From positions 2,542,001 through 2,606,000 of the forward strand of contig NZ_JANADR010000001.1 of the NCBI RefSeq assembly GCF_024199925.1: DNA of 64,000 bases, given 5' to 3'. The notes under the pieces are model-generated. The model saw only the letters and a list, made by a program, of their open reading frames with translations, had not been told where the DNA came from and searched no databases. A program made the position numbers and the translations under genes. This stretch comes from Bradyrhizobium sp. CCGUVB1N3. Its GTDB lineage: Bacteria > Pseudomonadota > Alphaproteobacteria > Rhizobiales > Xanthobacteraceae. Each line of letters starts with the position of its first letter. Within the stretch, counting starts at the first letter, position 1. This document shows, one piece after another, positions 1 through 64,000 of this stretch.

Positions 1-312
1 TAGGGTAAGCACCATCGGAACCTCCCCTGGCTGATCCACTCAAGGCAAAAGGTACTCTCCGGATTGTATGGTTGAGCCTAGCACCAAGCGAGTTAGGACA
101 ATGTCCGAATCAGCACATGAGCGAAGTGGCATATGCCTCCTCGAGGTTCGCTGAGCGAGGCACGGCGGACGAGATTTGCTCTCGTTGAGTTCTTCGCATT
201 TTGACCCTGAGCGGTCATCTGGTGTCCAATTCGAACTCCAACCTTAAAGGTGACAAATTTCGGACCTTGAGAAGAGTGGACGAGAATTGTTGCATTAAGT
301 CGGAGTGCACGA
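1..312. other. Left-edge non-coding stretch
   Basis: No convincing gene was seen here. Base composition is less GC-rich than the core genes to the right. The only long frame (minus strand, 215-700) is antisense to the VOC gene and has no recognisable domain. The stretch probably carries the promoter of the VOC gene, but I could not identify a specific box. Confidence 0.4.
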
Positions 313-690
313 ATGAGCCCTTCCGGATCTTTGATCGCGATCCTGCCGTGTAATGACCTTGATGCGTCGGAGCGGTTCTACAATCGATTAGGCTTCGCGC
401 GCCCGGACAGCCAAAGGCCTGCTCCGGGAGAACCCGACACCTATCGCATGCTGTCGAACTCAAAAGGCGGATATCTGCATTTGACGGACGCGGTCGAGGG
501 ATGGCTAAAGCCGGGCAGAAACCCTTTTGGGCTTTATCTTTACCTTGAGAATGTTGACGCTGCGGCGCGCGAATTTCAGCAATCACCCGAAGACAAGCCG
601 TGGGGGATGTACGAATTTGCCATGTCTGATCCAGATGAAACGTTGGTCCGTGTCGGGTGGCCAACCCGTCTCCGCGCTGGAGCTCAATAA
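313..690 (+). CDS. VOC (glyoxalase/bleomycin-resistance fold) family protein
   Basis: A 125-residue single-domain protein with the vicinal-oxygen-chelate signature. An N-terminal strand (LIAILPCNDLDASERFYNRL, about residues 7-26) leads into the typical helix, followed by a central YLHL strand and a C-terminal metal-site-like segment containing DPDE. Members are dioxygenases, isomerases or antibiotic-binding proteins, usually homodimers, so the substrate cannot be read from sequence. The length is normal for a bleomycin-resistance-like subunit. The ATG at 313 is the first good start. The gene is isolated, convergent with the lipoprotein gene to its right, and has less GC-biased codon use than the core genes, which fits accessory origin. 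The family assignment is fairly secure; the function is unknown. Confidence 0.75.
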   Translation: MSPSGSLIAILPCNDLDASERFYNRLGFARPDSQRPAPGEPDTYRMLSNSKGGYLHLTDAVEGWLKPGRNPFGLYLYLENVDAAAREFQQSPEDKPWGMYEFAMSDPDETLVRVGWPTRLRAGAQ

Positions 691-805
691 TTCGGCGCAA
701 TTGGCCCTTCCGTGACCTCCGGCGACCTCCGCTATCGTGCCGCTAATGGCGGATAAGGAGACATCAGGCGTTACCCGGGCACCCTGATTACGGTGCACGA
801 CCTGG

Positions 806-1567
806 TCAGCCGCGGACGGCGACCGCGCGGCCGTAAGGCGGCTGGGCCGCGACCGGCGGATTGGCGGTCTGTGCGGCGAGCTCGCCGATCAGGCGGTCGG
901 CGTCCGCCGCCATGCCGTCGGGCGCCTGGATCACCAGCCGTTCCAGCGCCCAGCGATAGGACGAGACGCGCTGCTCCAGGCATTGCTGCACCCACTGCAC
1001 GATCAGCGAGTTCTCCTGCATGCGCGCGACCGCATCCGCCTTCTCCCTCGGCGAGAGCTCGGAGACGCGGGCCATGCTGGCGTTGCGCTTCTTGTCGAGA
1101 TCGATGACGCGGATCGCACTGGCGAAGAACGGCTCGAACCGCGTGATGTCGTTGCGCACGTCCTCGATGAGCTGCGCATAGCGCGAGGAATGCGAGCGGT
1201 GCGGCTCGTCGATCAGCGTGCGCCCGTACATCGTACGGTCGAACACCACCTTCTGCTGCCAGGGTGACGGCAGCGCCTTGTAGTCGCCGAACACGCTCTT
1301 CCAGGCGGGACGCGACAGCGGCGGCTCGATCATGGGATAGGCGAGGTCGCGAAGCTGGCGTTCCTCGTCGGTGAGCTGGAATTGCGAAGCCCTGAGACCA
1401 AGGCTGCCGGTCACCTCGGCCCCCAGCCAACGGTGCATGTCGTCGCTGCGCATGTCCTCGCGGGTGCGGCCGAAATCGCCGCCGCTACAGGCGCCCAGCG
1501 TCGCGCCGGTCAGCGCGAGCAGCAGGGCCGATGCGAAACACCGGATCTTGTGATGTGGGTCCGGCAT
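806..1567 (-). CDS. Putative lipoprotein of unknown function
   Basis: A 253-residue protein with a bacterial lipoprotein signal: a hydrophobic stretch at residues 11-23 ending in a lipobox (LGAC, Cys27), then a Ser/Gly-rich linker. The mature part is mostly helical and charged and matches no family I recognise. It is probably lipid-anchored in the periplasm or inner leaflet of the outer membrane. The next gene in the same direction (1586-1774) starts upstream of it with an 18-nt gap, so the two probably share a transcript. The start at 1567 places the signal peptide correctly. The function is unknown. Confidence 0.75.
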   Translation of the reverse strand: MPDPHHKIRCFASALLLALTGATLGACSGGDFGRTREDMRSDDMHRWLGAEVTGSLGLRASQFQLTDEERQLRDLAYPMIEPPLSRPAWKSVFGDYKALPSPWQQKVVFDRTMYGRTLIDEPHRSHSSRYAQLIEDVRNDITRFEPFFASAIRVIDLDKKRNASMARVSELSPREKADAVARMQENSLIVQWVQQCLEQRVSSYRWALERLVIQAPDGMAADADRLIGELAAQTANPPVAAQPPYGRAVAVRG

Positions 1568-1585
1568 GACACGACAACCGGATGA

Positions 1586-1774
1586 TCAGCGGCGCCGACG
1601 GCGGCGCCCCGGCGCAGTGCCCTCTTCCGGCCCGCGACCGCCGCTGGTCTCGTCCGATTCACGCTCGATGCGAATCACGGGAAGGATCAACACCCTCCCC
1701 GTCTCTGCGAGCGGAGCGACATCCCCCGATGAGCCCGGCCGGCGACCGGCCGGAAATTCAATGATGGTCCCCAT
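1586..1774 (-). CDS. Small conserved basic-tailed protein
   Basis: A 62-residue protein starting MGTIIEFPAGRR and ending in a run of arginines, with a Gly/Pro-rich centre. No membrane segment or known domain is visible. It lies just upstream of the lipoprotein gene on the same strand with 18 nt between them, suggesting an operon. From memory, short proteins with the same N-terminal motif are common in Bradyrhizobium, which supports it being real. Its function is unknown; the Arg-rich tail could bind nucleic acid or membrane, but that is a guess. Confidence 0.6.
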   Translation of the reverse strand: MGTIIEFPAGRRPGSSGDVAPLAETGRVLILPVIRIERESDETSGGRGPEEGTAPGRRRRRR

Positions 1775-1845
1775 GTCAGCTCTCTTCTATTGCCGCGCGA
1801 CCGAACGGTCCTCACAACATGGGTGCCATTAAGATCAGCACATGG

Positions 1846-1860
1846 TTAACGGGGTGTAAA
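1846..1860 (+). promoter_or_regulatory. Near-match to a CtrA box
   Basis: TTAA at 1846-1849, seven bases, then TAAA at 1857-1860. It differs by one base from the TTAA-N7-TTAA full site recognised by the alphaproteobacterial cell-cycle regulator CtrA. It lies between the divergently transcribed small-protein gene (start 1774) and the DUF2336 gene (start 2027). It carries weight only because a perfect site lies about 100 bp away. Confidence 0.3.
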
Positions 1861-1958
1861 CGTGCCGCCTGGACCGTAACCGCACGGGCAAGACGCGCCG
1901 TCCCGTTGCAGCACGACAACAGCGCAAAAGGCGGCGTCAGCTTCACACCTCGTTTTCC

Positions 1959-1973
1959 TTAACGAGCCTTTAA
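1959..1973 (+). promoter_or_regulatory. Perfect CtrA full-site (TTAA-N7-TTAA)
   Basis: TTAA at 1959-1962, seven bases (CGAGCCT), then TTAA at 1970-1973. This is the exact consensus spacing of a CtrA binding site. It ends 53 bp before the ATG of the DUF2336 gene, a normal promoter-proximal position. In a GC-rich genome two TTAA tetramers at this spacing are uncommon by chance. That CtrA acts here is inferred. Confidence 0.5.
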
Positions 1974-2026
1974 AACAACCCGCGATAGGCTGACGCGGAC
2001 GATCTTTCTCGAGTCGCGTACGCCTC

Positions 2027-3001
2027 ATGACCAAGCCGCTATTTCCAGCATTCGACGGGCTCATCACCCTGTCCCGTCGCGAAGGCGTCGATATTCGCCC
2101 CACGCTCCTGCGCGTGCTGACCGACCTTTACGTACAGGCGAAGAGCCATAGCGGCGACGAGGAGCGGCAATTCGTCGAGCTCGCCTCGCGGCTGATCGAC
2201 CAGGTCGACGATGCGACGCGCGCCGCGGTCAAGGCCCGTCTCGCGATCTATCCTGCAACACCCGCGCCGATCATGCAGAAGCTCGGGCTTCTGCCCACGC
2301 ATGAGGGCCGCAGAATTCCGCTGGCGCGCGAGATCCCCGCCCTGCCCGCAGCCCCCGCGCCGGACCGTACGCCAACGGATGTCGAGCTGCGGATGTCCGC
2401 CAACATGGCGATGCAGCCAAAGGACGCCGCCGAGATCCACGACATGTTCTTCCGCGCCACGGCCTCGGAGCGCGCGCTGATCCTGCACAATCTGGCGCAG
2501 ACGCCCCTGAAGGCTGCGCCCCGCATTCCGACCGCGCGCGCCACGCGCGCGATCCAGACGCTGGAGTGGGCGGCCTATGCCGAGGACACCGAAAGTTTCA
2601 CGCTGGAGCTCGGCGAGAGCCTGATCCTGCCCTCGCGCGTCGCCGCGCAGATCGTCGATGACGTCGGCGGGGAAGCGCTTGCGGTCGCCGCGCGCGCGCT
2701 CGACATGCCGAGCCCCAACTTCCAGCGCATCCTCTTGTTCTTCAAGCCGGAGATCGGGACGTCGGTGAACACCGTCTACCGGCTGTCGCGGCTCTATGAC
2801 CGCCTCAGCGATCGCTCGGCGCTGGTGATGTTAGCGGCCTGGCGCGGCTCGACGCTCGCCGTGACGCGGGCCAAATATCAGTCGTCGCTCTACGACGGCG
2901 AACGCCAGCGCGCGCGCAGCGGCGCGAGCCAGCCGCGGCCCGCGGTGCAACCCGGCGCGATCCCGCCGATGCGGACAGGCACCGGCGGCTCGGAGCGCTA
3001 G
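2027..3001 (+). CDS. DUF2336 domain-containing protein
   Basis: A 324-residue soluble, helix-rich protein without a signal peptide. It has the DUF2336 layout: tandem helical segments with repeated Ala/Leu/Arg motifs, including IHDMFFRATASERALILHNL around residue 143. DUF2336 proteins are widespread in Alphaproteobacteria, and I know of no established biochemical role. Upstream is a perfect CtrA-type box, suggesting cell-cycle-linked expression. A second, more divergent family member lies at 37665-38777. The C-terminus (about 285-324) is a disordered Arg/Pro/Gly tail. The start at 2027 gives the expected N-terminus. Confidence 0.8.
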   Translation: MTKPLFPAFDGLITLSRREGVDIRPTLLRVLTDLYVQAKSHSGDEERQFVELASRLIDQVDDATRAAVKARLAIYPATPAPIMQKLGLLPTHEGRRIPLAREIPALPAAPAPDRTPTDVELRMSANMAMQPKDAAEIHDMFFRATASERALILHNLAQTPLKAAPRIPTARATRAIQTLEWAAYAEDTESFTLELGESLILPSRVAAQIVDDVGGEALAVAARALDMPSPNFQRILLFFKPEIGTSVNTVYRLSRLYDRLSDRSALVMLAAWRGSTLAVTRAKYQSSLYDGERQRARSGASQPRPAVQPGAIPPMRTGTGGSER

Positions 3002-3117
3002 ATCGTGGGCTCCTCAACCGGCGGGTAGTACCGGCCGCATCGCGATCGTTCTCGGTCTTGCCCGAACGCCGATAGACGGATGCAATCAGGACTGCGACCA
3101 GTGTCGGGAGACCACGA

Positions 3118-4050
3118 TCATGCGATCGGAGCCCGCTTTGCACTCCAAATTCCGCGATCGATCAATGTGTTCGTCGTCTCCACGATAAGACGAGCAACGG
3201 CCTGTTGTGCACGCGTTTTCGGTCGGCGCGACAATGTTGCGATCGACGCATGACGCGCAAGGGTGGGCCGAACAATACGACGAGCGCTCAGAAGTCCCTT
3301 TGAGAGCTCCGCTTGAATCGCAGCGGAGGGCAGAATTGTATATCCCAGCCCACTCATCACCATCTGCTTGATCGTCGAGACCGAATCGATCTCAGCCTTG
3401 ACCTGGAGTTTGCGCTTGGTCGTAAGGAAAATGGCATCATCGAGGGTATTTCGCAGATCATGCGATTGGCTCGCCAGGAAAAGATCAAACGTGTGCAATT
3501 GGGCGAGAGTGACAGTTTCCGCCTTCGGCCCGATCTGCGGAGCGCTGATCAGGTGGAGCGTCTCGACGACGAGGGGCTGCAAGTCCAATCCGTCGGCATC
3601 AGCGACGTTGAACAGCAGCGCCAGATCAAGGCGCGATGAATCGAGCCATTCGCGAAGAAACCCCGAATGGCTTTCGAGCAGATGAAGCGTAACCCGCGGG
3701 AGCGATGTCAATGCCATCTCCAATAGCGGCGCCGCAAGAATTGGGGTGACGGTAGTTGGCAATCCGATCGCCACCCGCCCGGAAATCTCGCCGCCGGCTT
3801 CTGCCGCGGCTTCGCGTGCTCGTTCAAGCTCACGCAAGACAATGCGTGCGTGCTCGATAAAACGAGCGCCAGAGTCCGTCAGGCGCACGCCTCGCGCCTC
3901 GCGCTGTAGAAGCCTTGTGCCCAGCTCCTTCTCCAAGGAGAGAACGTGCTGACTGAGTGCCGGTTGAGCGACGCGGAGCCGATGCGAGGCGGCCGTGAAG
4001 CTTCCTGCTTCGACAACGCTTATGAAGTAGCGCAGCTGACGGACGTCCAT
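3118..4050 (-). CDS. LysR-family transcriptional regulator
   Basis: A 310-residue regulator. Residues 1-60 form the winged helix-turn-helix (MDVRQLRYFISVVEAGSFTA, then AQPALSQHVLSLEKELGTRL), followed by the linker helix and a periplasmic-binding-like effector domain (about 90-300). I chose the ATG at 4050 because LysR proteins begin right at the HTH; the longer frame adds seven atypical residues. Divergent transcription from the lactate-permease-like gene 144 bp away is the classic LysR arrangement, so it probably controls that permease in response to a small organic acid. It resembles Nac/CynR-type members. Codon use is less GC-skewed than the core genes. Confidence 0.9.
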   Translation of the reverse strand: MDVRQLRYFISVVEAGSFTAASHRLRVAQPALSQHVLSLEKELGTRLLQREARGVRLTDSGARFIEHARIVLRELERAREAAAEAGGEISGRVAIGLPTTVTPILAAPLLEMALTSLPRVTLHLLESHSGFLREWLDSSRLDLALLFNVADADGLDLQPLVVETLHLISAPQIGPKAETVTLAQLHTFDLFLASQSHDLRNTLDDAIFLTTKRKLQVKAEIDSVSTIKQMVMSGLGYTILPSAAIQAELSKGLLSARRIVRPTLARHASIATLSRRPKTRAQQAVARLIVETTNTLIDRGIWSAKRAPIA

Positions 4051-4194
4051 CGCGAGCCATAGGATTTTCATCTAGCTTGCAGGCATATTAGCTATTTGGC
4101 ATCTGGATTGGAATGCGACAATTTTGAGGGGTACGAGCGCCTCGGCCTTGCCAGGCTTTCGTCGGGTGCCGCACTCCATCCGAATGCCAGCAAA

Positions 4195-5643
4195 ATGATC
4201 TATCTGACGTGGTCACTGCCGATACTTGCCGTTGTCATTCTGATGGCGTCAGGCCGTGTTGGCGCAATCGGCGCCGGACTGATTGGCGCCGGAATCGCGA
4301 CACTGGTGGCCTTGACGGCAGCGCCAGCCCCATTGACCCTTCCCGGAATATTCCTGGCCGTCGCCGCGGGGCTCTGGAGGAGTTGGTTGGTCGCCGCAGT
4401 GATTCTAGCGGGTCTCTTCTTTCGGCACGTCATGGAGACCGAACAAGATGGACGAGGTCGTCCAGTGATTGTCCATGAGATGAGACGCCAGAAAGTCTTT
4501 GTTGCTTGCTTCCTCTTGGGACCATTCGCCGAAACTGCAACAGGATTTGGCGTTGGTCAGGTGACGACTGTCGGCGCACTACGCGCGGCCGCGTTGTCTC
4601 CGGTCCACGTCGCTTTGCTCGCTCTGTTCAGTCAAATTCTCGTACCCTGGGGAGCTATGGCCAATGGTACGATCATTGGAGCGCAGTTGGCGGCCCTGTC
4701 GCCAGCAGATCTCGGCACCAACAGTGCTCTTGTGAGCGTTCCCCTTCTTTTGGTCTGGCTCGTCGTCTTTTGGCGCATGGCAGGAGAGGCCGGTGTAAGC
4801 GCGTCGAGCTACCTGATCCACCTGCAAGAGGCCATGTGGGTTCTGCTCGTATCCGTGTTGCTCATTATCGCCAATCAATTCCTTGGCCCGGAAATCGCCG
4901 GTATGGCGGCGTTGGGGCCAGTCATCCTTCTGCGCTTCTGGCGGGATGAGAAACCGGATCGACGCCGCTGGCTATCGGCGTTGCGGATTGGATTGCCGTA
5001 CGCCGCGTTGATCGTCGGCTTTTCCGCGACCCGCATGATCCCGATACTCAGGGCAACTCTTGGAAATTTGGCATTCCAGCCGTTTGCGGACGGCCCGACA
5101 TGGGTTCCATTGTTACATCCCGGCGTTTGGCTTGCGAGCATCGGATGCCTCGCGGCCCTGGTGGCGCGACGCAGCAGTAAGATAGCAAGCTCAGCGCGGC
5201 GCGCTTGGTCACTCGGCTGCAAAGCTGCATCGACGGTCGCCGTTTACTTGGTCATCGCACAGATCATGGCAGAATCGGGTATCGCTAAAGGCCTTGCAAG
5301 CGGAGTACAGCTTCTGCTCGGCCCTTGGGCGGTGCTCGCCGTCCCTTTGATCGCCGGCGCACTTGGATTTCTGACGGGCAGCAGCAATGCAGCTAACGGC
5401 TTGCTTATGCCATCCCAGACAAGTCTTGCAGGCAGCCACGTCTCGCTTGGGTCGATCGCCGCACTTCAAAACACGGCTGCAGCCGCAATGACGATGCTGT
5501 CGCCAGCGCGTGTAGCTATGGGTTGCGCTTTGGTTGGCCGGACAGATCTCGAGCTCGCGGTCTATCGTCTGGCATGGCCCCTCGCCGCTTCAGCTTTGAT
5601 TGCACTCTCCTGCATAGCAATCGCACTGCTCAGCATACCTTGA
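4195..5643 (+). CDS. L-lactate permease (LctP) family transporter
   Basis: A 482-residue polytopic inner-membrane protein with about 12 hydrophobic segments. Family motifs are visible: ETATGFGV at residues 113-120 and GFLTGSSNAANG from residue 391. The family imports lactate or glycolate by proton symport. It is somewhat shorter than E. coli LldP (about 550 aa). The ATG at 4195 starts directly before the first membrane helix (IYLTWSLPILAVVIL); the upstream in-frame TTG at 4096 would add 33 hydrophilic residues and is less likely. Its partner is the divergent LysR gene. No lactate dehydrogenase or glycolate oxidase lies nearby, so the true substrate is open. Confidence 0.85.
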   Translation: MIYLTWSLPILAVVILMASGRVGAIGAGLIGAGIATLVALTAAPAPLTLPGIFLAVAAGLWRSWLVAAVILAGLFFRHVMETEQDGRGRPVIVHEMRRQKVFVACFLLGPFAETATGFGVGQVTTVGALRAAALSPVHVALLALFSQILVPWGAMANGTIIGAQLAALSPADLGTNSALVSVPLLLVWLVVFWRMAGEAGVSASSYLIHLQEAMWVLLVSVLLIIANQFLGPEIAGMAALGPVILLRFWRDEKPDRRRWLSALRIGLPYAALIVGFSATRMIPILRATLGNLAFQPFADGPTWVPLLHPGVWLASIGCLAALVARRSSKIASSARRAWSLGCKAASTVAVYLVIAQIMAESGIAKGLASGVQLLLGPWAVLAVPLIAGALGFLTGSSNAANGLLMPSQTSLAGSHVSLGSIAALQNTAAAAMTMLSPARVAMGCALVGRTDLELAVYRLAWPLAASALIALSCIAIALLSIP

Positions 5644-5732
5644 TGCGCGCAAACGAACGCTGCTGACCCACCTGCCATTTCGTTGTCACGTAGCAAGCGG
5701 ATACGGCCGGACTCCATAAGTACGCGCCCTGG

Positions 5733-6077
5733 TCAAGTGCGCGCCAGTTCCAGAAAATGCCGTCCGGCGCGGTCCTCGGTCTCGACGATCCAGGCGTCGG
5801 GATCGAAGCGGATTTCCTTGGTGAGCCGTTCCTCGACCGCAGGCTCCGGCAAGGGCTGCGGCGCAAGCGGCACGAAGAAGCGATCGACCGGCCGGCCGTC
5901 GTCATAGACGGTCTGCGGCGCGGGCACGTACAGCATCGCATTGCCGTCAAGCAACGACACCTTGACGAACACCGCGCCGGCTTCCTCGGCACCACGCCGG
6001 CGCACCGCGCCGAACACGCCTTCAGCCTGGCAGCGGCGCAAATATGCCGCCACCCATATGTTCGATTTCAATCGCAT
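5733..6077 (-). CDS. DUF1491 family protein
   Basis: A 114-residue soluble protein with the DUF1491 pattern: MRLKSNIWVAAYLRRC at the start, then an AVFVKVSLLDGNAMLYVPAP strand pair and a C-terminal ETEDRAGRHFLEL segment. The family is nearly confined to Alphaproteobacteria and has no known function. It is convergent with the permease on its left and lies 59 bp downstream of the peptidoglycan-binding-domain gene on the same strand, so it may be the last gene of the sensor-kinase transcript. The family is confident; the role is unknown. Confidence 0.85.
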   Translation of the reverse strand: MRLKSNIWVAAYLRRCQAEGVFGAVRRRGAEEAGAVFVKVSLLDGNAMLYVPAPQTVYDDGRPVDRFFVPLAPQPLPEPAVEERLTKEIRFDPDAWIVETEDRAGRHFLELART

Positions 6078-6136
6078 GGACGGGACGATAGGCCAGCTGC
6101 GGAAACAGCACCAGTGTCCGCGGCAAGCAACGGCGA

Positions 6137-6845
6137 TTATTCGACGGGATGTCCGATTGCAGCCGCAAGCTCACGCAGCAGGCGGTCCGAGACCTGCCCC
6201 GTGACCGGCATCTTGTGCTCGCGCTCGAACTTCTGGATCGCGGCCTGGGTTTCCCCGGAGATCGAGCCGGTCACCTTCAACTGCCCGTAGCCATATTCGG
6301 AGAGCGCGCGCTGCACGGCGGCGACGCGACGGATTGCGGGGCTCTGCTGCGCCGGGATCGGCGCCGGCGGTCGCGCGACGACGACGGACTGCGACGGAGG
6401 CGTTGTCGCCGTGGCCTTGACGAGATTGGTCAGGGGATCGGCAGACCTCGAGGTCGAGGCCGTCGCCTCCGCGGCTTTCTCCGGCGCTGGCGCCTTCTCT
6501 ACCGGTTTTGGCTCAGCGACGCGGAACTCCATCGGCTTCGGCTCGAGCGGCAGCGAGTCGGCTGCGAGCGGGCGCGGCCGCGGCAACGGGTTCGACAGCG
6601 CGACGGCCGACGGCGCCGGCAAATTGATCACAGTGCCGAACATCGGCGCGGGATGGCGGCCGGTTTGCAGGAACAGCGCGTTGGCGACGATGGCGCTCAC
6701 CGCGGCGAATGCGACGAGGCCGGCGAGCGTATCCTTGGGGCTGTGCAGCAGGATCCGCATCGCGAGATTGCGCTCGGTCTCGACGTCGACGACCGCCGCC
6801 TTGGCGCCGCGGCGGCGTGGAGCATCCTCATCCCTTGCAGACTTT

Positions 6846-6853
<8 letters not shown>
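6137..6853 (-). CDS. Membrane-anchored peptidoglycan-binding domain protein
   Basis: A 238-residue bitopic protein: a basic cytoplasmic N-terminus, one membrane helix at about 41-62, a long Pro/Ala-rich periplasmic linker (70-170), and a C-terminal PG_binding_1 fold (about 175-232) with the typical VQRALSEYGYGQLKVTGSIS and TQAAIQKFEREHKMPVTGQV pattern. It starts with GTG at 6853 and overlaps the end of the upstream sensor-kinase gene by 8 bp, so the two are translationally coupled. No catalytic domain is visible. It probably reports on, or anchors to, the cell wall, perhaps as a partner of the kinase; that link is inferred from coupling only. Confidence 0.85.
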
Positions 6854-8711
<1,858 letters not shown>

Positions 8712-9096
8712 GCATCGAAAAGACGCGCCGGAACGCCTCCTTGTCGTTGAGCCACCGTGTCAGAGTGACATTAAACGAACGCTAAGGCGGTGGCGCATGC
8801 GACGGAACACCGGATGATCGTGGGGAATTTTACGCGATTTGACGGTTTCATTCGCGCGGATGGTGAACACGGGGTTTCCGCCTCCCTCACCGTATGGTTT
8901 CGAATTGGTGGAAGGGCGCAAACGGGCAATCGCGATCCCACATCAATCGAAAATTTACGAGCCTTTCGATTCGTTCAAATCTCACACAAATTTTCGCCGA
9001 ATTAAGCTCAACGCAATCACTTGCGATTTATCGAGGGGTGCGAGGTCGTAGGCCCGCGGGGGCGCCGCCGGCTGGATCTAACACACAGGTCGCAAG
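8712..9096. other. Divergent regulatory region between kinase and DUF5330 gene
   Basis: This 385-bp stretch has no convincing gene. It serves both flanking genes, which read outward. It contains an AT-rich run at about 8940-9035 on the DUF5330 side and a near-CtrA site (8771-8785) on the kinase side. The small plus-strand frames here lack any family signature. Confidence 0.5.
8771..8785 (-). promoter_or_regulatory. Near-match to a CtrA box upstream of the sensor kinase
   Basis: On the plus strand TTAA (8771-8774), seven bases, CTAA (8782-8785), one mismatch from TTAA-N7-TTAA. It lies 60 bp upstream of the kinase start. This is weak evidence alone. It is listed because a perfect site precedes the DUF2336 gene in the same window. 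Confidence 0.3.
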
Positions 9097-9528
9097 ATGC
9101 GTTTTCTGCTCCGCATCACATTCTGGCTCGGGCTGGTGCTGGTGCTCCTGCCGCGGGACAAGACACCCGAATCGGAGAAGCTGCCGCAGGTCGGCGCCGC
9201 CGAGGCCGTGTCAGCTGCGACCGCTGCCGTCTCCGACATGAGCCAGTTCTGCAAACGCCAGCCGGCGGCCTGCGAGGTCGGCGGCCAGGCCGCGACCGTC
9301 ATCGGCCAGCGCGCGCAGGACGGGGCGCGCAAGCTTTACCAGATGCTCAATGACAAGAAAGAGCAGATCACCAACGGTAAGAATGACAAGAGCGACAAGA
9401 AGGCGCCCGACCACACCGGCTCGATCGGCAGCATGGCGGAGGCCGATCTCGAAACGGGCGCGCAGCGCGACACCCTGACCCAGGACGACCTTGCGCTCGA
9501 ATGGCGCGGGCCGGAGACGGCGAATTAG
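9097..9528 (+). CDS. DUF5330 domain-containing protein
   Basis: A 143-residue protein with an N-terminal hydrophobic segment (MRFLLRITFWLGLVLVLLP, residues 1-19) that is a signal anchor or uncleaved signal peptide. The conserved core has FCKRQPAACEVGGQAA (about residues 51-66), where two cysteines could form a periplasmic disulfide. The second half is Lys/Asp-rich and disordered. The family is rhizobial-order specific and uncharacterised. The gene lies 70 bp before sufE and reads in the same direction, but the gap looks like a separate promoter. Confidence 0.8.
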   Translation: MRFLLRITFWLGLVLVLLPRDKTPESEKLPQVGAAEAVSAATAAVSDMSQFCKRQPAACEVGGQAATVIGQRAQDGARKLYQMLNDKKEQITNGKNDKSDKKAPDHTGSIGSMAEADLETGAQRDTLTQDDLALEWRGPETAN

Positions 9529-9598
9529 GGATCGAATCCTATCGATTTCGATGGATTGCGCCCTTATATATTGGCCCTGAGATTGAACACGGGCCATC

Positions 9599-10027
9599 AT
9601 GACGACGATCGACGAAATCAGGGACAATTTCGAGGTTCTGGACGAGTGGGACGACCGCTACCGGTATGTCATCGAGCTCGGCCGCACCCTGGAACCGATG
9701 TCGGAGGCCGAACACTCCGCCGCGAACAAGGTGCAGGGCTGCGTCAGCCAGGTCTGGCTGTCCAAGCGGATCGATCGCGGCAACGGCGCTCCCATCCTGA
9801 AATATCTCGGCGACAGCGACGCGCATATCGTGCGCGGCCTGGTCGCGATCCTGCTGTCGCTCTATTCGGGACGCACGCCGCAGGAGATTCTTGCGACCGA
9901 TGCGCTCGCGGTATTTGACGAGTTCGGCTTTCGCGAGCACCTGACGCCGCAGCGTTCCAACGGCCTGCGCTCGATGGTCGAACGCATCCGGACCGATGCG
10001 CGCGAGGCGCTCGCCGAGGCCTCGTGA
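9599..10027 (+). CDS. sufE: SufE family cysteine-desulfuration protein
   Basis: A 142-residue protein matching SufE, the sulfur acceptor that takes persulfide from the cysteine desulfurase SufS for Fe-S cluster assembly in the cytoplasm. The acceptor cysteine is Cys48 in NKVQGCVSQVW. The preceding acidic helix (MTTIDEIRDNFEVLDEWDDR) and the C-terminal LTPQRSNGLRSMVERIR motif are also characteristic. The length is standard. No other suf gene is nearby; rhizobial suf operons often leave sufE elsewhere. It is convergent with the MucR gene, with 7 bp between the stop codons. Confidence 0.9.
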   Translation: MTTIDEIRDNFEVLDEWDDRYRYVIELGRTLEPMSEAEHSAANKVQGCVSQVWLSKRIDRGNGAPILKYLGDSDAHIVRGLVAILLSLYSGRTPQEILATDALAVFDEFGFREHLTPQRSNGLRSMVERIRTDAREALAEAS

Positions 10028-10034
10028 GGCAACG

Positions 10035-10448
10035 CTATTTGCGTTTGCGCTGCTGCTGCCCCAGCCCCATCTTCTTCGCCAGTTGCGAGCGCGCCACCGC
10101 ATAATTCGGCGCGACCATGGGATAGTCGGCCGGCAGGCCCCATTTCTCGCGATACTGCTCGGGCGTCATGTTGTACTGGGTGCGCAGATGGCGCTTCAGC
10201 GACTTGAAGCGCTTGCCGTCCTCGAGGCACACGAGATAGTCCGGCGCGATCGACTTCTTCAGCGACACTGCGGGCTTTGCCGGCTCGAGCGGCGCCTCGG
10301 TCCGCCCCGAGGAGACCCGCACCAGCGCGCCATGCACCTGGCTGATCAGGTTCGGGATCTCGGCGGCCGGCGTCGGATTGTTGCTCAGATACGCCGAAAC
10401 GATGTTCGCCGTCAGCTCGATGAAGTTCTTGCCCGCCGCATCTGACAC
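10035..10448 (-). CDS. MucR/Ros-family transcriptional regulator with incomplete zinc site
   Basis: A 137-residue regulator. The N-terminal oligomerisation region (FIELTANIVSAYLSNNPTP, residues 9-27) and the Ros/MucR DNA-binding domain (about 68-130, with FKSLKRHLRTQYNMTPEQYR and EKWGLP) are clear. The family normally coordinates zinc through C-x2-C-x9-H-x3-H. Here the positions are Cys74, Asp77, His87 and Gln91, so two ligands are replaced. Relatives that fold without zinc are known in rhizobia, so it may still bind DNA. MucR proteins globally silence AT-rich genes, including exopolysaccharide, motility and symbiosis functions. The start lies 9 bp from the stop of the upstream same-strand membrane-protein gene, suggesting co-transcription. 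Confidence 0.9.
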   Translation of the reverse strand: MSDAAGKNFIELTANIVSAYLSNNPTPAAEIPNLISQVHGALVRVSSGRTEAPLEPAKPAVSLKKSIAPDYLVCLEDGKRFKSLKRHLRTQYNMTPEQYREKWGLPADYPMVAPNYAVARSQLAKKMGLGQQQRKRK

Positions 10449-10457
10449 GGATGGACC

Positions 10458-11342
10458 TCAGGAGCGCTGGTCGAGATGCGTGCGCAGCTCGTCGATCGAG
10501 GCGAAGCGCATCATCCCCTCGGGCATCTGCGCCTCGATCGAGCCGTCGGAATAGAGCGAATAGGCCATCCCGTCGACGACGCCCGATTTGAGCACGGTGA
10601 CGGCCGGCTGCTCGGCCGGCGGTGGCGCGGGAGGTGGCGCGGCGTCCGTAAGGGTCGAGGGTGAACGAGGCGGCGGACGGCGCGGCGGCGCGGCCTCCGG
10701 CGGGCGCATGCGTTCGGGCTTCGGCCAGGCATCGTCAAAGCTCGCCGGCGGCGGCTCGGCAGGCTCGGCGGCCTCGGGCGCCGGATGCTCCTCGGCCGGT
10801 GCGGTCTCGGCAGCCTTGGCCTGCGCGCGCTCGCGCTCCTTGCGCGAGGTCGAAGCAAACAAAAGATTGCGCCGGCGCGGAGCTTCCGGCGTTGCTGCGG
10901 GCGCTTCCGGCACCGGCGGCACGTCGGCGCGCGTACGCGCGGCCGCTTCATCCAGCCATGGCGGCGGGGCAGCCGGAGATACCGGCATCGCGGGCTCGGC
11001 CTTGGCGGCTTCAGCAGGAACCGCTTCGGGCGCGGGCATACCCGCTGTCGCCATGCCCGGCGGAAGCACCGGCCTGACCCGAACCTCGGACAGTGGCGCC
11101 GTTCCTGCAAGCCGGCGGGCCATGCCCTTCAGCTCCTGCACGACGGCGTACAGGCCGATCAGTAACATCCCGGAGCAGACGCCAATGGTCCCGCTGAGTA
11201 TGAGAGTACTGCCGAGACTGAATTCCTTGAGCGAGATGCCCCAGAGGACCGTGAGGAGACCCGCCACAAAGGCGAAAATCCCCGCGATCAACAATACCAG
11301 CGCCATCGAACCCACCCCCGGCCGCGCATGATCGCGCGACAC
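10458..11342 (-). CDS. Two-helix membrane protein with long Pro/Ala-rich cytoplasmic or periplasmic region
   Basis: A 294-residue protein. Two membrane helices lie at about 13-35 and 43-67, followed by a low-complexity Pro/Ala/Glu-rich region (75-240) and a compact C-terminal motif (VDGMAYSLYSDGSIEAQMPE, then GMMRFASIDELRTHL) that is probably the conserved functional piece. I do not recognise a named family. The GTG at 11342 is used here; an internal ATG at 11306 directly before the first helix is an alternative. The promoter carries a perfect EcfG-type box, so it is probably induced by general stress. It is followed closely by the mucR-like gene. Confidence 0.75.
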   Translation of the reverse strand: MSRDHARPGVGSMALVLLIAGIFAFVAGLLTVLWGISLKEFSLGSTLILSGTIGVCSGMLLIGLYAVVQELKGMARRLAGTAPLSEVRVRPVLPPGMATAGMPAPEAVPAEAAKAEPAMPVSPAAPPPWLDEAAARTRADVPPVPEAPAATPEAPRRRNLLFASTSRKERERAQAKAAETAPAEEHPAPEAAEPAEPPPASFDDAWPKPERMRPPEAAPPRRPPPRSPSTLTDAAPPPAPPPAEQPAVTVLKSGVVDGMAYSLYSDGSIEAQMPEGMMRFASIDELRTHLDQRS

Positions 11343-11618
11343 CGCCTACGCCAAGATACCGTCATATCGCATGCCTCGCCAACGGCGATTTGCCGTAACC
11401 GTTCCTTAAAATAGCGAAATCAGAGACTTATTCACATTCCCTTCAGCAACACCTCGCTAGCTCTATCAAAGCGTCAGGATCTGGAAATTGCTGCGTTGCA
11501 TCAGGAATTTAGCCATAATGCGCAATTACTTGGAAATGGAACTGCGCTATAGGGTTTCCGGGGAAAAGGGCCGTGCGCACCGGCACGGCCTAGAGGGGAT
11601 TCCGGGTCACCGATAGCC
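11343..11618. other. Divergent intergenic region
   Basis: This 276-bp region holds the EcfG-type promoter for the left gene. Overlapping its -35 is a one-mismatch CtrA-like arrangement, GTAA-N7-TTAA at 11395-11409. The right half (about 11410-11560) is AT-richer and presumably carries the promoter of the glycosyltransferase gene. No small gene was found. Confidence 0.45.
11381..11405 (-). promoter_or_regulatory. EcfG-type general stress response promoter
   Basis: On the minus strand a GGAAC -35 element (11405-11401) is followed by 16 bp and a CGTT -10 element (11384-11381). This matches the alphaproteobacterial general-stress sigma factor consensus GGAAC-N16/17-CGTT exactly. Its -10 lies 38 bp before the GTG start at 11342, leaving a leader of about 30 nt. 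It would drive the membrane protein and, by read-through, mucR. Confidence 0.6.
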
Positions 11619-13268
11619 ATGACATCCATCACCACTTCGGCGATCGATACGCCCCTGCCGCGCTCGATTGAGCGGACTTGCGATGACATTGCCATGCTGG
11701 TGCTGGCGGCGGTCGCGATCATCGCGGGGCTGACCTTCCGCGACTACGGGCTTGGCTGGGACGACTACACCCACGCCGAATATGCCGACCTCCTGCTGCG
11801 CATGTTCGGCTCCGGCTTCAAGGACACCGCGGCGCTCTCCTTTGCCAATCTCTACATGTATGGCGGCGGCTTCGACATGGTCGCAGCGCTCCTGCACAAG
11901 GTCATGCCGATCGAGTTGTTCGAGACGCGCCGCCTCGTCGGCGCCGTCGTCGGCGTGATCGGGCTTGCGGTGACCTGGCGGCTCGCTCGCCGCATCGGCG
12001 GACCTCTTGCAGGCCTCGCAGCACTCCTGCTGCTCGCACTCTGCCCGATCTTCTACGGGCACATGTTCATGAATCCGAAGGATGCGCCCTTCGCGGTCGC
12101 GATGATCATCCTGATGCTCGGCCTGGTACGGCTTGCGGAAGAATATCCGCAGCCCTCGCCACGCACGATCCTGATCGTCGGCCTCGGCGCGGGCCTCTCG
12201 ATCGGCACGCGCATTCTCGGCGGCCTTTCGCTCGTCTATGCGATGATCGGCTTCGTGCCTCTGTTCCTGGAAGAGCTGCGCGTCGAAGGTACCCGCGAAG
12301 CGATCCGCCGCTTCGCCCATGTCGTCTACGTGCTGCTGCCCGGCCTCGTGCTCGGCTATCTCATCATGGGCCTGATCTGGCCGTGGTCGATCATGGAGCC
12401 CGGCAATCCGTTCCAGGCCCTGACCTACTTCTCGCACTTCTTCGAGAAACCCTGGAAGGAGATGTTCGACGGCGCGTTGGTGTCCGTGCCCGACATGCCC
12501 TGGTCCTACCTGCCGACGCTGTTCGCGCTGCAATTGCCCGAAGTCATGCTCGTGCTGATGATCGGCGCCGTCATCGGCACCTTGGTCATCCTGCCACGCC
12601 GTGAGGTTCCGGCGCGCCGCAAGACCATTCTGTTGATGCTGACGCTCGCGGCCACGCTGCCGCTCGTGATCGCGATGGTGAAGCGGCCAGCGCTCTACAA
12701 CGGCATCCGCCACTTCGTCTTCGTCATTCCGCCGATGGCCGTCCTTGGCGGAGTCGCCTTTGCCTGGACCATGGAGCGTCTGCGGACCAATCACCGCGCC
12801 TGGCAGCCGGTCGTGCTCGCCACCTTCTGCTTCGGCCTCGCGCTGTCGCTCGCCGAGATGATCCGGCTGCATCCCTATCAATACACCCACTTCAACCATA
12901 TCGCCGGCACCGTGCGCGCCGCCGACGACCGCTTCATGCTGGATTATTGGGGCCTGGCCTTGAAGCAGGCCTCCGACGAGCTGCGCGAGCAGCTCATCGA
13001 GCGGCAGGAAGTCCCGCCGCGCAATCGCAAGTGGAAGGTCGCGGTGTGCGGCCCGCAGCGGCCGGCGCAGGTCGCGCTCGGCCCCGATTTCACCATCGGC
13101 TGGGATTCCAATGCCGCAGACTTCGCCATGACGCTCGGCGAGTTCTACTGCAAGGGCCTCACCGCGCCGGTCATGGTCGAGATCAAGCGCGACGACGTGG
13201 TCTTCGCCCGCGTCTACGACATCCGCGGCCGCAGCATTTCCAGCCTGCTGTCGATCCCGGCGCCGTAA
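11619..13268 (+). CDS. Polytopic glycosyltransferase, GT39/ArnT-like
   Basis: A 549-residue inner-membrane protein with about 10-12 hydrophobic segments. The first loop carries the acidic motif of the GT-C fold (GLGWDDYTHAEYADLL, about residues 45-60), corresponding to the catalytic Asp region of dolichyl-phosphate-mannose mannosyltransferases and ArnT. HMFMNPKDAPFA (about 147-158) is a second conserved loop. Such enzymes use polyprenyl-phosphate sugars and transfer to lipid or protein on the periplasmic side. The C-terminal 120 residues are a soluble domain. No cell-wall sugar operon surrounds it, so the acceptor is unknown. Confidence 0.8.
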   Translation: MTSITTSAIDTPLPRSIERTCDDIAMLVLAAVAIIAGLTFRDYGLGWDDYTHAEYADLLLRMFGSGFKDTAALSFANLYMYGGGFDMVAALLHKVMPIELFETRRLVGAVVGVIGLAVTWRLARRIGGPLAGLAALLLLALCPIFYGHMFMNPKDAPFAVAMIILMLGLVRLAEEYPQPSPRTILIVGLGAGLSIGTRILGGLSLVYAMIGFVPLFLEELRVEGTREAIRRFAHVVYVLLPGLVLGYLIMGLIWPWSIMEPGNPFQALTYFSHFFEKPWKEMFDGALVSVPDMPWSYLPTLFALQLPEVMLVLMIGAVIGTLVILPRREVPARRKTILLMLTLAATLPLVIAMVKRPALYNGIRHFVFVIPPMAVLGGVAFAWTMERLRTNHRAWQPVVLATFCFGLALSLAEMIRLHPYQYTHFNHIAGTVRAADDRFMLDYWGLALKQASDELREQLIERQEVPPRNRKWKVAVCGPQRPAQVALGPDFTIGWDSNAADFAMTLGEFYCKGLTAPVMVEIKRDDVVFARVYDIRGRSISSLLSIPAP

Positions 13269-13451
13269 TATTTTTCTCCTGACTCTCCTTGGTGGATCCC
13301 GCATTCCACTTCCGCCTTCGCTCTTCGAGCCACGGCGGACAAGTCGCTCCATGCGGGCCACGCTTGACTGCCGCGCATCGCGCGCCTTGCTGCATGCCGT
13401 TCGCAGGACTAGGCTCCCGCTCCGCAACAACGAGGTTCGGAGAGATTTGCC

Positions 13452-14231
13452 ATGTCACCAGCGGAAGCGCGCCTGAAGGAAGTGCCGTCGAACATGACGG
13501 AGGCTGAGTGGCAACAGCGGGTCAATCTCGCCGCCTGCTACCGTCTCGTTGCCCTTTACGGCTGGGACGACCTGGTCGACACCCACATCTCAGCCCGCGT
13601 GCCCGGCCCCGAGCATCACTTTCTCATCAACCCCTACGGGCTGATGTTCGACGAGATCACCGCATCGAGCCTGGTCAAGGTCGACCTGCACGGCAACCAG
13701 CTCACCGAGAGCGAGTACAGCATCAACCCCGCCGGCTTCACCATCCATTCGGCGATCCACGAGGTGCGCGAGGATGCGATCTGCGTGCTGCATCTCCACA
13801 CGCTCGACGGCACCGCGGTGTCGAGCAGCGCGGAAGGATTGTTGCCGCTGAATCAGACCGCGCAGCTCGTCACCCACGACCTCGCCTATCACGACTACGA
13901 AGGTATCGCGCTCGATCACGAGGAGCGGCCGCGGCTCCAGAAGGACCTCGGCGACCACAACCACATGCTGCTGCGCAATCACGGCACGCTGACGGTCGGC
14001 CGTTCGGTCGCCTCCGCGTTCGAGCGCATGTATCACCTCGAGCGCGCCTGCTCGATGCAGGTGCGCACGCGCGCGCTCGGCACGCCGATCTATCCGGTCG
14101 AGGAGATCGCGATCGAAAAGAACACCGAACTGCTCTCCAACCGCGACCGCGCCGAGCTGCGCGCCACCAACCTCGTATGGCCGCCTCTGCTGCGCAAGCT
14201 CGACCGCGTCAATCCGGGCTACCGGACTTGA
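13452..14231 (+). CDS. Class II aldolase/adducin family protein
   Basis: A 259-residue cytoplasmic protein of the class II aldolase fold. Zinc-ligand histidines are visible in VLHLHTLDG and LLRNHGTLTVG, with the substrate loop FLINPYGLMFDEITASSLVK. Family members cleave sugar phosphates (L-fuculose- or L-ribulose-phosphate type); larger-substrate variants in soil bacteria often act on unknown compounds. The ATG at 13452 has a purine-rich stretch upstream; an internal ATG at 13494 is the alternative. The gene is monocistronic, with a clear intrinsic terminator directly after it. Confidence 0.85.
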   Translation: MSPAEARLKEVPSNMTEAEWQQRVNLAACYRLVALYGWDDLVDTHISARVPGPEHHFLINPYGLMFDEITASSLVKVDLHGNQLTESEYSINPAGFTIHSAIHEVREDAICVLHLHTLDGTAVSSSAEGLLPLNQTAQLVTHDLAYHDYEGIALDHEERPRLQKDLGDHNHMLLRNHGTLTVGRSVASAFERMYHLERACSMQVRTRALGTPIYPVEEIAIEKNTELLSNRDRAELRATNLVWPPLLRKLDRVNPGYRT

Positions 14232-14288
14232 GAATTGCGAAGATTCGTGTAGGATCTTCTGCGAACGACCTCTGCACGTTTTGGAATG

Positions 14289-14318
14289 AAACGCCGCCCA
14301 ATTCCGGGCGGCGTTTTT
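14289..14318 (+). terminator. Intrinsic terminator of the class II aldolase gene
   Basis: An 11-bp perfect stem (14289-14299 with 14306-14316) with a 6-nt loop, GC-rich in its centre and running into a T-tract (TTTTTGTTTT). It begins 58 bp after the aldolase stop. On the opposite strand the A-rich flank could weakly serve the convergent dipeptidase gene. Confidence 0.85.
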
Positions 14319-14342
14319 GTTTTGGTGCTGCAAACACCGAAC

Positions 14343-14434
14343 GTCATTCCGGGGCGCGCGACAGCGCGAACCCGGAATCTCGCGCAACAATCTCCAGATT
14401 CCGGGTTCGCCTCTTCGAGGCGCCCCGGAATGAC
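14343..14434. repeat. Palindromic dispersed element, intergenic copy
   Basis: A 92-bp composite palindrome. The outer arms are perfect 12-bp inverted repeats (GTCATTCCGGGG, 14343-14354, with 14423-14434). An inner perfect 12-bp pair (14369-14380 with 14396-14407) and small side hairpins (for example 14409-14423) make a cruciform-like fold. A related element with the same arms lies inside dnaE2 at 61782-61887. It has no coding capacity and resembles REP or MITE-like elements. It sits just after the aldolase terminator, 10 bp from the dipeptidase stop. Confidence 0.85.
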
Positions 14435-14444
14435 CGCTATGCGG

Positions 14445-15839
14445 TCACTTGACCTCCGCGAGCGCGGCGAGGATGCGGGCCCAGGAGCGGATGCCCTTCT
14501 GGAAGCTCTGCAGATCGTACTTCTCGTTCGGCGAATGGATGTTGTCGTCATCGAGGCCGAAGCCGACGAGCAGCGAGTCAAGCCCAAGCGTGCGCTTGAA
14601 GTCGGCGACGATCGGGATCGAGGCACCCGAGCCCATCAGCACGGTCTCGTTGCCCCATTCGTCCGTCAGTGCCTTCTTGGCGGCGGCGAGCGGCTTCATG
14701 TTCCAGTCGAGCGCGATCGCGGGCGCGGCCGAATGGTCGCCGAACTCGACCTTGCAGTCGGCCGGAATTCGCGCCGACACGTAGTCGCGGAAGGCCTTGC
14801 GGATCTTCGCGGGGTCCTGCCCCTCGACCAGGCGAAACGAGACTTTTGCAGATGCATGTGACGGGATCACCGTCTTGGAGCCTTCGCCGATGTAGCCGCC
14901 CCAGATGCCGTTGACGTCGCAGGTCGGGCGCGAAGAAGCCTGCTCGATCAGCAGCCGTCCCTTTTCGCCGGCCGGGATCGACAGACCGATCGGCTTGAGG
15001 AACGTGTCCGGCGTCAGATTGAGCTTCTTCCACTGCTCGAGGATATCCGCGGGCAGGTCCTTCACCCCGTCATAGAAGTCGGAAATGGTGATGCGGCCGT
15101 CATCGTCGAACAGCCCGCCGAGAATCTTGGCGAGCACGCGAATCGGGTTCATCGCCGCGCCACCGAACACGCCCGAATGCAGGTCGCGGTTGGCGGCCGT
15201 GATCTTCACCTCTTCATAGAGCAGGCCGCGCAGCGACGTCGTGATCGCCGGCGTGTTCCGATCCCACATGCCGGTGTCGCAGACGAGTACATAGTCCGCC
15301 TTGAACTCGTCCTTGTTGGCTTCGATGAACGGCACGAAGTTCTTCGAGCCTACCTCCTCCTCGCCCTCGATCAGGAAGGTGACGTCGATCGGCAGCGAGC
15401 CCGTCACCGTCTTCCAGGCGCGGCAGGCCTCGACGAAGGTCATTACTTGCCCCTTGTCGTCCTCGGCGCCGCGCGCGACGATGATCTTGCGGCCGTCGGC
15501 ATGATCGGTGACGACGGGCTCGAACGGCGGGCGGTGCCAGAGATCGAGCGGATCGACCGGCTGCACGTCGTAATGTCCGTAGAACAGCACGTGCGGACGT
15601 CCGCTCGGCTTGCTCTTGCCGACGACGGCGGGATGGCCCGCGGTCGGCCTGACCTCCGTTGCAACGCCGAGGCTTGCGATATCCTTGGCGAGATGCTCCG
15701 CCGCCGCCTTGCAATCATTGGCAAAGGCCGGGTCGGCCGAGATCGACTTGATGCGCAGCAGCGCGAACAGGCGCGTCAGGCTGTTGTCGAAATCCTTGTC
15801 GATTTGATCGAGCACGGACTGAAGCTGTGCATTGGACAT
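14445..15839 (-). CDS. M20-family metallopeptidase (dipeptidase-like)
   Basis: A 464-residue cytoplasmic di-zinc hydrolase. Metal ligands are visible: YGHYDVQP (His89, Asp91), GAEDDKGQ (Asp127/128), and EGEEEVGS with the catalytic Glu at about 161. A lid or dimerisation domain occupies about 190-350. The length and motifs match the M20 dipeptidase / succinyl-diaminopimelate desuccinylase-like group commonly annotated in rhizobia, with probable dipeptide substrates. It lies 28 bp downstream of the GT87 gene on the same strand and may share its transcript, though the functions look unrelated. Confidence 0.9.
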   Translation of the reverse strand: MSNAQLQSVLDQIDKDFDNSLTRLFALLRIKSISADPAFANDCKAAAEHLAKDIASLGVATEVRPTAGHPAVVGKSKPSGRPHVLFYGHYDVQPVDPLDLWHRPPFEPVVTDHADGRKIIVARGAEDDKGQVMTFVEACRAWKTVTGSLPIDVTFLIEGEEEVGSKNFVPFIEANKDEFKADYVLVCDTGMWDRNTPAITTSLRGLLYEEVKITAANRDLHSGVFGGAAMNPIRVLAKILGGLFDDDGRITISDFYDGVKDLPADILEQWKKLNLTPDTFLKPIGLSIPAGEKGRLLIEQASSRPTCDVNGIWGGYIGEGSKTVIPSHASAKVSFRLVEGQDPAKIRKAFRDYVSARIPADCKVEFGDHSAAPAIALDWNMKPLAAAKKALTDEWGNETVLMGSGASIPIVADFKRTLGLDSLLVGFGLDDDNIHSPNEKYDLQSFQKGIRSWARILAALAEVK

Positions 15840-15867
15840 TGTTCTCGTTCCTGACTTGCGGTGGTTC

Positions 15868-17241
15868 TCAAGGCGCTGCTGCTTTTAGCGCCGCCGCGGC
15901 TTTCGAGCCAGACGCATCTGGCGGATGCCTGATGTGCCAGACCAGCGCGCCACCGAGAACGGCGGTGGCCGCGAGATTGTTGCCCCAGGCCTGCAAGACC
16001 AGGGGAAACAGCGGCAGCGACAGCAGCATGAGGATGCCCGCAGCGGCCAAGGCGATCCAGGTTCCCAGCCGCACGCCTGGTCGCTCGTCGAAAGCGGCGC
16101 GATGCATCAGCACCGTGATTGGGAAGAACAGCCATATAAAGTAGTATTGTCGCGCCAGAGGCGAGGCCACCGTCATCAGGCAAAACAGGATGCCGAGCTC
16201 CTCGGCGTTCGAGCGTTCCGTTCGCCGCCGCTGCGGCGGCATCGCGGCGAGGAAGCCGAGCCCGAGCGCCGCCGATACTGCGAGCACGATCCAGTTCGCG
16301 GTTTTGTAATCGACATCGATCACGTTCGTGGTACGCGGCGGCTTGTCGGGATCGTCCTGATTCCAGTTGACCGGCCGCACCAGGCGGTGCGTCACCGCGA
16401 TGATGGACTGATTGACCCACGACCAGTTCTGCTCGTCGCGCTTGCCGAAGCCTTTTTCCGAGCTCGAGCCGACCATGGCCTGGTACCAGGTCTTGATCTC
16501 AGCGACGTTGTGATCAAAGCCGCGGATCGGTGCGGGCACCACGAAGAGCAGGATGCCGGTGCAGGCGATCATGCTGACGACCGCTCCCCATTGCCGTCGC
16601 CAGAGCAGATAAGGCAGCACCGCGACCGGAAACACCTTGATGGCGGTCGCGAGCGCGAACATGAAGCCCGCGAGCCAGGATTCCAGCCATGTTTCCCGAT
16701 GCTGGAGGCTCCAGAATCCGTACAGCATCATCGCCAGCAGAACGAGGTTGGGCTGGCCGAGGTCGAACATGTCGAATACGAAGGAGATCGTGACGAAGGC
16801 CGGCAGCGCCTCCAGCCATCGCCCGGGCGCGCGACCCGATCCGGACATCGCGTGGGAGAATTGCGCGATGTACCACCACGCCACGGCGTTCAGGATCGAC
16901 AGGACGATATAGAGCGGGACCTTGCCGAACCAGCTCGGGATCGCGAGCAGGATCGCCGGTAGCGGCGGATAGAGGAAGGCAAACTGGGCGGCGAGATCGC
17001 TGGGGTAGAGATCGCCGCCCTGCAGCACCTGCTGCCCGGCCCAGTACCACAGCGCGTAGTCCTTGGTCTTGCCGCTGCCGAAAATCTCGGGAACGAGGAC
17101 ATCGGCGGTCAGCACTACACAGCAAAGCAGATATAAAACGTCGAGCGGCGCGCGCAGTGACGGAGTCCTGAGCACGCCGGGCTTGGCTGGGGATGTGGTC
17201 GGGATCACAGCTCGATCAATCAGCGCCAAAAAACAGATCAT
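15868..17241 (-). CDS. GT87-family polytopic glycosyltransferase (DUF2029)
   Basis: A 457-residue membrane protein with about 10-12 helices and the GT87/DUF2029 pattern: KTKDYALWYWAGQQVLQGGDLYP after the first helix, then FAFLYPPLPAILLAIPSW. Characterised relatives are polyprenyl-phosphate-dependent mannosyltransferases in actinobacteria; in Alphaproteobacteria the acceptor is unknown. The open frame reaches a TTG at 17304, but the ATG at 17241 gives a more typical N-terminus, and both are possible. It lies in the same direction as HerA-like 17341-18963 and the dipeptidase gene. Confidence 0.8.
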   Translation of the reverse strand: MICFLALIDRAVIPTTSPAKPGVLRTPSLRAPLDVLYLLCCVVLTADVLVPEIFGSGKTKDYALWYWAGQQVLQGGDLYPSDLAAQFAFLYPPLPAILLAIPSWFGKVPLYIVLSILNAVAWWYIAQFSHAMSGSGRAPGRWLEALPAFVTISFVFDMFDLGQPNLVLLAMMLYGFWSLQHRETWLESWLAGFMFALATAIKVFPVAVLPYLLWRRQWGAVVSMIACTGILLFVVPAPIRGFDHNVAEIKTWYQAMVGSSSEKGFGKRDEQNWSWVNQSIIAVTHRLVRPVNWNQDDPDKPPRTTNVIDVDYKTANWIVLAVSAALGLGFLAAMPPQRRRTERSNAEELGILFCLMTVASPLARQYYFIWLFFPITVLMHRAAFDERPGVRLGTWIALAAAGILMLLSLPLFPLVLQAWGNNLAATAVLGGALVWHIRHPPDASGSKAAAALKAAAP

Positions 17242-17340
17242 ACTGGATCGCGCCGGGGCCGGAAGCCCTGCCCTCGAGCGCGACAAGACAAGATGCGGTT
17301 GCAAACCAGCCCGATCGCTTCGATCGAATTTCCTTGCGCG

Positions 17341-18963
17341 TCAGCGCCGCAACAATCCGCCCAGCGCGCCGCGCACCAGGGCGCGGCCGACCGAGCCGCC
17401 GAGCTGGCCGCCGACCGACTTGCCGAGATCGGCGACGACGCCGCCGACCACCTGGTTTGTGACCGTGCGCGTCACGTCGCGTACGACACGCTGACCGGTG
17501 GTGAGCCGGGCGCGCCCCGTGTTGGTGCCGAAGATGGTGCCGACAATCGAGCCGATCTGGCCGAGGATGCCGCCCCCGCCTCCGCTCGCCGAACCGTCCG
17601 CGGTCGCCGCACTGCCGGCAATGCGCTTTTGCAGGATCTCATAGGCGGATTCGGCATCGATCGCGGTGTCGTATTTTCCCTTCACCGGGCTTGCATCCAT
17701 GATCGCCTTGCGCTCCTCCGGCGTGATCGGCCCGATCCGCGCCGAGGGCGGACGGATCATCACCCGCTCGACCATCGATGGCGTGCCGTTGCCTTCGAGG
17801 AAGGACACCAGCGCCTCACCCTTGCCGAGCTCCATGATCACCTTGGTGGTGTCGAGTTTCGGATTGGGCCGGAAGGTCTGCGCGGCGGCCGCGACCGCCT
17901 TCTGGTCGCGCGGGGTGAAGGCGCGCAGCGCATGCTGCACGCGGTTGCCGAGCTGCCCAAGCACCCGGTCGGGCACGTCGATCGGGTTCTGCGTCACGAA
18001 ATAGACGCCGACGCCCTTGGAGCGGATCAGGCGGACCACCTGCTCGATCTTGTCCATCAGCGCCTTGGGCGCGTCGTTGAACAGAAGGTGCGCCTCGTCG
18101 AAGAAGAACACCAGCTTCGGCTTGGGCAGATCGCCCGCCTCGGGCAACTCCTCGAACAGCTCTGAGAGCATCCACAACAGGAATGTCGCGTAAAGCCGCG
18201 GGCTCTGCAGCAGCTTGTCGGCGACCAGGATGTTGATCATGCCGCGGCCGTCACGGTCGGTCTTCATGAAGTCCTTCAGCGTCAACGCCGGCTCGCCGAA
18301 GAATTTGGTGCCGCCCTGGTTCTCCAGCACCAGGAGCTGGCGCTGGATGGTCCCGACCGTTGCCTTGGTGACGTTGCCGAACCCCTGGGCGGCTTTCCGG
18401 ATCGGCGCCAGCGGATCTTCTCCGGCATCCGGCCCCTTCCTGCTGGTGTCGGGCACGATGGCGTCGAGCAACGCCCGCAGGTCCTTCATGTCGATCAGGG
18501 TCAGGCCGTTGTCGTCGGCGACGCGGAAGGCGACGTTGAGCACACCCTCCTGCACGTCGTTGAGATCAAGCATGCGGGCCAAGAGAAGCGGGCCCATCTC
18601 GGTGACGGTTGCGCGCACGGGATGCCCCTGCTCGCCGAACACGTCCCAAAACACCGTCGAGAACTGGTCGGGCTGGAACGTCAGCCCCATGTCAGCGGCG
18701 CGCTTGACGATGAAATCCTTGGCCTCTCCTACTTCGGAGATGCCTGAAAGGTCGCCCTTGATATCGGCGGCGAAGACCGGGACACCGGCGCGCGCAAATC
18801 CTTCCGCCATCACTTGCAGCGATACGGTCTTGCCGGTTCCGGTTGCACCGGTGACGAGGCCATGGCGGTTGGCGAGCGCAAGCGTCAGCCAGGCGGTCTC
18901 GTCTCCCTTGCCGACAAAGATCTTGTCGCTGGTATCTCCGGGCTTGGTGTCTTGTGTCGCCAT
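17341..18963 (-). CDS. HerA-like helicase domain ATPase (DUF853 family)
   Basis: A 540-residue P-loop ATPase of the FtsK-HerA class. Walker A is GATGTGKT (residues 39-46) and Walker B is [12 protein letters not shown]. The DUF853 core follows, and a C-terminal Gly-rich linker ([10 protein letters not shown]) leads to a basic tail. Family members are predicted DNA-pumping ATPases, often annotated as YjgR-like, without firm function. I chose the ATG at 18963 because the protein then begins shortly before the core; the longer frame to 19041 adds 26 atypical residues. No nurA-type nuclease is adjacent. Confidence 0.85.
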
Positions 18964-19293
18964 TACTGATTGCCTTGGTGCGGGAGTGCGATCGTAGGTT
19001 CCGTAGTTTAGCGTATGTTGGGTGCCGATTGAACGGGTCAACGCATCTCACGAAGCGTGCATATGCGACATTGTCGAAGGCGAGACGCCTAATCCTTCGA
19101 CAAAAGTCGGAATGACAGGTTCGCACAGCGGTAATTTTTCGCGGATTCTATCTTTCGCTCTTGCATAGCTGCAACACTTCCTCCGCGATTCGTCGCTGCT
19201 CATGCGTTCGTCGCTTGTAATTCTTAACGCACCGGCTCAAGATCATTTTCAGAAGCAAGACTCCGGACTCGAACCGGCTGAGGGGCAGGCCAA
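18964..19293. other. Divergent intergenic region with inverted repeat
   Basis: A 330-bp gap between the HerA-like gene (reading left) and the DUF2267-like gene (reading right). The most visible structure is a perfect 10-bp inverted repeat at 19071-19080 and 19094-19103. The right half is AT-richer (TAATTTTTCGCGG near 19131). No gene was found. Confidence 0.45.
19071..19103. repeat. Perfect 10-bp inverted repeat
   Basis: TTGTCGAAGG (19071-19080) pairs with CCTTCGACAA (19094-19103) across a 13-nt loop. It lies about 110 bp upstream of the HerA-like start and 190 bp upstream of the DUF2267-like start. It could be an operator or simply a hairpin, and there is no T-run to make it a terminator. 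Confidence 0.5.
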
Positions 19294-19659
19294 ATGGACG
19301 AGCTGATCGGGCGGCTGGCGACAAACGCCAGCATCGATAGTGCTGTCGCTGAAAAGACCGTCGGCATTATCCTGGGCTTCCTGCGCAACGAAGGCCCTTC
19401 CGACAGCGTCCAGGCTCTGATTGATCACATTCCCGGTGCCGAAGCCGCGATCGCCGCGTCGCAAAGCGGCGGCGGCCTTTCGCGCCTGATGGGCGGCGGC
19501 CTGATGGCCGTCGGTACCCGGCTGATGGGCCTAGGGCTCGGCATGTCCGACATTCAAAAGATCGCCCGTGAACTATTTCGTTTCGGCCGAGACAAAATCG
19601 GAGCGGATCAGATGGGCAAGATCATTGCGGGGACGCCGGGCCTCAGCCAGTTCGGCTGA
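19294..19659 (+). CDS. Small DUF2267-like protein
   Basis: A 121-residue helical protein. The N-terminus (MDELIGRLATNASIDSAVAE, then KTVGIILGFLRNEGPSDSVQ) resembles the DUF2267/DUF2780 helical repeat. A Gly-rich hinge (SGGGLSRLMGGGLMAVGTRL) separates a second helical part (SDIQKIARELFRFGRDKIGA). There is no signal peptide. A purine-rich AGGGGCAGG precedes the ATG. The function is unknown. It lies 24 bp before the DUF4332 gene and is probably co-transcribed with it. Confidence 0.7.
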   Translation: MDELIGRLATNASIDSAVAEKTVGIILGFLRNEGPSDSVQALIDHIPGAEAAIAASQSGGGLSRLMGGGLMAVGTRLMGLGLGMSDIQKIARELFRFGRDKIGADQMGKIIAGTPGLSQFG

Positions 19660-19683
19660 GGCACGCATTGCATATCGAATGTC

Positions 19684-20091
19684 ATGACATATCCCATCTC
19701 CGAGATTGAGGGCCTGTCGGCCTTCGCCGCCAGCAAGCTGAAGGCGCAGGGCATCCGCACCACCGTTGCGCTGCTCGAAGCTGCCAGCACCTTGAAGGGT
19801 CGCAAGGCGCTCTCCGCCAGGACCGGCATCAGCGAGCAGCAGCTCCTGGAATGGGCCAACGTCTCCGACTACATGCGCATTCCCGGCATGGGCAAGGCCA
19901 AGGTCAACCTCGTCCGCGCCGCCGGTGTCACCACTGTCCGCGAGCTCGCCTATCGCAACCCGTCGCGGCTGGCGCAGAACATGCGCGAGGTGAACGAGAA
20001 GCGGAAACTGGTCCGCGTGCTGCCGTCGGAGAAGTCGGTCGGCGACCTCATCGCCAAGGCCCGCAAGCTGGCGCCGAAGATTTCGTATTAG
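19684..20091 (+). CDS. DUF4332 (helix-hairpin-helix-like) protein
   Basis: A 135-residue soluble protein containing two helix-hairpin-helix-like units: ISEIEGLSAFAASKLKAQGI (about 5-24) and YMRIPGMGKAKVNLVRAAGV (about 62-81). This is the DUF4332 pattern, which suggests nucleic acid binding, though no role is established. It follows the DUF2267-like gene closely and precedes folP with a repeat hairpin between. Confidence 0.8.
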   Translation: MTYPISEIEGLSAFAASKLKAQGIRTTVALLEAASTLKGRKALSARTGISEQQLLEWANVSDYMRIPGMGKAKVNLVRAAGVTTVRELAYRNPSRLAQNMREVNEKRKLVRVLPSEKSVGDLIAKARKLAPKISY

Positions 20092-20115
20092 GCGCTGGTC
20101 GCTCGCAGCATACTG

Positions 20116-20132
20116 AGTCTGCGCAGCAGACT
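20116..20132. repeat. Short 7-bp inverted repeat
   Basis: AGTCTGC (20116-20122) and GCAGACT (20126-20132) around a 3-nt loop, directly before the longer GAAA-loop hairpin at 20156-20181. The two are probably parts of one repeat unit. Confidence 0.5.
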
Positions 20133-20155
20133 GAATCTGGTGCCACACCTTCGGT

Positions 20156-20181
20156 GTCGTCCTGGCGAAAGCCAGGACGAC
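20156..20181. repeat. Hairpin repeat with GAAA tetraloop
   Basis: A perfect 11-bp stem (20156-20166 with 20171-20181) closed by a GAAA loop. It has no T-run, so it is not an ordinary terminator. The arm sequence is of a type I recall as frequent in Bradyrhizobium intergenic regions, so it is probably another dispersed palindrome. It lies 50 bp before the folP start. Confidence 0.7.
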
Positions 20182-20230
20182 GTTGGGGATGCGTCTTGAC
20201 TTGACCTCCCCGACCGCGCAAAGCGACCGC

Positions 20231-21079
20231 ATGAGCGCCTTGCCCTCGCACCCTGCCCCGTCCACTGCCGCATGGCTGCGGACGCTGCTGGCCAGGCCGG
20301 TCCCGGCGGTGATGGGCGTGCTCAACGTCACGCCGGATTCGTTCTCCGACGGTGGGCAGTTCATCGCGCCCGACGAGGCGCTGGCGCGGGCGCGCACCAT
20401 GATCGCCGATGGCGCCGACATCATCGACATCGGCGCCGAATCCACTCGGCCCTACAAGGGCGCCCAGCCGGTCACGGCGGAGGAGGAGCTGCGGCGGCTG
20501 AAGCCGGTGCTGGCGGAAGTGGTCGCGCTCGGCGTGCCGGTCTCGATCGACAGCATGAAGTCGGAGGTCGTGGCTTTCGCGCTGGACCAGGGCGCAGCGA
20601 TCGCCAACGACGTCTGGGGCCTGCAGCGCGATGCCTGCATGGCAGAAGTGGTCGCGGCGCGACAAGTCCCCGTCATCGTGATGCACAACCGCGACAGCGT
20701 CGATCCCGCCATCGACATCATGCAGGACATGATCGCGTTCTTTCAGCGTTCGCTCGACATCGCGGCCAAGGCGGGCATCGCTGAGGGCCACATCGTGCTC
20801 GACCCCGGCATCGGCTTCGGCAAGACGCCGGAGCAGAGCATGACGGCGCTGGCGCGCCTCAACGAGCTCAGCGCCTTCCGCCTACCTGTGCTGGTCGGCG
20901 CCTCACGCAAGCGCTTCATTGCATCCGTGTCACCGTCGGAGCCGCAAGAGCGGCTCGGCGGCTCGATCGCCGCCCATCTCATCGCCGCGCAGTGCGGCGC
21001 GCGGATCATCCGCACCCATGACGTCGCCGAGACCCTGCAAGCCCTGCGTGTCGCCACCGCCATCGAGAGCAAACCATGA
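20231..21079 (+). CDS. folP: Dihydropteroate synthase
   Basis: A 282-residue TIM-barrel enzyme that condenses p-aminobenzoate with dihydropterin pyrophosphate in folate synthesis; it is the sulfonamide target. The pterin-site loop GVLNVTPDSFSDGG lies at about 28-41. DIIDIGAESTRP, the later DPGIGFGKT and GASRKRFI also match. The ATG at 20231 is chosen over the TTG at 20183, which would extend the protein into the repeat-bearing leader. The stop overlaps the folB start (ATGA at 21076), so folP, folB and folK form one translationally coupled operon. Confidence 0.95.
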   Translation: MSALPSHPAPSTAAWLRTLLARPVPAVMGVLNVTPDSFSDGGQFIAPDEALARARTMIADGADIIDIGAESTRPYKGAQPVTAEEELRRLKPVLAEVVALGVPVSIDSMKSEVVAFALDQGAAIANDVWGLQRDACMAEVVAARQVPVIVMHNRDSVDPAIDIMQDMIAFFQRSLDIAAKAGIAEGHIVLDPGIGFGKTPEQSMTALARLNELSAFRLPVLVGASRKRFIASVSPSEPQERLGGSIAAHLIAAQCGARIIRTHDVAETLQALRVATAIESKP

Positions 21080-21453
21080 CCGATACGATCTTCGTCACCG
21101 GCCTCGTGATTCATGCCCGCCACGGCGTGATGGAGCATGAGACCGAGGTCGGCCAGCGCTTCGTCATCGACCTAGAGCTCTACGCCGACCTCCAGGAATC
21201 CTCGCGCACCGACCGGCTCGCTGACACCGTCTCCTATGCCGACGTGGTCGCGACCACGACGGCTGCGTTCAAGAACACCAACTACAAGCTTTTGGAGCGC
21301 GCGGCCGGTGCGGTGGCCGATGCCATCCTGTCGCATTTTTCGCGCATCCGTGCGGTGAAGGTCACCGTGCACAAGCCGCATGCTCCGATCGCCGCCATTT
21401 TCGATGACGTCGGCGTGATGCTGACGCGCTCGCGGCACCCAAACCATGGCTAG
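21076..21453 (+). CDS. folB: Dihydroneopterin aldolase
   Basis: A 125-residue enzyme converting dihydroneopterin to hydroxymethyl-dihydropterin. The N-terminal IFVTGLVIHARHGVMEHE motif, the Glu in ETEVGQRFVIDLEL, and YKLLERAAGAVADAIL in the C-terminal half are typical. It overlaps folP by 4 bp and folK by 8 bp, giving tight coupling. The length is normal. Confidence 0.95.
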   Translation: MTDTIFVTGLVIHARHGVMEHETEVGQRFVIDLELYADLQESSRTDRLADTVSYADVVATTTAAFKNTNYKLLERAAGAVADAILSHFSRIRAVKVTVHKPHAPIAAIFDDVGVMLTRSRHPNHG

Positions 21454-21937
21454 CGTGCTCATCGCCTTGGGCGGCAATGTCGGCGATGTCCGCGCGACAT
21501 TCCGAAAAGCGATCTCCCACATCTGCGGCATGGCGCAGGCGGTGCTGGTCGCGCGTTCCTCCGACTACACGACGCCACCCTGGGGCGACGAGGACCAGGC
21601 GCCTTTCGTCAACGCCTGCATCGAAATCGAGACCAGCCTCGATCCGCACGCGCTCTTGTTCGTGATGCAGAAGGTCGAGCAGAAATTTGGTCGGACCCGC
21701 GACAAGGAACGCCGCTGGGGACCGCGTACGCTCGACCTCGACATGATTGCTTATGACGACGTCTCGCTGCAAAAGCCGGATCTGATCCTGCCGCATCCGC
21801 GCCTGTTCGAGCGCGCCTTCGTGCTGGTACCGCTCGCCGAGATCGCGCCCGACCGCATGATTGGCGGCATCCGCGTGCGCGACGGCCTCGCCAGCGTCTC
21901 AACGCAAGGAATCGAGCGGCTTTCGGATACCGGTTAA
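21446..21937 (+). CDS. folK: Hydroxymethyl-dihydropterin pyrophosphokinase
   Basis: A 163-residue enzyme that pyrophosphorylates hydroxymethyl-dihydropterin, feeding FolP. The HPPK signature RRWGPRTLDLDMIAYDD and the N-terminal VLIALGGNVGDV are clear, as is the C-terminal LPHPRLFERAFVLVPLAEIA. It is the last gene of folP-folB-folK. An 87-bp gap follows before the mutase small-subunit gene, probably holding the next promoter. Confidence 0.95.
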   Translation: MASVLIALGGNVGDVRATFRKAISHICGMAQAVLVARSSDYTTPPWGDEDQAPFVNACIEIETSLDPHALLFVMQKVEQKFGRTRDKERRWGPRTLDLDMIAYDDVSLQKPDLILPHPRLFERAFVLVPLAEIAPDRMIGGIRVRDGLASVSTQGIERLSDTG

Positions 21938-22024
21938 CCAAAAACAACCGTTTGCAGGGACGGCCGGCCGTGGCAATTTCGCCCCCAACGACGAGAACGA
22001 ACATGTCCGGGAGCTTCCTGCCGA

Positions 22025-23896
22025 ATGACCGCCGTGACTGACGATCTGCCGCTGGCCGCGGACTTCCCCAAGGCGAGTTACGAGGATTGGCGCAAGCTGG
22101 TCGATGGCGTGCTGAAGGGCGCGCCGTTCGAAAAGCTCGTCGGCAAGACGTATGACGGGCTGAAGATCGATCCCCTCTATCCGCGCGCCAAGGATGTCAC
22201 AGCCGTGGTGGGACGGCCGGCGGCCGCTCCCTGGCAGGTGATGCAGCGGATCGACCATCCCGATGCAACGCAGGCAAACGCGCAGGCGCTCACGGATCTC
22301 GAGAATGGCGCGACCGGGCTTGTGCTCGTGTTTGCCGGCGGCAACGGCAGCCATGGCTTTGGCCTGGAACCGACGGCGGATGCAGTCGCAAAGGTCCTCA
22401 GGGATATTCACCTCGATGCCGGCATCGGCATCGAGCTTCAGGTCGGCCCACAATCGCGGATGGCCGCGATCCATGTTGCGGAATACGTGAAGAGCAAGGG
22501 CATCGATCCTGCGGCCTGCGACATCCGCTTCGGCCTCGATCCACTGGCGGCCTGCGCAGTCTGGGGTCACAGCCCCTATGCCTGGGAGGAGATCGTTCCA
22601 GCGGTGACCTCTGGGATCAAGGGCCTCGCGGCGCTCGGCTTCAAGGGACCGTTTGCCTCCGCCGACGGACGCGTGGTCCATGATGCCGGCGGATCGGAGG
22701 TGCAGGAGCTTGCCTTCGTGCTCGCCTGCGGCGTTGCGTATTTGCGCGCGATCGAAGGCGCCGGCGTTCCCCTGGAGCAGGCGCAGGGCATGGTCTACGC
22801 ACGGCTTGCCGCGGATGCCGACCAGTTCCTGACAATGGCAAAGTTCCGCGCGCTGCGGCTATTATGGGTCCGCATCGAGCAGGCCTGCGGCTTGACGCCG
22901 AAGCCGCTGTTCATCGCGGCCGACACCGCCTGGCGCATGCTGACGCAGCGCGACCCCTATGTGAACATGCTGCGCGCGACCATGGCGACGTTCGCCGCAG
23001 GCCTTGCCGGCGCCAATGCCGTCACCGTGCTGCCGCACACATTGGCGCTCGGACTTCCCGACGCATTCGCGCGGCGCGTGGCGCGCAACACGCAGCTCGT
23101 GCTGCTCCAAGAGAGCAATCTCGCAAAAGTCTCCGATCCCGCCGCGGGCGCAGGCGGCATCGAGGCGCTCACGGCGCAGCTTTGCGAGGCGGCCTGGGCG
23201 CTGTTCCAGGAAACCGAAAAAGCCGGCGGCGTCTTTGCCGCGCTTCAGCAAGGCCTGATCCAGGGCAAGGTCGCCGCAACGCGCAAGGCGCGCGAGGCCA
23301 ACGTCGCAAAGCGCCGCGACGTGCTGACCGGCGCCAGCGAGTTTCCGAATCTGCAAGAGAGCGACGTGGCCGTGCTGCCGGGAACGCCGATCGCGCTTGC
23401 GCCTTATGGCGAGCAAAAGTTCAAATTCGACCCGCTTGCGCCGATCCGCCTTGCGGAACCTTTCGAGGCGCTGCGCGATCAATCCGACGCAAAGCTGAAA
23501 GCAAACGGCGCGCGGCCAAAGGTGTTTCTGGCCAACCTCGGCACGGCCGCTGATTTCACCGCGCGCGCAACCTTCGCAAAGAGTTTCTTCGAAGCCGGAG
23601 GCATTTTGGCCGTCGATAGCGAGGGCTTTGCCGATCCGGCAAAGCTTGCAGCCGCCTTCAAGGCGTCGGGCGCGGAGCTCGCCTGCCTGTGTTCCAGCGA
23701 CAAGGTCTACGCGGCCCATGCAGAAGCCTCGGCCAGGGCCCTGCAAAACGCCGATGCGAAGCATATCTATCTGGCAGGCCGGCCGGCCGAGAACGAAGCT
23801 GGCTTGCGCGCCGCCGGCGTGAGCGGGTTCATCTTTGCCGGCGCCGACGCCCTCGCCACGCTGCAGGACGCCTATCGACGGATGGAGCAGGCATGA
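22025..23896 (+). CDS. mutA: Methylmalonyl-CoA mutase, small (beta) subunit
   Basis: A 623-residue subunit of the heterodimeric B12-dependent mutase that interconverts methylmalonyl-CoA and succinyl-CoA. It has the barrel-domain pattern of the family, with FRALRLLWVRIEQACG and ARNTQLVLLQESNLAKVSDPAAGAGG, but its C-terminal cobalamin-like domain lacks the DxHxxG motif present in the large subunit. That is expected for the non-catalytic chain. The start of the GFA gene overlaps its stop (ATGA at 23893). The large subunit begins 625 bp downstream, so the two subunits flank two small genes in one operon. Confidence 0.92.
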   Translation: MTAVTDDLPLAADFPKASYEDWRKLVDGVLKGAPFEKLVGKTYDGLKIDPLYPRAKDVTAVVGRPAAAPWQVMQRIDHPDATQANAQALTDLENGATGLVLVFAGGNGSHGFGLEPTADAVAKVLRDIHLDAGIGIELQVGPQSRMAAIHVAEYVKSKGIDPAACDIRFGLDPLAACAVWGHSPYAWEEIVPAVTSGIKGLAALGFKGPFASADGRVVHDAGGSEVQELAFVLACGVAYLRAIEGAGVPLEQAQGMVYARLAADADQFLTMAKFRALRLLWVRIEQACGLTPKPLFIAADTAWRMLTQRDPYVNMLRATMATFAAGLAGANAVTVLPHTLALGLPDAFARRVARNTQLVLLQESNLAKVSDPAAGAGGIEALTAQLCEAAWALFQETEKAGGVFAALQQGLIQGKVAATRKAREANVAKRRDVLTGASEFPNLQESDVAVLPGTPIALAPYGEQKFKFDPLAPIRLAEPFEALRDQSDAKLKANGARPKVFLANLGTAADFTARATFAKSFFEAGGILAVDSEGFADPAKLAAAFKASGAELACLCSSDKVYAAHAEASARALQNADAKHIYLAGRPAENEAGLRAAGVSGFIFAGADALATLQDAYRRMEQA

Positions 23897-24357
23897 CCGA
23901 GACGAGCAAACCCGTTCTCACCGGCGGCTGCCAATGCGGCGCGGTCCGCTTCGCACTGGCGGCCGCGCCGAACAAGATCAGCATCTGCCATTGTCGGATG
24001 TGCCAGAAAGCCAGCGCCGCGCCGTTCGCCTCCTTCGCCGATATCAACAAGACGGATTTTGCCTGGACCAAGGGACGGCCGTCGTCCTTCCGCTCCTCCT
24101 CGATCGCCGAGCGCGATTTCTGCGCCGCTTGCGGCACGCCGCTGAGCTTCCGCCGCATCGACGGCGACCGCATCGAGATCCTGACCGGCGCCTTCGACCG
24201 GCCGGATCACGTGGTGCCGACGCGGCAATACGGAACTGAATCCCGGCTCGGCTGGGTCGTCGGAATCGCAAACCTGCCGAGCCAGACCACGCAGCAGAAT
24301 TACGGGCCGGAGAAGATGGCGACCATCGTCAGCCATCAGCATCCGGATCATGATTGA
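23893..24357 (+). CDS. GFA family protein (glutathione-dependent formaldehyde-activating fold)
   Basis: A 154-residue Mss4-like zinc protein. The zinc-binding cysteines are visible: CQC (Cys13, Cys15), CHCRMC (Cys32, Cys34, Cys37) and the later CAACGTPLSF. The family includes S-(hydroxymethyl)glutathione synthase, but most members have no proven activity. The ATG at 23893 overlaps the mutA stop, so it is translationally coupled inside the mutase operon. A metabolic link to methylmalonyl-CoA is not obvious. Confidence 0.88.
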   Translation: MTETSKPVLTGGCQCGAVRFALAAAPNKISICHCRMCQKASAAPFASFADINKTDFAWTKGRPSSFRSSSIAERDFCAACGTPLSFRRIDGDRIEILTGAFDRPDHVVPTRQYGTESRLGWVVGIANLPSQTTQQNYGPEKMATIVSHQHPDHD

Positions 24358-24374
24358 TATGCTAGGATTGTATT

Positions 24375-24524
24375 ATGCTCGGTTTCTTGGCGGAATTTCT
24401 GTTCTGGGTGATCGTGTCGTCCATCGAGCATTTCTTCACCAAGGTTTCACCAGGAAGAGTGGCCAAAAAGAAGCTTCATAGACTGATCGAACGAAGCCGC
24501 AAGCTTGAGGAAGCCAAGGGATGA
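24375..24524 (+). CDS. 49-residue small protein coupled to the mutase large subunit
   Basis: A short frame between the GFA gene and the large-subunit gene. It encodes 49 residues: a hydrophobic N-terminal helix ([19 protein letters not shown], residues 3-21) and a Lys/Arg-rich amphipathic tail ending LEEAKG. It starts 17 bp after the GFA stop, and its TGA overlaps the large-subunit ATG at 24521. This coupling and the clean membrane-plus-basic layout argue for a real gene. It could be a membrane microprotein, or a leader that couples translation. No family was recognised. Confidence 0.55.
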
Positions 24525-26677
24525 GCCGAATTCCCAATTTCGCCGATGTCGCCTTCGAGCGCGTCGCAAACCCCGCTTCCGCCGGCAGTGCCGAGCCGTG
24601 GCTGACGCCCGAGGGCATTTTGGTGAAGCCCGCCTATGGCGAAACCGATCTCGCCGGCCTCGATTTCCTCGATACCTATCCGGGCATCGCGCCGTACCTG
24701 CGCGGCCCCTACCCGACCATGTATGTCAACCAGCCCTGGACGGTCAGGCAGTACGCCGGCTTCTCCACGGCGGAGGATTCCAACGCGTTCTACAGGCGCA
24801 ACCTCGCGGCCGGACAGAAGGGTCTTTCGGTCGCCTTCGACCTCGCCACCCATCGCGGCTATGACAGCGATCATCCGCGCGTCGGCGGTGACGTCGGCAT
24901 GGCCGGCGTGGCGATCGACTCCATCTACGACATGCGCACGCTGTTTGCCGGGATTCCGCTCGACCAAATGAGCGTGTCCATGACCATGAACGGCGCAGTG
25001 CTGCCGATCCTCGCGCTCTATGTCGCAGCCGCCGGCGAACAGGGCGTGGCGCCGGAGAAGCTCTCGGGCACCATTCAGAACGACATTCTGAAAGAGTTCA
25101 TGGTGCGCAACACCTATATCTATCCGCCTGCGCCCTCGATGCGGATCATCTCGGACATCTTCGCCTACACCTCGCAAAAGATGCCGAAATACAATTCGAT
25201 CTCGATCTCCGGCTATCACATGCAGGAGGCCGGCGCGACGCAGGACCTCGAGCTCGCCTATACGCTCGCCGACGGCGTCGAATATCTTCGCGCCGGGTTG
25301 GCTGCCGGCCTCGACGTCGACCGCTTCGCGCCGCGCCTGTCCTTCTTCTGGGCGATCGGCATGAACTTCTTCATGGAAGTCGCCAAGATGCGCGCCGCGC
25401 GCCTGCTCTGGGCAAAGCTGCTCAAGCCGTTCAACCCGAAAGACCCGCGCTCGCTCTCGCTGCGTACGCATTGCCAGACCTCCGGCTGGTCGCTGACCGC
25501 GCAGGATGTCTTCAACAACGTGATGCGCACGACCGTTGAGGCGATGGCGGCGACGCAAGGCCACACCCAGTCGCTGCACACCAACGCGCTGGACGAAGCG
25601 CTGGCGCTGCCGACCGATTTTTCCGCGCGCATCGCCCGCAACACGCAGCTCTTCCTCCAGCAGGAGAGCGGCACGACCCGCATCATCGATCCCTGGGGCG
25701 GCTCCTATTATGTCGAGCGGCTGACGCGCGACCTCGCTGCGAAGGCCTGGGGCCACATCCAGGAGGTCGAGGAGCTCGGCGGCATGGCCAAGGCCATCGA
25801 AGCCGGCGTGCCGAAACTGCGCATCGAGGAGGCGTCCGCCAAGACACAGGCCCGGATCGACGCGGGCAAGCAGGCAGTGATCGGCGTCAACAAGTACAAG
25901 CCTTCAGATGAAGTGCCGATCGAGATCCTGAAGGTGGACAACACCAATGTCCGGCGCTTGCAGATCGACAAGCTGACGCGGCTCAAATCCGAGCGCAACC
26001 AGAAGGACGTCGAGGCCGCGCTCGCCGCGTTGACGCGCTCGGCCGGCGAAGGCAACGGCAATCTGCTCGCGCTCGCGATCGACGCAGCGCGCGCGAAAGC
26101 AACGGTCGGCGAAATTTCCGACGCGATGGAAAAGGTGTTCGGTCGCCACCGCGCCGAGATCAGGTCCATCACCGGCGTCTACAAGCGGGAGGCGTCCGCC
26201 ATGGGCAGCCAGGTTGAAAAGGTGCAGGCGCTGATCGACGCCTTCGAGGAGGCGGAAGGCCGCCGGCCGCGCATTCTCGTCGCCAAGATCGGCCAGGATG
26301 GCCACGACCGCGGCCAGAAGGTGATCGCGTCGGCCTTTGCCGATATCGGCTTCGACGTCGACATCGGGCCGCTGTTTGCCACCGCCGATGAAGCCGCGCG
26401 CCAGGCGGTCGAGAACGACGTGCACATCCTCGGCGTCTCCTCACTGGCCGCCGCCCACCTCACCGCGGTGCCGGAATTGAAGGCGGCGCTGAAAAAGCAC
26501 GGCCGCGACGACATCATGATCATCGTCGGCGGCGTGGTGCCGCCGCAGGATTACGATGCACTTTATGCAGCAGGTGCGGAAGCGATCTTCCCACCGGGCA
26601 CCGTGATCGCGGATGCCGCCGAGGAGCTGATCCACAAGCTCAACGTGCGGCTCGGGCACAGCGCGGCGGCGGAGTAG
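24521..26677 (+). CDS. scpA: Methylmalonyl-CoA mutase, large (alpha, catalytic) subunit
   Basis: A 718-residue catalytic chain. The N-terminal TIM barrel has the substrate-binding signature ([20 protein letters not shown] and [20 protein letters not shown]). The C-terminal B12 domain carries the base-off cobalamin motif DGHDRG, with Asp593, His595 and Gly598 in [19 protein letters not shown]. It isomerises methylmalonyl-CoA to succinyl-CoA in propionate, odd-chain fatty acid and branched amino acid use. Its MeaB chaperone is encoded 2.2 kb downstream. Translation is coupled to the preceding 49-residue gene. Confidence 0.95.
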
Positions 26678-26841
26678 TTCGGCACAGTCAGGCGGAGAAC
26701 CTGCAGGCGCCTTGCCGCGACCAACCTTCACGATCCGGTGTATCGATCAAGCGTTCTGCGCCGGTTCATCTTACGGTGTCTATGCTGTGGCAGGTGTCCG
26801 GGCTCGGCCAAGCTGGCGGCCTCGGAAGAGAGCATGAATTC

Positions 26842-27669
26842 ATGGGTATTGACGTGACATACTATCGTGCAACCACGCGCGCGGGGCTGCTCCTACGGAC
26901 CATCGCGATCCTTTCGACCGTCGCGGCGGTCTCCATGGCCTCGCCGTCCCATGCGGCCGAGCCCAAGCCCGATGCCATCATCAAGAACAGGACCATCGAG
27001 GCCCGCGTGCTGCTCGACGACCAGATCAAGGCCGATCCCGCGCTCGCTGCCGATTGCCTGGCCGAGGGCAGGAAGTGGCTCGAGAAGAATGCGGCCGATG
27101 CCGCCGCCTCGCGCAAGCAGGATCCGCAGTTCTTCCAGAACGGCGGCTGGGATTTCGAGCGCAAATACACGATCCGCTCGGTGGTTGCCGACCGCTATCT
27201 CAGCCTGATCCGCGCCGACTATATGGATACCCACGGCGCGCATCCGAATTCCGACGTCAACACCATCCTGTGGGACAAGACGCAAGCCAAACGCATATCG
27301 ATCCGTCCGTTCTTCACCGACACCGCCGACAACGGAGCGACGATGAAGGCCATGCAGAAGGCCGTGATCGCCTCGCTGCGAATCGAGAAGAAGAAGCGCG
27401 ATGCGGGCGAGACGGCCACCAACGAGTGGTTCAAGAGCGTCGAGCCGAGCCTGCTCAAGATCGGCGCCGTGACGCTCGCGCCTTCGACCGAAGCGGGCAA
27501 GAGCTCCGGTCTCACCTTCCACTATCCGCCCTATGCGGTCGGCCCCTACGCCGAGGGCGAATATGTCGCCTTCGCGTCGTGGGAGACGCTGAAACCTTAT
27601 TTGACGCCGGAAGGCGCGCGGATTTTCGGCGGCGCACGACCGAAGGGCGACGAAGACGACGGGCAATGA
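26842..27669 (+). CDS. Exported DUF3298-like protein
   Basis: A 275-residue secreted protein. The N-terminus has a basic start and hydrophobic core (LLLRTIAILSTVAAVSMASP) with a predicted cleavage after SHAA. The mature part follows the PdaC/RsiV (DUF3298) plan: an N-terminal region with KYTIRSVVADRYLSLIRADY and a C-terminal GLTFHYPPYAVGPYAEGEYV followed by FASWETLKPYL. DUF3298 domains are found in periplasmic sensor and deacetylase-associated proteins. The ATG at 26842 is chosen because it puts the signal peptide at the start. It is isolated between the mutase and TctC genes. Confidence 0.8.
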   Translation: MGIDVTYYRATTRAGLLLRTIAILSTVAAVSMASPSHAAEPKPDAIIKNRTIEARVLLDDQIKADPALAADCLAEGRKWLEKNAADAAASRKQDPQFFQNGGWDFERKYTIRSVVADRYLSLIRADYMDTHGAHPNSDVNTILWDKTQAKRISIRPFFTDTADNGATMKAMQKAVIASLRIEKKKRDAGETATNEWFKSVEPSLLKIGAVTLAPSTEAGKSSGLTFHYPPYAVGPYAEGEYVAFASWETLKPYLTPEGARIFGGARPKGDEDDGQ

Positions 27670-27801
27670 TTCGTCGCGGCATGGACAACGCGTTGCTCAC
27701 AGCGCAACTGGTCTGGCCAGCTTGCCGCGCTGGTGCAAAGCTGCCAAAACTGTCGCTATAGACAGGGCGTCCGACGTTACAGGCGCCGCTGGAAGGTGCT
27801 C

Positions 27802-28785
27802 ATGTCTGCCATCACGCGCCGCGCCTTCGCGGCATCGTCTGTCGCTGCCGCTGCTTTCGGTCTCAAGCCGGTACGCGCGGAGACCTATCCGGCGCGGCCC
27901 GTGACATTGATCGTGCCATGGGGTGCGGGCGGCGGCACGGATGCAACCGCGCGCATCGTCGCCGCGATGCTGGAGAAGGAACTCGGCCAGCCTTTCAACG
28001 TGGTCAATCGGGTCGGCGGCTCCGGTGTCGTCGGCCACACCGCGATCGCAACTGCCGCTCCCGATGGCTACACGATCGGCATGCTGACCGTGGAGCTCAC
28101 CATGATGCACTGGCAGGGGCTCACCGACCTGACACCGCGGAGCTTCACGCCGCTCGCCATGCTGAACGAGGACGCACCCGGCATCCAGGTCTCCTCCGCC
28201 TCGCCTTACAGGACGGCCAAGGAATTGGCCGTGGCCATCAAGGACGCGCCGCCCGGCAAGTTCATTGCGTCAGGCACCGGTCAGGGCGGCATCTGGCATC
28301 TCGCACTGATCGGCTGGATGCAGGCGATGGGCCTGCCGGCCAACCAGGTCGCCTGGGTGCCGTCGAACGGTGCCGCACCCGCGATGCAGGATCTTGCGGC
28401 TGGCAAGATCGATCTCGCTACCTGCTCGGTGCCCGAGGCCCGCGCGACGATCGAAGCCGGGAAGGCGCGCAGCCTCGCCATCATGGCGCCGGCGCGCAAC
28501 CCTGTTTTCCCCGACGTGCCGACCCTGAAGGAAGCCATGGGGATCGACTATTCAACCGGCGGCTGGCGCGGCATCGGCGGACCGAAGGGCCTGCCTCCGG
28601 AGATCGCGGCCAGGCTCACGACGACGGCGAAGAGGATCTTCGACTCCGCGGAGTTCAGGGCCTTCATCGCCAATCGCGGCTTCGGCATGGCGTGGCGCGA
28701 TGCCGGCCAGTTCGCCGACTTCATGGACAAGGGCGATGTTCAGATGGGCGCCGCGATGAAAGCCGCCGGCCTCGCCAAGGCGTGA
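27802..28785 (+). CDS. Tripartite tricarboxylate transporter substrate-binding protein (TctC/Bug family)
   Basis: A 327-residue periplasmic binding protein. The signal has a twin-arginine-like TRRAFAASS motif (residues 5-13) and cleavage near VRAE. The mature start YPARPVTLIVPWGAGGGTDA is the Bug-family hallmark. Bug proteins capture carboxylates or aromatic acids, normally with TctA/TctB membrane partners. No tctAB is present nearby, which is common for orphan Bug proteins. The ATG at 27802 was preferred over the upstream start at 27733. The substrate is unknown. Confidence 0.88.
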   Translation: MSAITRRAFAASSVAAAAFGLKPVRAETYPARPVTLIVPWGAGGGTDATARIVAAMLEKELGQPFNVVNRVGGSGVVGHTAIATAAPDGYTIGMLTVELTMMHWQGLTDLTPRSFTPLAMLNEDAPGIQVSSASPYRTAKELAVAIKDAPPGKFIASGTGQGGIWHLALIGWMQAMGLPANQVAWVPSNGAAPAMQDLAAGKIDLATCSVPEARATIEAGKARSLAIMAPARNPVFPDVPTLKEAMGIDYSTGGWRGIGGPKGLPPEIAARLTTTAKRIFDSAEFRAFIANRGFGMAWRDAGQFADFMDKGDVQMGAAMKAAGLAKA

Positions 28786-28866
28786 CGTGCCGAGCGGGGT
28801 GAAGCCGGCCGCGTCGATCCCGGCCCCGGCCCTCGCCTGTCCCGCCCGGCCGTTGTAAAGCAGGGC

Positions 28867-29856
28867 ATGATTCAGAAGAAGGCTTCGCTCGACGTCAAAG
28901 CCCTCGCCCGGGACGTCCGTTCCGGCAGCCGCGCGGCGCTCGCCCGCGCCATCACGCTGGTGGAGAGCCGGCGCGGCGACCATCAGACGGCCGCGCGCGA
29001 GCTGGTGCAGCAGCTGCTGCCGGACACCGGCAAGGCGGTCCGCGTCGGCATCACCGGCTCCCCGGGCGTCGGCAAATCCACCACCATCGACGCGCTCGGC
29101 GCGTATCTGATCGCGCAGGGCCACAAGGTCGCGGTGCTCGCGGTCGATCCGTCCTCGGCGCGCAGCGGCGGCTCGATCCTCGGCGACAAAACCCGGATGG
29201 CGCAGCTATCCGCGTCCGATCACGCTTATATTCGCCCGTCGCCGTCATCTGGCACGCTTGGCGGCGTCGCCGCCAAGACGCGCGAGGCGATGCTGCTTTG
29301 CGAGGCGGCCGGCTTCGACGTCGTGCTGGTCGAGACCGTCGGCATCGGCCAGTCCGAGACCGCGGTCTGCGACATGACCGATTTCTTCCTTGCCCTGATG
29401 CTGCCGGGCGGTGGCGACGAATTGCAGGGCATCAAGAAGGGCCTGGTCGAGCTCGCCGACATGATCGCGATCAACAAGGCCGACGGTGACAACCTCAAGC
29501 GCGCCAACATCACTGCCGCCGACTATCGCGGCGCGCTGCACATTCTGACGCCGCGCTCGGAGCATTGGCACCCGCCGGTCGAGACCTATTCGGCTCTGAC
29601 CGGCACCGGCATCGCAAAACTCTGGCAAAAGATCCTCGATCATCGCAAGGCGATGAGCGCATCGGGCGATTTCGCCGCGCGCCGGCGCGAACAGCAGGTG
29701 AAATGGATGTGGTCGATGCTGGAGCAGCGCATGCTGTCGCGGCTGCGCACCGAGGCCTCCGTCCGCGCCAGGGTGAAGAAGATCGAGGCCGAGGTGGCCG
29801 ATGGCCGCGTCACGCCGGCGCTCGCCGCCGAGCACATCATGGAGCTCCTGCAATGA
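28867..29856 (+). CDS. meaB: Methylmalonyl-CoA mutase-associated GTPase MeaB
   Basis: A 329-residue G3E-type P-loop GTPase that gates cobalamin loading and protects methylmalonyl-CoA mutase. The P-loop GSPGVGKS lies at 64-71, followed by VLAVDPSSARSGGSILGDKTRM, VETVGIGQSE (switch region) and NKADGDN for guanine recognition. A C-terminal dimerisation helix region follows. It lies on the same strand as the mutase genes, separated by two unrelated genes. The pyroglutamyl-peptidase start overlaps its stop by 4 bp. Confidence 0.95.
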   Translation: MIQKKASLDVKALARDVRSGSRAALARAITLVESRRGDHQTAARELVQQLLPDTGKAVRVGITGSPGVGKSTTIDALGAYLIAQGHKVAVLAVDPSSARSGGSILGDKTRMAQLSASDHAYIRPSPSSGTLGGVAAKTREAMLLCEAAGFDVVLVETVGIGQSETAVCDMTDFFLALMLPGGGDELQGIKKGLVELADMIAINKADGDNLKRANITAADYRGALHILTPRSEHWHPPVETYSALTGTGIAKLWQKILDHRKAMSASGDFAARRREQQVKWMWSMLEQRMLSRLRTEASVRARVKKIEAEVADGRVTPALAAEHIMELLQ

Positions 29857-30509
29857 GCGGCAAGCTTCGCGTCCTCCTCACCGGCTTTGGCCCGTTCCCC
29901 GGCGCGCCCTATAATCCGACGCAGCCGCTGGTCGCGCGGCTGTCGCGGCTGCGCCGTCCGGCGTTCGACGGTGTCGAGCTTAAGACCCACATCTTCCCGG
30001 TGACCTATGCCGCGGTCGACCGGCAATTGCCGGAGGTGCTCGCAAGGGTGAGGCCCGATGCGCTTCTGATGTTCGGCCTCGCCGCACGCACCTCATACCT
30101 GCGCATCGAGACCCGCGCGCGCAACGCCGTCACCATGCTCTGGCCCGATGCCGCCAATACCCGTTCCCGCAAAGGCGCGATCGCAGCGAACGCGGACGCG
30201 ATGCTGTTCGGCCCCCACACCGCAAAGCTCCTGCGGGCCGCGCGACTGACCGGGATCGACGCGCGGGCCTCGCGCGATGCCGGCGCCTATCTCTGCAACT
30301 ATCTGAGCTGGCGTGCGATCGAGAGCGTGAACGCCGGCGGGCCAAAGCTTGCCGCGTTCATCCACATCCCGCTGTTGGCGCGCAGTGGCGCGTCGCGGCG
30401 CAAGGGAGCGCCGCGCATCACGCTGGAGGAGCTGGTCGATGCCGGCGAAGCGATGCTGATGGAGATGGTGCGATCGGCGCGCCGTGACGCGGCTGCGCGG
30501 GGTGGGTAA
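29853..30509 (+). CDS. Pyroglutamyl-peptidase I-like (C15) cysteine peptidase
   Basis: A 218-residue cytoplasmic peptidase that would remove N-terminal pyroglutamate. The opening VLLTGFGPFPGAPYNPTQPL is the family signature. The catalytic triad is plausible: Glu86 in RIETRARN, Cys148 in GAYLCNYLSW and His171 in AAFIHIPL. It overlaps the meaB stop (ATGA at 29853) and so is translationally coupled, although no functional link with MeaB is known. The length is normal. Confidence 0.88.
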   Translation: MSGKLRVLLTGFGPFPGAPYNPTQPLVARLSRLRRPAFDGVELKTHIFPVTYAAVDRQLPEVLARVRPDALLMFGLAARTSYLRIETRARNAVTMLWPDAANTRSRKGAIAANADAMLFGPHTAKLLRAARLTGIDARASRDAGAYLCNYLSWRAIESVNAGGPKLAAFIHIPLLARSGASRRKGAPRITLEELVDAGEAMLMEMVRSARRDAAARGG

Positions 30510-30615
30510 ACATTTAACCCTACCTGCAACAATCGTCCGGCGGCCGGCCGCCCTGCCCCATTTCTGCGCTACCTAACGCTCGCGGATGCGTCCCGCGTCC
30601 GCCGGAGGACGCGTT

Positions 30616-31986
30616 ATGGACCTCAATCGCCGCCATCTCATCGGAGCTTCCACCGCCGGCATTGCCGGTGCGCTGGCCATGCCTGTCGATGCCGCGCGCG
30701 CAGCCCCCCTGACGTCCGTGCTGGGACGCGATGCCACGCAATATGGTGTGCGGCCCGGCAGCAGCGAGGACCAGACGCGCGCGCTCCAGCGCGCCATCGA
30801 CGACGCCGCGCGTGCGCAGGTGCCGCTGGCGCTGCCGCCCGGCATCTACCGCACCGGTCTGCTGCGGCTGCAAAACGGCTCGCAACTCGTCGGCGTGCGC
30901 GGTGCCACGAAACTTGTCTTCACCGGTGGTCCTTCGATGGTCCTCAGCGAAGGCGCGGGCTCGATCGGCCTCGCCGGTATCACTTTCGACGGCGGCGGCA
31001 TTGCGCTGCCGATACGCCGCGGCCTCATCCAATGTCTCGGCGGACGCGACGTCCGCGTTCTCGATTGCGAGATCACGGGCTCCGGCGGCAGCGGCGTCTG
31101 GCTCGAGCAGATCGCCGGAGACATCTCGGGCAATATCTTCACCAACATCGCCGTGACGGCTGTGGTCTCGTTCGATGCCAAGGGACTCATCGTCTCGCGC
31201 AACACGATTCTCGGCACCAACGATAATGGCATCGAGATCCTGCGCACCGCCATTGGCGACGACGGCACGCTGGTCGCCGACAACCGCATCGAGAACATCA
31301 AGGCCGGCCCCGGCGGCTCCGGACAATACGGCAACGCCATCAACGCATTCCGCGCCGGCAACGTGATCGTGCGCGGCAACCGCATCAACAATTGCGACTA
31401 CTCGGCAGTACGCGGCAATTCGGCCTCCAACATCCAGATATCAGGCAACAGCGTCAGCAACGTGCGCGAAGTCGCGCTCTATTCGGAGTTCTCGTTCGAG
31501 GCTGCGGTGATTGCCAACAACACGGTCGATGGCGCCGCAGTCGGCGTCTCCGTCTGCAATTTCAACGAAGGCGGCCGCATCGCGGTGGTCCAGGGCAACA
31601 TCATTCGCAACCTGATCCCGAAACGGCCGATCGGCACCGCGCCGGACGACGATGCCGGCGTCGGCATCTATGTCGAGGCGGACACCTCCGTCACCGGCAA
31701 CGTGATCGAGAACGCGCCGTCCTACGGCATCGTCGCCGGCTGGGGCAAATATCTGCGCGATGTCGCGATCTCGGGCAACGTGATCCGCAAGGCGCTCGCC
31801 GGCATCGGCGTGTCCGTCGTGCCGGGCGCCGGCACAGCGCTCGTCAACAACAACATGATCTCCGAGACCCCGCTCGGCGCCGTCGTCGGCCTCGACCACG
31901 CGCGAACAGTCACGACGGATCTCGCAGCCGACGGCGCGCAGCGGTTTGCACAGGTGGTGGTCGGCGGAAACGCGGTGAGGCGGTGA
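30616..31986 (+). CDS. TIGR03808 family Tat-exported parallel beta-helix protein
   Basis: A 456-residue protein with a Tat-type signal (NRRHLIGASTAGIAGALAMP, residues 4-23), then a pectate-lyase-like right-handed beta-helix built of repeated G-N-x-I/V coils (for example GNIFTNIAV, SRNTILGTNDNGIEIL, SGNSVSNVREVALYSEF). This is the TIGR03808 family, a folded Tat substrate seen in Rhizobiales. The ATG at 30616 is used because it positions the twin arginines correctly. It is convergent with the TIGR03809 gene 21 bp away, its usual neighbour. The substrate is unknown, possibly a polysaccharide. Confidence 0.88.
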   Translation: MDLNRRHLIGASTAGIAGALAMPVDAARAAPLTSVLGRDATQYGVRPGSSEDQTRALQRAIDDAARAQVPLALPPGIYRTGLLRLQNGSQLVGVRGATKLVFTGGPSMVLSEGAGSIGLAGITFDGGGIALPIRRGLIQCLGGRDVRVLDCEITGSGGSGVWLEQIAGDISGNIFTNIAVTAVVSFDAKGLIVSRNTILGTNDNGIEILRTAIGDDGTLVADNRIENIKAGPGGSGQYGNAINAFRAGNVIVRGNRINNCDYSAVRGNSASNIQISGNSVSNVREVALYSEFSFEAAVIANNTVDGAAVGVSVCNFNEGGRIAVVQGNIIRNLIPKRPIGTAPDDDAGVGIYVEADTSVTGNVIENAPSYGIVAGWGKYLRDVAISGNVIRKALAGIGVSVVPGAGTALVNNNMISETPLGAVVGLDHARTVTTDLAADGAQRFAQVVVGGNAVRR

Positions 31987-32007
31987 GCCCGGGGTCGTCT
32001 CCGCCCC

Positions 32008-32505
32008 CTAAAACGCATTCCGCAGCAGCGGATATTTCGCTTCGATGCCGTCGAGGCTGAAGGTGAATTCGACGACGCGTTCGGGGATTGCAGGCGGAGG
32101 CCCGGGGGCGATCGGGGCTTCGGTAATCTCGGCGAGCCGTTCGGGCATGCCGGCAAGGCCGACAGGCACGACCGTTTCCGGCACAATGTGCACGGCCTTC
32201 GGCTGCACGGTCTGGGCGTGCTCGCGGCGCACCGTCTCGCGTGACAAGGCCGCCGGCGACCAGCCCAATGCCACCGTCCCGACGGGACTCATCGCCGGCA
32301 CGTCGGCGCCGTCGGCGAGCGCCCGCCAGGTCTGCACGGCGCGCTTGGCTTCCTGGATGTTTTCGAGAAAGGCGACTTCGGAGTGATAGCGGCGCCAGCG
32401 TCCGGTCTCGAACATTTCGGTGAGATGTTCCAGCCGCTGTTCGGCGAGCGCGCACCAGCGTTCCGCGATGTCGCGGCCGCGAGCCACGCCTTGGCGATGT
32501 GTCAT
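32008..32505 (-). CDS. TIGR03809 family protein
   Basis: A 165-residue soluble protein with the TIGR03809 pattern: RDIAERWCALAEQRLEHLTE and MFETGRWRRYHSEVAFLENI, then EAKRAVQTWRAL, a Pro-rich spacer, and a C-terminal FTFSLDGIEAKYPLLRNAF. The family is known from co-occurrence with TIGR03808, and here it is convergent with that gene. No enzymatic motif is seen. The N-terminal helices may form a coiled coil. The function is unknown. Confidence 0.85.
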   Translation of the reverse strand: MTHRQGVARGRDIAERWCALAEQRLEHLTEMFETGRWRRYHSEVAFLENIQEAKRAVQTWRALADGADVPAMSPVGTVALGWSPAALSRETVRREHAQTVQPKAVHIVPETVVPVGLAGMPERLAEITEAPIAPGPPPAIPERVVEFTFSLDGIEAKYPLLRNAF

Positions 32506-32996
32506 GAACCAGCCCGTCAGGAGAGAACCACGGACGCGTGACGCAACGCAGACGAATCAATTTAGACGTGACGGGATTATTTTGTGGAAAAGTTTTGACT
32601 TGTCCAGCGACGACGCAAATTTCGGGGCGAAATTCCGTAGTGGTGCGGAGATTTCGCGGGCTTTCGTCGTCAAGCCCCGCACAAGCATGGCGGTCTTGCA
32701 GCGCAAGTGCGCGAGGCGATTCGCAAACATCATCTGTGCTGACTCAACCCGGAGCTGAACGGCGGGGAGCTTCGGAGATCGAGAGATCGAGAGCCCAAAA
32801 AGAAAAGACCCGTCCGGGGGGACAACCGGACGGGTCAAGCCATATGGGCGCTTGGGGTGGATGGGCGCTCGCGCCTGATATGACTGATGGGGAGGGATGA
32901 CCGCTCCCACATCATTTGGTCGTGGCACAGGGCCGAACGTTCAAAACCCGTCGCGTGATTTTTTAACCTTCGCAGCCCGCGCAGCCTTGCGCGCAA
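32506..32996. other. Gene-free interval with a terminator
   Basis: A 491-bp interval with no supported gene. It contains the promoter region of the TIGR03809 gene at its left end, an AT-richer patch near 32555-32610, and the strong terminator of the protease operon at 32796-32836. The minus-strand frame 32557-32928 spans that hairpin and is rejected. Confidence 0.5.
32796..32836 (-). terminator. Intrinsic terminator of the sigma/anti-sigma/protease operon
   Basis: On the minus strand a perfect 11-bp stem (32836-32826 with 32817-32807) and an 8-nt loop are followed by a U-rich tail (TTTTCTTTTTGGG). It lies 160 bp after the protease stop. On the plus strand there is no T-run, so it acts for the leftward operon only. 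Confidence 0.85.
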
Positions 32997-34691
32997 CTAT
33001 CGCGCGGCAGGTCTATCCGCTTGAGAAAGCGTGGATTTGTCGGCGGCGCCGGAAAGCGAGGGTTGCTCCAGCGCGCGTGTTCCAGGCTCTTCGCGACGTT
33101 CCGACGCATCTTCACGTTTTGTTGTTCCCGGCACCGCCGCAACCGGCGTCGCACCGTCGACGGCAACCGCCATGACCGCGGCATAAGCATCGGGCTCACC
33201 GTCCCCGAACAGATCGTCGCGGCCCGGCGTTCCCAGGTCGCGGGCGGTCTTTACGAGCGTCAGGCGCAGCGCTTCCGGCTTCAAAGCGTAGTTGCGCTCC
33301 AGAAGCAGCGCGGCGACGCCCGAGACATAGGCCGCCGAGAACGAGGTGCCCGACGTCATCTGGTATTTGCCATCCGGCGCCGGAAGGAAGATGTCGACGC
33401 CGGGCGCGGCGAGCGCGATGTGGCTGCCGCGATTGGATGCGGAGAACAGCTTGTCCTGCGCATCGGTCGCGCTGACCGCGATCACGTTGGGATTGGCCGC
33501 GGGATAGAGCGGCGGAGATTTCGCACCGGCATTGCCGGCCGCCGCGATCAGCACCAGCCCGCGCGCGGCGGTCGCCGCGATGGCGCGCTCGATCACCGCG
33601 TCCTTCGGCCCGGCAAAGCTCATATTGACGATCTGCGCGCCGTGCTCGGCGGCGTAGTTCAGCGATCTCAGGATCACGTAGGATGAACTCTCGGCGCCCC
33701 CCGTGGTGCCGCCGAAGGCGCGGATCGCGATGATGCGCGCCTCGGGCGCGCTCCCCATCAGACGGGCATGCGACACGATCGCGCCGGCGATGCCGGTGCC
33801 GTGAACGTGCGGCCCTTCCTTGCTGCCGAGCGCGTCGAAATTGTCCGCGATTGAATTGGCAAGCTCGGGATGGCTGGTGTCGATCCCGGAATCGATCACC
33901 GCGACCGTGACGTTCGCGCCATGCACCAGCATATGTGCCTCCGGCAGGCGGAGCTTTGCCAGCACATATTGCGCGGGGTCGCCTTCCGCAGGCACGCGCG
34001 CCTTCTGGTCCTGGAGCATGTAACGGAAATTCGGCTGCACCGAGCGCACGCCGTTCGCAGCGGCGAATTCGCGGCGCGCGGTGTCGTAGGACCGGCCGTC
34101 GGTGATGCGGAACAGCCCGATGGTGGCGCCGATCAGCGGAAAGCTTTCCGACGCAATGCGGGTCAGGCCGTGGCTGCGCGCAAGCGCGTCGGCATCGGCC
34201 GTCGAAAGGTTGCTGTCGAGCTCGGCCACGAACTCATTGGCGAAACTGCGCGACGTGGTGGCGGCCTGCGCCGTGCTCCGGCCCGAATTGCCGGCGCCGT
34301 TCTTGCCAGATTTCCCCGAACCGCCACCGGCAGCATTCGGCTGGCCCAGGCATTCGCCGTCGGCGTCGGGCGCGCTACAGGCCGGATAGAGATTGGGCGA
34401 ATAGCGTACGTATGGCAGCAACGCCGTGTGGGCCATGCGCGCCGTCAGCCGGGGCACCACCCTGGGTCCGCGATCGACGCTGGTTACCGCCCGCCCGGTG
34501 ACGACGGGACTGCCGCGCCCCGTCACCGTCGGGCTGATGGTCGGCACGCGGGAAGGAATGCTGATTGTCGGCGTGCGCATGATCGCCTGCGCGTGCGCGA
34601 CCTCGCCGCCGAAAGCACCAATCAAGAGAATCGCGCCCACCGACGAAGCGCAGGCGCCCGCTCTCGACACGCTTTCGGACTTGCGCTTCAT
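32997..34691 (-). CDS. Secreted subtilisin-like serine protease (S8)
   Basis: A 564-residue exported protease. A signal peptide (about 1-36, ending VAHAQA) is followed by a Pro/Thr-rich spacer and a Gly/Ser/Lys-rich linker (115-145). A propeptide-like domain (about 152-224) ends in QPNFRYML. The catalytic domain (about 240-480) has Asp267 in VIDSGID, His297 in HVHGTG, the oxyanion Asn387 in AAAGNAG and Ser450 in SGTSFSAAYVSG. The start at 34691 gives the signal peptide; the longer frame is within the anti-sigma gene. It lies 13 bp after the anti-sigma gene in one operon, so its expression probably depends on the ECF sigma factor. Confidence 0.92.
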   Translation of the reverse strand: MKRKSESVSRAGACASSVGAILLIGAFGGEVAHAQAIMRTPTISIPSRVPTISPTVTGRGSPVVTGRAVTSVDRGPRVVPRLTARMAHTALLPYVRYSPNLYPACSAPDADGECLGQPNAAGGGSGKSGKNGAGNSGRSTAQAATTSRSFANEFVAELDSNLSTADADALARSHGLTRIASESFPLIGATIGLFRITDGRSYDTARREFAAANGVRSVQPNFRYMLQDQKARVPAEGDPAQYVLAKLRLPEAHMLVHGANVTVAVIDSGIDTSHPELANSIADNFDALGSKEGPHVHGTGIAGAIVSHARLMGSAPEARIIAIRAFGGTTGGAESSSYVILRSLNYAAEHGAQIVNMSFAGPKDAVIERAIAATAARGLVLIAAAGNAGAKSPPLYPAANPNVIAVSATDAQDKLFSASNRGSHIALAAPGVDIFLPAPDGKYQMTSGTSFSAAYVSGVAALLLERNYALKPEALRLTLVKTARDLGTPGRDDLFGDGEPDAYAAVMAVAVDGATPVAAVPGTTKREDASERREEPGTRALEQPSLSGAADKSTLSQADRPAAR

Positions 34692-34704
34692 GTCTCTCGG
34701 GCGC

Positions 34705-35403
34705 TTAAGGCGCCGCCACGGCGAGGTTGACGATCTTCTCGCGCTGCATCCTGCCGAGCAGCGAGGCAAGCTCGTCGTTGTTCATCGCCTTGTTGAACTG
34801 GAGGCGGAACATGCCGCCCTTGGCGCCGTCGACGATCGAGGCCTGGTAGCTGTCGAGCAGCGTGGTGATGTCAGCGATCCGCGCGTCCGGCGTGAACCGC
34901 ACCAGCGCATGCGCCGACGCCGCACGCGAGGCCCCGAGCTCGCGCGTGATCGGCTCATTCGTAGAGAGCGAGGCCGTCTGGAAGGTCGAGTTCTGGTTCT
35001 TCATCAGCACGGCGCCGATGACACCGGCCTGCAGCAGCAGCGCGATCACGCCGAGGCTCGCCGACCAGGCGAGCGTGCGCGGCGACAGGCTCGCGAAGAA
35101 GGTGGAGATGCGCGAGGAGAGCGACAGCGCGGTCGGCGCTCGCGCGGGCTCCGCGTCGATCGCCGCGAACAGCTTCTGCATCGCGCGGGCCGACGGAGCA
35201 CCGAGGCTCTCATTGAGATGGATAGTCTCTTCGTATTCGGTACGGATCGCGGCATATTGCCTGGCGAGATCCGGATCGCGGGCGAGCGCTTCCTCGACCC
35301 GGCGCGTATCGCGCGGATTCAGCGTGCCGGCAGCATGCCATGGCAGCAGCATCTCAATTTCACTGGGCTCTTGCTCCAGCATCTTCTTGCTCAATGCCAT
35401 CAT
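34705..35403 (-). CDS. Membrane anti-sigma factor with propeptide-like periplasmic domain
   Basis: A 232-residue single-pass protein. The N-terminal cytoplasmic domain (1-85; EIEMLLPWHAAGTLNPRDTR) looks like an anti-sigma domain but lacks the zinc-binding HxxxCxxC. One membrane helix lies at about 109-134. The periplasmic end (165-230: ALVRFTPDARIADITTLLDS, then GGMFRLQFN and DELASLLGRM) has the strand-helix-strand-helix rhythm of subtilase propeptides and resembles residues 152-224 of the adjacent protease. The ATG at 35403 overlaps the sigma stop (ATGA). It probably holds the ECF sigma factor inactive until an envelope signal. Confidence 0.8.
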   Translation of the reverse strand: MMALSKKMLEQEPSEIEMLLPWHAAGTLNPRDTRRVEEALARDPDLARQYAAIRTEYEETIHLNESLGAPSARAMQKLFAAIDAEPARAPTALSLSSRISTFFASLSPRTLAWSASLGVIALLLQAGVIGAVLMKNQNSTFQTASLSTNEPITRELGASRAASAHALVRFTPDARIADITTLLDSYQASIVDGAKGGMFRLQFNKAMNNDELASLLGRMQREKIVNLAVAAP

Positions 35404-35969
35404 GGCCAGCCTCGTTCTACGCCGGCTGCCTTGAGCAGATCGGCCAGTTTCTTGCGCGCATAGAACAAGCGCGTCTTCACGGTGTTCTCCGGTATTCCGA
35501 CGATTTCGGCCACCTCTTCCACGGACTTCTCGTGGTAGTAGACGAGATCGACGATTTCCCGATGTTCCGGCGACAGTGCCGTCAAACACTCTCGCAACGC
35601 TTCACTGGTATCCTTTTTCTGCACCGCCGTTTCCGGATCGTCGGACTGGTCCTCGATCGCGTTGGCGGCCTCTTCGTCCAGCTCAAGATCCTTCCTGCGC
35701 CGAAGCGCAGACAGGGCCTTGAATCGGGTGATTGCCAGCAGCCAGGTGGAAACAGCGGAACGTCCCTCGAACTTTCCGGCCTGACGCCAGACGTCGAGAA
35801 ACACCTCACTGATCAGGTCCTCAGCGACCTGCTCATCGCGCACGAGCCGGAGCCCGAAGCGATAGACCCTGACATGGTGCCGCCCGTACAGCACCTGCAT
35901 GGCGAGCCGGTCGCCTTGGGCGATCCGGGCGATCAGGACTTCGTCCGAAGCCGCCTGTGTCACGCTCAA
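35400..35969 (-). CDS. ECF-type RNA polymerase sigma factor
   Basis: A 189-residue sigma factor of the extracytoplasmic-function class. Region 2 is visible in LYGRHHVRVYRFGLRLVRDE and LISEVFLDVWRQAGKFEGRS (about 28-69), with the -10-recognition helix AVSTWLLAITRFKALSALRR. Region 4 (about 125-180) contains LSPEHREIVDLVYYHEKSVE and IPENTVKTRLFYARKKL. It is translationally coupled to the anti-sigma gene. The reported start is a TTG at 35969; a GTG two codons later at 35963 is as plausible. A stretch of up to 474 bp upstream should hold its promoter. Confidence 0.9.
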   Translation of the reverse strand: MSVTQAASDEVLIARIAQGDRLAMQVLYGRHHVRVYRFGLRLVRDEQVAEDLISEVFLDVWRQAGKFEGRSAVSTWLLAITRFKALSALRRRKDLELDEEAANAIEDQSDDPETAVQKKDTSEALRECLTALSPEHREIVDLVYYHEKSVEEVAEIVGIPENTVKTRLFYARKKLADLLKAAGVERGWP

Positions 35970-36443
35970 AGGCCGTCTCGCAAAGTTGGTCGGGTCGAAA
36001 CGGCAGGCGGTTCGACGGGTGGCGCAAGATTCTTCAACTTACCGCAGTCGTACGGGGACATGTGTGATGTGCCCCACATACGCGCGTTTTCTTGCAGCCC
36101 TTGGGGACATGCTGAAAATGGTAACATAATACTAGAACTTTTCCCTACGGAGCGCCCGCAGGCGCGGCGCGATCTTACCAAGCCTCGATCCATAACGCAG
36201 CCTTGCGCAGCGCATTCGCCGGCCAAAATGACTGTATCTCTGGACCTTACCGTTGACCTTATCCGTGGCCCATTACTTGACGCATTCCCCGGCCTATCGC
36301 CGACAATCCCTAATCGCTGGCTAATTTCCGTGTCGGATCAAGGCACTTACCCGGGCGCAGCGCCCGGATTCGCACCGCAAGGATACCAAACCTAAAGGCT
36401 TGCCACGTAGATTTTTGGACTGACATTCACCAATGGCAGGTTC
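35970..36443. other. Divergent regulatory region of the ECF operon and the GGDEF gene
   Basis: A 474-bp gap. An imperfect palindrome at 36055-36074 (GGGGACAT, spacer, ATGTGCCCC with a one-base bulge) is a candidate operator or hairpin for the sigma operon. At 36354-36369 there is a GC hairpin (CCGGGCG CA CGCCCGG-like). I could not find a clear ECF-type -35/-10 pair. No gene was supported. Confidence 0.4.
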
Positions 36444-37601
36444 ATGAGCACGGCCGCGACATCCATCCCGGAGCGGAATGCCGCAGAGGTCGCGGATCTC
36501 GTCCTGTCTCCCGACAAGGCCACGCCGGAAGTCGTCGCGCGCCGCATGCGGCAGCGGCGCCAGATGTATATCAGCCAGGTCGCGAGTTACTCGCTCGGCG
36601 CGTCCGTTCTGTTGCTCTATGCCTTTGACGGGGCGATCCCGATGATCGTGCCGTCCCTGTTCTGGCTCGGCGGACTGATGATCATCGGCAGCTTCGGGGT
36701 GCTGTCGGAGGCCGGCGTCGGCGAGCGCTACAGGGACCACTACCTCACCGTCTTCCAGATCTCGGCGCATATGGCGCTCCAGCTCATCTTCCTGCTGGCG
36801 GTGCCGACGATCGGGGTCGCCTTCATCAGCGTGCTGTTCCTGATCTTCGCCTTCGGCACGCTGCGCATGACCTCGCAGCAGGCGATGCTGACCTGGGCGC
36901 TCGCGACCATAGGGCTCGGCTTCGTCTTCCTGATCTCCGACCTGCCGATCGGCATGCCGGTGACGAGCCGGCTCGAGCGGCTTGCATCAATGCTGTGCTT
37001 CGTCCTGGTGATCGGCCAGTGCGCCTTCCTCGGCCTGTTCGGCAGCACGCTGCGCAAGATTCTGTACCAGCGCAGCATCGAGCTGAAGGCCGCCTATCAG
37101 CGTATCGAGGAGCTCGCGGAGCTCGACGAGCTCACCGGCTCGCTCAATCGCCGCTCGATCATGCGCGCGCTCGATGAGGAGATTGCCGGCGCGCGCGAGG
37201 CGAAAGCGCCCTGCTCGGCCGCACTCATCGATCTCGACTGGTTCAAGCGCATCAACGATGCCCATGGCCATCCGACCGGCGACGAGGTGCTGCGCACCTT
37301 CGCCATCACCATCTTCGCCAATATCCGCCCCAACGACCGCTTCGGCCGTTACGGCGGCGAGGAGTTCCTGCTGCTGATGCCGGAAACGTCGGGCGAAGCC
37401 GCCATGCGCATGCTTGACCGCCTGCGCTTGATCGTGGCCGAGCTCGACTGGAGCGCGTTCGCGCCCGGCATGCATGTGACGATTTCCGCAGGCGTCGCAG
37501 CGCTGCGCGACAATGATAATGCCGACTCATTTCTCGCGCGCGCCGACAGCGCGCTCTATTCCGCCAAGGCGCAAGGACGCAACCGCATTGCGACCAGTTG
37601 A
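36444..37601 (+). CDS. Membrane-bound diguanylate cyclase (GGDEF)
   Basis: A 385-residue enzyme making cyclic di-GMP. The N-terminal region (about 45-205) has six hydrophobic segments, a MASE-like sensor. The C-terminal GGDEF domain (about 225-385) includes ELDELTGSLNRRS, DLDWFKRINDAHGH and the active-site loop GGEEF at 304-308. The allosteric inhibition site RxxD is present (RPND, five residues before GGEEF), so product feedback is likely. No EAL domain is present. It precedes a DUF2336 gene by 63 bp on the same strand. Confidence 0.92.
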   Translation: MSTAATSIPERNAAEVADLVLSPDKATPEVVARRMRQRRQMYISQVASYSLGASVLLLYAFDGAIPMIVPSLFWLGGLMIIGSFGVLSEAGVGERYRDHYLTVFQISAHMALQLIFLLAVPTIGVAFISVLFLIFAFGTLRMTSQQAMLTWALATIGLGFVFLISDLPIGMPVTSRLERLASMLCFVLVIGQCAFLGLFGSTLRKILYQRSIELKAAYQRIEELAELDELTGSLNRRSIMRALDEEIAGAREAKAPCSAALIDLDWFKRINDAHGHPTGDEVLRTFAITIFANIRPNDRFGRYGGEEFLLLMPETSGEAAMRMLDRLRLIVAELDWSAFAPGMHVTISAGVAALRDNDNADSFLARADSALYSAKAQGRNRIATS

Positions 37602-37614
37602 CCAATCCATTTTT

Positions 37615-37643
37615 GTCCGGCGGCGCTGAAAGAACCGCCGGAC
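37615..37643 (+). repeat. 9-bp hairpin in the leader of the second DUF2336 gene
   Basis: GTCCGGCGG (37615-37623) pairs perfectly with CCGCCGGAC (37635-37643) around an 11-nt loop. It lies between the GGDEF stop and the DUF2336 start (37665). There is no T-run, so it is either a weak attenuating structure or mRNA-stability hairpin. Confidence 0.5.
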
Positions 37644-37664
37644 CTAACGCTCCAGGACAGGGCC

Positions 37665-38777
37665 ATGAGATCGAAACCCGCCAAAGAATCCGCCAAGGTT
37701 TCCGAAGACCTGCTCGACGAATTGCAAGCGACGCTGTCCCACGGCACGGTTGCGCGCCGGGTCGAGACGCTGCGCCGCGTCACAGATCTCTTCATCGGCG
37801 GCGCGGTGGACTATTCCGACGACCAGATCGCCGTGTTCGACGACGTCTTCCAGTGCCTGATCGACCATATCGAGACCTCTGCCAAGGTGCTGCTCGCCGA
37901 GCGCCTGGCACCGATCCACACGGCGCCGGCCATGACCATCCGCACGCTCGCGCTCGACGACGTCATCGACGTCGCCGGCCCCGTGCTGTCGAAGTCGGAG
38001 CGGCTGGACGAGGCGACCCTGATCGAGATCGCGCGCAGCAAGAGCCAGGCGCATCTCAAGGCCATCTCGATGCGCCGCGTCCTGTCCGACGCGCTCACCG
38101 AAGTGCTGGTGGCGCGCGGCGATGACGAGGTGGTGCAGTCGACGGTCAAGAATCCCGGCGCGCAATTCACGGAGATGAGCCTCACCGAGCTGGTCGAACG
38201 CGCCGAACGTGACGACGACCTCGCAACTTGCGTGGGCCTGCGCCCGGAGCTGCCGCGTCATCACTATCTGAAACTGATCGCGAAGGCCTCCTTGAGCGTG
38301 CGCCGGAAGCTCGAAGCCGCCAATCCGGGCCAGTCCGACGCGGTGCTCAGCGCGGTCCAAGAGGCTGCGCAGCGCGTCCGCGCGGCGACCATGACGCGAC
38401 AGACCGAAATGGCGCGCGCGCTGGTGAAATCGCTGTTCGAGGACGGCCGTCTCAACGAGCACCAGGTCACGGCCTTCGCCGAACAGAGCAAGTTCGACGA
38501 GGCCAATGCCGGGCTCGCGGCGCTCGCGGGCGTGCCGGTCGCGATCGCCGAGAACATGATGATCGAAAGCCGCACCGAGGGCGTGATGATCCTCGCCAAG
38601 GTCGCCGGCATGTCATGGTCAAGCGTGCGCGCGATCATCGCGATGCGCGACAAGCTGTCCGGCGGCGATCCGACCGACCTGTTGAGCGCGCGAGACACCT
38701 ATGAGGCGCTGCGCGCCTCGACCGCGCAGCAGGTGCTGCGCTTCCACCGTATGCAGCAGAGCACGGCGCCGGCATAG
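37665..38777 (+). CDS. DUF2336 domain-containing protein (second copy)
   Basis: A 370-residue soluble helical protein. DUF2336 features are visible in RRVETLRRVTDLFIGGAVDY, FDDVFQCLIDHIETSAKVLL and the later repeats ending in RAIIAMRDKL. It is a divergent paralogue of 2027-3001, with little residue identity by eye. It lies 63 bp after the diguanylate cyclase gene and is probably co-transcribed, hinting at a signalling role. No catalytic motif was seen. Confidence 0.82.
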   Translation: MRSKPAKESAKVSEDLLDELQATLSHGTVARRVETLRRVTDLFIGGAVDYSDDQIAVFDDVFQCLIDHIETSAKVLLAERLAPIHTAPAMTIRTLALDDVIDVAGPVLSKSERLDEATLIEIARSKSQAHLKAISMRRVLSDALTEVLVARGDDEVVQSTVKNPGAQFTEMSLTELVERAERDDDLATCVGLRPELPRHHYLKLIAKASLSVRRKLEAANPGQSDAVLSAVQEAAQRVRAATMTRQTEMARALVKSLFEDGRLNEHQVTAFAEQSKFDEANAGLAALAGVPVAIAENMMIESRTEGVMILAKVAGMSWSSVRAIIAMRDKLSGGDPTDLLSARDTYEALRASTAQQVLRFHRMQQSTAPA

Positions 38778-38796
38778 CCGGCGGGACATATTGTCT

Positions 38797-38842
38797 GAGC
38801 ATGAGCTCCGCGCAAACGCGTTCCGCGTTCCGGATCGTGCTC
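38797..38842. repeat. GAGCATGA-type dispersed repeat, short copy
   Basis: A 46-bp element bounded by GAGCA...TGCTC inverted ends. Its core at 38808-38829 is identical over 22 bp to 47863-47884. It lies between the DUF2336 gene and the NrsF gene, 1 bp before the NrsF stop region. The end pattern is one I recall as frequent in Bradyrhizobium genomes. Confidence 0.75.
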
Positions 38843-39480
38843 TAGTATCTCAGGACTCTTGAGCCGACGAGCGCGCCGATCGCGGTGACGAACGCGGCGG
38901 CGAGCGTGTACCAAGTCGCCACGAACAGCGGCGAATCGTCGGTGCAGTGCGAGGCGTAGAGCGTCGCCGCCAGCCCCGCCGACAACAGGCCGGCGAGCGC
39001 GCCGGCAAGCGCAGGCCGCGACGGTGCGCCGTGACGCAGGCCGAACAGCGCGCCCACGAGCAGCGGCAACGACATCGCGGGGATCGCCGACAGGCACACC
39101 CTGGAATTCTTGCCGACGAGCCGCATCGTCATCGGCATCGCAGGCGCCATCATCATCTCGCCGCCGATCGCCACCGCAAGCAGGGCCACGGGGAGCAGCA
39201 GCAGCCAGCCCCAGCCGCGCATCAAGGCCTCGGGCCGCGACAGATGCAGGCTGATCGCGATCGCGGGAATCGCGAGCGACAGGGTGACCGCGAACTTCAT
39301 GTCGAAGAACGGATTGTGCATCGCGCTCATCACGTCCGGCCGCACACCGAGGAAAGTGGCGAAGATCAGGATCGAGAGCGGCGCGGCCACCAGCAGCGAG
39401 AGCGCCAGCACGGCGCCGACCTTCGGCGCGTGATGAGCGTTGTCGGCCGCGAGCGTGCGAATGAGTTGATCGGTATCCAT
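38842..39480 (-). CDS. nrsF: NrsF-type (DUF1109) membrane anti-sigma factor
   Basis: A 212-residue protein with six membrane helices, the NrsF/DUF1109 family. In Caulobacter NrsF holds sigma-F inactive, and two conserved cysteines sense chromate or cadmium stress. The equivalents here are Cys129 (SRVCLSAIP) and Cys179 (ASHCTDDSPLF). The N-terminus (MDTDQLIRTLAADN) is the conserved cytoplasmic start. It begins 1 bp after the sigma-factor stop codon, so it is co-translated. The chemical specificity here is inferred from the family. Confidence 0.88.
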   Translation of the reverse strand: MDTDQLIRTLAADNAHHAPKVGAVLALSLLVAAPLSILIFATFLGVRPDVMSAMHNPFFDMKFAVTLSLAIPAIAISLHLSRPEALMRGWGWLLLLPVALLAVAIGGEMMMAPAMPMTMRLVGKNSRVCLSAIPAMSLPLLVGALFGLRHGAPSRPALAGALAGLLSAGLAATLYASHCTDDSPLFVATWYTLAAAFVTAIGALVGSRVLRY

Positions 39481-39481
39481 C

Positions 39482-40027
39482 TCATATGTCCCGCAATTTG
39501 GCGGTCAGCGCGGCCAGCCCCCGATGTAGCGCGACGCGCACCGCACCTTCGCTCATCGACAACTTTGACGCCGTGTCCCTGATCGAGGTGCTGTCGACCG
39601 CAATCGACTGCAACACGTCGCGCTGGCGCCGCGGCAGCGTGGCAAGCTGCGCCGCGACCTCGCCTGCGGAAGCGGTCTCCTGCGGCGCCTCGCCCGGGAG
39701 CGTCTCGGCGAAATCGTCGATATTGACGAAGATCCGCCTACCCCGTCGCCTCAGCGCGTCGATCAGCTTGTTGCGGGCGATCGCGAACAGCCAGGGCGCG
39801 AAAGGCGCTTCGCTGTCCCAGGTATGCCGCTTCAAATGCACCGCCAGCAAAATGTCCTGCACGATATCCTCGGCTTGATCGGGAGGCTGGCCGGCCCGCG
39901 CGAGACCGCGCCGGGCGGCAGCCCGCAGCACCGGCGTGACCGCCTTCAGCAGGCGATGATACGCCGCATCATCCCCTGCCATGGCCGACCGCATCAGGCC
40001 GGTCCATTCGTCCTCACGTCCGCGCAC
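39482..40027 (-). CDS. sigF: ECF sigma factor, sigma-F type partner of NrsF
   Basis: A 181-residue ECF sigma factor. Region 2 covers about 40-95 (EDIVQDILLAVHLKRHTWDS, then PFAPWLFAIARNKLIDALRR). Region 4 has LPRRQRDVLQSIAVDSTSIR and LSMSEGAVRVALHRGLAAL. The GTG at 40027 has a GAGGGG Shine-Dalgarno 6 nt upstream, which decides the start over internal ATGs. It is paired with the NrsF-type anti-sigma gene immediately downstream, as in Caulobacter sigma-F. A matching promoter lies just upstream. Confidence 0.9.
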   Translation of the reverse strand: MRGREDEWTGLMRSAMAGDDAAYHRLLKAVTPVLRAAARRGLARAGQPPDQAEDIVQDILLAVHLKRHTWDSEAPFAPWLFAIARNKLIDALRRRGRRIFVNIDDFAETLPGEAPQETASAGEVAAQLATLPRRQRDVLQSIAVDSTSIRDTASKLSMSEGAVRVALHRGLAALTAKLRDI

Positions 40028-40323
40028 GCGCGCCCCTCACACGGCAATTCGGCCGCTCTTTCAATTTGTTACGCCAGCACGTTTCACATCACGAAATCGT
40101 GACCTCACGACGGGCGACGCATCGCCCCACGGTCCGGCGCAGCCGGCAAGCCCGGGAGGCTCATAACATCGTTCGGTTCGGCTCGCACCCGCCAAGCCGG
40201 CCGGACGCGCCGGATTGCTCCGTTTTCGCCCGCCCAGGCCCGAAGATTCCCATTTTCTGCCCCGCTGCGGTCACGCCCAGGGTCTCTGTTCGCGCCGGGC
40301 GGGCGCATTGGGGAGATCGTCAA
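40028..40323. other. Divergent intergenic region of the sigma-F operon
   Basis: A 296-bp gap. The left end carries the candidate sigma-F promoter. On the right, no second copy of that motif was seen before the exported-protein gene at 40324. An open frame upstream of 40324 continues to 40066 but has no signal or family features. Nothing else was identified. Confidence 0.4.
40048..40072 (-). promoter_or_regulatory. Candidate sigma-F autoregulatory promoter
   Basis: On the minus strand GTAAC (40072-40068), 16 bp, then CGAA (40051-40048). This fits the GTAACC/CGAA pattern described for Caulobacter sigma-F. The predicted start of transcription near 40041 leaves a leader of about 14 nt that still contains the GAGGGG Shine-Dalgarno of the sigma gene. 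Confidence 0.5.
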
Positions 40324-40977
40324 ATGATCAGAGCCAGCGGGCGTGTCGCCTTTGTTCTGGGCGCCGGACTGTTTCTGCTGTTCGGGGGCGCCTCGCAGGC
40401 CGCCCCGACCGCGTCCATGTCGGACAACACCGACAGCGCGACCAAATCGACCGAGACCGTCACTCCAACCAAACACCGGCGTCACGCCGCCCGTCACCGC
40501 AGCAGCAGGACGGCGGAGACATCCTCCGAAGACAAGGCCGGCAAGGGCGCTGCCAAGAATACGGTGGGCGCGGTCTCCGATACCGCCGCGCCGGCCTTCG
40601 GCGCCATGCCGCCGTTGGTTGCCAACGCCAACGCGCAGCTCGCCGCTGCCGATACACCGACGGCCGCTGCAGCCACCGCCATGACGTCGCGGGCCAATGA
40701 CAACGTGCAGGCCGCGGCCGACCAGGCGACTGCAGCGCCGGCGCCGGACAGCCAGGCGGCGGCGGATCAGCCGGGCGACGCCACCCAGGAGCAGGACAAC
40801 CCGCCTGCGCAAAAGACCGTCGCGGCGGCCGACGCGCAGCCGCGCCCGGCTCCGGTGATGGCTGCCGCAAGCCACGAAAACTCGGCCTGGGACCAGAGCT
40901 CGCTGATCGGCAAGATCTTCATCGGCTTCGGCGCGCTCCTGACGCTGGCCTCGGCCGCGCGCATGTTCATGGCTTGA
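40324..40977 (+). CDS. Exported Ala/Thr-rich protein with C-terminal membrane helix
   Basis: A 217-residue protein. It has a signal peptide (FVLGAGLFLLFGGASQA, about 9-25), a long low-complexity Ala/Thr/Asp region with a basic patch (KHRRHAARHRSS), and a C-terminal hydrophobic helix (IGKIFIGFGALLTLASAARM). I do not recognise a family. The ATG at 40324 places the signal peptide correctly; the longer frame to 40066 is not supported. It is divergent from the sigma-F operon and possibly part of its regulon, which I infer only from position. Confidence 0.7.
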   Translation: MIRASGRVAFVLGAGLFLLFGGASQAAPTASMSDNTDSATKSTETVTPTKHRRHAARHRSSRTAETSSEDKAGKGAAKNTVGAVSDTAAPAFGAMPPLVANANAQLAAADTPTAAAATAMTSRANDNVQAAADQATAAPAPDSQAAADQPGDATQEQDNPPAQKTVAAADAQPRPAPVMAAASHENSAWDQSSLIGKIFIGFGALLTLASAARMFMA

Positions 40978-41010
40978 TTCGTTGGGATTCTTGGGTCTGA
41001 GCGGATTCCA

Positions 41011-41050
41011 GGGACGCGCGGCTCGCGCGTCCCGTCGGGCGGTTTCGCCC
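41011..41050 (+). repeat. Two adjacent GC-rich hairpins
   Basis: A perfect 10-bp stem with a GCT loop (41011-41020 with 41024-41033) is followed by a second 5-bp stem with a GTTT loop (41037-41041 with 41046-41050). They lie between the exported-protein stop and the enoyl-CoA hydratase start. No T-tract follows, so termination is possible but unproven. Confidence 0.55.
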
Positions 41051-41114
41051 CCTTGAAGCCCACCGCGTCAGCGGGCACATTGCCGGCTGAAATCGAAAAA
41101 TGCGTGGGTGGACC

Positions 41115-41894
41115 ATGAGCACGTTCGAGCACATCATCGTCGAAAGCAAGGGCGCGGTCGGCATCGTCAAGCTGAACCGCCCGAAGATGCTCAATGCGCT
41201 GTCCTTCGGCGTCTTCCGCGAGATCGCCGCCGCCGTCGACGATCTCGAGGCCGATGACGCGATCGGCTGCATCGTCGTCACCGGCAGCGAGAAGGCGTTC
41301 GCCGCGGGTGCCGACATCAAGGAGATGCAGCCGAAAGGCTTCATCGACATGTTCTCGGAAGATTTTGCCGCGATCGGCGGCGACCGCGTGGCGCGCTGCC
41401 GCAAGCCGACGATCGCCGCAGTCGCAGGCTACGCGCTCGGCGGCGGCTGCGAGCTTGCGATGATGTGCGACATCATCATCGCCGCCGACACCGCGAAATT
41501 CGGCCAGCCCGAGATCACGCTCGGCACCATTCCCGGGATCGGCGGCACGCAGCGCCTGACGCGCGCGATCGGCAAGTCCAAGGCGATGGACCTCTGCCTC
41601 ACCGGCCGCATGATGGACGCGGCGGAAGCCGAGCGAAGTGGCCTCGTCAGCCGCGTGGTCCCCGCCGACAAGCTGATGGACGAGGTGATCGCGGCTGCCG
41701 AGAAGATCGCCGCGATGTCGCAGCCGGCGGTCGCCATGGCCAAGGAAGCGGTGAACCGCGCCTTCGAGACCACGCTCGCCGAGGGCATGCAGGTTGAACG
41801 CAACCTGTTCCACGCCACCTTCGCACTGGACGACCGCTCCGAGGGCATGGCCGCCTTCATCGAGAAGCGCAAGCCGGTGAACAAGAATCGGTAA
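41115..41894 (+). CDS. Enoyl-CoA hydratase (crotonase family)
   Basis: A 259-residue cytoplasmic hydratase of fatty-acid or amino-acid beta-oxidation. The oxyanion-hole segment ([11 protein letters not shown]) and both catalytic glutamates are visible: [14 protein letters not shown] and [19 protein letters not shown]. This is the classic short-chain hydratase pattern, often annotated PaaF or FadB1-like. The ATG at 41115 matches the usual start. It stands alone, with no beta-oxidation genes adjacent. Confidence 0.93.
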
Positions 41895-42070
41895 GGCTGG
41901 TGTAAGGCTTCCTCATAGCTCCCCGCGGAATCCCTGTGACGTAGCTGCAACAAGCACGGATTTCATTGGACATTCACCCGCGGCAGTTTGCCTGCGCGAC
42001 CGACGCTGGTTAAACAGGTAAGAGGGCCGCCGTCGGCGGGGGCGGACAGCCGGGGGTTGTTACGGATCAG

Positions 42071-43501
42071 ATGAACGGGCGTGCCGCCAGAACTGGCCGC
42101 GTGGGGACGCGGCGCCGATCGGGCGTGGGTCATGTCCTTGTCACATGGACCGCGCTGGCGGTTTCCTGCGCCCTGCCCGCCGCGGCGCGCGCCGAAGCGC
42201 TGCCGGAGGCCCTGGCAAAAGCCTATCAGACCAATCCGCAGCTCAATGCCGAACGGGCGCGCCAGCGCGCTACCGACGAGAATGTGCCGCAGGCGCTTGC
42301 CGGCTACCGGCCGCAGATCGTGGCAAGCCTGAGCGCCGGCCTGCAATCGGTGCGCAACCTGCTTCCGGACAACACCATCCAGACCGCGACGCTGAAGCCC
42401 TGGACCATCGGCGTCACCGTGACGCAGACCCTGTTCAACGGTTTCAGGACCGCCAACAGCGTGCGCGTCGCCGAGCTTCAGGTGCAGTCCGGCCGCGAAG
42501 CCTTGCGCAATGTCGGCCAAGGCGTGCTGCTTGATGCGGTGACCGCCTACACCAACGTGCTTGCCAACCAGTCGCTGGTCGAGGCGCAACGCTCCAACGT
42601 CGCGTTCCTGCGCGAGACACTCGCCGTCACCCAGCGCCGGCTGAACGCGGGCGACGTCACGCCGACCGATACCGCGCAGGCCGAGGCACGCCTCAACCGC
42701 GGGCTTTCCGATCTCAACGCCGCCGAAGTCGCGCTTGCCATCAGCCAGGCGACCTACGCCCAGGTGATTGGCAACCCGCCGTCACAGCTTCGGCCCGCCG
42801 AGGTCGTCGACCGCTATCTGCCGCGCAGCCGCGAGGACTCGCTCGCCATGGCGATCCGCGAGCACCCGGCGGTGATGGCGGCAGGCTTCGACGTCGATGT
42901 CGCCTCGACCAATATCCGCGTCGCCGAAGGCGCGCTGCTGCCGAGCGCCAACGTGCAGGGCAGCGCCAGCCGCAGCCGCGACGCCGACCCGACGCTCAGC
43001 ACGCTCGGCACCGACCAGGCCTCCATCGTCGCGAACGTCACCGCGCCGATCTATGACGGCGGCCAGGCCGCGTCACAAACCCGTCAGGCCAAAGAGGTCG
43101 CCGCGCAAAGCCGCCTCGTGCTCGACCAGGTGCGCAACCAGGCGCGCACCGCCGCGACCAGCGCATGGGTGGCGAACGAAGGCGCCAAGATCGCGGTCTC
43201 CGCCTCCGAGTCCGAGGTGAAAGCGGCGACCGTTGCCCTGCAGGGCGTGCAGCGCGAAGCCGCCGGCGGACAACGCACCACCGTCGACGTACTGAACTCG
43301 CAAGCCGACCTGATCCAGGCCAAGGCCCGCCTGATCGGCGCGCTGCGCGACCGCGTCATCGCCTCCTACACGCTGCTGAGCGCCGTCGGCCACCTCGACG
43401 TCAAGACCCTGAGCCTGAACACCCCCGACTATCTGCCCGAAGTACACTACCACCAGGTGCGCGACGCCTGGCACGGCCTGCGCACTCCGTCGGGGCAGTG
43501 A
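42071..43501 (+). CDS. tolC: TolC-family outer-membrane efflux protein
   Basis: A 476-residue outer-membrane channel. A signal peptide ends near AARAEALPEAL. Two OEP repeats follow, with the typical ALAKAYQTNPQLNAERARQR start, RETLAVTQRRLNAGDVTPTD mid-helix motif and its second-half counterpart QREAAGGQRTTVDVLNSQAD. It would pair with an inner-membrane ABC or RND exporter, but none is adjacent; the RND pump at 53.5-58 kb lacks its own outer-membrane gene and could share it. The N-terminus is basic and slightly long. Confidence 0.92.
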   Translation: MNGRAARTGRVGTRRRSGVGHVLVTWTALAVSCALPAAARAEALPEALAKAYQTNPQLNAERARQRATDENVPQALAGYRPQIVASLSAGLQSVRNLLPDNTIQTATLKPWTIGVTVTQTLFNGFRTANSVRVAELQVQSGREALRNVGQGVLLDAVTAYTNVLANQSLVEAQRSNVAFLRETLAVTQRRLNAGDVTPTDTAQAEARLNRGLSDLNAAEVALAISQATYAQVIGNPPSQLRPAEVVDRYLPRSREDSLAMAIREHPAVMAAGFDVDVASTNIRVAEGALLPSANVQGSASRSRDADPTLSTLGTDQASIVANVTAPIYDGGQAASQTRQAKEVAAQSRLVLDQVRNQARTAATSAWVANEGAKIAVSASESEVKAATVALQGVQREAAGGQRTTVDVLNSQADLIQAKARLIGALRDRVIASYTLLSAVGHLDVKTLSLNTPDYLPEVHYHQVRDAWHGLRTPSGQ

Positions 43502-43700
43502 TCCCGGCAGGCTCCCCAAAATGTCGAAAACAACCCCATGCAAAGTAGACTGGCCCGGCCGGGCCAGGACTTGACACGTCGGGCAAATCGGCAGGCCATT
43601 TCATCAGGAGCGAGGCCAGCGATCACGATTGCTTCAACGTCAAATCAACTCGCGCTAGAGTAGCGACCAAAGTATCGATCGACTCATCTCGCGAGGCACG
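43502..43700. other. Intergenic region with perfect palindrome
   Basis: A 199-bp gap. The striking item is an 18-bp perfect palindrome at 43550-43567. The bases before it (43518-43548) are of a type I recall as recurring in Bradyrhizobium genomes. No gene was seen. Confidence 0.4.
43550..43567. repeat. 18-bp perfect palindrome downstream of tolC
   Basis: CTGGCCCGGCCGGGCCAG reads the same on both strands. It starts 49 bp after the tolC stop. It would form a very stable hairpin only if it folds with almost no loop, so as DNA it is more like a two-fold symmetric binding site or part of a dispersed repeat. Confidence 0.65.
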
Positions 43701-44669
43701 TTGACTTCAAAGATTCTTCGCGGCGCAGCCTATCTGTGCCTGATCGCCTTGCTGGTGCTCGTCGCAGCCGTCATCGCATTCCGGCTCGCGGCTTCCGTTC
43801 GCGAGACCGCAGGCCGCGCTGATCGCGCGCCGCCGGGCGGCCGCTGGGTGACGACGCGCTCGGGCGACGTGTTCATTCAGGAGAAGGGCCGGCCGGCCGG
43901 AATTCCGGTCGTGCTGTTTCACGGCACCGCGGCCTGGAGCGAATTGTGGCGGGCGACGAGCGATGCGCTCGCAGCCGGCGGATATCACGTGATCGCGCTC
44001 GACCTGCCGCCGTTCGGCTTCTCCGATCGGCCGGGCGGCTACACGCGACAGGATCAGGCGCTGCGCGTCAGCGACGTGCTCGAGAAGCTCAATGCGGCGC
44101 CCGCGATCATCGTCGGCCATTCCTTCGGCGCGGGTGCCGCGACCGAGCTGGTGCTGCGCTTCCCGGCCCGCGCCCGCGCGCTGGTCCTGGTCGATGCCGC
44201 GCTGGGACTGACGGCTGAACCGTCCGATCCGCCGGCGGTGCTGCGTCCGCAATGGCTGCGCGAAACGCTGGTGTCGCTGACGGTCACCAATCCGCTTGCG
44301 ACGAAGCTGCTGCTGCAATCGCTGATCGCGAAAAAGGATCGCGCCTTGCCCGAATATGTCGAGATCCTGCAGCGGCCGCTGACGCGCCAGAACTCCACGC
44401 CGGACATTGCCGACTGGCTCTATTATTTCACAGGTACAGATCGCGGCGCGATGAGCGCCGACCGCGCCGCCTACGCGCGGCTCAAGCAACCCGTCGCGAT
44501 TCTCTGGGGCGAGATGGATAGTGTGACGCCGCTCGCCCAGGCGCGCGATTTGAACGTTCTGTTACCCCAGGCGCACTTCACTCTACTGCCCGGACTCGGT
44601 CACATCCCGCAGATCGAAGATCCCGGCCAGTTCAATGACGCCCTGCTCAAGGCGCTCGGGACACTCTAA
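43701..44669 (+). CDS. Membrane-anchored alpha/beta hydrolase
   Basis: A 322-residue protein. A hydrophobic anchor lies at about 11-32. The hydrolase fold follows: HGTAAWSELW oxyanion loop, nucleophile Ser141 in GHSFGAG, acid Asp in LWGEMDSVTP and the His in PGLGHIPQIEDP. The start is a TTG at 43701. Substrates could be esters, lactones or epoxides. It heads a four-gene cluster (43701-46531) with short gaps, one or two of them overlapping. The family is secure, the role open. Confidence 0.85.
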   Translation: MTSKILRGAAYLCLIALLVLVAAVIAFRLAASVRETAGRADRAPPGGRWVTTRSGDVFIQEKGRPAGIPVVLFHGTAAWSELWRATSDALAAGGYHVIALDLPPFGFSDRPGGYTRQDQALRVSDVLEKLNAAPAIIVGHSFGAGAATELVLRFPARARALVLVDAALGLTAEPSDPPAVLRPQWLRETLVSLTVTNPLATKLLLQSLIAKKDRALPEYVEILQRPLTRQNSTPDIADWLYYFTGTDRGAMSADRAAYARLKQPVAILWGEMDSVTPLAQARDLNVLLPQAHFTLLPGLGHIPQIEDPGQFNDALLKALGTL

Positions 44670-44702
44670 ACTCGAACGAGATTCGAACTCATCGGAGGAC
44701 TC

Positions 44703-45122
44703 ATGGACATCATCAGATTGTGCGCCCTTGGCTACGCCGCACTGCTTGGTTTCGTGATCCTGACCGGTTACATCCCCGCCTTCATCGACCAGAATGACAT
44801 GATCTTCGGCCTGTTCCGCCGCACCTGGTACGCCGACGGTCTGCACCTCGTCTCCGCGCTGTGGGCGCTCGCCTCGGCTCTGACCTCGCGCCGCGCATCC
44901 GAACTGTTCTTCCAGCTCTTCGGCGTCTTCTATTTCGCCGATGGCGTGCTCGGCCTCCTCACCGGCAGCGGCTATCTCGATTTCGGCATCCTCATCAACG
45001 GCGTGCTGAACCTGCCGCTGTCGACCCGCATCTTCGCCAATGCGCCGCATCTCGGGCTCGGTGGACTCGCGATCCTGATCGGCTATCTCCTCGCACCGCG
45101 CACGCGCCCAGCCCATGCTTAA
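44703..45122 (+). CDS. Four-helix membrane protein (DUF4383-like)
   Basis: A 139-residue polytopic protein with four hydrophobic segments. The pattern FFQLFGVFYFADGVLGLLTG and LINGVLNLPLSTRI resembles DUF4383-type proteins, and I am only moderately sure of the family. The ATG at 44703 has a good GGAGGA Shine-Dalgarno. It lies 33 bp after the hydrolase gene and overlaps the next gene by 8 bp, so it is translationally coupled within the operon. Confidence 0.8.
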   Translation: MDIIRLCALGYAALLGFVILTGYIPAFIDQNDMIFGLFRRTWYADGLHLVSALWALASALTSRRASELFFQLFGVFYFADGVLGLLTGSGYLDFGILINGVLNLPLSTRIFANAPHLGLGGLAILIGYLLAPRTRPAHA

Positions 45123-46215
45123 GCGCTTGCGTCGCATCGTCCTCGCGCTGCTCGTCCTGATCGCGGCCGCGATCCTAGGGCCGCTCGCCTATATCGAGGG
45201 CACCTGCCAGCCCGCCACGCAAGCCGAAGCGTCAGCGACCGCGGCAATAGCGCTGCCGCCGATCGGCGAGAAGGGCTATCGCCGCCCGCTCGACAACACC
45301 TATTTCACCTTCCCGGAGTGGTACATCGTCTATTCCTTCGAGGATTTTGGCCGCTTCCTCGACCAGTCCAGCGAGAGCCATTTCGGCTATTTGCGCCACA
45401 TCCTCGGCTTCTGGCAGAGCTTCTGCACCATCAACCGCGCGGTCCCGGCGAGCGCGGAATCGCGCTTCGACGTGAAGATGATGATCTACGTCATCGGCAT
45501 CAGCTACTCCGCCGAATACGCGATCAAGGGACTTTACGAGAACACGATCGGGCGCGTGTTCGAATGGATCAGGGGGGAGAAGCTCACGCCGCAGGACGAA
45601 TATGCCCGCGCGGTGCTGCAGGACTATGCGGCCTTCCTCTACACCATCCCCTGGTACAAATATCCGTTCAGCGACACGCTGAATGGGCTGGCGGCGATCT
45701 CGGCGCCGACACCGAGCAATCTGCGCACATGGGAGCGCGACTTCGCGCTCGGCACCGAATATTTCATCAAGATCGGCTACGCCGCCGCGATCCAGAAGGC
45801 GCTCGATGCCAGCGATGACGACGAGCCGCGCGACATCATGTTCGTGGTCGCGACGCTGCCGCAGGACGTGCTTGGCGCCGAGCCCCGCATCACCCCGGTC
45901 CGGACGCTGTCGCCGGATTGGCAACTCGTGCAGGCTCCACGCTACAAGGCGCTGAGTGAGATCCTGAACAAGCTGCTCGACGGCGGTCACCGCCTGGTGG
46001 AGATCGCCGGCAATCACGAGATCCTCATCACGGTAATCGCGCCGAAAGGGACGGCTCTCGATATTCCCGACACCACGGAACTGTTTTCACTGGATCTGGA
46101 CGCCAAGCCCGGCTTCCGCAGGGCCGGCCTTAAGGCTAGGATCGATCGGCTCGTCGAGATCAAGCGCGAGCTGACGACCAAGGGTGCGAGCCTTGAGCAC
46201 TTCTACGACTATTAG
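45115..46215 (+). CDS. Conserved membrane-anchored protein of unknown function
   Basis: A 366-residue protein. An N-terminal membrane anchor (about 8-28) is followed by a large soluble domain with aromatic-rich conserved-looking blocks: TYFTFPEWYIVYSFEDFGRF and HILGFWQSFCTI, then YVIGISYSAEYAIKGLYENT and TIPWYKYPF. I do not recognise the family. It overlaps the upstream gene by 8 bp and the downstream gene by 32 bp. The domain presumably lies in the periplasm. Confidence 0.75.
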   Translation: MLKRLRRIVLALLVLIAAAILGPLAYIEGTCQPATQAEASATAAIALPPIGEKGYRRPLDNTYFTFPEWYIVYSFEDFGRFLDQSSESHFGYLRHILGFWQSFCTINRAVPASAESRFDVKMMIYVIGISYSAEYAIKGLYENTIGRVFEWIRGEKLTPQDEYARAVLQDYAAFLYTIPWYKYPFSDTLNGLAAISAPTPSNLRTWERDFALGTEYFIKIGYAAAIQKALDASDDDEPRDIMFVVATLPQDVLGAEPRITPVRTLSPDWQLVQAPRYKALSEILNKLLDGGHRLVEIAGNHEILITVIAPKGTALDIPDTTELFSLDLDAKPGFRRAGLKARIDRLVEIKRELTTKGASLEHFYDY

Positions 46216-46531
46216 CCCTACAGCTCTGCTGCCGCTCCGCAGGATCGCGTTCGCGGTCTCGCTCGTCATCACGGGCTGGCTTGCGCTTGTCGTTGCCCTG
46301 ACCTTCGGCACCGCGCCCGGCCGCTCGCTGGCCGTGATCGGGCCGCAGGCGCAGGCGATCGCGGCCATCGCGAAGGCCGACGGCCGCGTGCTGGCGTCGA
46401 ACACCTATGTCACCATCACGCGATCCAATGCAGCGGATTTCGTCAGCCGGCTCTACGCCGCCGGCGCCCTGCTGGTGCTCGATGCCGAGCAGGCCGGCGG
46501 CTGCAACGGACTCGCGCCGAAGCGAAGCTGA
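46184..46531 (+). CDS. Small membrane protein, last gene of the hydrolase cluster
   Basis: A 115-residue protein with one membrane helix at about 19-43 (AFAVSLVITGWLALVVALTF) and a periplasmic tail with IAAIAKADGRVLASNTYVTI, then RLYAAGALLVLDAEQAGGCN. It starts at a GTG inside the end of the preceding gene; a TTG three codons later is an alternative. Its overlap indicates co-translation. No family was recognised. The tail looks like a sensor-like helical domain. Confidence 0.65.
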   Translation: MRALSTSTTISPTALLPLRRIAFAVSLVITGWLALVVALTFGTAPGRSLAVIGPQAQAIAAIAKADGRVLASNTYVTITRSNAADFVSRLYAAGALLVLDAEQAGGCNGLAPKRS

Positions 46532-46680
46532 CGCGGCCCGGGATTTCGGTGCTTTCGGGGCAAAGCGGACATGAGCCAGCGGACAACCTACGCTCAGTCG
46601 GTCGAAAATGACCCAAAGCGGGCATGGCAGATATCAGTTTCTGTGAACGAATCGCGCCGAAGCGGAAGTGGTTTGAAAAC

Positions 46681-47643
46681 CTAAATCGCCAATTCAGTGA
46701 ATCGCCAGTAGGGCTGGACGCTAGGCTGCTGCCGCACAACTTCGAGCACTTCGGCTCTGTACCGTTCCATGCTGTGATTTTCGAGAAATGAACTCATCGC
46801 TAGACCAGCTATCCACGAGATGAAAAAGTACATCTCTTGACTGTCCGCGGGCTTGAACGGCGCTCCTGCAGGATCGAATTCAACCTTGAAGTTTGCGTAG
46901 TTGAACAGCGAGGGTGGGCAGTGGGGTACGATGTCCAATGATCGCCGAATGGCGAATGGTTGTTTTATCGCACGCATCGCGGAGGCGGAGCAGACTCGCG
47001 GTGAGCCATATGTGTAGGAGCCCGCCACCGGACATGCATTGGTCGTCGACGCCATTAGAGCCGCCACAGCGCCACCTAGGGAATGACCAGCGAAGAACAT
47101 TGTGGGAAGTCGATCTTCTAGGTCGCGCTCAAATCTAAGTTCCATGATCAGCTTGCCAAGCTTTTCGGCTTCATCGAAAAAGCCAGCATGAAATTCGATG
47201 TCGTCGAAGAGTTTTCGCTTGTTGATGCGGAGGTTGATCGCCCAGTCATAAGCAAATTGCGTTCCCCGAATGCCCACCAATATCATGTTGCGTCGCTTGA
47301 CCGGCACCAGGATCGCAACAAACCGTTCTGTTCGGACTATTCGGATTCCAGCGAAGTCCAGTCCAAGCATGACTTCAACGAAATCAAAATCCTCTGCAAG
47401 CAACAGGCGTTGGTAGGCTCGGCATGGCACCACCTTCGCGCGATGGGGATGCTTACGCTCATCCGAGCCGATAGCGCAGTATGACAGGTGAGCAACGATT
47501 GCGAGAGCGCCGGACCTTATGACATCAAAGACCCCCGATGTTCTTACATCGTAATTCGGGTGAGGCCAGGATGTTTGATTGATCAGGAGATTCAAAGGCT
47601 CTCCGATCTTGCGAATATCGTCTTTCGAGGCGACTGCGAGCAT
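46681..47643 (-). CDS. Class 3 lipase family protein
   Basis: A 320-residue alpha/beta hydrolase of the lipase-3 group. The nucleophile elbow is GHSLGG with Ser188, followed by TYGSPRVCS, Asp237 in LDIVPHCPP and a late His in ENHSMERY. All fit a triacylglycerol- or phospholipase-type triad. There is no signal peptide. Base composition is clearly less GC-rich than the surrounding genes, and the gene is flanked by gene-poor stretches and a dispersed repeat, so it looks acquired. Substrate and location are unknown. Confidence 0.85.
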   Translation of the reverse strand: MLAVASKDDIRKIGEPLNLLINQTSWPHPNYDVRTSGVFDVIRSGALAIVAHLSYCAIGSDERKHPHRAKVVPCRAYQRLLLAEDFDFVEVMLGLDFAGIRIVRTERFVAILVPVKRRNMILVGIRGTQFAYDWAINLRINKRKLFDDIEFHAGFFDEAEKLGKLIMELRFERDLEDRLPTMFFAGHSLGGAVAALMASTTNACPVAGSYTYGSPRVCSASAMRAIKQPFAIRRSLDIVPHCPPSLFNYANFKVEFDPAGAPFKPADSQEMYFFISWIAGLAMSSFLENHSMERYRAEVLEVVRQQPSVQPYWRFTELAI

Positions 47644-47947
47644 TTGAGATGGAATAACCCGGTTTGCGAATTAACCTAAGGTAGCAGACTAATGCGATTG
47701 CACAAGCAGGTCCCTGATGATGTTAGGTTGGATAAGTCTGTTGTTGGCCCTTGGCGACATATTGCGCTGCCGCACGAACTTGGTCGCTAACCGGCAAAAG
47801 CGGACCTAGCCTTCGTTGGTCCCGGTACACGTGGCCTAGGCTTTATTTGCTGAGCATGATCGCCGCGCAAACGCGTTCCGCGTTTGTCGCGCGGGAAAAC
47901 CGCTGCACACTTTGCGCTAACGCGGCCCTTCGGGTCCGGATTGTGCT
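47644..47947. other. AT-richer gap with a dispersed repeat
   Basis: A 304-bp gap. The left two-thirds, presumably the lipase promoter, is AT-richer than average and has no clear gene. The right end is occupied by the 96-bp repeat at 47852-47947. Confidence 0.5.
47852..47947. repeat. GAGCATGA-type dispersed repeat, long copy
   Basis: A roughly 96-bp element starting GAGCATGAT and ending TTGTGCTT. It shares a 22-bp identical core with the copy at 38808-38829 but has an extra middle section (47885-47930). Its right end abuts the stop codon of the FAD oxidoreductase gene. Confidence 0.75.
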
Positions 47948-49549
47948 TCACGAAGCGTATTTCTGGTACATCGTGTTGGTGAAGAGATCGGCCGGGTCGT
48001 ACTTGCGCTTGGCGGCAAAGAAGTCGTCGATCTGCGGATAGGACTTCTTGAGCTGGTCGCGCGAATAATAGAGCTGGTACGGCAGGAAGAAGCGCCCCTG
48101 GTTGGCGATGGTGAGGCCGATCAGCTCTTCCGTCACCTTCTTCATGCGGCGGTTGCCCTCATCGTCCGTCGGCTGGTTGATGTAGAGCACCAATGAGAAC
48201 GCCGGCTCCGGCGAATAGGTGAGGAAATTCTCCTCCTTGTGCACGACGCGGACCGACGCGTTCAACAGATTGGTCTTGTTGTCGAGCATGATCCTGCGCA
48301 TGCCATCGACGAAGGCGACGAAGTTTTTGCGCGGGATGAAGTATTCGTGGAGGATATCGGTCTCGTCCTGCAAGGCGTTGCGCAAGTACGGCACGGAGTC
48401 GTGCATGGGATCGTTGCGGCTGACGAGACAGGCCTCGCCCGAGGCGATCGCCTGCGCCCGCGTCACCGTGCAATTCTCCATGCGGTGCTCGATGTGCTTC
48501 TCCGAGAGCCATTTCAGCTCCTGGAAGAACGACCCCTGCTTCGACAGGTTGATGGTGAGCCGTCGGAGTTTCGTGCCGCTGACTTCGCCGAGCGGCTGTC
48601 GCTTGAAGTCTGCCCCGTCAGCCTTGGTGTAGGTGTAGAGGAGCATCTCCTGGAGGAAGCTGCTCGGCGCGGTCGAGAGATGGCCGTACATCAGCCCGAT
48701 ATTGCCGTCCTTCTCAATGTCGTCCGCAAACAAGGCCGGGAACGCCTTGTAGTCGAGCACACGCCGTCCGGTCTGGTAGACCGTATTGTCGGCGATATCG
48801 AGCTCGGCCTCGACGATGACACCGAACAGGCCGTAGCCGCCGACCACGAGGTTGAACAGCTCCTGGTTCTCGGTCGGCGAGACGCTTTGGACCGAGCCGT
48901 CGGCCAGCATCACCTTCATGGTCTTGATCGAGCGGGCCAGCGCACCGGCCTGGTGGTCCATGCCGTGGGCATTGACCGAGATCGAACCGCCGACACTGAA
49001 GATGTCCGTCGACTGCATCGCGCGCACCGCAAAGCGCGGATGCAGCACGATCTGGATGTCGTGCCACGTCGCGCCCGGCTGCACGGTGACGCTGCGCGCC
49101 GCCTCGTTGAGCGTGATGCGGTTGAAGCCGCGCATGTCCAGCACGATACCGCCCTTGCGGAACGCCTGCCCACCCATGGAGTGGCGCACGCCGGCCGTCG
49201 TCACCGGCAGCTTGTTGGCCCGCGCAAAGGCCAGGGTTTTTGCGATGTCGTCGACGCTGTGCACCTCGACCATGCCGTAAATCTCGGTGCGGTTGAGGCA
49301 GCTCGCATCATTGATGCTACCGCCAAGCTGCGACCACTTTACGCCCTGAAGCGGTGCGATCGCCCTCACCTTGTCAAGGTCGATCTTGACGTTGCCCTCG
49401 CCGATGTCATCCGCAGCCCGGCAGTCCTTCGGACCGGCCGGATCGGCCGCCAGCGCCTGAAGCTTGCGGAAGCCATAAACACCGAACAGCGCAACGAGGA
49501 CGGCGGCGGCCGAGACGCCTGCTTTGAATTTGCCAAAAGACTTTTGCAT
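47948..49549 (-). CDS. FAD-binding oxidoreductase (lactone-oxidase-like), membrane-anchored
   Basis: A 533-residue flavoprotein. An N-terminal membrane anchor (about 10-30) is followed by a PCMH-type FAD-binding domain: VEVHSVDDIAKTLAFARANK, TTAGVRHSMGGQAFRKGGIV and the flavin-loop VGGSISVNAHGMD. The C-terminal domain resembles D-arabinono-1,4-lactone oxidase or similar sugar oxidases. The ATG at 49549 gives the anchor at the start; the longer frame is less likely. It probably acts on the periplasmic face, but the substrate is unknown. It is divergent from the P-loop kinase gene. Confidence 0.85.
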   Translation of the reverse strand: MQKSFGKFKAGVSAAAVLVALFGVYGFRKLQALAADPAGPKDCRAADDIGEGNVKIDLDKVRAIAPLQGVKWSQLGGSINDASCLNRTEIYGMVEVHSVDDIAKTLAFARANKLPVTTAGVRHSMGGQAFRKGGIVLDMRGFNRITLNEAARSVTVQPGATWHDIQIVLHPRFAVRAMQSTDIFSVGGSISVNAHGMDHQAGALARSIKTMKVMLADGSVQSVSPTENQELFNLVVGGYGLFGVIVEAELDIADNTVYQTGRRVLDYKAFPALFADDIEKDGNIGLMYGHLSTAPSSFLQEMLLYTYTKADGADFKRQPLGEVSGTKLRRLTINLSKQGSFFQELKWLSEKHIEHRMENCTVTRAQAIASGEACLVSRNDPMHDSVPYLRNALQDETDILHEYFIPRKNFVAFVDGMRRIMLDNKTNLLNASVRVVHKEENFLTYSPEPAFSLVLYINQPTDDEGNRRMKKVTEELIGLTIANQGRFFLPYQLYYSRDQLKKSYPQIDDFFAAKRKYDPADLFTNTMYQKYAS

Positions 49550-49636
49550 AAAGTGATTCCGGTGGGAGGGAGATGATCCGGGAGCGCGGATCATTAGTCA
49601 AACCTGACGCTACTCGGTTCAAGCCATTCTCGGGAC

Positions 49637-50200
49637 ATGACCATGAAAAGCTGCCGCATTCATCTGATGGGCGCGTCGGGCTCCGGCGTGACGACGCTCG
49701 GCCGCGCGCTCGCGGACAAGCTTGCGCTGCCGCATCACGACACCGACGATTATTTTTGGCTACCGACCGCACCGCCCTACCAGACGATCCGGGCTCCGCA
49801 GGATCGCCTGCGTCTCGTGCGCGAGATGTTCCTGCCGCGCCGTGATTGGGTGCTGAGCGGAACCGCCTCCGGCTGGGGCGACGAACTGGTCGCGCATTTC
49901 GATCTCGTCGTCTTCTTGGTCACGCCACGCGAGATGCGGCTGCAGCGCCTGCGCGCCCGCGAGGCCACGCATTTCGGCGCCGATGCCGTTGCGCCGGGCG
50001 GCTGGCGCCATGAAGAGACCGAAGCCTTCATCGAATGGGCCTCGCATTACGAGGCCGGCGACCGCGAAGGCCGCACGCTTGCGAAACATGAGGCGTGGGT
50101 TGCCAGCCTGCCCTGCCCGGTCGTGCGCGTCGATGGCGCGCGGCCCCTTGCAGAACTTGTCGAACAGCTATGCAGCGACGTGCGGCGACTGCCAGACTGA
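49637..50200 (+). CDS. P-loop nucleotide kinase-like protein with altered Walker A
   Basis: A 187-residue P-loop protein of the adenylate/shikimate kinase-like group. The P-loop is GASGSGVTT (residues 12-20), where the usual Walker Lys is Val. Relatives with a Thr or Val here are known to me from other proteobacteria, so it is a family trait rather than a broken gene. The acidic DTDDYFWLP motif after the P-loop and RLRAREATHFG lid-like segment are characteristic. Substrate unknown. It precedes the amidohydrolase gene by 33 bp and is probably co-transcribed. Confidence 0.78.
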   Translation: MTMKSCRIHLMGASGSGVTTLGRALADKLALPHHDTDDYFWLPTAPPYQTIRAPQDRLRLVREMFLPRRDWVLSGTASGWGDELVAHFDLVVFLVTPREMRLQRLRAREATHFGADAVAPGGWRHEETEAFIEWASHYEAGDREGRTLAKHEAWVASLPCPVVRVDGARPLAELVEQLCSDVRRLPD

Positions 50201-50233
50201 TGTGATATCGTCGTCCTAGCTGCCGGAGTCACC

Positions 50234-51145
50234 ATGACCAGCAAAGCCCGCGCCCGGGCGTCGCAGCCGTCGACGCCCATCAATTTCGACGTGCCGGCCC
50301 ATGCCTGCGACTGCCACACCCACATCCACGGCGATCCCGAGAAATTCCCCTTCTTCGCGGGCCGCGTCTATACGCCGGAGCCGGCCTCGCCAGAGGAGAT
50401 GGCGGCGCTGCACAAGGCGCTGCGCATCGAGCGCGTCGTGATCGTGACGCCGAGCGTCTACGGCACTGACAACTCGTCCACCCTGTTCGGAATGAAGGCC
50501 CGCGGCGCCACGGCACGCGGCGTGGCCGTGATCGACGACAAGACGACGGAGGCCCAGCTCGATACGCTGGGAGAGAACGGCTTCCGCGGCATCCGCATCA
50601 ATCTGGCAACCGGCGGCATCAGCGATCCCAATGTCGGACGCGCACGCTTCATGGCCGCCGTCGAACGCATGAAAGCACGCGGCTGGCACGTGCAGCTCTA
50701 CACCACGCTGCCAATGATCTCGGCGATCAAGGATCTCGTGCTGGCCGCGCCGGTGCCGGCGGTGTTCGATCATTTCGGCGGCCTGGACGCGTCGCTTGGG
50801 CTGGAGCAGCCGGGATTCTCCGACCTGCTCGAACTCGTGAAATCGGGCAAGGCCTATGTGAAGATCTCGGGCGCCTATCGCTCGTCAGAGCTCGCGCCCG
50901 GCTACCAGGACATAGTGCCGTTCGCCCGCGCGCTGATCGCGGCCAATGCCGACCGTATCGTCTGGGGCACCGACTGGCCGCATCCGGATTCAGGCCATGT
51001 GGAAGGACGCAAGGCCACCGACATCGCTCCGTTCTATCAGATCGACGATAGCCGGTTGCTCAACCAGCTTCCGATGTGGGCGCCGGATGCAGAGACCCGC
51101 AAGAAGATCCTGGTCGACAATCCAGCGCGGCTTTACGGGTTCTGA
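50234..51145 (+). CDS. Amidohydrolase-2 family hydrolase (LigI-like)
   Basis: A 303-residue TIM-barrel hydrolase. The metal motif HACDCHTHIHGDPEKFPF (about 23-40) and the C-terminal WGTDWPHPD segment fit the amidohydrolase-2 family that includes 2-pyrone-4,6-dicarboxylate lactonase. Its native substrate is likely a lactone or aromatic-ring-cleavage product. It is convergent with the MTHFR-like gene and overlaps it by 13 bp at the 3' ends. Confidence 0.88.
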   Translation: MTSKARARASQPSTPINFDVPAHACDCHTHIHGDPEKFPFFAGRVYTPEPASPEEMAALHKALRIERVVIVTPSVYGTDNSSTLFGMKARGATARGVAVIDDKTTEAQLDTLGENGFRGIRINLATGGISDPNVGRARFMAAVERMKARGWHVQLYTTLPMISAIKDLVLAAPVPAVFDHFGGLDASLGLEQPGFSDLLELVKSGKAYVKISGAYRSSELAPGYQDIVPFARALIAANADRIVWGTDWPHPDSGHVEGRKATDIAPFYQIDDSRLLNQLPMWAPDAETRKKILVDNPARLYGF

Positions 51146-52023
51146 TGGGCATTAGGCAAGCTCACCTGTTCGTTCAGCCAGCGCGCGGATTTGCGCAGGC
51201 CGCCGAACGGGAACAAATGGAAGCCGCTGATCGGCGAGGTCGCAGGCTTCGGTGCGGCCTCGAGCCCGCGCAGCACCTCGTCCGGCCCGGTCTCGGTCAA
51301 TAGCCGGCCGTAGCGGCCGATCTGGTTGCGCACGGCGCGGATCGAATTGCCGACGCCACAGCGAAGCGCGAACTTCATCAGCGTGGCCGGACTAGCCGGA
51401 CCCGCGAGCCCGATCACCACGGGTAGATCGATGGCTGCGATGCGAAGCTCGCCGAGCCAGTTCAGGATCGGCGCGGCCTCGAAGCAGAACTGCGTGACGA
51501 TGTCGAGTGCAATCTCCCGCTCCTTGCCCCAGTCGCGCCATGCCGCGAGCGACTTCATCGTCTGCGCCGTGTCGAGATAGGGATGTCCCTCAGGATGGCC
51601 GGCGAGGCTGAGGCGTGAAAAGCCGTGCGTCTCGATCAGGCCGCTTGTGGCGACATCGCGGCTCGACTTGAACGGCCCTTTGGCGATCGCGAGATCGCCG
51701 GCGATCAGGAGGATGCGGTGGACATCTGCCTCCCCGCGCAGCCGGCGGAAGAAATCGTCCAGGGCTTCGCGCGAGCCGACCTCGCGCGCCGCGATGTGCG
51801 GGACGGGGTTGAAGCCGGCGCGGCGCAGCGCCGCCGCAGTCTCGACATTGTGCTGGTAGTGGTCGCCCGGCAGGAAGGTGATGCTGACATCGATATCAGC
51901 CGAGAAATGCTCGCGCAGTTCGTCGAGCTGATGCCCGCGCGAGGAGATCTCCACCGACGCCTGCGGCAGCAGTGCGGCGAGATCGCAGGGCTGTTGGAGC
52001 GTCATCGTCATCGCGCGCTCCAT
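51133..52023 (-). CDS. Divergent methylenetetrahydrofolate reductase-like protein
   Basis: A 296-residue TIM-barrel protein of the MetF family. The start of the barrel retains the catalytic-type Glu in SVEISSRG (residues 23-30), and later parts match: FNPVPHIAAREVG, RILLIAGDLAI, LSLAGHPEGHPYLD, DIVTQFCFEA. It is too divergent to call metF outright. It begins 3 bp after the stop of the methyltransferase gene, a tight two-gene operon, so its role is probably one-carbon supply or recovery for that enzyme. This is inference. Confidence 0.8.
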   Translation of the reverse strand: MERAMTMTLQQPCDLAALLPQASVEISSRGHQLDELREHFSADIDVSITFLPGDHYQHNVETAAALRRAGFNPVPHIAAREVGSREALDDFFRRLRGEADVHRILLIAGDLAIAKGPFKSSRDVATSGLIETHGFSRLSLAGHPEGHPYLDTAQTMKSLAAWRDWGKEREIALDIVTQFCFEAAPILNWLGELRIAAIDLPVVIGLAGPASPATLMKFALRCGVGNSIRAVRNQIGRYGRLLTETGPDEVLRGLEAAPKPATSPISGFHLFPFGGLRKSARWLNEQVSLPNAHQNP

Positions 52024-52026
52024 CGT

Positions 52027-53430
52027 TCACGCCGGTGCCCGGCGGCGCGAGATCACATAGGTCTCGTCGTTGAACCAGAGGCCGCCGTGCTTGCGCACCA
52101 CGCGATCGGTCGCCTCGAGATAACGGCCATCGCGCACGACCTCGGACAGCCTGTCGTCCTCGATCTGCGCGACATAGATCGCCGCGTTCCAGGCCGCGAA
52201 CAGCGTCGAGGTGCCGATCGGGCCCGACACTTCATCGGGCAGCGTGTGCATGCGGTAGCGAAAGATCGCGCGCGCATCCGACGACGCGTTGAAATTGTAG
52301 TGCCGCGCCGCCGAGCCGAGCTCGTGCTTGACCTGGCGCAGGATCGCGTAACGGTCGGTGCCAAAGGGATCATCGCCCGGCCAGATCTGGTCGATGATCT
52401 CCATGCCGGGATCACGGCCGTGGGAATGGATGCCGATCAGCCGGCCGCCGGGACGCAGGGACCGCACCAGCGGCGTCACCACCTTCGAGGCCTTGAACGC
52501 GACGCTGGCGCGCGCCCGATAAGGCTGCGAAGCGATGACGAGATCGTAATCGGCCATCACGCGGCCGGGCCGCGGCATGATCGGATCGAGCAGGAAGGAA
52601 TGGTCCTCACGCCTGAGCGTCAGGATCACCGGCCGCATATAGACGGGATTGCCGGTCTTCTGGCTGATGCCGGCGCGCCAGTTCTCGGCGAGGAACGGTT
52701 CGAGCTCGCCGATCTGCTCGGCAAAGCCGTGCGCGGTGTTGCCCGAGAGCGCGACGTCCTTCCACAACAGGCCTTGCGCCGCGGTTGCCGAGCGCGGCGT
52801 CAGCCAGGGCGCTTCGCCGTAATAGAGGTTGGTCACGACGAGCACGGTTGCGGGATGCTCGAACAGGCGGTCGGCCATCTTCTCCAGCATCATGCGGACG
52901 TCTTCGTAGGAAATCTCCTTGGCAACGACGTAGAGCGGCATCGCGGGAAAGCGCGCATGCAGCGCCCGCATCACCCGCGACAGCACGGTGCCATCGCCGG
53001 AACCGGCATCGAACAGCCTGAGCGCCGGCGGGGCGGGCTGGAGATTGGAGATCTCCAGCGAGATGCGGTTGGCGACCTCGGTCTTCTCGCTACAGGTCGA
53101 GACGAACAAGAGATATTTCTGCCGATTGTCGAAGAAGCGGAAGCCGGGCGGCGCGGCCTCGACCACGGGAGCCACGCCATTGGCCGCCTTCACCGCGACG
53201 GTTGCGGATGGCTCCGGCCGGTGCTCGCTGAGATAGGCGCGCACCTTGTCGAGCGTGCCCGTCGTGATCCTGGCGCCGTCGCGCAGGCGGGACACCAGCT
53301 TGCCGTCATTGACGACGAGCCGGCCAAAGGTCGATTCCGCCGTTCGGGTGGCGCGGCAATAGTCCCGGATCTCGCCCAGGATCTGCTCCGCCGTGGCGGT
53401 TCCCCTGCCGACTTGTTCCTCCATCCGCAT
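52027..53430 (-). CDS. SAM-dependent methyltransferase with N-terminal HTH-like domain
   Basis: A 467-residue protein. Residues 1-70 (EQILGEIRDYCRATRTAEST, then FGRLVVNDGKLVSRLRDG) look like a small HTH-type domain seen in rhizobial regulators. The class I methyltransferase fold follows, with motif I FDAGSGDGTV at 140-149, and a second half (about 330-460) of unknown type. The function and substrate are unknown. It is co-transcribed with the MTHFR-like gene. An 18-bp perfect palindrome lies 85 bp upstream. An ATG at 53424 is an alternative start. Confidence 0.78.
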   Translation of the reverse strand: MRMEEQVGRGTATAEQILGEIRDYCRATRTAESTFGRLVVNDGKLVSRLRDGARITTGTLDKVRAYLSEHRPEPSATVAVKAANGVAPVVEAAPPGFRFFDNRQKYLLFVSTCSEKTEVANRISLEISNLQPAPPALRLFDAGSGDGTVLSRVMRALHARFPAMPLYVVAKEISYEDVRMMLEKMADRLFEHPATVLVVTNLYYGEAPWLTPRSATAAQGLLWKDVALSGNTAHGFAEQIGELEPFLAENWRAGISQKTGNPVYMRPVILTLRREDHSFLLDPIMPRPGRVMADYDLVIASQPYRARASVAFKASKVVTPLVRSLRPGGRLIGIHSHGRDPGMEIIDQIWPGDDPFGTDRYAILRQVKHELGSAARHYNFNASSDARAIFRYRMHTLPDEVSGPIGTSTLFAAWNAAIYVAQIEDDRLSEVVRDGRYLEATDRVVRKHGGLWFNDETYVISRRRAPA

Positions 53431-53514
53431 GGCCCGTCTCTCCCGCGGTTGTCCTTGTCTCTAATCAAGGAACGCCGGAGGAGTTCGTCAACCACAAACC
53501 GAGTGGGCAGGATC

Positions 53515-53532
53515 TGTGGGCATATGCCCACA
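53515..53532. promoter_or_regulatory. 18-bp perfect palindrome, candidate operator
   Basis: TGTGGGCATATGCCCACA is identical on both strands. It lies 84 bp upstream of the methyltransferase gene and 5 bp after the RND-permease stop. Its symmetry and position suggest an operator for the methyltransferase/MTHFR operon. It has no T-run, so it is not a standard terminator. Confidence 0.55.
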
Positions 53533-53537
53533 AGGGA

Positions 53538-56654
<3,117 letters not shown>

Positions 56655-56711
56655 TACAGGTCAGTTTTTCGCTGTGAGCTGACGGCAGTGTTGATTGCGC
56701 ATGTTCATGCG

Positions 56712-57956
56712 CTAGCTGCCAGAGGCCGCGCGATCGATGAACAGGCTGCCCTTGGTGACAATCTGTTCGCCCGGTTTCAGATTGCTTGTGACTTCGACGA
56801 GGTCGCCGTTGACGAGCCCGATCTTGATCTGGCGCAGCTCGACCGACTTGTCCTCGCGCGCGACCCAGATGCGGACCTGGTCACCTTCATAGATCAAGGC
56901 CTGCTTCGGCACCGCCGGCGCCCCGCGACCGCCAGCCGAATAGATCGTCACGTTGGCGAACATCTCCGGCTTGAGCAGGCCTTCCTTGTTGTCGATGGTG
57001 GCGCGGACCAGAAGGCGGCGGGTGTTGGGGTCGATCGCGGCGGCAACGTAATTGATCTTTGCGGTGAAGGGACGGCCCGGCAGCGCCATCACGTTCACGG
57101 CAATGTCCTGATCGACGCAGACGGAGGCGGCATCGCTCTCACGCACGAAGGCCGTGAGCCAGACGGTCGAGAGATCGCCGATCACGAACACCGGATCACT
57201 GGCGCCCGCGCTGACATACTGGCCGGGGCCGATCTTGCGCTGCACGACCGTGCCCGAGATTGGCGCGTAGATCGTGATCTCCGGATTGATGCTGCCCTTG
57301 TCCTGGAAGGCCTTGATCGATTCGTCGGTGAAGCCGAGGATGTGCAGCTTGTTGCGTGCGGCCTCCAGCGCCGTCACCGAGGAGCGCATGTCGTTCTGCG
57401 CCTGGACCTGCGTCGCTTCCGCCTGCTGGTAGTCCTTCAGAGGAACGGCGTGTCCTTCGTAGAGATCCTTGGCGCGCTTGTACTGGATGTCGGCGAGCTC
57501 GAGTGCCGACTTCGCCTTGTTCTGTGAGGTGATCGCCGTGATGAAATCGTTCTGGGCCTGCACGGTGTCGGCGGCCTCGATCTTAAACAGCGGTTGACCC
57601 TGCTTGACGCTCTCGCCGGGCTTCACGAGCAGCTTGGTCACCCGCCCGGCATAGGGCGAGAACACCGGCGTCGAGCGGTCCTCGTCGACCGCGACCTTGC
57701 CTTCGGTGACATATTCGGCGCGGAAGTTCTTTTGCTTCACGGGCTCGATCGACAGCGTCGCCCATTCGGACGGCGTCGGCATGAAATTCTGCGCGTTCTT
57801 GCGCGACTGGCTGGAGACTTCCGAGTGGTTCTTTTCCTTGCCCCCCGCATAGAGGTAGGCATAGGCGGCGCCGCCGGCGAGCGTCAGTAAAACTACGGAC
57901 GCGATCAGCCGTTTCTTGGTAAATACCTGCAATTGCTTGGTATTTTTGACTAACAT
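56712..57956 (-). CDS. RND efflux periplasmic adaptor, CzcB type
   Basis: A 414-residue membrane-fusion protein. An N-terminal anchor (about 17-35) is followed by the lipoyl/barrel domains (TEGKVAVDEDRSTPVFSPYA, then GRVTKLLVKPGESVKQGQPL) and the alpha-hairpin (SALELADIQYKRAKDLYEGH). The C-terminal part has QALIYEGDQVRIWVA. It bridges the RND permease and a TolC-like channel. There is no His-rich metal-binding tail as in CzcB of Cupriavidus. The promoter should lie in 57957-58111. Confidence 0.92.
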   Translation of the reverse strand: MLVKNTKQLQVFTKKRLIASVVLLTLAGGAAYAYLYAGGKEKNHSEVSSQSRKNAQNFMPTPSEWATLSIEPVKQKNFRAEYVTEGKVAVDEDRSTPVFSPYAGRVTKLLVKPGESVKQGQPLFKIEAADTVQAQNDFITAITSQNKAKSALELADIQYKRAKDLYEGHAVPLKDYQQAEATQVQAQNDMRSSVTALEAARNKLHILGFTDESIKAFQDKGSINPEITIYAPISGTVVQRKIGPGQYVSAGASDPVFVIGDLSTVWLTAFVRESDAASVCVDQDIAVNVMALPGRPFTAKINYVAAAIDPNTRRLLVRATIDNKEGLLKPEMFANVTIYSAGGRGAPAVPKQALIYEGDQVRIWVAREDKSVELRQIKIGLVNGDLVEVTSNLKPGEQIVTKGSLFIDRAASGS

Positions 57957-58111
57957 GTGGCCTGGTCATTCTCGCGATGATTTCAGCAAAATGACTGCCT
58001 CATCGATCGCGCTAATAGTGCCGAATTGAGATTTCAGACAACCTAAAAAACGCTGGTGGCCTTTCGGTTTGCGTTAAAATTTTGCCACGTCAGTTCTATG
58101 TCAGCTTCGTG

Positions 58112-59524
58112 TCAGTTACCGCTCGGCCATTCCGGCGGGTGGCTGCCGAGCGGCATTGCCGGACGCAGCCAATCGGCCGGGGTTTTCGACAGCATCGCCG
58201 AATGGCTGACCGCTTTCAACGTTCCGAAACCGGATGGCATGGCCTTTATGAACGCAGGATGTACAGCCGCCCCCGGAAGATCCGGGGTCTTCAGACCGTC
58301 CGCGAGCCGGCCGAGATTCCACAACCAGCGCCCGGTTTGCGCCAGCGACACGCGCACGTGCCAGCTACCGCCCTCGCGGGCCTGGCGCGCCTTCGCCATC
58401 ATCGCACCGAAGGCCATCAGATAGCCGGTGGCGTGGTCGAGCATCTGCGCGGGCAATTCCTTCGGTCCGTCAACGCCCGCGGCCTGCCCCTCCGCGTGGT
58501 TGAAGCCGGTCGCAGTCTGCACCAGCGAGTCGAAGCCGCGCCGCTCTGCCCAGGGACCGGCATGGCCATAGGCCGACAGCGTGACGTAGACGATGCCCGG
58601 ATTGATCTTTGCCGCATCTTCCGGCGCGAAGCCGAGGGCGGCGAGTGAGCGCGGACGATAGCCCTGCGAGAAGATGTCGGCCTCCGTGAGCAGCGCACGC
58701 AGCCGCTTGCGACCCGCATCGCTCTTCAGCTCGATGAAGGTCGTAAGCTTGCCGCGCCCGGTGTCGATGGTGAGCCAGGGGATGGCGGGCAGCTCGGGGC
58801 CGGACACCAGCAGCACATCCGCGCCGTGAACGGCGAGCGTGCGGCCCGCAACGGGCCCTGCGATGACGCGGGAAAGATCGAGCACGCGCAGGCCCGCGAG
58901 CGGGCGGTCGCCTTTTGGCCAAAGCTTGGGCCACGGCTTTGGCGGCGCCTCGCCGATCTTCTCGATCGAGACGAGCGGCAGCTCGGCCAGTGCACGCGCC
59001 TGCGGCAGCACGGACCATTCGTCATGGGAACGCATCAGCGCAACGACGCCGCCCGCAGCATAGGCGGCGGTCTCAAAATCCTCGCCCTTCCATTGCATCA
59101 ACGCGGCTTGCACCTTTTCGCGCTCCGGCTCGGAGCCGAGCACCTTGCAGACGGCGTCGCGATGGTGCGGGAAGTTGGTGTGACAGCGGACGAAGCGGCC
59201 ATCGCCGGTCTTGTAGACGCCGGCGATCGCATCCCAGGCCGGCGGCGGCGGTTTGTCGTCGACGCGCAGATAGCGTTCGGAGCGACATTCGACGACGGCA
59301 TGGCGCATGTCCACAGTGACATCCTGCACCTCGCCCGTGCGCTGCCTCCAGATTTCGGCGGCCGCAAGGCCCGCCGCAGCGATGCTGACCTGGCCTGCTG
59401 TCGCGACGCGGAATGAGGACGGGATTTGCGGCTCCTCGCCGCTCAGCCAGACGCGCTCGAGCGCGGCGGCCTCGCCGCCCGCGGAGGTCCAGATATCCTT
59501 GAGGACATGGGCCGGACTTTGCAT
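58112..59524 (-). CDS. Class III CoA-transferase (CaiB/BaiF family)
   Basis: A 470-residue enzyme moving CoA between carboxylic acids. Family blocks are visible: PLAGLRVLDLSRVIAGPVAG and TLAVHGADVLLVSGPELPAI, then DIFSQGYRPRSLAALGFAPE and YVTLSAYGHAGPW. It is longer than typical members (about 400) because of an extra N-terminal half-domain (residues 1-190), which may be a degenerate duplicate. The ATG at 59524 is preferred over GTG at 59530 on Shine-Dalgarno spacing (GGGAG, 9 nt). Substrate unknown. Confidence 0.85.
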   Translation of the reverse strand: MQSPAHVLKDIWTSAGGEAAALERVWLSGEEPQIPSSFRVATAGQVSIAAAGLAAAEIWRQRTGEVQDVTVDMRHAVVECRSERYLRVDDKPPPPAWDAIAGVYKTGDGRFVRCHTNFPHHRDAVCKVLGSEPEREKVQAALMQWKGEDFETAAYAAGGVVALMRSHDEWSVLPQARALAELPLVSIEKIGEAPPKPWPKLWPKGDRPLAGLRVLDLSRVIAGPVAGRTLAVHGADVLLVSGPELPAIPWLTIDTGRGKLTTFIELKSDAGRKRLRALLTEADIFSQGYRPRSLAALGFAPEDAAKINPGIVYVTLSAYGHAGPWAERRGFDSLVQTATGFNHAEGQAAGVDGPKELPAQMLDHATGYLMAFGAMMAKARQAREGGSWHVRVSLAQTGRWLWNLGRLADGLKTPDLPGAAVHPAFIKAMPSGFGTLKAVSHSAMLSKTPADWLRPAMPLGSHPPEWPSGN

Positions 59525-59582
59525 GGCCACCTGCTCCCGTTAGCTTGGCTCCACGCACTTCACTAGCACGGAAAGGACTGCA

Positions 59583-59870
59583 ATGGCTGCCATCGATCCC
59601 CTCACTGCGGGTGCCGTGTTGCTCGCGACCGCCGCCACCGACGCGGTCTACGTCATGTTCACCTCCGCGGTCGTGGCGCGCAAGCGCGTGCCGGCTGCGA
59701 CCTGGAGCGCGATCTGGTACCTGCTCTCCTCCTATGCCGTCATCAGCTACACCGAGAACGCGACTTATGTCGCCTTCGCCGCGATCGGCTCCTGGATTGG
59801 CGCCTACGCGTCGCTCACCTTCCTGCACCGCCCGCCCGGCGGCCCGCCGGTAGGCGCGGCCCCGGAGTGA
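59583..59870 (+). CDS. Small three-helix membrane protein
   Basis: A 95-residue protein with hydrophobic segments at about 8-30, 41-57 and 62-78, and a short Pro-rich tail. It is divergent from the CoA-transferase gene, 58 bp away. No family was recognised. A copy of a palindromic dispersed repeat follows 24 bp after its stop. Confidence 0.75.
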   Translation: MAAIDPLTAGAVLLATAATDAVYVMFTSAVVARKRVPAATWSAIWYLLSSYAVISYTENATYVAFAAIGSWIGAYASLTFLHRPPGGPPVGAAPE

Positions 59871-59893
59871 CGGTCGAAACCCATTCAGAAATC

Positions 59894-59980
59894 GTAGGGT
59901 GGACAAAGCGAAGCGTGCCCACCGCTTTCGTGCGGATTGAAGAATGGTGGGCACGGCGCAAGCGCGCCTTTGCCCACCCA
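59894..59980. repeat. GTAGGGTGG-type palindromic repeat, copy 1
   Basis: An 87-bp element with imperfect inverted ends (GTAGGGTGGACAAA at 59894-59907, TTTGCCCACCC at 59969-59979). Its interior (AGCGAAGCGTGCCCACCGCT) is shared with the copy at 60835-60924. It lies upstream of the SDR gene. Confidence 0.82.
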
Positions 59981-60036
59981 CAACTCGCGAGGTAAAAGCA
60001 GCTGCATTCCACGCGACCAACAAAAAGGAGCCAAAA

Positions 60037-60807
60037 ATGGATCTCGGTCTCAAAGGGAAAAGCGCCGTCGTGCTGGGTGGCACGCGCGGCATCGGGCGGG
60101 CGATTGCGGCGACGGTGGCCGGCGAAGGCGCCAACGTTGCGGTCTGCGCGCGCAACGCCGAGCAGGTTGCGGCCACCGTGGCTGAATTGAAAGCGAGCGG
60201 CGTGCGCGCGACAGGTAGCGCGGTCGATGTGACTGACGGCGCGGCTCTGAAATCCTGGATCGACGGCGTCGCCAGGGAGTTGGGCGGCATCGACATGATG
60301 TTCTCCAACGCCGGCGCCATGGCGCAAGGCAACGACGTCGCCTCATGGGAGCAGAATTTCCGGCTCGATGTGGTCGGCGCCGTGCATGCGTTCGAAGCGG
60401 CGCGTCCGTTCCTCGAGACAAGCGGCGAGAAGACGGGCGATGCAGCCTTCGTCATCATCTCGTCGGTTTCAGCAGCGCAAGCCGATGCGGCCGGCTCCTA
60501 CGGCCCGATCAAGGCGGCACTGATCCACATGGCCAAGGGGCTGGCGCGGCAATACGCGAAGAAGAAAATCCGCGTCAACGTGGTGTCGCCCGGCACCGTC
60601 TATTTCAAGGGCGGCGTCTGGAACATGATCGAGCAGAACATGCCCAAGCGCTACGAGGACGCGCTCGCCCGCAATCCGACAGGGCGCATGGCCACGCCGC
60701 AGGAAATTGCGAACGCCGCGGTGTTTCTGGCAAGCCCGGTGTCCTCGTTCACGACAGGCTCCAATCTCGTCGTGGACGGCGGCATCTCGAACCGGGTGAA
60801 TTTCTAG
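60037..60807 (+). CDS. SDR-family oxidoreductase
   Basis: A 256-residue short-chain dehydrogenase/reductase. The NAD(P) motif GGTRGIGRAI lies at about 14-23, NAG at about 91-93, and the catalytic Ser/Tyr/Lys are in ISSVSAAQADAAGSYGPIKA (Y-x3-K). The C-terminal pattern is classical. The ATG at 60037 has an AAGGAG Shine-Dalgarno 7 nt upstream, which decides it over the upstream frame start at 59944. The substrate is unknown. It is flanked on both sides by copies of one palindromic repeat. Confidence 0.93.
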   Translation: MDLGLKGKSAVVLGGTRGIGRAIAATVAGEGANVAVCARNAEQVAATVAELKASGVRATGSAVDVTDGAALKSWIDGVARELGGIDMMFSNAGAMAQGNDVASWEQNFRLDVVGAVHAFEAARPFLETSGEKTGDAAFVIISSVSAAQADAAGSYGPIKAALIHMAKGLARQYAKKKIRVNVVSPGTVYFKGGVWNMIEQNMPKRYEDALARNPTGRMATPQEIANAAVFLASPVSSFTTGSNLVVDGGISNRVNF

Positions 60808-60834
60808 AGGCGCGATATCATCATCGAAGAACTT

Positions 60835-60924
60835 GTAGGGTGGGCAAAGCGAAGCGTGCCCACCGCTTTCGCGACGAGATGTTGGAAGGTAGGCACGGCG
60901 CTCGCGCGCCTTTGCCCACCCTAC
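60835..60924. repeat. GTAGGGTGG-type palindromic repeat, copy 2
   Basis: A 90-bp element with perfect 14-bp inverted ends (GTAGGGTGGGCAAA at 60835-60848, TTTGCCCACCCTAC at 60911-60924). It lies between the SDR stop and the dnaE2 stop, 855 bp from the left end of copy 1 to its own right end. Confidence 0.85.
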
Positions 60925-60950
60925 GGCAGCTTTACTGGAGGCGAAGAGCC

Positions 60951-63900
60951 TCAATGAAAATCCCGTGATGGCGGCAGAATCCTCACATCGCGGGGGTGGC
61001 GGAGTTTTTGCGCGGGCGTGTCGAGGTGGTCGCGGCGGTCGTCGTTGAGGGGCTCGATCAGGGCGTCGCCCGCCGGCACCGGGTGCTTGCGGCTCAGCGC
61101 ATCGTTCGCAAGCCCGACCAGATCGTGCGAGCGGTCGATCATGCGCTGGGCAATGAGATGCGTCACCTTTTCGGGGCTGCTCTGGATATAGCCCTCGACC
61201 AGGATGAGGCGCGCGCCCATGACCTCTTTGCGGTACTGCTCCATGATCTTGGGCCAGACCACGACATTGGCGATGCCGGTTTCGTCCTCCAGCGTCATGA
61301 ACACCACGCCGCTGGCGCTGCCCGGCCGCTGCCGGACCAGCACCACGCCGGCACAGCGGACGCGGCGCCGCTCGTTCTCATGACTGACGTCCTTGCAGGC
61401 GATGACGCGCTCGCGCGTGAACATCTCGCGCAAGAACTCCATCGGATGGCCCTTCAGCGACAGGCGGATGGTCTGGTAGTCGGCGACGACCTGCTCCGGG
61501 CGCGGCATAATCGGCAGCGGTTTTGCGTGCTCGTCCGGCTGCTCGCGCGCGGTCGCCGCCTCGAACAGCGGCAGCGGCACGTCGTCGGGCAGACGCCGCA
61601 CCTGCCATAGCGCCTCGCGGCGATCGAGCCCGAGCGAGCGGAAGGCATCGGCATCCGCCAGCAGGATCAGCGCGCGCTTGGGCAGGCCGGTGTCACGGGC
61701 GAAGTCTTCGAGCGAGGTGAAGGGCCGACGGTTACGCGCGACGACGATGCGGTCGGCCCAGTCTTGAACTCTCTCCACGTTGTCATTCCGGGGCACGCGA
61801 AGCGTGAACCCGGAATCTCGAGATTCCGGGTCTGGTGCTAACGCACCATCCCGGAATGACGATGTTGTGGACGCGCCCCGGAATGACAGCTGTGAGCGCT
61901 TCAGCTTCTCCTCATCCTCATCGCGCCAGTGGAAACCGTCGATCTGGCGGAAGCCCAAGCGCACGGCGCAATATTTGCCGTCGGTGTTCTCCAGCGTGTT
62001 CTGCGCAAAACTGTAGGACACGTCGATCTCGCGCACCTCGACGCCGTTCTTGCGGGCGTCGCCGACGATCTGTGCCGGGGCGTAAAAGCCCATCGGCTGG
62101 GAGTTGAGAAGCCCGCAGCAAAATGCATCGGGATGATAATATTTTAGCCAGGACGAAATGTAGACGAGCTGGGCGAAGCTCGCGGCATGGCTCTCCGGAA
62201 AACCGTAGGAGCCAAACCCCTTGATCTGGTCGAAACAGCTCCTGGCGAAGTCGGGATCGTAGCCGCGCGCCACCATGTTGCTGATCAGCTTGTCCTCGTA
62301 TTTGCCGATGGTGCCGACATTGCGGAAGGTCGCCATCGAGCGGCGCAGGCCGTTGGCCTCCTCGGAGGTGAATTTTGCCGCCTCGATCGCGATGCGCATC
62401 GCTTGTTCCTGAAACAGGGGTACGCCCATCGTCTTGTGCAGCACCTTGTAGAGCTCATCCTTGTCGCCATGCTCCGGTGACGGAGATGGATAGCTCACTT
62501 TTTCCTGGCCGTTCCGCCGCCGCAAGTAAGGATGCACCATATCGCCCTGGATCGGCCCCGGCCGCACGATCGCGACCTCGATGACCAGATCGTAGAAGGT
62601 CCGCGGCTTCAGGCGCGGCAGCATGTTCATCTGCGCGCGGCTCTCGACCTGGAACACGCCGAGCGACTCCCCGAGGCACAGCATGTCGTAAACCTTGGGA
62701 TCGTCCTGCGGGACGCTCGCCAGAACCCAGCGCTCACCTTTGTGTTCGTCGATCAGATCAAAGCATTTGCGGATGCAGGTCAGCATGCCCAGCGCCAGCA
62801 CGTCGACCTTCATCATGTTGAGCGCATCGACGTCGTCCTTGTCCCATTCGATGAAGGTGCGGTCGTCCATCGCGGCATTGCCGATCGGCACATAGGTGTC
62901 GAGCCGGTCTTGCGTGAGCACATAGCCGCCGACATGCTGCGAGAGATGGCGCGGGAACTCGATCAGCTCGGTCGCAAGCTCGACCGCGAGGCTGATCATG
63001 GGATTGTCGGGATCAAGCCCGGCCTGCTTCACCTGCATGTCGTTGAGGCCCTTGCCCCAGCTTCCCCATACCGTGTCGGCGAGCGCCGCGGTGACGTCCT
63101 CGGTCAGGCCCAGCGCCTTGCCGACATCGCGGATGGCGCTGCGCGGACGATAATGGATAATGGTCGCGATGATCGCGGCGCGATGGCGGCCGTAGCGGCG
63201 ATAGACATATTGCATCACCTCCTCGCGCCGCGAATGCTCGAAATCGACGTCGATATCAGGCGGCTCCAGCCGCTCCTTGGAGATGAAGCGCTCGAACAAC
63301 AGATCGACCTTGGTCGGATCGACCGAGGTGATGCCGAGCACGTAGCACACGGCGGAATTCGCCGCCGAGCCCCGGCCCTGGCACAGAATGTTCTGGCTGC
63401 GCGCATAATGGACGATGTCGTGCACGGTGAGAAAATAATGCGCGTATTTCAGCTCGGCGATCAGCGCGAGCTCCTTGTGCAGGGTGGCGCGGAGCTTGTC
63501 GTCGATCCTGCCGCCGAAACAAGTCTGCACGCCGGCCCAGGTCAGATCCTCCAGATGCCCTTGCGCGGTCTTGCCCGGCGGCACCGGCTCGTCCGGATAT
63601 TGATATTTGAGCTGGTCGAGCGAGAAGTCGATTGCGTCTGCAAAGCGCACGGTTTCTGCGATCGCCGCAGGGACATCGCGGAACAGCCGCGCCATTTCCC
63701 GCGGTGACTTCAAAAAGCGTTCGGCATTGGCCTCCAGCTTCCTCCCGATCGCCTCGATCGTGGTTTTTTCCCGGATGCAGGTCAGCACGTCCTGCAAGGG
63801 ACGGCGCGCGTGATGGTGATAGAGCACTTCGTTGGTCGCAAGCAGCGGCACCTTTGCATTCGCCGCGAGACCATCGAGCCGCGCGAGACGGCGCCGGTCG

Positions 63901-64000
63901 TCGCCGCGGTAGAGCAGGCTCGCCGCCAGCCACACGCCCTCGGCGCGGCTCGCCTTCAGTTTTCCGAGAACATCCAGCGCTTGTCCCGGCTCGAAGCGAT
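60951..64000 (-). CDS. dnaE2: Error-prone DNA polymerase III alpha subunit DnaE2 (5' end outside window)
   Basis: Over 1,010 residues of a C-family polymerase are in the window; the frame is open through base 64000, so the N-terminal PHP part is missing. The catalytic acidic motif PDIDVDFEHSRREEV, the GRGSAANSAVCYVLGI palm block, the helix-hairpin-helix region (KRALILLADADAFRSLGL) and the C-terminal OB fold (FMTLEDETGIANVVVWP) are all clear. DnaE2 works with ImuA/ImuB in SOS-induced mutagenic repair, and those genes would be expected just beyond the right edge. A palindromic dispersed element lies in frame within it at 61782-61887. Confidence 0.93.
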   Translation of the reverse strand, partial: RFEPGQALDVLGKLKASRAEGVWLAASLLYRGDDRRRLARLDGLAANAKVPLLATNEVLYHHHARRPLQDVLTCIREKTTIEAIGRKLEANAERFLKSPREMARLFRDVPAAIAETVRFADAIDFSLDQLKYQYPDEPVPPGKTAQGHLEDLTWAGVQTCFGGRIDDKLRATLHKELALIAELKYAHYFLTVHDIVHYARSQNILCQGRGSAANSAVCYVLGITSVDPTKVDLLFERFISKERLEPPDIDVDFEHSRREEVMQYVYRRYGRHRAAIIATIIHYRPRSAIRDVGKALGLTEDVTAALADTVWGSWGKGLNDMQVKQAGLDPDNPMISLAVELATELIEFPRHLSQHVGGYVLTQDRLDTYVPIGNAAMDDRTFIEWDKDDVDALNMMKVDVLALGMLTCIRKCFDLIDEHKGERWVLASVPQDDPKVYDMLCLGESLGVFQVESRAQMNMLPRLKPRTFYDLVIEVAIVRPGPIQGDMVHPYLRRRNGQEKVSYPSPSPEHGDKDELYKVLHKTMGVPLFQEQAMRIAIEAAKFTSEEANGLRRSMATFRNVGTIGKYEDKLISNMVARGYDPDFARSCFDQIKGFGSYGFPESHAASFAQLVYISSWLKYYHPDAFCCGLLNSQPMGFYAPAQIVGDARKNGVEVREIDVSYSFAQNTLENTDGKYCAVRLGFRQIDGFHWRDEDEEKLKRSQLSFRGASTTSSFRDGALAPDPESRDSGFTLRVPRNDNVERVQDWADRIVVARNRRPFTSLEDFARDTGLPKRALILLADADAFRSLGLDRREALWQVRRLPDDVPLPLFEAATAREQPDEHAKPLPIMPRPEQVVADYQTIRLSLKGHPMEFLREMFTRERVIACKDVSHENERRRVRCAGVVLVRQRPGSASGVVFMTLEDETGIANVVVWPKIMEQYRKEVMGARLILVEGYIQSSPEKVTHLIAQRMIDRSHDLVGLANDALSRKHPVPAGDALIEPLNDDRRDHLDTPAQKLRHPRDVRILPPSRDFH
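61782..61887. repeat. Palindromic dispersed element inside dnaE2
   Basis: A 106-bp element in the dnaE2 coding sequence. The main unit (61782-61860) has outer arms GTCATTCCGGG / CCCGGAATGAC, an inner 11-bp hairpin (807-817 region with 821-831), and side hairpins at 61794-61806 and 61833-61848. A further partial arm (CCCCGGAATGAC, 61876-61887) follows. It is related to the intergenic element at 14343-14434. The frame stays open across it and encodes about 35 Ser/Arg/Asp-rich residues. Confidence 0.85.

Follow-up and report, generated by a model that had tools for sequence, protein, structure and literature searches.

A periplasmic domain resembling subtilase prodomains in an anti-sigma factor encoded in one operon with an S8 protease in Bradyrhizobium

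The stretch of DNA analyzed here (the window) comprises 64,000 nucleotides from Bradyrhizobium sp. CCGUVB1N3 and carries a minus-strand operon of three genes, encoding an ECF sigma factor, an anti-sigma factor and an S8 subtilase (Table 1). The original prediction had described these genes as one operon, coupled by an ATGA and a 13-bp gap and closed by a strong terminator, and all of this was found on the minus strand: the sigma and anti-sigma genes overlap in the ATGA at 35400-35403, 13 bp separate the anti-sigma gene from the subtilase gene, and an 11-pair stem with a T run (32836-32807) ends the operon about 160 bp past the subtilase stop. A further gene on the same strand (32008-32505) comes after the terminator.

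Table 1. Features of the sigma, anti-sigma and subtilase operon in the window.
Feature	Coordinates	Strand	Description
ECF sigma factor	35400..35969	minus	189 aa, TTG start
Anti-sigma factor, single-pass	34705..35403	minus	232 aa, ATGA overlap with the sigma stop
S8 subtilase	32997..34691	minus	564 aa; Pfam Peptidase_S8 6.3e-45
Intrinsic terminator	32807..32836	minus	11-pair stem, then T run TTTTCTTTTT
Predicted transmembrane segment	35002..35067	minus	residues about 113-134, with Gln125; hydropathy only
Juxtamembrane periplasmic motif FQTAS	34969..34983	minus	residues 141-145; consensus [FY]xTA[STG]
Periplasmic prodomain-like domain	34708..34914	minus	residues 164-232, predicted beta-alpha-beta-beta-alpha-beta
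Subtilase prodomain	34014..34247	minus	residues 149-226; capping positions Q219/N221

The product of the first gene contained regions 2 and 4 only, as an ECF sigma factor does (Pfam Sigma70_r2, 1.9e-16; r4_2, 2.3e-15), and scored 352 bits with the NCBIfam model PRK12515 (cut-off 236). Group ECF26 is recognized by a group HMM together with a -35 GGAATA promoter; a search of the 290 bp preceding the sigma gene in the window turned up no GGAAT or GGAAC element. An open frame (35966-36079, minus strand) was observed upstream of this gene, with its TGA overlapping the sigma TTG start. A C-terminal end of the type RPTLRDG[LH] was common to most of the 30 upstream regions compared, the start codon of the frame was not conserved, and its third-position excess was weak in the coding-bias check. 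Two blocks conserved in the genus at 36061-36078 and 36120-36131 (minus strand), a TGTGG-N6-TCACA-like one and TATTATGTTACC, are possible operator and promoter elements.

The anti-sigma factor was recognized weakly by the family models (NCBIfam anti-sigma model, 7e-9 and 36 bits against a cut-off of 100; zf-HC2, 0.015, below its cut-off). It was classified by its position adjacent to the sigma gene, its ATGA coupling, a cytoplasmic anti-sigma domain and one predicted transmembrane segment. A glutamine inside this segment was present in 92 of the 104 non-redundant relatives, a few of the remaining segments being misplaced in long linkers. No convincing family was obtained for the periplasmic part of the window copy in the Pfam and NCBIfam scans. 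The subtilase has an N-terminus which by inspection resembles a signal peptide, and the columns of D267, H297 and S450, which we read as the Asp/His/Ser triad of S8 enzymes, were among the invariant ones in 65 protease sequences. Its model superposes on pro-Tk-subtilisin, prodomain included, so that the triad columns and the canonically docked prodomain of the model are consistent with an active S8 protease.

The original prediction had also claimed that anti-sigma residues 165-230 share the layout of the propeptide region of the protease (residues 152-224), with ALVRFTPDARIADITTLLDS corresponding to FVAELDSNLSTADADALAR. Two alignments were compared by hhalign, one of 103 anti-sigma C-terminal domains (the 104 non-redundant ones, less one dropped for an unknown residue) and one of 65 proteases of such loci (64 of 67 stretches plus that of the window, with L146, L154 and L233 left out). 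The C-terminal 70 or so residues of the anti-sigma factor aligned with the prodomain of the operon protease over their full length (63 columns, probability 90.9%, P 1.1e-6, score 34.9), and the two blocks fell in the same register, beyond chance. The highest score reached with 150 column-shuffled propeptide alignments was 18.0, the best with windows of the catalytic domain was 16.2, and the reversed propeptide gave 8.9; with 20 random subsets of 30 propeptide sequences, scores of 30.3-37.7 were obtained. Shallower first profiles had given a probability of only 18% (P 0.0013), and the increase came from the deeper alignments. Of two fold controls, an HMA alignment scored 10.4. The SPOR alignment scored 29.4 (P 8.8e-6), matching only the second half of the domain (35 columns vs. 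63), so part of the match signal is common to other small domains.

Furthermore, a Pfam scan at E <= 0.5 detected the fervidolysin prodomain family (PF22148) in 25 of the 103 anti-sigma domains, with a best E of 1.5e-6, the next family being SPOR (13/103, best E 0.0088). Since the same scan found PF22148 in 26 of the 65 operon proteases, the anti-sigma domains were not far behind real prodomains. When ten domains were scanned singly, two of them (L161, 27.5 bits; L120, 24.6 bits) exceeded the curated PF22148 cut-off of 21, and no other family passed. The domain of the window itself gave no PF22148 match in Pfam; its link to prodomains therefore rests on its family, at which level both hhalign and PF22148 matched, and not on the window copy alone. 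A search of 60 whole genomes with PF22148 yielded seven places over the cut-off. In six the frame also has an S8 domain, and one of these is the subtilase directly adjoining a domain-bearing anti-sigma factor (G387); the seventh was an anti-sigma factor of this very family (G096).

In the opposite direction, a profile of the anti-sigma domain searched against 398 genomes matched, at 1.8e-6, the prodomain of a 1036-aa protease, immediately N-terminal to its S8 domain (G379, L198); among the better matches, those in G691 and G640 (L213, L214) lie in frames that could not be confirmed as anti-sigma factors. Single-family HMMs on raw open reading frames gave weak cross-matches in register: the anti-sigma-domain model reached S8 frames at E 1.5 at best, and the propeptide model reached anti-sigma frames at E 0.47 at best. 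A sequence-profile search of solved structures returned three matches at E <= 10, led by a sporulation-specific amidase (1x60, 0.047), and no prodomain. Recurrent weak matches of the domain profile to frames of about 430 aa were taken as chance, covering only about positions 18-63; three inspected frames (L218, L219, L232) resemble serine hydroxymethyltransferase. A 172-aa frame adjoining an S8 gene (L222:1459-1977, minus strand) matched the domain profile with E 3.6e-4 over positions 9-77; it has the look of a free-standing propeptide, and no Pfam family was found.

In AlphaFold models, the anti-sigma domain (mean pLDDT 80.6) is predicted to fold as beta-alpha-beta-beta-alpha-beta, and the order of elements is the same in the subtilase prodomain, in agreement with the layout claimed originally. 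Structure prediction and comparison with prodomain profiles, two of the checks suggested along with that claim, gave a fold that is not unrelated to propeptides. Foldseek returned no match for the domain at E <= 0.001 and placed ACT, BLUF, S6 and RRM folds among the prodomains; in a listing of 50 rows, only 7 were subtilase prodomains. Such results would be expected if the domain were a generic ferredoxin-like sensor resembling prodomains by fold and not by descent, and the SPOR score over half the length and the missing PF22148 match of the window domain fit this explanation as well. We consider it improbable, given that the profile match to the prodomain extends over the full length, that PF22148 tops all families in the members and is the only one to pass its cut-off in single scans (2/10), and that the places found by PF22148 in 60 genomes were six S8 proteases and one such anti-sigma factor. 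Judged by these comparisons, the subtilase prodomain and the periplasmic domain of the anti-sigma factor encoded beside it are diverged relatives, the latter reduced to a core, and their common descent is highly probable.

Prodomains hold a subtilase by three elements, namely a sheet packed against two surface helices, a pair of acidic capping residues (Glu69/Asp71 in BPN') and a tail that enters the active site, the last of which helps but is not essential for inhibition in PfSUB1 (PMC6993865). In our reading, the capping pair sits just after the last strand, where Q-P-N stands for it in the operon studied here. The pair, taken as [EQ]x[DN], was found in 48 of the 65 operon protease prodomains vs. 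1 of 98 anti-sigma domains, and the middle proline of these columns was kept in 61 of 101 anti-sigma domains. Additionally, 96 of 103 anti-sigma factors end no more than four residues from the cap column, before an active-site tail could begin. The domain thus corresponds to the core of a prodomain from which two of the three holding elements, the helix-capping acid/amide pair and the C-terminal tail, are gone. The anti-sigma domain also differs from known subtilase prodomains (PF22148 Fervidolysin_NPro-like; the propeptides of Tk-subtilisin and subtilisin E/BPN'), with which it shares the core profile and the order of elements, in belonging to a separate, membrane-tethered protein.

These losses bear on the word "mimics", by which the original prediction related the domain to the propeptide. 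If the word implies propeptide-like binding, the claim found no support, and mimicry of an active-site ligand was largely rejected. A true propeptide mimic would be a membrane-tethered inhibitor of the active site, released or destroyed when the protease is in excess. It would draw on the homology to prodomains seen by hhalign, and there is a precedent in SUB1-ProM of malaria parasites, a propeptide-like protein encoded, as here, beside subtilase genes; nevertheless, SUB1-ProM is a stand-alone inhibitor which itself has the cap residues and a C-terminal extension, and the domain studied here is part of a transcription regulator without them (PMC6993865). With the cap pair in 1 of 98 domains and the tail in very few, we regard a true mimic as very unlikely, and it keeps this small probability because the tail is reported to be dispensable for inhibition in PfSUB1 (PMC6993865). 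Without the gripping parts, a direct protease-sensing loop is no more than a possibility.

The conservation of the three genes was analyzed in several samples. Within the genus, a match to the anti-sigma factor was present in all of the 36 sampled genomes, that of the window included (in G003 as two pieces), and sigma, anti-sigma and subtilase occurred together in 35 of them (30 loci and 5 of 6 others), the exception being G003 (L057). The expected conservation of the operon was thereby borne out. In the order sample, the protease was adjacent at L044, L045 (where the sigma gene lies at a contig edge), L046, L047 and L049 and upstream of the sigma gene at L048, while L051, a match at 9.4e-4, had none of the three genes. 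Sampling 289 genomes from the class added six matching genomes, all with the trio together; a weak second match in one of these six (L037) had none of the trio.

A scan of named genomes, in which the best 80 loci from 270 relatives were used and a few contigs were shared with the other samples (e.g., L058, L046), showed an S8 gene in the fetched stretch of 60 of these 80. Five of the 20 loci lacking it end at a contig edge less than 1 kb from the anti-sigma gene (L074, L087, L094, L122, L127), which gives a nearby subtilase in 60 of 75 informative loci from the best 80; in five of the 60 (L062, L071, L102, L126, L132), the protease is nearby and not directly downstream. The 15 absences include Rhodopseudomonas (L107, L116, L117, L124) and three of the nine Bradyrhizobium-labelled loci (L081, L099, L101), so the genus is less uniform than 35 of 36 implies. 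Separation of the protease gene from the pair, which if frequent was to count as evidence against the original prediction, was confined to a minority (1/36 sampled genus genomes, 15/75 informative named loci). By inspection, the homologue of 32008-32505 was the next sizeable frame past the anti-sigma gene at several of the S8-less loci (e.g., L081, L116, L077), a pattern suggesting loss of the protease gene at one and the same position.

When further places bearing the domain were examined (L199-L215, two pairs of which come from one genome each), an S8 gene was nearby in 13 of 17, the exceptions being L202, L203, L213 and L214; no sigma factor was recognizable beside the domain at L213 and L214, and only a weak one at L203. 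Among anti-sigma relatives without the domain (L238-L256, L216, L217), an S8 gene was nearby in only 1 of 21 (L254). As controls, these relatives are more remote, and many have a different periplasmic domain; all of these counts ignore phylogeny.

In lineages without the neighboring protease, the domain was under purifying selection, with pN/pS values of 0.06-0.64 in 10 pairs (one including L094, whose flank is cut), compared with 0.35-0.69 in six S8-bearing pairs. A search of 12 S8-less named genomes with the window protease found a close relative elsewhere in three (L097, L109, L131; E <= 2.0e-87). With the S8 family model, other S8 genes were detected in six of eight genomes with a protease-less locus and none in the remaining two, the draft isolate Bradyrhizobium sp. 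ARR65 and a metagenome-assembled genome. Because of this selection and of the S8-less genomes, the domain seems to do something independent of this particular protease.

These observations would also be accounted for if the subtilase served the sigma factor as an output only, with the domain sensing another envelope cue or being read by a general site-1 protease and the conserved operon reflecting co-regulation and not contact. The absence of the grip elements agrees with such an arrangement, as does a related sigma-S8 pair on pSymA of Sinorhizobium meliloti. There, RpoE6, of group ECF26, adjoins SMa0142, a divergently oriented gene for a serine protease, and this layout is described as widely conserved within the group; overexpressed RpoE6 raises the expression of the protease gene, which is thus a target of the sigma factor, and the periplasmic part of EcfR6 was noted as resembling RsiW (PMC6180224).

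In the pSymA sequence (L168:7423-10290), we found an S8 protease, a divergent ECF sigma factor and an anti-sigma factor taken as EcfR6, the frames being matched to gene names by their arrangement in a record without annotation. The protease frame is of the same S8 type (S8 profile, 5.4e-78), and the anti-sigma frame gave no match to the prodomain-like model (best E 3.1). Like the window, this locus has an ECF sigma factor, a downstream membrane anti-sigma factor and a neighboring S8 subtilase; unlike the window, its protease gene is divergent and its anti-sigma factor has no prodomain-like domain. Hence, the link between ECF sigma factors and subtilases is wider than the domain. The strong co-occurrence of domain and protease (13/17 vs. 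1/21, with more distant anti-sigma factors as controls) would be unexpected if the two were unrelated, and we consider a subtilase that is output only rather unlikely. Regulatory coupling of the sigma factor and the protease is, in turn, likely.

The linker between membrane and domain was also analyzed. TAS occurred in 48 of 104 such linkers, against a mean of 3.8 in shuffled ones. The consensus [FY]xTA[STG] was found in 53 of 80 proteins with an S8 gene nearby vs. 5 of 18 without (Fisher p 0.0036, phylogeny ignored), after near-duplicates (similarity >0.85), contig-cut loci, loci with short flanks and frames without a recognized anti-sigma domain had been dropped; an earlier count on a 110-residue stretch, in which long linkers were missed, gave 51 of 79 vs. 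4 of 18 (p 0.0014). The consensus occurred once in the 21 domain-less control anti-sigma factors (L256), inside an apparent membrane segment. The motif may be a cleavage site, and its association with a nearby S8 gene counts in favor of the regulatory coupling.

Our preferred reading, to which we assign a probability of roughly 45%, is that the domain is a repurposed prodomain acting as a periplasmic sensor of an ECF system, probably with a regulatory link to the protease and perhaps with weak docking between the two. The domain would then act as sensor in a switch that works by regulated proteolysis. After export, the subtilase would shed its own prodomain and so expose the prodomain-binding surface, which the tail-less domain of the anti-sigma factor might touch weakly, leaving the active site unblocked. 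Docking of this kind would place the protease next to the linker close to the membrane, where the conserved [FY]xTA[STG] motif lies; either the subtilase or a different site-1 protease could cut there, and intramembrane cleavage would then free the sigma factor, which would transcribe its own operon. Counting against this reading are the loss of the cap pair and tail, the purifying selection on the domain at loci lacking the protease, the genomes in which no S8 gene was found, the S8-bearing loci whose anti-sigma factor lacks the domain (pSymA, L254), the SPOR match over half the length and the lack of a GGAAT/GGAAC element ahead of the sigma gene in the window.

That the subtilase physically acts on the anti-sigma factor through the prodomain-like domain is a tentative proposal. 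Somewhat more doubtful is its full form, in which the tail-less copy on the anti-sigma factor counts free mature subtilase: a chaperone and inhibitor fold that works in cis would have become a sensor in trans, and docking without blocking would let the enzyme cut the motif, so that the sigma factor follows protease activity. A simple mimic is disfavored by the loss of the grip elements and by the lineages that lack S8, and we see direct protease sensing by the domain as a minority possibility.

The same general logic is known from RsiV of Bacillus subtilis, an anti-sigma factor reported to be the receptor for lysozyme (PMC4183432, PMC5014341). Its extracytoplasmic domain binds an enzyme and is then degraded, with the difference that the ligand of RsiV is lysozyme and the one proposed here would be a product of the cell's own operon. 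The original prediction knew of no description of such a circuit. This stood for the relationship between domain and prodomain, since among the matches listed in searches of the open-access literature none described an anti-sigma factor with a prodomain-like domain (a set that does not extend to the principal ECF classification papers, to subscription articles or to supplements), and did not stand for the pairing of an ECF sigma factor with a neighboring protease, which is in print (PMC6180224). The relationship is therefore real, conserved and, as far as these searches reach, undescribed, in an anti-sigma family that spans the Alphaproteobacteria and some other Pseudomonadota.

To our knowledge, neither the periplasmic signal nor the receptor domain is known for most ECF systems. 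Where a receptor domain derives from the prodomain of a protease encoded beside it, that protease is a concrete candidate ligand, and the present case suggests that a module for folding and inhibition can become a sensor through the loss of its gripping parts.

Two individual loci deserve mention for the gene in the place of the protease. At L047 (1540-2915, minus strand), the subtilase is split over two overlapping frames, which suggests a frameshift or an assembly error. At L202 (3950-4756, minus strand), a Peptidase_C14 caspase-domain protein (1.8e-39) takes the place of the subtilase after a domain-bearing anti-sigma factor.
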